From: Peptococcaceae bacterium
Lineage (GTDB): Bacteria; Bacillota; Desulfitobacteriia; Desulfitobacteriales; Syntrophobotulaceae
Assembly: GCA_012520405.1 (NCBI GenBank)
Contig: JAAYOJ010000131.1
Location: 1 to 32,570, forward strand
DNA length: 32,570 nt
Direction: 5' to 3'
Shown here: piece after piece, positions 1 to 32,570 of the stretch
How positions within the stretch are numbered: position 1 is the first letter of the stretch
How the letters are laid out: the number at the start of each line of letters is the position of its first letter
The notes under the pieces: model-generated
Database searches by the model: none
The model's input: the letters and a program-made list of their open reading frames with translations, nothing else
What the model was told of the DNA's origin: nothing
Translations under genes and position numbers: made by a program

Positions 1-2005
1 CTTCTTCATCAATGGGAAGTACAAAAATCTTTTTCTCCTGGAATTCTTCCCAGGACATATGCTCTTCTAAGCCGGTCGCTTTATAGAAGAAACGCACCCG
101 TTCTTTTTCACTTAATTTTCCGGTATAAACATCATAGTATTCAGGTCCCAGTTTCTCGGCCACTTTGGCACAAACATCAAAGTCGGACAGGGATTCACCC
201 CGCGGCTCAATACAGGGTTCTTCCAGGTAAATAGATTGGAAGACGCCGCTGCTGTAATCGTTGCCCAGATCGTTCATTTCGTGTTTGGTGAGAACGGGTA
301 AGATCAGATCGGCAAAGTAGCAATCGTTTTCCATCCAGGGGTGCTGAACAACAAAGGTCTCAATATCAGGGTGCCGGTAAGCATCAATAAAGAGATTGCC
401 ATCATTCCAACAGGTAACGTTGCAAGGTGCCGAAGACCAAATCATATGCACCCGGCTTAAACCCGGACGGGGGTAGACCATTTTTTCAAATTGGTATTTA
501 TTGGTGGGGAGACGGTAGTTGTTCTCTTTGGGTACCTGGCTGGTGCTGAAGCAATGCATACCATACCATTCGGCATGGCCTTCCGTAATAGCTTTATGCA
601 CCAAACAGCGCGGAATAAACTGCTTGGGTGCGGGCAATTGCTTGAAGAGTTCTATCAGTTCCGGAGCACGCTCTTCCTGCTCAGGAGTCAGACAGAAGCG
701 TTTCATGTTAAGCTCTTCGGGGAGATCGCCGTCTACAGGACGGAGCGGGTCGGCGCAATGGGGCATAGGTGGTAAAAATTTAGGAGTAAAGGGCACCGGA
801 TAAGTTTTGGCCCACATGTTCCACTCAATCATTTTAGCCTGATGCACCCCGGGTTTACCTAAGCCCTGCATCCCGAGCAGCATAATTTCCAGGCGAGCCG
901 GCTCAGAAGAATAGGGTCCGCGAATAAAGGAACCACCGTTACCGTGCAATATACTTACAATTTTTTTAGCCCAGTGGCGAGCCAGCGCTTTGATGGTCCA
1001 TTCGGCTACACCACATTTTTCACTGGCCCAGGCCGGAGTTTTGGGAATTCCGTCCTCTTTGCCCAGAACATAGTCCACAAACTTATCAAAACCGTAGGCA
1101 TGCTTGGCAATATATTCTTTGTCATAAGTTTCATTGGTAATCCACTGGTAAGCTATGGCCAGCTGCAAAGCAGCATCGGTATTGGGAAGTATGGGAATCC
1201 ACTTGTCGGCATGAATGGCCGCGCCGTAGTTTAGGTCCGGGCAAATATAGATAGATTTAATCCCAAGTTCCGTGAACCAATAGCAAAGAAGAGTAGGCAG
1301 ATGGCCGCCAAAGCCAAGGGGGGTTACCTCGGGGTCACAGCCCCAGAATAATAAGCTTTCAGAATGTTTGGCGATATCAGGGATGAGGTTAGTCCGCGGA
1401 GCCTGCTGACCAACAGGTTCGCAGCCCCAAACGTGTTTGGCGCCCCAGTACCAGCCTTCCCAGCTATCCATATTACGCATTTGCAGCGTATAGCCGCCCA
1501 TTAGGGAGAGTAGACGGTTGGGACAGCCATGGCTGGGAGCGACATGTTTACCTTCTCCATGCATGTCCGACTGGCAGAGAACCGCTTCCGGTCCATAGGT
1601 TTCTTTAATACGTTTCAATTCATCAGCGCAGATCTGAGCCGCTTCATCCCAGGAAATGCGGACATAACCTGATTTGCCGCGGTTTTGCGGATTGCGCTCA
1701 CCTTTGGGGTCCCAGTCTACACGCTTCAGGGGATAAAGCACTCTGTTTGGGGAATAAACCCGGGTTTTGTAAGCCAGACCAAAGTGAGTTAAGTTTATTC
1801 TTTGCGGGGGTTTAAAGGTCTTACCGCGAGCTTCGATTTTCCAGGGATTGCAATGAGCATCGGTATGCTCCGTATCATAGTCGTAAGGCTTGATCCGGGT
1901 CATCTTGCCATCGTTGATGTCTACAACACAAAGTGCGCCGCTTTCAGGTCCCATTAGACTGAAGCTTACGAGGCTTTGAGAGTCAGGTTTGAATTTGTTA
2001 TTCAA
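1..2005 (-). CDS. Transhydroxylase-like molybdopterin oxidoreductase large subunit (3' end missing)
   Basis: About 668 residues are visible; the C-terminal part lies beyond the window edge. The protein belongs to the DMSO-reductase superfamily and looks most like the large subunit of Pelobacter pyrogallol hydroxytransferase, a Mo enzyme that moves hydroxyl groups between polyhydroxybenzenes. Shared stretches recalled from that enzyme include KIEARGKTF (residues 56-64) and DSWEGW (180-185). In the Pelobacter enzyme the Ser of this motif binds Mo and the neighbouring Asp and Trp line the active site; here they would be D180, S181 and W182, with H149 aligning to the catalytic His. There is no N-terminal cysteine cluster for an iron-sulfur centre, as in the Pelobacter alpha subunit. 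The start is TTG at 2005, with GGAGGAGG about 8 bases upstream. An in-frame ATG at 2053 would add 16 residues but has only a weak site. The expected iron-sulfur beta subunit is not in the window. Catechol dehydroxylase-like or other activity is possible. Confidence 0.8.
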   Translation of the reverse strand, partial: MNNKFKPDSQSLVSFSLMGPESGALCVVDINDGKMTRIKPYDYDTEHTDAHCNPWKIEARGKTFKPPQRINLTHFGLAYKTRVYSPNRVLYPLKRVDWDPKGERNPQNRGKSGYVRISWDEAAQICADELKRIKETYGPEAVLCQSDMHGEGKHVAPSHGCPNRLLSLMGGYTLQMRNMDSWEGWYWGAKHVWGCEPVGQQAPRTNLIPDIAKHSESLLFWGCDPEVTPLGFGGHLPTLLCYWFTELGIKSIYICPDLNYGAAIHADKWIPILPNTDAALQLAIAYQWITNETYDKEYIAKHAYGFDKFVDYVLGKEDGIPKTPAWASEKCGVAEWTIKALARHWAKKIVSILHGNGGSFIRGPYSSEPARLEIMLLGMQGLGKPGVHQAKMIEWNMWAKTYPVPFTPKFLPPMPHCADPLRPVDGDLPEELNMKRFCLTPEQEERAPELIELFKQLPAPKQFIPRCLVHKAITEGHAEWYGMHCFSTSQVPKENNYRLPTNKYQFEKMVYPRPGLSRVHMIWSSAPCNVTCWNDGNLFIDAYRHPDIETFVVQHPWMENDCYFADLILPVLTKHEMNDLGNDYSSGVFQSIYLEEPCIEPRGESLSDFDVCAKVAEKLGPEYYDVYTGKLSEKERVRFFYKATGLEEHMSWEEFQEKKIFVLPIDEE

Positions 2006-2053
2006 TGTTTCTACCTCCTCCTTAAACGAATTGCGGAAAAATTCTGAATTCAT

Positions 2054-2187
2054 CTTCTTGGCCACAGTGGCGGAAGTCAGTCCTAGTTAAAGTATAATTC
2101 AAATTGGCAAAAAAGAGAAACAAAAAGTACCTTAAATTACAACTTTTGGTTACCAATTTTTCATATAAAATATTTTAAAGCCGGATA
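2054..2187. other. AT-rich intergenic region upstream of the molybdoenzyme
   Basis: The gene-free stretch 2006-2309 is about 300 bases. Its right part holds the rpsT terminator. Its left part should carry the promoter of the molybdoenzyme, but I see no convincing pair of -35 and -10 boxes on the minus strand. The one notable element is a short palindrome, TTGG-TTA-CCAA at 2146-2156, which could be a regulator site; this is a guess from symmetry and position only. Confidence 0.35.
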
Positions 2188-2230
2188 AAAAAAGATGCCT
2201 TCATATCATCACAACTTTGGAAGACATCTT
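2185..2230 (-). terminator. Intrinsic terminator of rpsT
   Basis: Read on the minus strand, an 11-bp stem (arms 2220-2230 and 2192-2202, one G-U pair) closes a 17-base loop and runs straight into a tract of U residues (complement of the A run at 2187-2193). It sits about 80 bases past the rpsT stop codon, so it should end the rpsT transcript and insulate the molybdoenzyme gene from it. Confidence 0.8.
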
Positions 2231-2309
2231 CTTCAATATTTGCTCTAGAGCCAATAATAAGTAATTAACTTTAATTGGAAATTTATTAATATTTAGCTGG
2301 TTTGTAATA

Positions 2310-2582
2310 TTAGCTGGCTTGATTAATTGATTGGGCATATTTCTTTGCCATTCTTGACTTTTTCCGGGCAGCTTTATTCTTATGAATCAAGCCTTTGGCT
2401 GCAGCTTTATCAAGGGCGCGTGAAGCTTTCTGCAGAGCTTCGGCAGCTTGTTCAGGATTATTTGCAAGAGATTCCTCAAAACGACGAATTGTTGTTTTCA
2501 AGGCAGATCTAACAGCGGTGTTTCTAGCATTTTGCTCGCTACTGATTTTAACTCTTTTGATTGCGGATTTAATATTAGGCAT
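2310..2582 (-). CDS. rpsT: 30S ribosomal protein S20
   Basis: This 90-residue, very basic protein begins MPNIKSAIKRV and has the Lys/Arg-rich, Ala-rich helical pattern of S20, which binds 16S rRNA early in small-subunit assembly. Its length is close to that of known S20 proteins. The start is ATG at 2582 with GGGGGTG about 6 bases upstream; the open frame runs on to 2642 but that extension has no ribosome binding site. The gene is transcribed away from spoIIP and ends at its own terminator, so it appears to be a single-gene unit. The position beside spoIIP and near lepA matches the usual Firmicutes arrangement. Confidence 0.97.
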   Translation of the reverse strand: MPNIKSAIKRVKISSEQNARNTAVRSALKTTIRRFEESLANNPEQAAEALQKASRALDKAAAKGLIHKNKAARKKSRMAKKYAQSINQAS

Positions 2583-2632
2583 ATTGTCACCCCCTTTAAT
2601 ACGATCTACCGTGTGCTTTTTACGCAAAGTAC

Positions 2633-2662
2633 ATTTTATCATACATTGTCAAGCATATGCAA
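2633..2662 (-). promoter_or_regulatory. Candidate rpsT promoter
   Basis: On the minus strand TTGCAT (complement of 2657-2662) is followed after 18 bases by TAAAAT (complement of 2633-2638), about 50 bases before the rpsT start. A TTGACA (complement of 2647-2652) lies between them but has no good -10 partner at 16-18 bases, so the exact boxes are uncertain. Confidence 0.4.
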
Positions 2663-2765
2663 CTATAAAAACTCTTAATCTTCTTATCCGGTCGATATCT
2701 ATTATTTAGTTCTAAAAAGAGGTTGTCCTTCATATTCCTAAATATGGAAACAGGGGGAGTAGAGA

Positions 2766-3779
2766 ATGTTTTACCAAAATACTTGGTTTAGGACTATGGT
2801 TGTGATTCTGTTTTTAATACTTTTTCTTTTTGCTATATATTTTTGTATTGTTAATAACAGTTCAAATTATTTAATCAGAATTTTAAGTGACAGGAGTTTT
2901 CCCTTTCCAATGCTTCTTCTGGATGGTGTTCCGGGATTATCCCAACCTCAAAGGGAGTATATAGAGGAAATGCGGTATAAGGCAGCGGCGCTGGGGATGT
3001 ATTTTCTAACGGGAGTTAATATTTCCGATGCCCGAACTTATTTCCTAAGTTTTTATGCCCCTCCGAAACAGGGTATATCATGGGTTGGTTGGACTTATTA
3101 TCCTAGTGATCCGGAAATGGAAGGACCTATACTCGAGCCTTTGGACAATCCGTTCTACAATAAACCGGCTCCAATTACCAGTGAACATGATGCCTTAGTG
3201 GGAATATATCATACCCATAATGCAGAGTGTTATGCCGGGAATGGTGGAAAAGACCGGGTAGCGGGCGGTGACAACGGTGACGTAGTGAAAGTAGGTCATG
3301 CTTTGGCGGAAGCTCTTAATAAGATGGGAGTAAAAACAATTCAGGATCAAACCGTAAATGATGCCGATTATGCAGAATCCTATAATCATTCTTATGAAAC
3401 GGCTAAAAAAATGCTGGAAGAAAACCCTACTATCCGCATATTATTGGATCTGCATCGTGACGGAATACCGCCTGAGGTTGGCAAATCCATTGTTAAAATT
3501 GATGGACAAAATGTTGCTAAAATAATGGTTGTAATAGGTCAGAAAAATCCTAACTGGGAAAAGAATAATCGCATAGCGGAGGAAATAATTAAGATTGCGG
3601 AAGAGAAATATCCAGGACTGTTTTTTACTAGAATCACCTATGCTTCCGAAGCTCGTTATAATCAGTTTCTTACGGACGGTGCCCTTTTACTGGAGGTCGG
3701 CAGTCAGTTGAACACTCTTGAGGAGGCGATGAACGCAACCAAACCCATAGCCCAAGTATTGAAGGAATATCTTCAATAA
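2766..3779 (+). CDS. spoIIP: Stage II sporulation protein P (cell-wall hydrolase of engulfment)
   Basis: SpoIIP cuts peptidoglycan as amidase and endopeptidase together with SpoIID during forespore engulfment. The 337-residue protein has one N-terminal membrane segment (about residues 11-30) and an outside catalytic domain. The family signatures are visible: YHTHNAECY at 148-156, DLHRDG at 228-233 and LLEVG at 308-312, which supply the likely zinc-binding and catalytic His and Glu residues (H149, E154, H230, E310). The usual motif has Ser where A153-C155 lie, a mild variation. The ATG at 2766 has AGGGGGAG about 6 bases upstream. In Bacillus the order is rpsT-gpr-spoIIP-lepA; here gpr is absent and murJ lies between spoIIP and lepA. 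Family sigma-E control is known in Bacillus, but I could not identify a clear sigma-E promoter. Confidence 0.9.
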   Translation: MFYQNTWFRTMVVILFLILFLFAIYFCIVNNSSNYLIRILSDRSFPFPMLLLDGVPGLSQPQREYIEEMRYKAAALGMYFLTGVNISDARTYFLSFYAPPKQGISWVGWTYYPSDPEMEGPILEPLDNPFYNKPAPITSEHDALVGIYHTHNAECYAGNGGKDRVAGGDNGDVVKVGHALAEALNKMGVKTIQDQTVNDADYAESYNHSYETAKKMLEENPTIRILLDLHRDGIPPEVGKSIVKIDGQNVAKIMVVIGQKNPNWEKNNRIAEEIIKIAEEKYPGLFFTRITYASEARYNQFLTDGALLLEVGSQLNTLEEAMNATKPIAQVLKEYLQ

Positions 3780-3865
3780 TGATATAATTCGCAGTAGACT
3801 TAATATTATCATTGACCTTGAGTGTTGCTATTCGGAATATATTGGATTAAAGGATACTGCAAATT

Positions 3866-5431
3866 ATGACCACGGGACAAAAAATGATAAGAGCGGCGGG
3901 CTTTTTGATGGCGGCCAATCTGCTATCCAGAATTCTCGGCTTTGTCCGGGAATCGCTGATGGCGGGTCTGTTTGGCAAAACCGGAGCAACCGACGCTTAT
4001 AACACTGCTTTTATTCTTCCCGATCTGCTTTACTGGCTGTTGGTGGGAGGAGTTTTAAGTGCGGCTTTTATCCCCGTACTTTCGGAATATATTGCTAAGG
4101 GCAAGGAAGATGAGGGTTGGAAGGTAGTAAGCTCAGTTACTAATTCTATCTTTCTTTTTTTGTGCGTTCTTGTTATCCTCGCTATGATTTTAACTCCTAA
4201 ATTTATTGCCCTCCAAGTTCCGGGGTTTAGCCTGGAAAATAAAGAGCTGGCTATTTACTTAACCCGTATTTTGTTATTACAGCCGGTGATTCTGGCTTTG
4301 AGCGGGATTACCATGGGTATTCTTAATTCTTACAAAATATTTTGGCCGTCGGCTGTTGGAACCGTCTTGTATAATGCCAGTGTTATTTTTTTTGGCGCCC
4401 TGTTTGCCAATTCGGGAAATGTCCGCAGTATTTCCGGCTTTGCTTTTGGGGTGGTTATCGGGGCAGCTTTGAACTTTTTGGTTCAGGTTCCTGCCTTGCG
4501 TCGAGTAGGGATTCGTTATTACCCGGTAATTGATTTTAAACATCCCGGAGTTAAAAAAATATTGGCCCTTTCCTTGCCGATTATTATTATGTATACCTTA
4601 AATCAGTTTCAGGTAATTGTGAATTCCAATTTGGGTTCGGCTCTTGTGCCGGGGAGCCTGACTGCTATCTGGTATTCCTACCGGCTTTTTCAACTACCGG
4701 TCGGAATTTTTGCGCTGGCCATTGGGGTGGCTGTTTTTCCCACGCTGTCCGAACAGGCCGCTCTTAATAAGTTGAAGGATTTTCTAGAGACAATTTCCGG
4801 AGCTATACGGCTTATTATCTATATAACCATTCCCATTTCCATTGGTATGATTGTTTTGCGTGTTCCTCTGGTTCGGGTGCTCTTTGAACATGGGGAATTT
4901 GGACCTGCTGACACCATGGCTACAGCAGTTCCGCTATTCTATTTTTGTATGGGTATTACTGCTCAAGCTATTATTCAAATCCTGCCCAGGGCTTTTTATG
5001 CCTTGCAGAATACCTGGATGCCGGTTATTCTGGGAATTATCGCCATGGCCGCCAGTATTGGTTGGATGTTTGTGTTGGTAGGCCCTTTGGCCCATGGCGG
5101 TTTAGCTTTAGCTGTGACTCTCGGGGCTGTAATTCAAATGTTTCTGCTGTTTTGGGTACTGCGCACCAAGCTGGGAAGGATTGACGGCCGAAGGCTATGC
5201 AGGACATTCATTAAGACCTTGATTGCTTCATCCATAATGGGAGCTCTGGTGATGCTCTGGACAAAATTAATAACTCCTTGGTTCGGAGTTGGCAAATTGG
5301 GATCAATTGGGGTATTGGTTAGCGGAAGCTTAATAGGATTAACGGTCTTTATCATTATTACCAAAAAGTTTAAAATGAGAGAATATACCATGGCGTTAGA
5401 AATGCTGGGTAAAAAGAGGAAAAAGGGGTAA
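3866..5431 (+). CDS. murJ: Lipid II flippase MurJ (MviN family)
   Basis: This 521-residue integral membrane protein is of the MviN/MurJ type, which moves lipid II across the cytoplasmic membrane for cell-wall synthesis. The N-terminal segment (MIRAAGFLMAANLLSRILGF, then VRESLMAGLFG and DAYNTAFILPD) is the family hallmark, and hydrophobic segments recur along the whole length as expected for about 14 helices. A conserved LFEHGEF motif follows near residue 340. The start ATG is preceded by AAAGGA at a long spacing of about 11 bases. A possible promoter with TTGACC at 3812-3817 lies in the 86-base gap after spoIIP, but its -10 box is poor. The gene breaks the usual spoIIP-lepA adjacency; it could also be a second MurJ copy used in sporulation, which the window cannot settle. 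Confidence 0.9.
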   Translation: MTTGQKMIRAAGFLMAANLLSRILGFVRESLMAGLFGKTGATDAYNTAFILPDLLYWLLVGGVLSAAFIPVLSEYIAKGKEDEGWKVVSSVTNSIFLFLCVLVILAMILTPKFIALQVPGFSLENKELAIYLTRILLLQPVILALSGITMGILNSYKIFWPSAVGTVLYNASVIFFGALFANSGNVRSISGFAFGVVIGAALNFLVQVPALRRVGIRYYPVIDFKHPGVKKILALSLPIIIMYTLNQFQVIVNSNLGSALVPGSLTAIWYSYRLFQLPVGIFALAIGVAVFPTLSEQAALNKLKDFLETISGAIRLIIYITIPISIGMIVLRVPLVRVLFEHGEFGPADTMATAVPLFYFCMGITAQAIIQILPRAFYALQNTWMPVILGIIAMAASIGWMFVLVGPLAHGGLALAVTLGAVIQMFLLFWVLRTKLGRIDGRRLCRTFIKTLIASSIMGALVMLWTKLITPWFGVGKLGSIGVLVSGSLIGLTVFIIITKKFKMREYTMALEMLGKKRKKG

Positions 5432-5444
5432 AAAGGCTCAATAT

Positions 5445-5474
5445 TGCTTTGGGGTATGGTTTTTTGTTATAATT
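5445..5474 (+). promoter_or_regulatory. Predicted sigma-A promoter of lepA-hemW
   Basis: TTGCTT (5445-5450), an 18-base spacer and a perfect TATAAT (5469-5474) lie just after murJ and about 85 bases before lepA. This suggests that lepA and hemW start a new transcript. Confidence 0.65.
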
Positions 5475-5560
5475 ATTCGTTAGTTATAGTTATTGTATTC
5501 TGGTATATAGCCGTATTTTGAAGTTGCGTTATATTTACTTATATTAGGGAGAATGATTAA

Positions 5561-7366
5561 ATGGCTCAAGCATCAACAAAAATCAGAAATTTCTCGATTA
5601 TTGCTCATATCGATCATGGCAAGTCGACCCTTGCCGATCGTCTTATAGAGTACACCGGAACCTTATCCAGTAGGGAACTGAAAGAACAGGTTCTTGATTC
5701 TATGGATCTGGAACGGGAACGGGGTATTACTATTAAACTTCAGGCTGTTCGTATACGCTATCAAGCCAAAGACGGAGAAACATATGAACTGAACTTGATT
5801 GATACCCCAGGACATGTGGATTTTTCTTATGAGGTATCCAGAAGTCTGGCAGCCTGTGAAGGGGCTTTGCTGGTGGTTGATGCTGCCCAGGGAATTGAGG
5901 CTCAAACCCTGGCCAATATCTATTTGGCCTTAGAAAATGACCTGGAAATTATTCCGGTTATTAATAAGATCGATTTGCCTAGCGCTGACCCAGAAAGAAT
6001 AAAGCAGGAAATTGAAGAAGTTATCGGGCTTGACGCCAGTGATGCCATCCTGGTCTCAGCCAAAATGGGCCTGGGCATAGAAGATATTTTGGAAGCAATA
6101 GTCACTAGAATTCCTCCGCCCCAGGGCGATGATGAAAAACCCTTAAAATCATTGATCTTCGATTCCAAGTTTGATCCCTATAGAGGTGCAATCCCTTACA
6201 TCCGGGTTTTTGACGGCAAGGTTAGCAAAGGGACCACCATTAAGATGATGTCTTCAGGCAAGGCTTTTGAAATAACCGAAGTAGGGGTTTTTACACCGGT
6301 AATGAATATTGTTGAGGAGCTGCGGGCGGGACAGGTTGGCTATATTGCAGGCAGTATCAAAAATGTGGGTGACACCCGGGTAGGCGATACCATTACCGAT
6401 GCTGACTGTCCGGTAGCAGAAGCCCTGCCGGGTTACCGCAAAGCGGTTTCTATGGTGTTTTGCGGTCTTTATCCAGTGGAAACATCCGATTATGACAAGT
6501 TGCGGGATGCTTTAGAAAAACTGCAGCTCAACGATGCCAGCTTGATGTATGAAAATGAGACTTCAGCAGCTTTGGGCTTTGGTTTCCGTTGCGGCTTCTT
6601 AGGACTATTGCATATGGAGATTGTCCAGGAGAGGCTGGAGAGGGAATTCGGATTGGGGATTATTACTACAGCCCCCAGCGTAGTTTATAAGGTAAATACG
6701 GTTAACAATGAACAAGTCTATGTGGACAATCCGGCCTTGTTGCCCGAGGAGGGAAAAATTGTCTCCATTGAGGAACCCATGGTTAAGGCCACCATCTTGG
6801 TACCTTCCGAGTTTGTCGGAGCCATTATGGAGCTTAACCAGGAAAAAAGGGGAGTTTTTCTTACTATGGACTATATAACTTCCTCGAGGGTAAGCTTAAC
6901 TTATGAATTGCCTTTAAGCGAAATTGTGTATGATTATTTTGATCAGCTAAAATCCAGGACTAAAGGGTACGCTTCTCTGGACTACGAGTTAATCGGTTAT
7001 AAGGAGGCCAACCTGGTAAAGTTGGATATCTTAATTAACGGCGAAATTGTGGATGCCCTATCTTTTATAGTGCATAAAGAGAAAGCTTATGTGCGCGGCA
7101 GAAGACTTGTTGAAAAACTGCGCAGCCTTATCCCGCGTCAGATGTTTGAAGTACCTATCCAAGCTGTTATTGGCTCTCGAGTTATTGCCAGGGAGTCTAT
7201 CCGTGCTCTGCGCAAAGACGTCTTGGCCAAATGTTACGGCGGCGACATCTCTCGTAAAAGAAAACTTCTGGAAAAGCAAAAAGAAGGAAAAAAACGCATG
7301 AAACAAGTAGGCAGCGTCGAAATTCCGCAAGAAGCATTTATGGCGGTACTTAAAATGGACGACTAG
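5561..7366 (+). CDS. lepA: Elongation factor 4 (ribosome back-translocase GTPase)
   Basis: LepA/EF4 is a cytoplasmic GTPase that acts on the ribosome and has been linked to back-translocation and to small-subunit assembly. At 601 residues it has the normal length. The G1 motif AHIDHGKST (15-23), DTPGH (81-85) and NKID (135-138) are intact; then follow the EF-G-like domains II, III and V and the LepA-specific C-terminal domain ending in the conserved basic segment with [20 protein letters not shown]. The ATG at 5561 has AGGGAGA about 8 bases upstream. hemW follows after 16 bases, so the two are probably cotranscribed, as in many Firmicutes. Confidence 0.98.
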
Positions 7367-7382
7367 CAAGCCGGAGGAATAT

Positions 7383-8528
7383 ATGCCTTCTTTATATGTA
7401 CATGTACCTTTTTGTCAAAAAAAATGTAACTATTGTGCCTTCTTTTCTATTCCTTATGACGGAAGCAAGACTTTATCTTATTTACAGGGAATTGAGCGCG
7501 AAGCACATATGCGTCTAGGAGAAGTTTCCGAAAAAATTGCTTCGCTTTTCCTGGGTGGGGGCACGCCAACTGTTTTAAGTGCCGAGGAGCTTGAGGGTTT
7601 ACTGAACAGCCTCGAGCTTTTTGCTTTTAGTCCCCAGGCAGAAAAAACGGTTGAGGCTAATCCCGGGACACTTGAACTCAACAAGTTGAAGATATTGTCC
7701 GGCTACGGCATAAACAGAATATCTTTAGGGGCCCAAAGCTTTAATGACCTTTTGCTGAATAGAATCGGTAGGATTCACTCGGCCCAAGATATTGCCCGTA
7801 GTGTAAAACTTATTCGTCAAGCAGGTTTTACTAATTTGAATCTGGACCTCATGTTTGGGCTTCCGGGTCAATCTCTAAGCGATTGGCAAGAAACATTACA
7901 AAAAGCTGTGGACTTAGAACCCCAGCACCTTTCTCTATATGCCTTGACTATCGAACCGGGAACTCCGCTTGCTTGCTTAGTAGACGAGCAGTCTTATCGC
8001 TTGGGAACAAGGGTTATTCCCGACGATGATATACAGGCTGATATGTATGAGCTGGCCGCCGGTTATCTGCGAACGCAGGGGTATTGGCATTACGAAATTT
8101 CTAACTTTGCCAGGCCCGGTTTTGAATGTCGGCATAATCTCTCCTACTGGCGGGGTGAGGATTACTTAGGTCTGGGGCCGGGAGCGGTATCCTGCCTTAA
8201 TGGGATTAGGTACCGAAACGTTGAGGATATTTATAAATATAGCAGGCTAATTCAGCAAGGTCTAAAACCCGTGGAAGATTCTGAGACAGAAATCTTGACA
8301 CAGAAAGAGCTTATTTCTGAATACATAATGTTGGGTTTTAGGACTGCGGAAGGCATAGACAGCGAGTTATTTGCCGGCAAGTTCGGGAAGCAAATCCAGG
8401 ATATTTATGGAGAAATTTTGACACACTATATTAATAAAGGAATTATTCGCTCGGAAAAGGGTAGAATCAAACTTAATCCGGCTTATTACTTTGTGGCCAA
8501 TTCTGTAATCAAGGACTTTTTCCTGTAG
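7383..8528 (+). CDS. hemW: Radical SAM heme chaperone HemW-like protein
   Basis: This 381-residue radical SAM protein is of the HemN/HemW type. The three cysteines for the 4Fe-4S cluster are C11, C15 and C18 in CQKKCNYC, followed by GGGTPT for SAM binding. The later RHNLSYW motif and the overall length fit HemW, a heme-binding chaperone, better than true oxygen-independent coproporphyrinogen oxidase HemN, which has an N-terminal extension. Databases often label such proteins as coproporphyrinogen III oxidase; that function should not be assumed. The ATG has GGAGG about 5 bases upstream. It lies between lepA and hrcA, the classical Firmicutes position. Confidence 0.92.
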   Translation: MPSLYVHVPFCQKKCNYCAFFSIPYDGSKTLSYLQGIEREAHMRLGEVSEKIASLFLGGGTPTVLSAEELEGLLNSLELFAFSPQAEKTVEANPGTLELNKLKILSGYGINRISLGAQSFNDLLLNRIGRIHSAQDIARSVKLIRQAGFTNLNLDLMFGLPGQSLSDWQETLQKAVDLEPQHLSLYALTIEPGTPLACLVDEQSYRLGTRVIPDDDIQADMYELAAGYLRTQGYWHYEISNFARPGFECRHNLSYWRGEDYLGLGPGAVSCLNGIRYRNVEDIYKYSRLIQQGLKPVEDSETEILTQKELISEYIMLGFRTAEGIDSELFAGKFGKQIQDIYGEILTHYINKGIIRSEKGRIKLNPAYYFVANSVIKDFFL

Positions 8529-8561
8529 ATAAGATAAAAAGCAAAAACTCCCACTTTTCTC

Positions 8562-8590
8562 TTGACAACTTTTTTTTAAAATGCTAATGT
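8562..8590 (+). promoter_or_regulatory. Sigma-A promoter of the hrcA-grpE-dnaK-dnaJ operon
   Basis: A perfect TTGACA (8562-8567), a 17-base spacer and TAATGT (8585-8590) lie just upstream of the CIRCE operator. Transcription would begin a few bases before the operator, so the operator sits in the first part of the transcript, the usual arrangement for HrcA control. Confidence 0.88.
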
Positions 8591-8602
8591 AAGAGCAGGT
8601 AA

Positions 8603-8629
8603 TTAGCACTCACCTTGCAAGAGTGCTAA
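8603..8629 (+). promoter_or_regulatory. CIRCE operator (HrcA binding site)
   Basis: TTAGCACTC (8603-8611), nine bases, then GAGTGCTAA (8621-8629) is a perfect match to the CIRCE consensus. HrcA binds this inverted repeat and represses the operon until heat or misfolded proteins draw GroEL away from it. It is the only full CIRCE element I found in the window. Confidence 0.98.
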
Positions 8630-8652
8630 CAACTAAGCTGGAGGTGGCAGTA

Positions 8653-9705
8653 ATGCAGATGGATGAGAGAAAACAAAAGATATTAAAAGCCATTGTTCAA
8701 GATTATATAGCCACCGCTGAACCTGTTGGATCAAGGACTATTTCCAAGAAATTTGAACTAGGAGTGTCCCCGGCTACTATCCGCAATGAGATGGCGGACT
8801 TGGAGGAACTTGGTCTTATTGAACAGCCTCATACTTCTGCCGGTAGGGTTCCTTCTGATCTAGGTTATCGTTACTATGTGGACTGCCTGATGGATCCTTT
8901 GGTTCTTAGCGAAAAAGAAAAGAAAATTATCAATCAGGAAATAACGAAAAGGCTGGATGAAGTTCAGGAAGTAATCGAGTATACTGGGAAGCTTGTTTCT
9001 CAAGTTACGAATTTAACTAGTTTGGTTCTCAAACCTAAAAACAGGGAAAGTGCTCTTAATAAAATATATTTTCTACCTTATGATACGGGAAAAGCCATTA
9101 TGGTCACTGTTAAAGATAACGGTACGGTGGAAAATAATATTGTGGATATTGGCAACGATACAAGTCCGGAAGAACTACAGATCTTGGCTAACATATTTAA
9201 TGACAGACTCAGTGGTAGTAAAGCCCAGGATTTGAAAAAGGGACTGCTTAATGAAATATACAGCGAGCTTTCCAAGAAGCGCAGAATGCTTGACGGAGTA
9301 TTGGGTATTCTGGAGAGAATGTTTGAGCCTAAAGATGGAGAAAATACAGAACGAGTATATCTTGGCGGAACGCTCAATATGTTGAATCAACCCGAGTTTA
9401 AAGACATCGATAAAGTGAAAAGTCTTTTCTCCCTTTTTGAAGAAAACCGCAAACTACAAGAGTTGTTAAATCCTGATGATTATCAAGGCTTAAATATCAC
9501 CATCGGTTCGGAAAACCCGGATCTGGCCTTTAAGGACTGCAGTATAATTTCCGCTACCTATCATATTAACGGTAAACAAATAGGGTCAGTGGGAGTTTTA
9601 GGTCCTACTAGAATGGACTACAGTAAAGCAATTACTATTGTAGATTATATGACGAAGAGTTTAACCGAAATACTGACTAATAAATATCGTAGACAGCAAA
9701 CTTAG
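8653..9705 (+). CDS. hrcA: Heat-inducible transcription repressor HrcA
   Basis: HrcA represses class I heat-shock genes by binding CIRCE, here its own promoter. The 350-residue product has an N-terminal winged helix (about residues 1-70, with the family segments SRTISKKF and SPATIRNEM followed by LEQPHTSAGR-like IEQPHTSAGRVPSD) and a C-terminal GAF-like and dimerisation part ending with IGVLGPTRM-like SVGVLGPTRMDY. The ATG at 8653 is chosen because GGAGGTG lies 8 bases upstream; the frame is open back to a GTG at 8623, but this lies inside the CIRCE element. It is the first gene of the heat-shock operon and grpE follows after 16 bases. Confidence 0.97.
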   Translation: MQMDERKQKILKAIVQDYIATAEPVGSRTISKKFELGVSPATIRNEMADLEELGLIEQPHTSAGRVPSDLGYRYYVDCLMDPLVLSEKEKKIINQEITKRLDEVQEVIEYTGKLVSQVTNLTSLVLKPKNRESALNKIYFLPYDTGKAIMVTVKDNGTVENNIVDIGNDTSPEELQILANIFNDRLSGSKAQDLKKGLLNEIYSELSKKRRMLDGVLGILERMFEPKDGENTERVYLGGTLNMLNQPEFKDIDKVKSLFSLFEENRKLQELLNPDDYQGLNITIGSENPDLAFKDCSIISATYHINGKQIGSVGVLGPTRMDYSKAITIVDYMTKSLTEILTNKYRRQQT

Positions 9706-9721
9706 AAGGGGGCACGGATCC

Positions 9722-10309
9722 GTGAGTGAAAATAATACTTTTCTGGACGAAGATAATTTGCAGAATATAGCGGAGAATGAAGAACAAGAACCGAAAGAAA
9801 CAGAACAGCATAGCACTGAAGAAAAACTGAAAGACCTCGAAGAAGACAATGCTTCTGTTCTTGAGAACGAGCTTGAGCAGGCAAAGGCGAAGGCAGATGA
9901 GTATTATACTCATTTACAGCGTTTGAAAGCGGAGTTTGACAATTTTAGAAGGAGAACTGTTAAGGAAAAAGAAGAAATAGCCAAATACGCCTCGGAAAGG
10001 GTAATAATGTCTTTGCTTCCTGTCCTGGATAATTTCGAAAGAGCTTTGGAATCAGCCAAGAGTAATCAAGACTTTGATGCTTTCTCTCAAGGAGTGGAAA
10101 TGATTTTCCGGCAGTTAATGAAAGTACTTGAGGAGGAAGGGCTAAAACCAATTAAGGCGCATGGCGAGCAGTTTGATCCTAACCTGCATGAAGCTATGTT
10201 CAGGGAAGAATCGGATGAGGAAGAAAATACAATCCTGGAAGAACTGCAAAAAGGATATTACCTTAAAGACAAAGTAATAAGACCCAGTAGGGTTAAAGTA
10301 TCGGGCTAA
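9722..10309 (+). CDS. grpE: Nucleotide exchange factor GrpE
   Basis: GrpE releases ADP from DnaK. The 195-residue protein has a very acidic, low-complexity N-terminus (about residues 1-45), a long coiled-coil region (about 45-100) containing the conserved AEFDNFRRRT stretch, and a C-terminal beta domain with the family motif HGEQFDPNLHEAM and the closing YYLKDKVIRPSRVKVS. The start is GTG at 9722 with GGGGG about 8 bases upstream. It sits between hrcA and dnaK, with a gap of 100 bases before dnaK that holds a small repeat. Confidence 0.97.
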   Translation: MSENNTFLDEDNLQNIAENEEQEPKETEQHSTEEKLKDLEEDNASVLENELEQAKAKADEYYTHLQRLKAEFDNFRRRTVKEKEEIAKYASERVIMSLLPVLDNFERALESAKSNQDFDAFSQGVEMIFRQLMKVLEEEGLKPIKAHGEQFDPNLHEAMFREESDEEENTILEELQKGYYLKDKVIRPSRVKVSG

Positions 10310-10331
10310 CATAAATACTTTTATGCTAAGT

Positions 10332-10361
10332 TAAATGAATTATTAAGCTAAATGAATTATT
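10332..10361 (+). repeat. Short tandem repeat in the grpE-dnaK gap
   Basis: The 13-base unit TAAATGAATTATT occurs twice (10332-10344 and 10349-10361), starting 17 bases apart, in an otherwise AT-rich spacer. Function is unknown; it may be chance in AT-rich DNA. Confidence 0.4.
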
Positions 10362-10409
10362 TCAGAAGTTAAAGGTTATAGTTTTAATGCTAAGGAGGAA
10401 ATAAGAAAT

Positions 10410-12281
10410 ATGAGTAAAATAATCGGAATCGACTTGGGAACAACTAACTCGTGTGTAGCCGTACTTGAAGGGGGAGAACCCGTTGTTATTCCTAACCCCG
10501 AAGGAGCCAGAGTTACTCCTTCAGTGGTAGGATTCTCTAAAAGCGGGGAAAAACTTGTGGGTCAAGTAGCCAAACGTCAGGCTGTATCCAATCCCGATAA
10601 TACTGTACTTTCTATTAAACGGCACATGGGTTCCGACTATAAAGTAAATCTTTTGGGTAAAGATTATACTCCGCAGGAAATTTCAGCTATGATTTTGCAA
10701 AAATTAAAATCAGATGCCGAAGCCTATCTCGGTACGTCAGTAAAACAGGCAGTTATTACTGTTCCGGCCTATTTTACGGACGCTCAGCGCCAGGCAACTA
10801 AAGATGCCGGAACAATTGCCGGTCTCGAAGTTATGCGGATTATTAACGAGCCTACAGCCGCAGCCTTGGCTTATGGCTTAGAAAAAGAACAGGATCAAAC
10901 TGTACTGGTTTATGACTTAGGTGGTGGAACCTTTGACGTTTCAATTTTGGAACTGAGCCAAGGAATGGTTGAAGTTAAAGCCACCAGCGGGAATAACAGC
11001 CTCGGCGGCGATGATTTTGACCAACGCCTCATTGACTATATTGTGGCTGAATTTAAGAAAAGTCATGCTGTAGACCTAGCTAAGGACCGGATAGCTCTTC
11101 AGCGTTTAAAAGAGGCTGCGGAAAAAGCCAAAATAGAGCTGTCAGGCGTTACCCAAACCAATATAAATCTACCTTTTATTACTATGTCTGCTGAAGGCCC
11201 GCTTCATTTGGATATGAATATAACCAGGGCCAAATTTGAAGAACTGATTAGTGATTTAGTGGAAGCTACCATGGGTCCGACTCGTCAGGCCATGGAAGAT
11301 GCCAAGCTTACTTTTAACGATATTAATCAGGTAATATTAGTCGGGGGATCAACTCGCGTACCGGCTGTGCAGGAAGCTATTAAGAGAATTAGCGGCAAAG
11401 AGCCTCATAAAGGAGTTAACCCGGATGAAGTGGTTGCTCTGGGCGCAGCGGTCCAAGGCGGCGTGCTCGGCGGTGAAATGAAAGATATCGTTCTGGTCGA
11501 CGTGACACCTTTGTCCTTAGGAATTGAAACCTTGGGAGGAGTATTTACCAGAATTATTGACCGCAATACCACTATTCCCACTACCAAATCCCAGGTGTTC
11601 TCTACAGCCGCAGATAATCAGACCTCTGTTGATGTTCATGTTCTCCAAGGGGAACGTGAAATGGCAACCTACAATAAAACCTTAGGTCGTTTCCAGCTTT
11701 CCGGTATTCCACCCGCTCCTCGGGGTGTACCTCAGATTGAGGTTAAGTTCGATATCGATGTTAATGGTATAGTCCATGTTTCAGCTAAGGATATGGCTAC
11801 CGGTAACGAGCAAAAAGTAACTATCACGGCATCCACCGGTTTAAGCAAGGAAGAGATTGAAAAGATGCGCAAAGATGCAGAAGCCAATGCTGAACAGGAC
11901 AGAAAGCAGAGAGAACTTATTGATGCTAAAAACCAAGCGGATTCTCTTGCTTACCAAGCTGAAAAAACCATAAAAGACTTTGAAGGTAAAGGGGATGCCG
12001 CTGAAATCGAAAACATTAAGAAAGCAGCCGAAGAGTTAAAAACTGCCGCTGCCGGCGACGATGTTGAAGATATCAAGCTTAAGTCCGAAGCTCTTACCAA
12101 GGCTCTCTATCCCTTTGTAGAAAAAATGTATCAGCAACAGGGCGGTCCTAATCCCGACCAAGCCGGGCCCAATCCCGGGGCGGATGCTGGATCAACTGGT
12201 GGGCAGGAACAGGCTACTGATAAGACCGATGATAATGTTGTCGATGCTGAATTTACTGAAGTGGATAAAGAAGACAAATAA
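10410..12281 (+). CDS. dnaK: Chaperone DnaK (Hsp70)
   Basis: This 623-residue cytoplasmic Hsp70 begins [18 protein letters not shown] and contains all the expected blocks: the ATP phosphate-binding motifs (IDLGTTNS and [14 protein letters not shown]), [13 protein letters not shown], the [11 protein letters not shown] motif, the linker [14 protein letters not shown] and the substrate-binding domain, then an alpha-helical lid and an acidic Gly/Pro/Gln-rich tail ending in [14 protein letters not shown]. The 24-residue loop absent from many Gram-positive DnaK ATPase domains also appears to be lacking here. AGGAGG lies about 12 bases before the ATG. It is third in the HrcA-controlled operon with grpE upstream and dnaJ downstream. 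Confidence 0.99.
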
Positions 12282-12285
12282 TGCC

Positions 12286-12315
12286 TTAACATTGTATTCT
12301 ATAAAATAGTATAAT
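12286..12315 (+). promoter_or_regulatory. Possible internal promoter before dnaJ
   Basis: TTAACA (12286-12291) and a perfect TATAAT (12310-12315) are separated by 18 bases just after the dnaK stop codon. If active, it would let dnaJ, prmA, rsmE and mtaB be made without HrcA control, and transcripts would start about 10 bases before the hairpin at 12332-12372. Confidence 0.5.
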
Positions 12316-12331
12316 AATATATTAGAGACTA

Positions 12332-12372
12332 AAGCCGGGGGCGCAGAGAAATCTTTGTGCCCACTTCGGCTT
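12332..12372 (+). other. Strong hairpin in the dnaK-dnaJ spacer
   Basis: Bases 12332-12337 pair with 12367-12372 and, after a small asymmetric bulge, 12339-12348 pair with 12353-12362 (two G-U pairs) around a four-base loop. This makes about 16 base pairs, GC-rich at the base. No U tract follows, so it does not look like an intrinsic terminator. It could protect the 5' end of a processed or separately started dnaJ transcript. Confidence 0.7.
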
Positions 12373-12424
12373 AGAATGGACTACAAGTTATTACAGCAAT
12401 ACAGGGAGGAGTTTCGACTAACCA

Positions 12425-13567
12425 ATGAAGCGAGATTATTATGAGGTACTCGGAGTTTCCAAGTCAGCCAGTCCGGATGAAATAAAAAAAGCCTATAGGA
12501 AGATTGCTAAAGAAAATCATCCGGATGTCAAGCCTAATGATAAACAAGCTGAGGAACGGTTTAAGGAAGCCACCGAGGCCTATGCCGTACTAAGCGATCC
12601 GGAGAAAAAAGCGAAATATGACCAATTCGGTCATGCCGGGGTAGATTTTAACGGCCAAGGATTTGGCGGGTTTGGTGATTTTTCCGATTTTGCCGACTTC
12701 GGTCTTGGGGATATTTTTGAAATGTTTTTCGGCGGCGGTATGGGCGGCGCCGGTAGAAGAAGCGGCCCCGTCAGGGGTGCTGATTTGCGCTATGATTTAA
12801 GTATTACTTTAGATGAAGCAGCATTTGGAGCTAAAAAAGAAATTGAAATTCCTCTGGCCGATACTTGTCAGCATTGCGGTGGCAGCGGAGCTGCACCGGG
12901 AACAACACCTGTAACTTGCACCATGTGTGGTGGATCCGGTCAGGTGAGATCAGTACAGCGGACTCCTTTCGGTCAGATTTCTACCTCCCGAACTTGTACG
13001 GCTTGTAACGGTGAAGGTAGAACAATTGCTACTCCCTGTGATAAGTGTCGTGGAAAAGGGAAAGTACGTACAGTAAAAAAATTGGAAGTAAACATTCCTG
13101 CCGGTTCTGAAGATGGTTTAAGCCTCCGTTATAGTGGCCGTGGTGAGGCCGGGGAAAGAGGCGGTCCTTCCGGCGATCTGTATGTTGTTTTAAATGTTCA
13201 GCCTCATGAGTATTTTGAAAGAAACGGCAATGATATATATTGTGAAATTCCGATAACATTTGTCCAAGCCGCTTTAGGGGATGAAGTAGAGGTTCCCACC
13301 CTGCATGGGGCAGTTAAGATGAAAATTCCGGAAGGAACTCAAACCTCCAGGGTTTTTCGGATTAAAGGCATGGGCGTACCTTACCGCAGAGGTAGCGGAG
13401 CGGGCGATCAGCATGTCAGGGTTATAGTTACTACCCCCACCAAGCTTACGGAAAAACAGAAAGAACTGCTTAGAGAATTTGACCGTATTACAAGTGCTGA
13501 TCAAAAGCTCGGCAAAAAGTCATTTTGGGAAAAGGTTAAAGAAAATGTCCGCGATGCTATGGGCTGA
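12425..13567 (+). CDS. dnaJ: Chaperone DnaJ (type I Hsp40)
   Basis: DnaJ delivers unfolded clients to DnaK and stimulates its ATPase. The 380-residue protein has the full type I layout: J domain (1-68) with H32-P33-D34, a Gly/Phe-rich linker (about 75-120), four zinc-finger repeats beginning at C148, C165, C191 and C205 (CQHCGGSG, CTMCGGSG, CTACNGEG, CDKCRGKG) and two C-terminal beta domains. GGGAGGAG lies upstream of the ATG but at a long spacing of about 13 bases, so initiation may be moderate. It follows dnaK after a 143-base spacer with a possible promoter and a strong hairpin. Confidence 0.98.
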   Translation: MKRDYYEVLGVSKSASPDEIKKAYRKIAKENHPDVKPNDKQAEERFKEATEAYAVLSDPEKKAKYDQFGHAGVDFNGQGFGGFGDFSDFADFGLGDIFEMFFGGGMGGAGRRSGPVRGADLRYDLSITLDEAAFGAKKEIEIPLADTCQHCGGSGAAPGTTPVTCTMCGGSGQVRSVQRTPFGQISTSRTCTACNGEGRTIATPCDKCRGKGKVRTVKKLEVNIPAGSEDGLSLRYSGRGEAGERGGPSGDLYVVLNVQPHEYFERNGNDIYCEIPITFVQAALGDEVEVPTLHGAVKMKIPEGTQTSRVFRIKGMGVPYRRGSGAGDQHVRVIVTTPTKLTEKQKELLREFDRITSADQKLGKKSFWEKVKENVRDAMG

Positions 13568-13609
13568 TAATTATATGAAGCCTGGCGATATAATTTAAGG
13601 AGATAAGTT

Positions 13610-14536
13610 ATGAACTGGATGGAGATGGCGGTAACGGTTTCGTCAGCAGGAGAAGAAGCTGTTACCGATATTTTTTATAGGTTAGGTAGCAAAGGTGTAG
13701 CTATTGAATCTGTAGAACTGGTCAAGGAATATATTGACTCCGGGGCATGGGATTATCATGTTTTCGATGAACTTGAGGCTAAGGAAGAGTGTATTATTAA
13801 AGGCTATTTCCCTGAGGACGAACATTTGGAGACCAGAATCCTTGCTCTGAGGGAAGAGCTTTTTACGCTTAAACAACTCTTTCCGGATTGGACAATTGAC
13901 TTAAATAACATAATGGTTAAGGAAGAAGATTGGGCCAATGAATGGAAAAAATATTTTAAGCCTTTTAAGATTGGTGAGAATTTTGTTATTAAGCCTTCCT
14001 GGGAAGAATTTACTCCCCAAAAGGGTGAAACAGTGATCGAAATTGATCCGGGGATGGCTTTTGGCACGGGTACTCATGCTACAACTTCCCTTTGTTTGGA
14101 GGCTATAGAGGAACATGTTGGGCCTGACAAGCTGGTCTTTGATATTGGAACAGGTTCGGGAATACTAGCCATAGCTGCAGCTAAGTTAGGCGCTGAAGTG
14201 CAAGCCGGGGACATTGATAGCTTGGCAGTAAAAATTGCCAAGGAAAATGCTATTCTCAATGGCTTAGAAGACAGAATACAGGTACATGCCGGCGATTTGG
14301 GAGAAGTGTTTTCCGGCCGGGCCGATGTGGTTATAGCTAATATTATAGCTGATGTAATTATAGATCTATTACCGCAATTATCCTTGCTAATGAAACCGGA
14401 GGGCATTTTTCTTGCTTCCGGCTTGATTGCTAACCGGGTAGCAGAAGTTATAGCCAGCATGGAGAAGAACGGACTTAAGCTCGTGGGCCAGAAGGAAGAA
14501 GCAGGATGGGTGTTACTTAAAGCGCGTTTTGCTTAG
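13610..14536 (+). CDS. prmA: Ribosomal protein L11 methyltransferase
   Basis: PrmA trimethylates ribosomal protein L11 using SAM. The 308-residue protein has an N-terminal substrate-recognition domain and a C-terminal Rossmann methyltransferase domain: the family segment DPGMAFGTGTHATT (about 147-160), SAM motif I DIGTGSGILAIAAAKLGA (about 179-196), and VVIANIIADVI for motif IV (about 240-250). The ATG at 13610 has AAGGAG about 7 bases upstream. It lies directly after dnaJ, a common Firmicutes arrangement with prmA-rsmE downstream of the dnaK operon. The last codons also form one arm of a predicted terminator. Confidence 0.97.
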   Translation: MNWMEMAVTVSSAGEEAVTDIFYRLGSKGVAIESVELVKEYIDSGAWDYHVFDELEAKEECIIKGYFPEDEHLETRILALREELFTLKQLFPDWTIDLNNIMVKEEDWANEWKKYFKPFKIGENFVIKPSWEEFTPQKGETVIEIDPGMAFGTGTHATTSLCLEAIEEHVGPDKLVFDIGTGSGILAIAAAKLGAEVQAGDIDSLAVKIAKENAILNGLEDRIQVHAGDLGEVFSGRADVVIANIIADVIIDLLPQLSLLMKPEGIFLASGLIANRVAEVIASMEKNGLKLVGQKEEAGWVLLKARFA

Positions 14537-14557
14537 CTTGATCCATCCTGGTTTTTT
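14502..14557 (+). terminator. Predicted terminator overlapping the end of prmA
   Basis: CAGGATGG at 14502-14509, inside the prmA coding region, pairs with CCATCCTG at 14543-14550, followed by G and six T. The loop is long (about 33 bases) but contains a small inner AAGC/GCTT pairing. The U tract and stem fit an intrinsic terminator or attenuator that reduces read-through from the heat-shock operon into rsmE-mtaB. Confidence 0.5.
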
Positions 14558-14582
14558 CATTTTGTTTGAAATATGGTATTAT
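14554..14582 (+). promoter_or_regulatory. Possible promoter of rsmE-mtaB
   Basis: TTTTCA (14554-14559), a 17-base spacer and TATTAT (14577-14582) follow the predicted terminator and lie about 36 bases before rsmE. The -35 box matches the consensus at four of six positions, the -10 box at five of six. Its place just after a terminator makes a restart of transcription reasonable. Confidence 0.4.
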
Positions 14583-14618
14583 ATTCAAGAATTATTTTTG
14601 CTTGATTGAGGAGATGCT

Positions 14619-15356
14619 ATGCACCGCTTTAGAGCAATAGCCCATAATCAGGGTTGTTTTCTAATAACCGGCGATGAGCTTCACCATTTGACCAAGGTCT
14701 TGCGCCTGCAAAGGGGAGATAAAGTGTATGGTTTTGATAATTCGGGGCGGCAGTGGCTGGGAATTATTGAAAAGCTGGAGAAAGACAGCGCTCTCTGTCG
14801 GATTATAGAAGAAGAATATCCGGAGGTAGAAGCTAAAAGCAAGGTATATTTGGTAATGGGGCTGGCTAAGGGGGACAAAATGGAATGGGTTATTCAAAAG
14901 GCCACTGAACTTGGTATGGCCGGCTTTATTCCTTTAAGAACCCGCCGATCAGTAATGCAGTTGGAAGGCAAAAAAGCTGAAGATAGGGTGAAACGCTGGC
15001 AGAAGATCGCAGGGGAAGCTGCCAAGCAGTCCCGCCGGGTGATTGAACCCAAGATTGAACAAGTAGCGGAATGGAAGGACCTCGAAGTTATGTTGCCTCC
15101 AGAAACCCAATGGCTTATAGCTTATGAAAATGAAAAAAAACTTTCTTTTTCTAATACTCTGGCCAGCTTTAATCCAGAATATCCTATAGCTGTTCTTATC
15201 GGGCCGGAAGGAGGATTTTCGGGAGAGGAAGTTAGGGAGGCTCAGGAGAAACTCGGCGCCCGGAGTATTTCTTTAGGCTCCAGAATTCTTAGGACTGAGA
15301 CGGCTGCGCTTGCTGTCCTGACCATGGTATTAACCTACTTCGGGGACCTTGGCTAA
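14619..15356 (+). CDS. rsmE: 16S rRNA (uracil1498-N3)-methyltransferase
   Basis: RsmE methylates U1498 of 16S rRNA on the assembled small subunit. The 245-residue protein has the N-terminal PUA-like domain with the HHLTKVLRL stretch and a C-terminal SPOUT (knotted) methyltransferase domain; visible family motifs are GLAKGDKMEWVIQKATELG, IGPEGGFSGEEV and LGSRILRTETAALAVL, which forms the SAM-binding knot. The ATG has GAGGAG about 5 bases upstream. It follows prmA after 82 bases and precedes mtaB after 38 bases, as in many Firmicutes. Confidence 0.97.
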   Translation: MHRFRAIAHNQGCFLITGDELHHLTKVLRLQRGDKVYGFDNSGRQWLGIIEKLEKDSALCRIIEEEYPEVEAKSKVYLVMGLAKGDKMEWVIQKATELGMAGFIPLRTRRSVMQLEGKKAEDRVKRWQKIAGEAAKQSRRVIEPKIEQVAEWKDLEVMLPPETQWLIAYENEKKLSFSNTLASFNPEYPIAVLIGPEGGFSGEEVREAQEKLGARSISLGSRILRTETAALAVLTMVLTYFGDLG

Positions 15357-15394
15357 TTTTGTTTTAACATTATGAACTTGTTGGAGGATTACGG

Positions 15395-16711
15395 ATGAAA
15401 GTATGTTTTCTGACGCTGGGTTGTAAAGTTAATCAGACCGAAAGTGAAGCGCTGGCCCAGTACGCTGCTGAGAAAGGGTATGAGGTGGTTAAAGAGACGG
15501 AGCAACCGGACGCTGTTGTTATTAATACCTGTACCGTGACCGCTACCGGAAGCAGCAAGTCGAGGAAGCTCATCCACAGGATAGTCAAGGACCATCCTTC
15601 CAGCGTGGTAGTTGTTATGGGCTGCTATTCCCAAATAAGCCCTGGAGAGATAGCAAAAATTGATGGGGTAGACTTGGTGGTTGGCACGCAGGACAGGCTG
15701 TCAGTATTTGATTATCTTAAGCAAGCCGGCGCCGGTAAGACGACCGGGCAGACTGCCGGGCAAAAAATAAAGGCCGTGAATGCGGTCAATGTTTTTCAAA
15801 AGGGTCTGGAGTATGAAGAACTGCCCCTTATAGTCAATGAAAGCAGGACAAGAGCAATGCTCAAGATCCAGGACGGGTGCAGTCAGTTTTGTAGTTATTG
15901 TATCGTTCCTTATGCTCGCGGGCCATCTCGCAGTCGAAAACCGGAAAATATTATTAATGAAACAAAAGCACTGCTGAATTCCGGTTATAAAGAAATAGTG
16001 CTTACCGGTATTCATATCGGAGCTTACGGGCAAGATTTGGATAATAACATTAATTTAGCCGGTTTAATTTCCGAGCTCGTGCAGTTAGATGGTTTAAATA
16101 GGCTTAGGCTAGGCTCAATCGAACCGTTGGAATTTACAGATGAGTTATTGACGGTTATTGCAGAGACAAAGGTCGTATGTCACCATTTTCATATACCTTT
16201 ACAAAGTGGCCATAACAGAATTCTGGCTGAGATGAAAAGGCCTTATACAACGGAATACTACGCAGGCCTTTTGCAAAAAATCAGAGACAGGTTGCCTGAG
16301 GCCGCTTTAGCTGCTGATGTAATGGCTGGCTTTCCCGGAGAAACAGAACAAGATCATCAAGAGACCTTAAAGTTTATCGAAAAATGTGAATTCGCCGGAA
16401 TTCATGCTTTCCCTTATTCTCGCAGGCCGGGCACACCGGCGGCCGACATGCCCAATCAGGTAGCTAATAAAACCAAATCAGCCAGGGTACGCGATATTAT
16501 TGGAATCGGCCAAAAAAGCAAACAAAAATATAGCCAAAAGTTTGTGGGTCAAGAACTGGAAGTTTTAATAGAGAAAGTGTTAGAGGATGGTACGGCCCAA
16601 GGACATACCAGGAATTACTTAGAGCTCAAACTACCGGCTCAGAAGGGAACAGAACCATGGAAGCCGGGTCAGTTAGTAAAATGTATATTGAAAGAGGAAT
16701 ATTTAATTTAA
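15395..16711 (+). CDS. mtaB: tRNA t6A37 methylthiotransferase MtaB
   Basis: MtaB converts t6A to ms2t6A at tRNA position 37. The 438-residue radical SAM protein has the N-terminal UPF0004 domain with its three cluster cysteines (C10 in LGCKVNQ, C46 in NTCTV, C77 in GCYSQ), the radical SAM motif CSQFCSYC (C162, C166, C169) and a C-terminal TRAM-like RNA-binding region. The N-terminal pattern and neighbourhood (after rsmE) favour MtaB over MiaB or RimO. GGAGG lies about 8 bases before the ATG. It is followed closely by an unrecognised membrane-anchored protein. Confidence 0.95.
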   Translation: MKVCFLTLGCKVNQTESEALAQYAAEKGYEVVKETEQPDAVVINTCTVTATGSSKSRKLIHRIVKDHPSSVVVVMGCYSQISPGEIAKIDGVDLVVGTQDRLSVFDYLKQAGAGKTTGQTAGQKIKAVNAVNVFQKGLEYEELPLIVNESRTRAMLKIQDGCSQFCSYCIVPYARGPSRSRKPENIINETKALLNSGYKEIVLTGIHIGAYGQDLDNNINLAGLISELVQLDGLNRLRLGSIEPLEFTDELLTVIAETKVVCHHFHIPLQSGHNRILAEMKRPYTTEYYAGLLQKIRDRLPEAALAADVMAGFPGETEQDHQETLKFIEKCEFAGIHAFPYSRRPGTPAADMPNQVANKTKSARVRDIIGIGQKSKQKYSQKFVGQELEVLIEKVLEDGTAQGHTRNYLELKLPAQKGTEPWKPGQLVKCILKEEYLI

Positions 16712-16739
16712 TTACAAGATTGAGAATGAAGGTTCGGAA

Positions 16740-17594
16740 ATGAGAAAATCCAAACGAATAACTACAGCAATCGGGATAGTTTTAGTAGTTGTTTTAGTTT
16801 TTAGTTTTATATTGCTCAAAGCCCCTCTTTATTACCAGGTAAGAAGCTATGCCGTAATGTTTGCTTATAGCACCTTTGAAAAAAAATTCAGCCTTTTAGA
16901 CGAAAATAGCATGGTTATGAAAATACCTGGTGGTTCCAGTACGCCGGAAAAAGATTGGTTTCCTTTTGTCATGACCTTTAACGACGACAAGGGTTTTTCT
17001 GACTTTATGGGAAGAGATCTTTCTTTAACTATTCTTTATAATTTTGGGGGTTTTAGTTGGAGTAGCAGTTCATCCGCTTTCTTTGATAAGAATTCTCCGT
17101 ATTTTAACAGCTTCTATGGAGGATATGTGGTTAGGGATAACGAATCAAATAAAATATACGGTTTTACAGAGCAAGGGGAACCGGATGTTGAAGAAACCTT
17201 TGCTATTCCTCAGTATGATTATAAATACTTAGTTCTCCAAAGTTTGGGTTGTCCGGCAAGCAAACTTAAAATGGAAGTACTCTCCATGGAAATAGCGGAA
17301 AATATTAGGTATGCAGGTTATGATGATTGGGTGAGAATTGATTCCTTAATGCTGGTTAATAGTCCTGAGCATAAATTTAAAGGAAACAGAAGAGCTTATA
17401 TTCAATACGGCAATCCGTTACTAAAAGAGAAAGATGAAGAATTTAAATTAATGACTACTTATGGCCGGATTTACGCCAGGTATTTCCCGGAATTCCAGAG
17501 TACGGTATATTTGTATATTATGTCACCCGATTTAAACACAGTAAATCAATGTGACCATGCTATATTAAGCAAAAGTGTGATAGCTCCAAAATAA
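16740..17594 (+). CDS. Membrane-anchored protein of unknown function
   Basis: I do not recognise this 284-residue protein. It starts with a basic stretch (MRKSKR) and one hydrophobic segment (about residues 9-27), so it is either anchored in the membrane with the rest outside or has an uncleaved signal; there is no lipobox cysteine. The outside part is rich in aromatic residues and has a Ser-rich patch near residues 103-112 and only two cysteines (in LGCPAS and NQCDHA). No enzyme motif is visible. GAAGG lies about 7 bases before the ATG, and the gene begins 28 bases after mtaB, so cotranscription is likely. After it comes a 140-base spacer with small repeats before the HIT gene. Codon use looks similar to its neighbours. 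Confidence 0.8.
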   Translation: MRKSKRITTAIGIVLVVVLVFSFILLKAPLYYQVRSYAVMFAYSTFEKKFSLLDENSMVMKIPGGSSTPEKDWFPFVMTFNDDKGFSDFMGRDLSLTILYNFGGFSWSSSSSAFFDKNSPYFNSFYGGYVVRDNESNKIYGFTEQGEPDVEETFAIPQYDYKYLVLQSLGCPASKLKMEVLSMEIAENIRYAGYDDWVRIDSLMLVNSPEHKFKGNRRAYIQYGNPLLKEKDEEFKLMTTYGRIYARYFPEFQSTVYLYIMSPDLNTVNQCDHAILSKSVIAPK

Positions 17595-17612
17595 GCGGAC
17601 AAGTCTAAAAAA

Positions 17613-17685
17613 GGAAGCTAATTAATAAAAGACAGAAACTAATGAAAGCGGAAGCTAAAGGCAATAGCTAATAAAAGTGGAAGCT
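17613..17685 (+). repeat. Degenerate direct repeats before the HIT gene
   Basis: GGAAGCT occurs three times (17613, 17650 and 17679), each in a purine-rich setting, and AGCTAAT(TA)ATAAAAG-like stretches follow two of them. The copies are 37 and 29 bases apart. No hairpin or open frame accounts for them. Confidence 0.4.
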
Positions 17686-17734
17686 TAAAAGGTTAATTAT
17701 TATGGATGATAACAATAAGGAAGGGGAAAATAAT

Positions 17735-18079
17735 ATGCAAGACTGTATTTTTTGCAAAATCATTAAAAAAGAAATTCCATCCCAGCCCGTTTATGAGGAT
17801 AATGAGATTTTAGCTTTTAAGGATATCAACCCGGTAGCCCCGGTGCATATCTTGGTTATACCTAAAAAACACCTAAACAGTATTAACGATCTTTCCGCTC
17901 AAGATTCGGAAGTGATTGGCAATATTTTTTTAATAATTAAAAAACTGGCTGCTGAATTGGGTATAGCAGACACGGGGTATAGGGTTGTTGTCAATACCGG
18001 AGCTGATGGTGGACAGCAAGTCGGACACCTACATTATCATCTAATCGGGGGAAAACCATTAGGAACGAAAATCTGCTGA
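17735..18079 (+). CDS. HIT-family nucleotide phosphohydrolase (HinT-like)
   Basis: This 114-residue protein is a histidine-triad hydrolase of the HinT branch, which cleaves purine nucleoside phosphoramidates and related substrates. It begins MQDCIFCKI, the normal N-terminus of this family, and carries the triad HLHYHLIGG near the C-terminus. The start at 17735 is chosen because GGAAGGGG lies 8 bases upstream; an in-frame ATG at 17702 would add eleven polar residues not expected in the family and lacks a good ribosome binding site. It stands just before rpsU-yqeY, a common arrangement in Clostridia, but rpsU has its own promoter. Confidence 0.95.
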   Translation: MQDCIFCKIIKKEIPSQPVYEDNEILAFKDINPVAPVHILVIPKKHLNSINDLSAQDSEVIGNIFLIIKKLAAELGIADTGYRVVVNTGADGGQQVGHLHYHLIGGKPLGTKIC

Positions 18080-18103
18080 GTTGCTTATCTAGGCAGCTCC
18101 AGC

Positions 18104-18132
18104 TTGACGTGTCCATGTTCATCCTTTATAAT
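18104..18132 (+). promoter_or_regulatory. Sigma-A promoter of rpsU-yqeY
   Basis: TTGACG (18104-18109), a 17-base spacer and a perfect TATAAT (18127-18132) lie about 40 bases before the rpsU start, a near-consensus promoter. A 7-bp hairpin (18078-18084 with 18093-18099) lies just upstream without a U tract. Confidence 0.88.
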
Positions 18133-18172
18133 TAATTTGTATCAGTTGACCAGTGGAGGGAGGGATAAAAAA

Positions 18173-18349
18173 ATGAGTGAAGTTAGAATAGGTAAGAATG
18201 AATCCCTGGATTCTGCACTCCGCCGGTTTAAGCGAAACTGTCAACGTTCTGGAGTATTATCTGAGGCTCGTAAACGTGAGCATTATGAAAAACCAAGCGT
18301 TAAGAGGAAAAAGAAATCTGAGGCTGCCCGTAAGCGTAAATTCAAATAA
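18173..18349 (+). CDS. rpsU: 30S ribosomal protein S21
   Basis: S21 is a small basic protein of the 30S subunit involved in translation initiation. The 58-residue product starts [20 protein letters not shown] and ends in the typical Lys/Arg-rich tail ([13 protein letters not shown]). The ATG at 18173 follows GGAGGGAGGG by about 9 bases; the open frame extends back to a TTG that is part of the -35 box, which cannot be translated. yqeY follows after 14 bases, the usual rpsU-yqeY pair. Confidence 0.98.
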
Positions 18350-18363
18350 GGAGTTGGCTCCAT

Positions 18364-18816
18364 TTGTCCCTGAAGGATCGTCTTATTGAGGATATGAAGG
18401 CTGCCATGAAGGCCAAAGAGGAGGGGAAGGTTAGACTTTCCGTAATCCGCATGGTTCGGGCTGCTATTAAAAATACTGAGATTGACAAAGGAATAGAATT
18501 GAATGATGCTCAGGTTATAGAAGTTATTGCCCGTGAGCTCAAAATGCGGCGGGATGCCATGGATGAATTTTCTAAGGCTAATCGTCCGGAAAAGGTTCAG
18601 GAGTTGCAGAAAGAGGCCGCCATCCTCATGGAGTATTTACCAGAGCAGCTGACCGAAAGGGAAATCCGGGATCTTGCCAAGGAGATCATCGCTGAAACCG
18701 GAGCTGAAAGCGCCAAGGATTTAGGTAAGGTGATGGGAGCCATCACGCTAAAGACTAAGGGTAGAGCAGACGGTAAGGTTGTCAATCAAATAGTGAGAGA
18801 ACTTCTGGAATCTTAG
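18364..18816 (+). CDS. yqeY: YqeY / GatB-related domain protein
   Basis: This 150-residue protein is the YqeY family, a single copy of the helical domain also found at the C-terminus of the GatB amidotransferase subunit, where it contacts tRNA. Its own function is not established. The sequence has the family pattern MSLKDRLIEDMKAAMKA, then VIRMVRAAIKN and the closing GKVMGAI-LK-KGRADGKVVNQIV. The start is TTG at 18364 with AAGGAG about 9 bases upstream. It is cotranscribed with rpsU and ends at a strong terminator. Confidence 0.94.
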   Translation: MSLKDRLIEDMKAAMKAKEEGKVRLSVIRMVRAAIKNTEIDKGIELNDAQVIEVIARELKMRRDAMDEFSKANRPEKVQELQKEAAILMEYLPEQLTEREIRDLAKEIIAETGAESAKDLGKVMGAITLKTKGRADGKVVNQIVRELLES

Positions 18817-18833
18817 TTTATATCCGTTTAAAT

Positions 18834-18863
18834 AAACTGCTGTTTTTACAAACAGCAGTTTTT
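18834..18863 (+). terminator. Intrinsic terminator of rpsU-yqeY
   Basis: A perfect 12-bp stem (18834-18845 with 18850-18861), a four-base loop and a five-T tail (18859-18863) lie 18 bases after yqeY. It separates the rpsU-yqeY transcript from the yqfC-yqfD sporulation and phoH cluster. Confidence 0.93.
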
Positions 18864-18952
18864 AATATATAGAGAACTAGGTTAATCACCAAGTAGGCTT
18901 GGACTATTTTTCCCTTTTTTAGCATAAACATGCTATGAAGGGAGTGGCCGCT

Positions 18953-19225
18953 ATGTTTAAAAAATTGCAAAAACAAGCCGGAGAAATTTTAGATTTTCCT
19001 TCTGATGTTTTGGGTGCAGGGCCTAAAATAACAATGATCGGGCGTTCGACAATGACAATAGAACTATTCCAAGAGGTTATTCTTTTTAGTGAAGAAGAAA
19101 TCATACTTGGCAGCTCAGAGGGAAAGATAAGAATTTGCGGTAAAGACTTTGTGTTGACTACAGTCTTACCTACCGAGGTTCATCTCAAAGGATGGATTAG
19201 GCAAGTTAGCTTTGAGGAGGACTGA
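18953..19225 (+). CDS. yqfC: Sporulation protein YqfC
   Basis: YqfC is a small conserved protein of spore formers, made under sigma-E in Bacillus; its biochemical role is unknown. The 90-residue product has the family pattern: a short basic N-terminus (MFKKLQKQAGEILDFPSDVL), GPKITMIGRSTMTIE, a central YabP/YqfC-type beta-rich region and KDFVL near the end. The ATG at 18953 is chosen because AAGGGAG lies about 7 bases upstream; an in-frame ATG at 18935 overlaps a small inverted repeat (TAGCAT at 18920-18925, ATGCTA at 18930-18935) and has no ribosome binding site. yqfD follows after 12 bases, the conserved pair. Confidence 0.93.
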   Translation: MFKKLQKQAGEILDFPSDVLGAGPKITMIGRSTMTIELFQEVILFSEEEIILGSSEGKIRICGKDFVLTTVLPTEVHLKGWIRQVSFEED

Positions 19226-19237
19226 GGGGGGTAAAAC

Positions 19238-20437
19238 ATGTTTAATAAAGTTTTTCGCTATTATCGCGGCCGGGTATATATTCGGGTTCGGGGAGAAGAC
19301 CTAGCTGAATTCATCAATCAAGCTTTGGCCGCCGGGATTGTCTTTTATAACGGTCGTAAATTACCAGATGCTTTTATTGCTGAGGTTTCTACCCGGGACT
19401 TCCGCAGGTTGCGCCAAGCAGCTAAAAAAAGCGGTATAAAACTCAACATCAGAGCTAAATACGGCTTTCCTTTTGTCGCTCGCCGCTGGCAAAAACGCAA
19501 GGGACTAATCATTGGCTTATTTATAATTTTTGTGGCTTTAACTGTTCTTTCCCAGTATGTTATCTCTATAACTGTGGAGGGAAATGAGCGGCTCAGCGAG
19601 CAGCAGATTCTAAGCGAAGCTGAAAAACTGGGAGTAAAAAAATGGGTTTTGAAAAGCAGGCTTGACTTAGATACCCTAAGTAAAGAACTGCAGGAAAGTA
19701 TGAATGATCTGGCTTGGGTGGCCATGGATGAAAGAGGTACTAATATCAAAATCAGAGTGGTTGAAAAAACTTTGCCGCAAAAAGTTATTTTTCAAGGGGA
19801 TTTGATTGCGGCCAAAACAGGTTATGTGGAAGATGTTATAGTTATCCAGGGTCAGCCTATGGTTAATGAAGGGCAAATGGTGAAAAAGGGACAAGTGTTG
19901 ATTAAAGCGGCCGGAGGTATGACGGAATATAGCTTTGATATGAATGATAACACCACTTCTCAAAGTAAGGTTGATGCTCCCGCGGCCAAAGGATTTGTCC
20001 GAGGTAGAGTGTGGTACAGCATAGAGCAAAAGGTCCCCTTAGTAGAGGAAAAAATAGAGGAAACAGGTAAAACTGCTAATGGCTGGGGTATAAAAACCAA
20101 AGATGGAGTAATAATGATAACGAATCAAGAAAGTCCATATCCGATGTCGACCAATGAAAGCCAAAGTTATGCCCTGCCTGCTTGGAGGAATTGGCGCTTG
20201 CCTGTCGAAATAGTAAAGGTACGATATGAAGAAATTCATAAAGTAACCTATAAGCGTACAGTAGAAGAAGCGAGAAAGCTTGCGGAAGCACAAGCCAGGG
20301 AAGCACTGAAGAAAGAAATACCTTCAGAAGCCAAGGTCCTCAAGGACCAGGTCCTGATCCTTTCTTCGCAAAAAGGAGTGGAACATATTAGAATTGAGGT
20401 CGAAACTTTCGAAGAATTGGCAACCTACCGGGAATAG
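19238..20437 (+). CDS. yqfD: Sporulation protein YqfD
   Basis: YqfD is a membrane protein of the sporulation set in Firmicutes; its precise function is unknown. The 399-residue protein has an N-terminal cytoplasmic part of about 85 residues, one membrane segment (about 90-112) and a large outside domain that starts with a POTRA/FtsQ-like stretch (ITVEGNERLSEQQILSEAEKLG), followed by the conserved VVEKTLPQ segment and DLIAAKTGYVEDVIVIQGQP. Its length matches the family. GGGGGG lies about 6 bases before the ATG. It follows yqfC and precedes phoH, as in Bacillus. Confidence 0.93.
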   Translation: MFNKVFRYYRGRVYIRVRGEDLAEFINQALAAGIVFYNGRKLPDAFIAEVSTRDFRRLRQAAKKSGIKLNIRAKYGFPFVARRWQKRKGLIIGLFIIFVALTVLSQYVISITVEGNERLSEQQILSEAEKLGVKKWVLKSRLDLDTLSKELQESMNDLAWVAMDERGTNIKIRVVEKTLPQKVIFQGDLIAAKTGYVEDVIVIQGQPMVNEGQMVKKGQVLIKAAGGMTEYSFDMNDNTTSQSKVDAPAAKGFVRGRVWYSIEQKVPLVEEKIEETGKTANGWGIKTKDGVIMITNQESPYPMSTNESQSYALPAWRNWRLPVEIVKVRYEEIHKVTYKRTVEEARKLAEAQAREALKKEIPSEAKVLKDQVLILSSQKGVEHIRIEVETFEELATYRE

Positions 20438-20468
20438 CGGCATAACAGGCGATGATGGGGGAAAAATC

Positions 20469-21443
20469 TTGCGTAATGAAACCAAACTGTTTCTTAAAGA
20501 CGGTGAGGAAGCTTTAAATCTTCTTGGCTTGGAAGATGTTCATCTTCGCTTTTTGGAAGAACGTCTAGGTTGTCAGATTATCGTCCGAGGCGGAGAAATG
20601 ACGGTAACTGGTGGAGAATGCCAGGTCAAACTGGCCCAAACAGTGATGGAACAGCTTTTAGCCTTGATTAGAAAAGGAAATAATCTTACCTTAGCCGATG
20701 TCAGCTATGTAGTATCTAAAATTGAAGAAGGCAGTGGACAAGATATGGCTCAGAGTCTTACCAAGGTTATTGCCACTACTCACCGAGGAAAGCCTATAAA
20801 AGCCAAAACCATAGGGCAGGCCAAATATGTCAAGTCCATTGAAAAAGAGTCTTTAATTTTTGGTATTGGACCCGCCGGCACAGGGAAAACCTATCTGGCG
20901 GTAGTTATGGCTGTGAAAGCCTTACGGGCTAAGGAAGTGAACCGCATCGTCCTGACAAGGCCTGCTGTGGAAGCGGGTGAAAAACTTGGGTTTTTACCGG
21001 GGGACCTTCAGGAGAAGGTTAATCCCTATTTAAGACCCTTGTATGATGCCATGTTCGATCTTTTAGGTCCGGATACAACCGGCAGGTATCTTGAAAAGGG
21101 TACGATTGAAATTGCTCCTTTAGCTTATATGCGCGGGCGGACATTGGATGAATCCTTTATAATTCTGGATGAAGCCCAAAATACCTCTCCTGAGCAAATG
21201 AAGATGTTTTTAACCCGCCTTGGATTTGGCTCTAAGGCAGTTGTCACAGGAGATATTACCCAGGTTGATTTACCGCGGGGACATTATTCCGGACTTATTG
21301 AAGTGCAGCGTATTTTAGAAGGGATACCGGGGATTTCTTTCCATTACTTTACCGTGGACGATATTGTACGCAACCCGCTTGTCCAAAGCATAATTCATGC
21401 TTATGAACAGAAAGGCGATAATCCCTCAAAAAATGAGGACTAA
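20469..21443 (+). CDS. phoH: PhoH-family ATPase
   Basis: This 324-residue protein is a PhoH-type P-loop ATPase with a small N-terminal KH-like region (about 1-100) and a C-terminal helicase-like ATPase domain: Walker A GPAGTGKTYLA (about 138-148), TRPAVEAGEKLGFLPGDLQEK, Walker B FIILDEAQN and GDITQVDLPRG. The family is linked to RNA metabolism. The start is TTG at 20469 with GGGGG about 7 bases upstream; the open frame runs back to 20394, but that part overlaps yqfD. It follows yqfD after 31 bases and overlaps or closely abuts the next gene. Confidence 0.95.
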   Translation: MRNETKLFLKDGEEALNLLGLEDVHLRFLEERLGCQIIVRGGEMTVTGGECQVKLAQTVMEQLLALIRKGNNLTLADVSYVVSKIEEGSGQDMAQSLTKVIATTHRGKPIKAKTIGQAKYVKSIEKESLIFGIGPAGTGKTYLAVVMAVKALRAKEVNRIVLTRPAVEAGEKLGFLPGDLQEKVNPYLRPLYDAMFDLLGPDTTGRYLEKGTIEIAPLAYMRGRTLDESFIILDEAQNTSPEQMKMFLTRLGFGSKAVVTGDITQVDLPRGHYSGLIEVQRILEGIPGISFHYFTVDDIVRNPLVQSIIHAYEQKGDNPSKNED

Positions 21444-21456
21444 TAGTCTGGTAAGG

Positions 21457-23694
21457 ATGATGGAGTTGGATAAAAATATAACGCACATGTTTACTCCAAC
21501 AGGACCTTATAAAAACTTTAAATTAGTGTTTAAGGTCTTAGTTTTTCTTTTGTTTTTTTTGCTTTTCACTTTAATAATTTCTTCCGGGCTATTCGTTTCC
21601 AAACTAAATTTGGAGAAAGGGCAGCCCAGCCCGGTGCTTATTACCGCTCCTTACGATAAAAGCGTTGAGGATTTAACTTCTTACAGCGAGCAGCAGGAAC
21701 AAGCTGCGAATGCCGTAGCTCCTGTTTATACTGCTGATCAGACTGAAATTTCCATATTGTCCAACAAGTTAGACCAAACATTTCAATTGCTCGAACATTA
21801 TAAAAGCTCCGAATTGGATTTAACTGATAAGCTTGCCGAACTTAAAGACAGTGAACCTTTTGTGGCGCTACCTGATGAAGTTCTTACTAACTTGCTGCAG
21901 TTAACTGACAACGAACTCGAACAAGCCAACCAGATTTCCAGTCGAATTATTATTGGCATAGCCGGAGATCCGACCAGCGGAGCCAAAGAGGAAAAAGAAT
22001 TAGCGGCTCTCAAAGAAGGAATGAAAGAGCAAGTAGAAAAGTATAATATGGACGACTCTCTGAAAAGCTTGGTCAAGGCTTTTATAGAGACCAATGTTAA
22101 CACTCCTACTCTCGCCGTGGATGAAGAAGAGACAAAAAAACTAAAAGATATAGCCAGTTCCAGGGTCAAGCCACAAGTACATGAATACAGGAAAAACGAA
22201 AAAATTGTGGGTCCCGGAGAAATCGTTGATGAGCAGATCTACTCCGTATTGGAGGCTTATGGATTAATTCAGATGCATTCCCCTTGGAAGCCTGCCGCGG
22301 GGATTGCCATTCAAGTCTTAGTAGCCATGATTATCCTAATTAGTTTCTTTTATTTCACTGCTCCGGAAATACTTGAAAAATGGCACCGCCTTGTTTTGGT
22401 GGGACTTATTATGGTGATTACCCTAGCTATAGGTAAAGCCTTCCTGGCTATTAGGATTAGTGACAGTACGGATTTAAACAATCTGACAGCAATTCTTATT
22501 CCCGCTGCCTGGGCTACCATGACAGTTACTATTTTGCTAGGATCAAGAATTGCTATTGTGGTAGGAATTATTTTGGGGATCTTTGCCGGGACTATGGCTG
22601 ATCCGGCGTCTACCGGCACTTCCGGATCAATGGCCGGACTCTTTGCCTTGTTCAGCGGGCTGGTAGGGATCCAAAGTGTGGCCCGACTTGACCAGCGCTC
22701 GGATTTAGCTCGAGCCGGTTTGATTGTGGCCGTGGTTAATATTGCTTTAGTAAGTGCTATTACTCTAATTCTTGACCTTGGCCCTACTTTTTGGCTTGTA
22801 GGCTGTGGGTTGGCTTTGGCCAACGGTTTTTTGTGCTCAGTACTTACAATGGGTACTTTGCCTTGGCTGGAATCAGGCTTTAACATTACATCTGCGGTTA
22901 GGCTCTTGGAGTTATCTAATCCCAATGCTCCCTTACTTAAAGAATTGCTTATGGAAGCACCGGGAACTTACCACCATAGTGTTTTGGTCGGCAACCTGGC
23001 GGAAACGGCAGCGGAAGAGATTAAGGCCGATCCCGTCTTGGTCCGGGTGGGGGCCTTGTATCATGATATCGGTAAGTTAAAGCGTCCCTATTTCTTTATT
23101 GAAAACCAATTTGCTAAGGATAATCCTCATGACAAAATAGCGCCAACTTTAAGTTCCCTGATCCTTATTTCCCACGTCAAAGACGGTTTAGAATTAGCCC
23201 GTGAGCATAAACTGCCGGAAAGCATTCAGGATATTATTGCCCAACATCATGGAAATAGCTTGGTTACCTATTTCTATCATAAGGCCAAGGAAGAGAATCC
23301 GGATATACCGGAGGAGGCTTTTCATTATGACGGTCTGCGTCCTCAATCCAAAGAAGCGGCACTGGTGCTTTTGGCGGATAATGTGGAAGCTGCTGTCCGT
23401 TCCCAGAAGGAGAATACGCCCGGAAAGATCGAAGGCCTTGTGCGCAAAATCATAAAAGAAAAGCTTGATGAAGGACTTCTTGATCAATGTGATCTTACTT
23501 TTAGGGACTTGGATAAGATTTCCACGGCCTTCGTGAAAGTTTTAAGCGGCATTTTTCATACCAGAGTAGAATATCCCGAACTTCCTTCTAAACTGAAAGC
23601 TGTGGCAGAGGCTATAACCCAAGAACAGGAAATAGAAACAACCGAGGATGGACAAATAGTTATTGAACTGGAAGATAACAATAATAAAGAGTAG
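21457..23694 (+). CDS. PgpH-type HD phosphodiesterase (c-di-AMP hydrolase, YqfF family)
   Basis: Members of this family, such as Listeria PgpH, hydrolyse cyclic di-AMP. The protein of about 745 residues has an N-terminal membrane segment, an outside 7TMR-HDED domain (about residues 50-270), a bundle of about seven membrane helices (about 275-480) and a C-terminal HD domain with TYHHSVLVGNLAE, YHDIGKL and AQHHGN. These supply the metal-binding His and Asp residues. The start is uncertain: ATG codons at 21457 and 21460 lie just after AAGG, a TTG at 21466 has AAGGA at better spacing, and an ATG at 21433 would overlap phoH. The place between phoH and ybeY is the conserved Firmicutes order. Confidence 0.92.
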   Translation: MMELDKNITHMFTPTGPYKNFKLVFKVLVFLLFFLLFTLIISSGLFVSKLNLEKGQPSPVLITAPYDKSVEDLTSYSEQQEQAANAVAPVYTADQTEISILSNKLDQTFQLLEHYKSSELDLTDKLAELKDSEPFVALPDEVLTNLLQLTDNELEQANQISSRIIIGIAGDPTSGAKEEKELAALKEGMKEQVEKYNMDDSLKSLVKAFIETNVNTPTLAVDEEETKKLKDIASSRVKPQVHEYRKNEKIVGPGEIVDEQIYSVLEAYGLIQMHSPWKPAAGIAIQVLVAMIILISFFYFTAPEILEKWHRLVLVGLIMVITLAIGKAFLAIRISDSTDLNNLTAILIPAAWATMTVTILLGSRIAIVVGIILGIFAGTMADPASTGTSGSMAGLFALFSGLVGIQSVARLDQRSDLARAGLIVAVVNIALVSAITLILDLGPTFWLVGCGLALANGFLCSVLTMGTLPWLESGFNITSAVRLLELSNPNAPLLKELLMEAPGTYHHSVLVGNLAETAAEEIKADPVLVRVGALYHDIGKLKRPYFFIENQFAKDNPHDKIAPTLSSLILISHVKDGLELAREHKLPESIQDIIAQHHGNSLVTYFYHKAKEENPDIPEEAFHYDGLRPQSKEAALVLLADNVEAAVRSQKENTPGKIEGLVRKIIKEKLDEGLLDQCDLTFRDLDKISTAFVKVLSGIFHTRVEYPELPSKLKAVAEAITQEQEIETTEDGQIVIELEDNNNKE

Positions 23695-23729
23695 AAGAGA
23701 CTTATAGTATGGCAAAGGAGCAAAATAAA

Positions 23730-24212
23730 ATGGAATTGGATATCAATTGGGAAGAGAATAGTATGAGTGAGGCTGAACAACTGGAACTCTCCCATATCTT
23801 GCGCCAGGGAATATCCGAGGCCTTACTGATTAGCAAGGGTCCGGAAAATGCGGAAATAGGGCTTGTGTTGGTAGATGATAATAAAATCCAGGCTTTAAAT
23901 AAGGACTATCGGGGAGTGGATGCTCCGACCGATGTTTTATCTTTTGCCCTGCAGGAAAAAGGGGAGGGAGAACCGGATGTTTTGTTCGATTCATCGCTGG
24001 CTGATCCGGTTCTTGGGGATATTGTAATATCTGTAGAGAGGGCTCGCGCTCAGGCTGAAGAGTACGGGCATTCTTTCCACAGGGAAATTGTCTATCTTGC
24101 TGTACATGGTGCTTTACATTTGCTTGGCTTTGATCATGCCAGCGATGAGGAAACTGCTGTGATGAGAAGTAAGGAAGAAGAAATTATGGCTAGGTTAAAT
24201 TTGCCCCGCTGA
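23730..24212 (+). CDS. ybeY: Endoribonuclease YbeY
   Basis: YbeY is a zinc-dependent endoribonuclease needed for 16S rRNA 3'-end maturation and ribosome quality control. The 160-residue protein has the metal-binding motif HGALHLLGFDH near the C-terminus and the family segments LNKDYRGVDAPTDVLSFAL and LGDIVIS. The start at 23730 is chosen because AAAGGAG lies 9 bases upstream; an ATG at 23709 adds seven residues and has only a weak site. It sits between the PgpH-like gene and dgkA, the typical phoH-yqfF-ybeY-dgkA-cdd-era order. Confidence 0.96.
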   Translation: MELDINWEENSMSEAEQLELSHILRQGISEALLISKGPENAEIGLVLVDDNKIQALNKDYRGVDAPTDVLSFALQEKGEGEPDVLFDSSLADPVLGDIVISVERARAQAEEYGHSFHREIVYLAVHGALHLLGFDHASDEETAVMRSKEEEIMARLNLPR

Positions 24213-24257
24213 GTATGAACGAATTACATTTCATTACCTGGAGAACGGGCTGAAGGT

Positions 24258-24617
24258 ATGTATAAAAAAAATGCTATGTTTATGCAAAGTTTAAAAAGTG
24301 CTTGCCGAGGAATAGTCTATACTCTTAAAACCGAAAAACACATGCGGTTTCATTTTTTTGTTGCTCTGCTGGTTATAATTTTAGGATTCACCCTACGCAT
24401 TACTCAAGTGCACTGGTTATTTATCGTTTATGCTATAGGCAGTGTGCTTGTCTCTGAACTAATAAATACTTCTCTGGAAAGAGCAATCGATCTCGCTAAA
24501 CCAAGCGTCCATCCTTTAGCGGGTTTAGCCAAGGATATTGCAGCAGGAGCAGTACTAATCGCTGCTATCCAGGCCGTGATTATTGGCTGTGTTGTTTTCA
24601 GTAGCTACTTGTTTTAG
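24258..24617 (+). CDS. dgkA: Diacylglycerol / undecaprenol kinase
   Basis: This 119-residue membrane enzyme belongs to the DgkA family; in Gram-positive bacteria it mostly phosphorylates undecaprenol to supply lipid carrier for the cell wall. It has three predicted membrane helices and the catalytic signature ELINTSLERAIDL followed by HPLAGLAKDIAAGAVL. The ATG at 24258 has GAAGG almost adjacent and GGAG about 14 bases upstream, so the start is not perfectly defined; in-frame ATG codons follow at 24276 and 24282. It lies between ybeY and cdd as in Bacillus and related genomes. Confidence 0.93.
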   Translation: MYKKNAMFMQSLKSACRGIVYTLKTEKHMRFHFFVALLVIILGFTLRITQVHWLFIVYAIGSVLVSELINTSLERAIDLAKPSVHPLAGLAKDIAAGAVLIAAIQAVIIGCVVFSSYLF

Positions 24618-24668
24618 TTATCTTGCTGCTATTTAAAGTGGAAATATTAAGAGAAGGAGTAATAGGGG

Positions 24669-25091
24669 TTGAAGGGGCTAAATCTAAATCATACATATGC
24701 GGAATTGTTAGCTCAAGCCCAAGAGGCTTGTTCCAACGCTTACGCACCTTATTCCGGATATAAGGTTGGTGCTGCCGTGTTGTGGGCTTCCGGGCGGATA
24801 ACAACAGGGTCCAATGTAGAGAACGCTTCTTTCGGTCTTACAATCTGCGCCGAAAGAAATGCTATTTTCCAGGGGACCGCTAAGGGAGAAAGAAAGATTT
24901 CAGCCCTGGCTGTTGCGGTTTTAACAGAAGAGATTCCTTCTCCTTGCGGCGCTTGTCGCCAGGTCATTAGGGAGTTTTGTACCGACTGCGATATTTTCTT
25001 AATTAACGGCCGCGGAGAAACCAAAGAGTCCAGCCTCAAAAAACTTTTACCGGATTCATTTGGACCGGAATTTTTAGATATAGACGTTTAG
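24669..25091 (+). CDS. cdd: Cytidine deaminase
   Basis: Cdd deaminates cytidine and deoxycytidine to uridines in pyrimidine salvage. The 140-residue protein has the zinc site typical of the small tetrameric type: C60-A-E62 in CAERNAI, where E62 is the proton carrier, and PCGACRQ with C93 and C96. The start is TTG at 24669 with AAGGAG about 8 bases upstream. It precedes era after 24 bases; together with deoC, two genes downstream, it covers nucleoside salvage within this cluster. Confidence 0.97.
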   Translation: MKGLNLNHTYAELLAQAQEACSNAYAPYSGYKVGAAVLWASGRITTGSNVENASFGLTICAERNAIFQGTAKGERKISALAVAVLTEEIPSPCGACRQVIREFCTDCDIFLINGRGETKESSLKKLLPDSFGPEFLDIDV

Positions 25092-25115
25092 ATTGCGGCT
25101 TAAAGGAGTGTTAGT

Positions 25116-26033
25116 TTGGAAAGAAAACAAAATTCGGATTTTCGTTCAGGTTTTGTGGCCTTGATAGGTAGGCCGAACGCAGGAAAATCAACCCTGATTA
25201 ATACTTTATTAGGAAAAAAAATAGTGATTATTTCCGACAAACCCCAAACCACCAGAAACCGGATACAATGCATTTTGACCGAAGAAAGAGGGCAAGTGAT
25301 TTTTTTTGATACTCCGGGAATACATAAACCCAAGCACCGTTTGGGGGAATATATGAATACGGCTGCTACCACTACCCTTAAAGGTGTGGATATGGCCGTC
25401 TATGTAGTTGATGCTTCGGTAGCTCTGGGCAGCGGTGAGGAATATGTGCTAGACATTATTAAAAGAAGCGGAATTCCTTGTATTCTTGCTCTTAATAAAA
25501 TTGACTTGCTGAAAAAGGAAGAGATCTTGGTAAAAATAGCTGAATACTCTCAACTGGCAGATTTTAAGGAGATTATTCCGATTTCGGCCCTGCAAGCTGA
25601 AAATACGGGAAAACTGCTGGATCTGATTTTTGCCGAACTACCCCTGGGACCTTTATATTACCCTGCCGATGAAATTACGGATCAGCCTGAAAGATTCATT
25701 ATGGCCGAACTAATCAGGGAAAAACTATTGGCTCTTACCCGGGAGGAAATTCCCCATTCCATTGCTGTAGCCGTGGAGAACATGCAGGAGAAAAAGTCTT
25801 TAATTAAGATCGAAGCGGTTATTCTGGTCGAGCGCGATTCCCAGAAAGGAATTGTGATTGGCAAAAACGGTCAGCTTTTAAAAGAAGTAGGACGTTTGGC
25901 CCGTGAGGATATGGAGAGTCTGCTTGGTAGTAAAGTATTTTTGGAATTATGGGTTAAGGTAAGAAAAGATTGGCGTAATCAAAATGCGATATTAAGAGAG
26001 CTGGGCTATAACCTTAATGATCTTAAAGAGTAG
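25116..26033 (+). CDS. era: GTPase Era
   Basis: Era is a GTPase that binds the 3' end of 16S rRNA and helps mature the 30S subunit. The 305-residue protein has GRPNAGKST for G1 (about 17-25), DTPGIHKPKHRLGEYM for G3, NKIDLL for G4, SAL for G5 and a C-terminal KH domain with the GKNG loop (IVIGKNGQLLKEVG). The start is TTG at 25116 with AAAGGAG about 7 bases upstream. It follows cdd closely and precedes deoC by 54 bases. Confidence 0.98.
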   Translation: MERKQNSDFRSGFVALIGRPNAGKSTLINTLLGKKIVIISDKPQTTRNRIQCILTEERGQVIFFDTPGIHKPKHRLGEYMNTAATTTLKGVDMAVYVVDASVALGSGEEYVLDIIKRSGIPCILALNKIDLLKKEEILVKIAEYSQLADFKEIIPISALQAENTGKLLDLIFAELPLGPLYYPADEITDQPERFIMAELIREKLLALTREEIPHSIAVAVENMQEKKSLIKIEAVILVERDSQKGIVIGKNGQLLKEVGRLAREDMESLLGSKVFLELWVKVRKDWRNQNAILRELGYNLNDLKE

Positions 26034-26087
26034 AATACAAAAAGGGACATAAAATATTTTAAGGCTAGATGAAAGGACTGAAAAGTT

Positions 26088-26729
26088 TTGGAAATAGCTG
26101 GTAGAATTGACCATACCCTTTTAAAACCCGAGGCAACAGAAAAAGACATCGTTAATCTATGTCATGAAGCGGTAAAGTATGGATTTGCTTCCGTGTGCGT
26201 CAACCCCATATATCTTTGTACCGCAGCCCGTTTGCTGCATGGCACAGGGGTGGCCCCGACTACCGTAGTAGGCTTTCCTTTAGGTGCAGTGGTAACTGAA
26301 ACCAAGGTTCAGGAAATATTAGCGGCCAAAGCATATGGAGCCAGAGAGGTTGATGCCCTAATCAATGTGGGGAGATTAAAATCCGGGGACTGGAAAATTG
26401 TAGAACATGATCTAGATCTCATGGTCCGGACGGCTCAAGGCTGTGGCCTCAAAATTAAAATAATAATTGAAACTTCTTTACTGAACCCGGAAGAAAAAAA
26501 GAAAGCTGCGGAGCTGGTAAAGCAAGCGGGAGCTGATTATGTTAAAACCTCCACCGGCTTTTTTGGAGGAGTAACGGTTCAGGATGTTAAAGATCTTAAA
26601 CAATGGGTGGGGCCGCAAGTAAAGATAAAAGCTTCCGGTGGAATTAGGACCAAAGAATTTGCGCTGGAGCTAATTGCTGCCGGTGCCGATCGGTTGGGGA
26701 CCAGCTCAGGGGCGGCTTTAATTAACTGA
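26088..26729 (+). CDS. deoC: Deoxyribose-phosphate aldolase
   Basis: DeoC splits deoxyribose 5-phosphate into glyceraldehyde 3-phosphate and acetaldehyde, feeding nucleoside breakdown into glycolysis. The 213-residue TIM-barrel protein has the Schiff-base lysine K153 in YVKTSTGF and the second active-site lysine K181 in IKASGGIR, plus the closing GADRLGTSSG. The start is TTG at 26088 with AAAGGA about 11 bases upstream. It lies between era and recO; this is an additional gene within the usual era-recO neighbourhood. Confidence 0.97.
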   Translation: MEIAGRIDHTLLKPEATEKDIVNLCHEAVKYGFASVCVNPIYLCTAARLLHGTGVAPTTVVGFPLGAVVTETKVQEILAAKAYGAREVDALINVGRLKSGDWKIVEHDLDLMVRTAQGCGLKIKIIIETSLLNPEEKKKAAELVKQAGADYVKTSTGFFGGVTVQDVKDLKQWVGPQVKIKASGGIRTKEFALELIAAGADRLGTSSGAALIN

Positions 26730-26786
26730 AATTTTGCCTCAAAGTAGACTTGGGGAGAGAAGATTGATGAGTGGGGTTGATCATGT

Positions 26787-27521
26787 TTGGCGGTTTATAA
26801 GGCCGATGCTATAGTAATCCGAACCAGGGAATATGGCGAATCTGACCGTCTGATAACACTATTTTCAAGGGAAAAAGGTAAATTGGAAGCCGTGGCCAAA
26901 GGGGTGCGTAAACCTAAGAGTTCACAGCGTGGGGGCACCCAACTTTTTACTTATGCCGATTTTCTCCTGTACCGAGGGAAAAACCTTGATACCGTTAATC
27001 AGGTGCAGGCGAAGGAGAGCTTTGTTCATCTCTGGAACGACTTTGACCGGACGATTGCAGCTTCCTGCATGGTTGAACTCCTTGATGTTGCTACTACTCG
27101 GGAACAGCCCGAACCGGAACTGTTTTTTCTGACTTTGAGCTTTCTTTTCTGGCTCAAAGAGCTGGACCCTTATATTGCCCAGGCAGCCTATGCCTTAAGG
27201 CTCATGCACATCCAGGGCTATTTACCTGTTCTGGATCATTGCCAAGAATGCGGAAAGCCTTTAGAAAGCGAGCAATCCTTTCTTTGTGCTGAAGCCGGCG
27301 GTGTACTGTGTGCAATCTGCAAGAACAATAGAGTAGTTAAAACTCTTAACCCGGGGAGCCGAGCTCTCATGAAACAGTTACTCAGAGCAAAACCGGATAA
27401 AATAGATCGCTTGCGTTGGAACCAAAGCATGAAGGGAGAAATTCTGGGGGGCTTGTGTTTTTTCTGCGAACAAAAACTGGAAAGAAAACTTAAGGCCTGG
27501 AGGCAGGGTAGCAAATTATAA
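26787..27521 (+). CDS. recO: DNA repair protein RecO
   Basis: RecO helps load RecA onto gapped DNA, working with RecR. The 244-residue protein has the N-terminal OB fold starting with YKADAIVIRTREYGESDRL and a helical C-terminal domain with a likely zinc site, CQECGK followed by CAICK. The start is TTG at 26787, preceded by GGGG about 10 bases upstream; an ATG two bases earlier runs into a stop after five codons in another frame. It is the last gene of the cluster that begins with yqfC. Confidence 0.93.
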   Translation: MAVYKADAIVIRTREYGESDRLITLFSREKGKLEAVAKGVRKPKSSQRGGTQLFTYADFLLYRGKNLDTVNQVQAKESFVHLWNDFDRTIAASCMVELLDVATTREQPEPELFFLTLSFLFWLKELDPYIAQAAYALRLMHIQGYLPVLDHCQECGKPLESEQSFLCAEAGGVLCAICKNNRVVKTLNPGSRALMKQLLRAKPDKIDRLRWNQSMKGEILGGLCFFCEQKLERKLKAWRQGSKL

Positions 27522-27711
27522 ATTGAATAACAATAAAAAGGACAAGTCGAATAAACTCTAATATAAATATTGTTTGTACCCAAAAAACTGCTATAAAACT
27601 ACAAGATTTTCTAATGTTTTGCTATATAATTTTTAATGGTATTTCCTAAGCAAAATTTTTTTTTATTTTAATACTTTTTATAATTGTGGTTTTATAGGAG
27701 GTCTATTAATT

Positions 27712-29058
27712 ATGCAACAAGCCCAATTATTTCAAAATATGCGCAAGATGGGATTGGATTTTTTAACGGATATTCCTTGGGGCACCCATATCTGTGGCTT
27801 TTATCAAACAAAGAGAGATTTGACCAATATTATGGTCCGTTATTTTAGGGCAGGCCTGGAACAGAACGAATACTGTTTATGGGTAGTATCCGAACCTATT
27901 TCTGTTTACGAGGCGGAGCAAGAGCTCGGGAAATGTATTGATTATTTCGATTTTTATCGCCGCAATGGTCAAATTGAGATTCTAAGCTATGTTGATTGGT
28001 ATTTAAAGTATGGGGATTTCAATAGCAATTTAGTTTTGCGAGCCTGGGTGGATAAGGTTCAATGGGCCTTAGATAAAGGATATGAGGGAATAAGAATCTC
28101 AGGAAATACCAGTTGGTTACAGAAAAAATATTTTAAAGCCTTTATGGACTATGAAGCAGAAATAGAAAAGATGATCGGCAATTTTAAGATGATTGTTTTA
28201 TGTACATACCAGTTGGATAAATGCGGTATTCATGAAGTTATAGATATAGTTAACAACCATCAATTTTCTTTCATCAAAAGTGAATATAGCCCGGAAAGCT
28301 TTAATGGTGTATGTAAGTATGACCGTATCAAGCTTGTGGGTAAGATGGCGGCCTGTATTGCTCATGAAATAAGAAATCCTATGACTACTGTTCGAGGATT
28401 TTTGCAGTTAATGCAATTAAAGGAAGAGTTGCATCCCTTTGATTCATATTTTTCCATAATGATAGATGAGCTGGATCGGGCCAATGATATTCTTACCGAA
28501 TATCTGTCTTTGGTCCAGGACAAAGGCGGATCGTGGCAAAAAGAAAACATTAACCGCATACTTGAAAAGCTTCTGCCTTTGATTGAAGCTAAAGCTTTGG
28601 AGTCAGATAAGAAAGTAATACTCCATACGGGCGAAATCTTGGATCTTTACATAGATCCTAAAGAATTCCGCCAGCTGGTTCTTAATCTTTCCCAAAACGG
28701 AATAGAAGCTATGAAACCGGGAGGACTATTAACAATTAGCACCTATATTGATGAGGATAGCGTGGTCTTGGAAGTTAGGGATGAGGGTGAAGGCATTAAA
28801 CAGGAAGATTACGATAAGATTGGCAATCCCTTTTATACAACCAAAGAACACGGGACAGGTTTAGGCTTAGCAGTTTGTTATACTATTGCCTCAAGGCATA
28901 AGGCCACCATCGGCTTTGAATCAGGGCCGCAGGGCACGACCTTTAAGGTATGCTTTAGAATAGGAGCGATTCCGGAAGGTCTCAAACAGATGGGCACTGA
29001 TCGTAAACTACAGAAAGCAGATTTGACATATTTTCAGCATCCGAATATAATAAATTGA
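27712..29058 (+). CDS. MEDS-domain sensor histidine kinase
   Basis: The N-terminal part (about residues 18-185) looks like a MEDS sensory domain, first named from methanogens and methylotrophs and from the dichloromethane regulator DcmR; GTHICGFYQTKRDL is the typical entry. Then come a HisKA domain with the phosphoacceptor H218 in AHEIRNP and a HATPase domain with NLSQNGIEAM, DEGEGI and GTGLGLAV. The H-box is close to those of the Bacillus sporulation kinases, which feed Spo0A, so a role in starting sporulation is possible but inferred. There are no membrane segments and no response regulator gene next to it. AGGAGGT lies 9 bases before the ATG. In the 190-base AT-rich gap before it, TTGTTT (27570) with TATAAA (27592) at 16 bases is a weak promoter candidate. 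Confidence 0.87.
   Translation: MQQAQLFQNMRKMGLDFLTDIPWGTHICGFYQTKRDLTNIMVRYFRAGLEQNEYCLWVVSEPISVYEAEQELGKCIDYFDFYRRNGQIEILSYVDWYLKYGDFNSNLVLRAWVDKVQWALDKGYEGIRISGNTSWLQKKYFKAFMDYEAEIEKMIGNFKMIVLCTYQLDKCGIHEVIDIVNNHQFSFIKSEYSPESFNGVCKYDRIKLVGKMAACIAHEIRNPMTTVRGFLQLMQLKEELHPFDSYFSIMIDELDRANDILTEYLSLVQDKGGSWQKENINRILEKLLPLIEAKALESDKKVILHTGEILDLYIDPKEFRQLVLNLSQNGIEAMKPGGLLTISTYIDEDSVVLEVRDEGEGIKQEDYDKIGNPFYTTKEHGTGLGLAVCYTIASRHKATIGFESGPQGTTFKVCFRIGAIPEGLKQMGTDRKLQKADLTYFQHPNIIN
29023..29051 (+). promoter_or_regulatory. Consensus sigma-A promoter of glyQS
   Basis: A perfect TTGACA (29023-29028), a 17-base spacer and a perfect TATAAT (29046-29051) lie within the last codons of the histidine kinase gene. 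Transcription would begin near 29058, just before the T-box leader. Confidence 0.93.
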
Positions 29059-29063
29059 ATATT

Positions 29064-29272
29064 GCGCATTGAAGGGAAAAAAGTCTGCATATTATCCTTT
29101 GTAGAGAGTCCGGGGGGGTGGAAGCCGGATAAGGAGGACAGACGGGGCAGCCCGGAGCGAGATGAAATAAGAGGGTTCCTTAGGGAACCAAGCAGGGTGG
29201 AACCGCGGGAGCTATACTCTCGTCCCTGTAGCTTTTATAGATGCTGCAGAGATGAGAGTATTATTATATTTT
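29064..29272 (+). ncRNA. T-box riboswitch (glycine) controlling glyQS
   Basis: The leader before glyQ holds the T-box core AGGGTGGAACCGCG at 29194-29207, which pairs with the CCA end of uncharged tRNA. Upstream, a Stem I can be drawn: GTCTG (29082-29086) pairs with CAGAC (29139-29143), and TCCGG pairs with CCGGA around the distal loop with GGTGGAAGCC. Just 3' of CAGAC, GGGGCA contains GGC (29146-29148), the expected glycine specifier codon. Uncharged tRNA-Gly would stabilise the antiterminator and switch on glyQS. The whole leader is open in the frame of glyQ and must not be taken as coding. Confidence 0.94.
29214..29272 (+). terminator. T-box attenuator terminator
   Basis: ATACTCTC (29214-29221) pairs with GAGAGTAT (29254-29261), with a further CTGTAGC/GCTGCAG pairing inside, followed by a T-rich stretch. 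The 5' arm includes CTCGTCCCT, which would otherwise pair with the T-box region to form the antiterminator, so the two structures exclude each other. Confidence 0.82.
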
Positions 29273-29286
29273 CGGGAGGAAATAGC

Positions 29287-30165
29287 ATGAAGTTCCAAGA
29301 TATGATTTTGAGTCTCAACCAATTTTGGGGTGAACAAGGATGCATTATAGCCCAGCCTTATGATATGGAAAAGGGGGCAGGGACTATGAATCCGGCTACC
29401 TTTCTCAGGGCTTTAGGGCCGGAACCCTGGAACGTAGCCTATGTTGAGCCTTCCAGAAGGCCAACGGACGGTCGCTATGGGGAAAACCCCAATCGTTTGC
29501 AACACTATTTTCAGTATCAGGTTATTCTGAAGCCATCTCCGGACAATGTTCAGGAATTATACCTGGAAAGCCTGGAACGTTTGGGTATAAATCCGGCTGA
29601 TCATGATATCCGTTTTGTTGAGGATAACTGGGAATCCCCTACTTTGGGAGCTTGGGGTTTGGGCTGGGAAGTATGGCTGGATGGTATGGAAATTACCCAG
29701 TTTACTTACTTCCAGCAATGCGGCGGCATAGACTGTAAACCTGTCTGTGCTGAAATTACTTATGGACTTGAAAGACTGGCTACTTTTATCCAGAATAAAG
29801 ACAGTGTGTTTGACATCGAGTGGGTTGGGGATATTCTCTATGGGGATATTTACCTCCAAAATGAAATTGATTATTCCAAATATAACTTTGAAGTTGCCGA
29901 TGTGGAAGCTTTAAGGACTTGGTTCGACATGTACGAGAAGGAAGCCGAAAGGACTGTTGAACATGGTTTGGTAGTTCCAGCTTATGACTATGTCCTGAAA
30001 TGTTCCCATACATTTAACCTTTTGGAAGCCAGAGGTGCGATCAGTGTTACAGAAAGAACCGGTTATATTACCCGGGTTCGTCATCTGGCCAGGTTATGTG
30101 CTCAAGCCTATATCAAACAGAGGGAAGAACTGGGCTTTCCGCTGCTGAAACAGAAAGGGGAATAG
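29287..30165 (+). CDS. glyQ: Glycine-tRNA ligase alpha subunit
   Basis: GlyQ is the catalytic subunit of the bacterial alpha2-beta2 glycyl-tRNA synthetase. The 292-residue protein begins [19 protein letters not shown] and has the class II signature parts, including the [19 protein letters not shown] stretch, [16 protein letters not shown] and YFQQCGG. The ATG at 29287 has GGGAGGA about 7 bases upstream; the frame runs open back into the T-box leader, but that is untranslated RNA. glyS follows after 4 bases. Expression is expected to rise when tRNA-Gly is uncharged. Confidence 0.98.
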
Positions 30166-30169
30166 AGTG

Positions 30170-32242
30170 ATGAGCAAGGATTTTTTATTGGAAATAGGTA
30201 TGGAAGAAATGCCGGCAAAATTTGCTCCCGGGGCGGTTACCCAGATGGAAAACAATGCCCGGAAAATGTTGCAGGAGTTGCGTTTGGAGTATGAAAGTAT
30301 AAAGGTTTATGTTACTCCCAGACGCTTAAGCTTATATGTTCAGGACCTGGCTGAAAAACAGCAGGATATTAAAGAAGAGGCCAAAGGTCCGGCTAAAAAG
30401 GCAGCTTATGACGCCGACGGGCAACCAACCAAAGCAGCGATGGGTTTTGCCCGGGGGCAGGGTGTAGCAGTAGAGGATCTTTATCTTAAGGAATTTAACG
30501 GAGTACCGTATGTTTATGCCCTTAAACATCTCCCCGGGGAGGATACTGCAAAGCTTTTGCCCAAATTCTGCCTGGATTTGATTACCAGCCTTAATTTCCC
30601 TAAACCAATGCGTTGGGGTCACTACGAAGTCCGCTTTGCTCGGCCTATCCGCTGGCTGGTCGCCCTTTTTGGGGATCAAATTATTCCTTTTTCTTATGTG
30701 GGCTTGCAGTCCGGAAGAACCTCTCAGGGACATAGGACCCTTGGCGGTTATGTTCGCCTGACTAAACCGGCCGACTACCTTGAGGCCTTGGAGGCGGCTT
30801 ATGTTTTGGCAGATCAGGATAGAAGAAAAGAAACTATTCGGGAGCAGATAAAGGCCTTGGCAGCTAAAGCCGGGGGAAATGTTGATGAAGACGAGGATCT
30901 GCTCAACGAGGTTAATAATCTGCTGGAATACCCTACAGCCCTGTTGGGAGAAGTAGATGTTAAATATATGATTATGCCTGAAGAAGTAATAACCACACCG
31001 ATGAAGGAACACCAGCGCTATTTTCCGGTTCGGGGAGAAGACGGTAAACTGCTGCCTTACTTTATCACTGTCCGCAACGGGGACGGCACTTCTCTTGATC
31101 TGGTCAAAGAAGGCAATAAGAAAGTGCTCAAAGCCCGCTTGGAAGATGCGGCCTTTTACTATCGGGAGGATTTAAAGAAGCCTCTTCACAGTCTGGTACC
31201 CCAATTAGATAGAGTGGTTTATCACGAAAAGCTTGGTACGGTGGGCCAAAGAGTGGAGCGTTTAAGAAAATTATCTGCTCTAATTGCTGATTATCTAGGC
31301 TTAAAAGTTGAACAAAAAGAACTTGTGGACAGGACAGCTCTCTTAGCCAAAGCGGATCTTATAACCCATATGGTGTATGATTTCCCGGAATTACAGGGGA
31401 CAATGGGGGCCTACTATGCCGGCAGCAATGGTGAGCCTAGCGAAGTATGCAAGGGTATTGTGGAGCATTACATGCCTCGTTTTGCCGGAGATGATTTCCC
31501 TCAATGCTTTACGGGTAAAGTAGTTAGTATTGCTGATAAGCTCGATGCTATTGTGGGAGCTTTTGGAGTTGGTATCCAACCTACCGGTTCCCAGGATCCC
31601 TATGCTTTAAGGCGGCAAGCCTTAGGAATTGTCGGTATGCTTATGCAGGAAGATAAAGACTTATCTCTGCCTATTCTAATACAAGATTCCTACCAGATTT
31701 TTGCTGATCAAAAAATTGCCCTGGAGCCCTTAGACAAAATCAGGCCCGCTTTAGAAGACTTTTTCAGTCAAAGGATTCGTTATGTGCTGCAAGAGAATGG
31801 TTTACGCTATGATGTTCTTGATGCTGTACTGGCTCAACAAGCAGACAGGCCATATAGTATCGCAGGTCAAGCTAAAGCCTTAGCCGTCTGCAGGGAGGAA
31901 GAAGGTTTTATATCTTATCTCAATGCCTATGTGCGCTGCGCTAATTTAAGCAAGAAAGCCTCAGATGCCTCTTGGAATCCCTCCGACTTGATAGACCCTG
32001 CGGAAATCGAACTTTGGAATAAATTGCAACAAATTGCACCCGCGGTTAAGTCGAAAACTGATAAGCTGGAGTATTTAGAAGCCTATGCTCAAGCTGCCCA
32101 ACTGATTCCAAATATTGAAAAGCTTTTTGAGGCCGTAATGATCATGGTAGAGGAAGAAAGCTTAAGGGCTGCCCGGCTTGGTCTTTTGCAAGAATGTATT
32201 AAGACTTTGGGGTGTTTGGGTGATCTTACCCGGCTGGCCTAA
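30170..32242 (+). CDS. glyS: Glycine-tRNA ligase beta subunit
   Basis: GlyS is the large tRNA-binding subunit of the alpha2-beta2 glycyl-tRNA synthetase. The 690-residue protein starts MSKDFLLEIGMEEMPAKF and shows the family blocks TPRRLSLYV, MRWGHYEVRFARPIRWLVAL, TPMKEHQRYFPV, an HD-like domain in the middle (VYHEKLGTVGQRVERL, GAYYAGSNGEPSEV, QPTGSQDPYALRRQALGI) and a C-terminal helical anticodon-binding domain. AAAGGGG lies about 9 bases before the ATG at 30170; a GTG one codon earlier is also possible. The pair ends at a terminator. Confidence 0.98.
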   Translation: MSKDFLLEIGMEEMPAKFAPGAVTQMENNARKMLQELRLEYESIKVYVTPRRLSLYVQDLAEKQQDIKEEAKGPAKKAAYDADGQPTKAAMGFARGQGVAVEDLYLKEFNGVPYVYALKHLPGEDTAKLLPKFCLDLITSLNFPKPMRWGHYEVRFARPIRWLVALFGDQIIPFSYVGLQSGRTSQGHRTLGGYVRLTKPADYLEALEAAYVLADQDRRKETIREQIKALAAKAGGNVDEDEDLLNEVNNLLEYPTALLGEVDVKYMIMPEEVITTPMKEHQRYFPVRGEDGKLLPYFITVRNGDGTSLDLVKEGNKKVLKARLEDAAFYYREDLKKPLHSLVPQLDRVVYHEKLGTVGQRVERLRKLSALIADYLGLKVEQKELVDRTALLAKADLITHMVYDFPELQGTMGAYYAGSNGEPSEVCKGIVEHYMPRFAGDDFPQCFTGKVVSIADKLDAIVGAFGVGIQPTGSQDPYALRRQALGIVGMLMQEDKDLSLPILIQDSYQIFADQKIALEPLDKIRPALEDFFSQRIRYVLQENGLRYDVLDAVLAQQADRPYSIAGQAKALAVCREEEGFISYLNAYVRCANLSKKASDASWNPSDLIDPAEIELWNKLQQIAPAVKSKTDKLEYLEAYAQAAQLIPNIEKLFEAVMIMVEEESLRAARLGLLQECIKTLGCLGDLTRLA

Positions 32243-32306
32243 GTAAAGCTTACACCTTAGGCAGCATTAAGTATCGCTAATCCCGTATTTGACACTTATA
32301 AACGAT

Positions 32307-32354
32307 AATAACTCCGGTGTTCCTTGTGAATAGGGCCTTCCGGAGTTATTTTTA
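32307..32354 (+). terminator. Intrinsic terminator of glyQS
   Basis: AATAACTCCGG (32307-32317) pairs perfectly with CCGGAGTTATT (32340-32350), and the T tract TTTTTATT follows. The stem has 11 bp and the loop about 22 bases. Confidence 0.92.
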
Positions 32355-32570
32355 TTCGAACAAAAAAAGTACTCTTAGTGCAACATAATACAAGAATAAT
32401 GAAACATAATATAAAAAATAAGGCGAAATAATATATATTTTTACATTAGCTTTGCATAAACTGTTTTGAATTTTGTCAATAACAAATCTACTGAGTAAAT
32501 CAAAGTATTTTGCCCAAAAGCGTAGTTTTTCGTGAATGAACCTATTAATCCAATAAAAAAATCCTTATAA
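32355..32570. other. AT-rich flank without a gene
   Basis: These 216 bases after the glyQS terminator are strongly AT-rich, have stop codons in all frames and show no recognisable RNA gene. The region may hold the promoter of the next gene; TTGTCA near 32476 could be a -35 box, but I see no good -10 partner. Confidence 0.5.

Follow-up and report, generated by a model that had tools for sequence, protein, structure and literature searches.

The closest described relative of the gene studied here encodes the large subunit of the pyrogallol-phloroglucinol transhydroxylase of Pelobacter acidigallici (AthL/BthL, PgtLS; 4v4c), an enzyme that needs a tetrahydroxybenzene co-substrate; Tyr404, Asp174 and His144 are taken here to be its catalytic residues, and the structure paper of 2004 is said to have shown Tyr404 to be catalytic. 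PgtL and the resorcinol hydroxylase large subunit (RhL) have been grouped as one Ser-ligated family (PMC10100899), and catechol dehydroxylases cluster apart from pyrogallol hydroxytransferase (PMC7028382). For Chloroflexi RBG-2/RBG-1351 and DEH-C11, "pyrogallol hydroxytransferases" have been published as annotation only (PMC3971608, PMC4959651). In genomes from sediment and gut, members of this gene family are labelled pyrogallol transhydroxylase, and such labels have served to predict polyphenol pathways. The gene described below is moderately likely to encode the catalytic subunit of a polyphenol hydroxylase or dehydroxylase, a cytoplasmic Mo-bis-PGD enzyme of two subunits, from the sister clade (clade II) of this transhydroxylase.

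The window analysed here is the entire contig C34 (32570 bp), one of 225 that make up a 2.5 Mb genome (G000). An open frame of 688 codons (2-2065, minus strand) is cut by the contig end at base 2, and the CDS of the clade II transhydroxylase-like alpha (molybdopterin) subunit within it (2..2005, minus strand) begins at a TTG and holds 668 of about 905 codons; the C-terminal ~240 residues are missing past the contig end. A strong Shine-Dalgarno sequence (AAGGAGGAGG, 2014..2023, minus strand, position counted from the sequence) lies 8 nt ahead of the TTG at 2005, and the N-termini of orthologues (MSNKFKPES in the same-genus genome G002 and LSKDFKPEK in L031) match this start. Position 2005, given as the right-hand boundary in the first-pass annotation, is therefore very likely the true start. 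The upstream gap as far as rpsT (2006..2309, minus strand) contains no LysR-type regulator; such a gene lies divergently between the alpha gene and rpsT in G002 and is also absent from the same-genus genome G001. The neighbours of the gene in its own genome are housekeeping genes (rpsT, spoIIP) with no catabolic genes, the remaining window genes, where examined, were ordinary housekeeping and sporulation genes, and no Rfam families were found across the window. Between recO and glyS lies a gene (27712-29058, plus strand) for a histidine kinase that carries a MEDS domain (methanogen/methylotroph DcmR sensory).

At least five contigs of G000 (C34, C176, C178, C208 and C217) end within genes of this family, the sort of break to be expected where near copies mislead an assembler. 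Joining of the cut gene to C208, which carries a clade II alpha C-terminus and a beta gene, was rejected, as exact end overlaps of at least 15 bases with C208 were sought in C34, C176, C178 and C217 and none was found; a search for a second genomic place for window bases 1-120 also found none. Since no contig could be joined, the C-terminus was read from congeners. Intact orthologues were found in G001 (926 aa, 97% identity; its contig also ends right after the gene) and in G002 (906 aa, 92% identity), and among 61 relatives only the three genomes of the genus gave matches above 90%.

In a phmmer search against the PDB, the best match of the window protein was 4v4c_A, the large subunit of the Pelobacter pyrogallol hydroxytransferase (E 2e-109, 370 bits), followed at lower scores by DMSO reductase (160 bits) and acetylene hydratase (44 bits). 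Pfam detected PF00384 and the AhtL-like first domain PF21423 (43.8 bits, cut-off 27). A fold model (pLDDT 87.9) was made from a full-length orthologue of 80% identity (L031), and its best Foldseek match was again 4v4c (E 2e-76, TM 0.82-0.84), with a Z score of 38.5 and an rmsd of 2.4 over 816 residues; DMSO reductases reached Z scores of about 34-35 and acetylene hydratase 23. The first-pass annotation had called the protein pyrogallol transhydroxylase-like, citing a DSWEGW motif with a Mo-binding Ser and flanking Asp and Trp, an aligned His and missing N-terminal iron-sulfur cysteines, and each of these details was borne out: DSWEGW (1451-1468, minus strand) aligns through its Mo-ligand Ser and flanking residues with Pelobacter D174, S175 and W176, the His of DMHGEGK (1547..1567, minus strand) aligns with His144, and the N-terminal Fe4S4 domain PF04879 was absent from the Pfam search. 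The kinship to the Pelobacter transhydroxylase together with these motif matches is, judged from sequence, far beyond chance. The AhtL-like first domain, the transhydroxylase fold and the lack of an N-terminal Fe4S4 domain are the broad marks of PgtL/RhL-type Ser-coordinating MopB proteins.

A tree rooted on TorA, with relatives taken from named genomes and plasmids, divided the family into two deep clades, clade I (support 99/98) and clade II (100/100), with a long 100/100 branch parting the whole family from TorA; the best plasmid matches fell in clade I or TorA. Clade I holds the Pelobacter transhydroxylase and two proteins of G000, P0006 and P0005, and clade II holds the window protein and its three close paralogues (58-63% identity), beside which further fragments occur in G000. 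A constraint that placed the window protein in clade I cost 101 log-likelihood units and was rejected (p-AU 6.4e-5), and a larger tree also placed it outside clade I. In the alignment, clade I proteins have an HH motif, Tyr152 and an FPGYAE-type loop with Tyr404; in clade II, the window protein included, Tyr404, Tyr152 and His145 are replaced by a gap or another residue. The signature D-x-H-[GSA]-E-x-K, to which DMHGEGK of the window protein belongs, stands in clade II in place of the clade I residues, together with an invariant Trp in a W-N-D-G stretch and mostly G-V-H-Q at the position of Pelobacter G-S-N-M. As DSWEGW is common to both clades, the motif alone is no mark of a transhydroxylase. 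Thus, the earlier assignment stood as to fold and motifs and failed as to identity: in the tree that had been proposed as its check, the protein lies outside the transhydroxylase branch, and the gene is probably not a pyrogallol-phloroglucinol transhydroxylase.

An iron-sulfur beta subunit, for which the first-pass annotation had advised a search, is cut off in the window. In G002 its gene follows the 92% orthologue immediately, and the product (272 aa) has a full four-cluster cysteine pattern and a C-terminal carboxypeptidase-regulatory-like domain; a beta gene adjoins alpha in most other orthologue loci too. Among 56 clade II beta subunits, 37 had 15-17 of the common cysteines (four-cluster type) and 19 had 11-13, as in Pelobacter, and in clade I each of the 12 betas examined had the three-cluster pattern or fewer cysteines. 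The number of clusters was rejected as a clean clade marker, clade II being mixed, and because the four-cluster type is not universal in clade II, the redox argument drawn from it is weak and cluster number is suggestive only.

A clade I alpha lay in the flanks at 9 of the 32 loci whose orthologue of the window gene is 68-80% identical; assuming three copies per 2.5 Mb, 0.33 such loci were expected. The simple Poisson P is about 1e-10 and treats related loci as independent, but the excess is large. Neighbours of the phloroglucinol type, namely SDR, cyclase, thiolase, BKACE or HADH, were found at L037, L052, L067, L049 and L060, and also at L079, where the clade II member is more distantly related. 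In the last, a Spirochaetes MAG, a xanthine-dehydrogenase-type pair, a clade II alpha-beta pair, HADH, SDR and BKACE stand together (L079:2965-14024). In two Desulfobacteraceae loci (L103, L108), a clade I alpha-beta pair is followed directly by a clade II alpha-beta pair. Within G000, genes for SDR, cyclase, BKACE, HADH-like and cupin proteins lie in a row on C186; these are the enzyme families of the proven phloroglucinol cluster of Clostridium scatologenes (PMC10470551), and the SDR is a candidate phloroglucinol reductase at most. No UbiD-type gallate decarboxylase was found in G000, so that of the pathway genes suggested earlier for a search, this one was missing.

On C11 of G000, two more distant alpha subunits each have their own beta (P0006 with P0009, P0005 with P0008), forming two complete clade I alpha-beta pairs in tandem near LysR and sigma-54-type regulators (L027:7141-15089). 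P0006 matched the Pelobacter enzyme at 1068 bits and is by sequence the best candidate in G000 for a true pyrogallol transhydroxylase; P0005-type genes recur as neighbours of window-gene orthologues. Taken together, the orthologue neighbours, the C11 pairs and the C186 cluster give good support at the genome level to the anaerobic polyphenol breakdown proposed in the first-pass annotation. Several clade I alphas (L027:11264-14278, L103, L108, L134 and L135) carry an N-terminal extension of about 140 residues that the Pelobacter enzyme lacks; it has no Pfam match and by eye is possibly an SCP2-like domain. A family of 136-157 aa proteins without Pfam match adjoins P0005-type clade I genes in six loci (L027:5973-6431; also L058, L060, L042, L054 and L039). 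Directly upstream of the 80% orthologue, a glycyl radical enzyme scoring below all NCBIfam cut-offs and its likely activase are encoded (L031:3384-6823). On contig C1 of another genome, G021, clade II alpha-beta-alpha sets (L154, L155) lie by URO-D-type methyltransferases, a corrinoid protein and a CobW GTPase, which suggests a link of these sets to O-demethylation of methoxylated aromatics; the link was not pressed for G000, where only one stand-alone corrinoid protein was found.

Most carriers of clade II were MAGs, from Firmicutes of guts and digesters, from acetogens and from similar anaerobes; Gordonibacter (L083, L084) carries it too. The Chloroflexi members in the tree were largely clade II, with several in one RBG genome (L077). 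Four or more clade II copies were counted in G000, and 11 family matches in G021. LepA of the window shared 86-87% identity with its counterparts in two MAGs of Peptococcaceae (L078, L089) and 63-65% with those in the MAGs of L031, L060 and L034; in the first two the clade II proteins found were only 50-52% identical to the window protein, and in the other three its orthologues were 77-80% identical. Because the two sets of identities run in opposite ways, horizontal transfer of the window gene between this genus and Oscillospiraceae-like bacteria is the simplest reading.

For the substrate class, the direction of the reaction and the flow of electrons, we infer the following scheme. Oxygen would be traded between a Ser-ligated Mo and a hydroxyl on the ring of a polyhydroxybenzene, acid/base roles may fall to the conserved His and Asp together with the Glu particular to this clade, and the Fe-S beta, of the four-cluster type in this genus, would move two electrons in or out. 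Such oxygen exchange at Mo, coupled to an electron-carrying beta, would make net hydroxylation or, somewhat likelier, reductive dehydroxylation the probable outcome; the lean to dehydroxylation is weak and is drawn by analogy, because the paralogue expansion resembles the substrate-range expansion of dehydroxylases. In this way phenols of the gallate, pyrogallol or demethylated-lignin type would be made ready for the transhydroxylase of clade I and for breakdown through phloroglucinol. A literature search found no biochemical study or assay of any clade II member. We regard it as an even question whether clade II as a whole is a functionally separate, undescribed group of Mo-dependent phenol hydroxylases or dehydroxylases of the cytoplasm, found in at least six bacterial phyla and with many paralogues in some Firmicutes, whose members act beside transhydroxylase and the pathway through phloroglucinol and are prone to annotation as pyrogallol hydroxytransferase.

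Other functions were weighed against this polyphenol hydroxylase or dehydroxylase. A true transhydroxylase for another hydroxybenzene pair, transferring hydroxyls redox-neutrally in a rebuilt active site, is doubtful: the Pelobacter enzyme is nearest in both fold and sequence, His144, Asp174, Ser175 and Trp176 are kept, and some clade II betas share the three-cluster pattern with that of Pelobacter, but the protein lies in a separate clade lacking Tyr404, Tyr152 and His145, and a redox-neutral reaction would not need the four-cluster beta of this genus. The electron-carrying beta would suit an enzyme of the RhL type, in which a phenol is hydroxylated with water and the electrons leave through beta, and such an enzyme could supply the tetrahydroxybenzene used by the transhydroxylase. 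RhL is placed with PgtL in one Ser-ligated family (PMC10100899). We nevertheless hold an RhL-type enzyme to be unlikely, as clade II hosts are mostly anaerobes, in which the electrons of an oxidative hydroxylation would have to find a sink.

An S- or N-oxide reductase of the DMSO/TMAO reductase group, whose members are the second-best neighbours in structure and sequence, is very improbable in view of the NCBIfam models, all far below their cut-offs (bisC 204 vs 1017 bits), the AhtL-type first domain, the long 100/100 branch between the family and TorA, and the aromatic-pathway neighbours. Membership of the catechol dehydroxylase lineage of Coriobacteriia and acetylene hydratase is still less probable: acetylene hydratase scored 44 bits against 370 for transhydroxylase, the N-terminal Fe4S4 domain is lacking, and the enzymes of that lineage cluster apart from pyrogallol hydroxytransferase (PMC7028382), despite a similar pattern of many paralogues per genome and the presence of clade II in Gordonibacter. 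A dehydroxylase function may have been reached independently of that lineage.

If the chemistry of clade II differs from that of clade I, polyphenol pathway predictions built on such genes need revising, and an as yet unassigned class of enzymes adding or removing hydroxyls on plant phenols without O2 becomes directly testable; loci with clade I beside clade II genes are natural test pairs. Given the split between the clades, the Chloroflexi annotations may name the wrong reaction; an RBG genome of this phylum has clade II sequences. The window protein resembles AthL in fold, AhtL-like first domain, lack of an N-terminal Fe-S cluster, DSWEGW with its Ser ligand, His144 and Asp174, and its orthologues share with AthL/BthL an Fe-S beta with a C-terminal extra domain, encoded beside alpha. 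It differs from AthL in its identity of about 37%, its separate 100/100 clade, the absence of Tyr404, Tyr152 and His145 and the presence of D-x-H-[GSA]-E-x-K, and the beta of this genus has a four-cluster cysteine pattern where that of Pelobacter has three. P0005 and P0006 belong to the same broad family and genome, but they are clade I proteins with Tyr404, Tyr152 and the HH motif. RhLS of Azoarcus anaerobius is likened to the window protein by description, as a Ser-coordinating MopB enzyme acting on phenols and grouped with PgtL (PMC10100899). The broad family is already known, and clade II is best seen as a variant within it.
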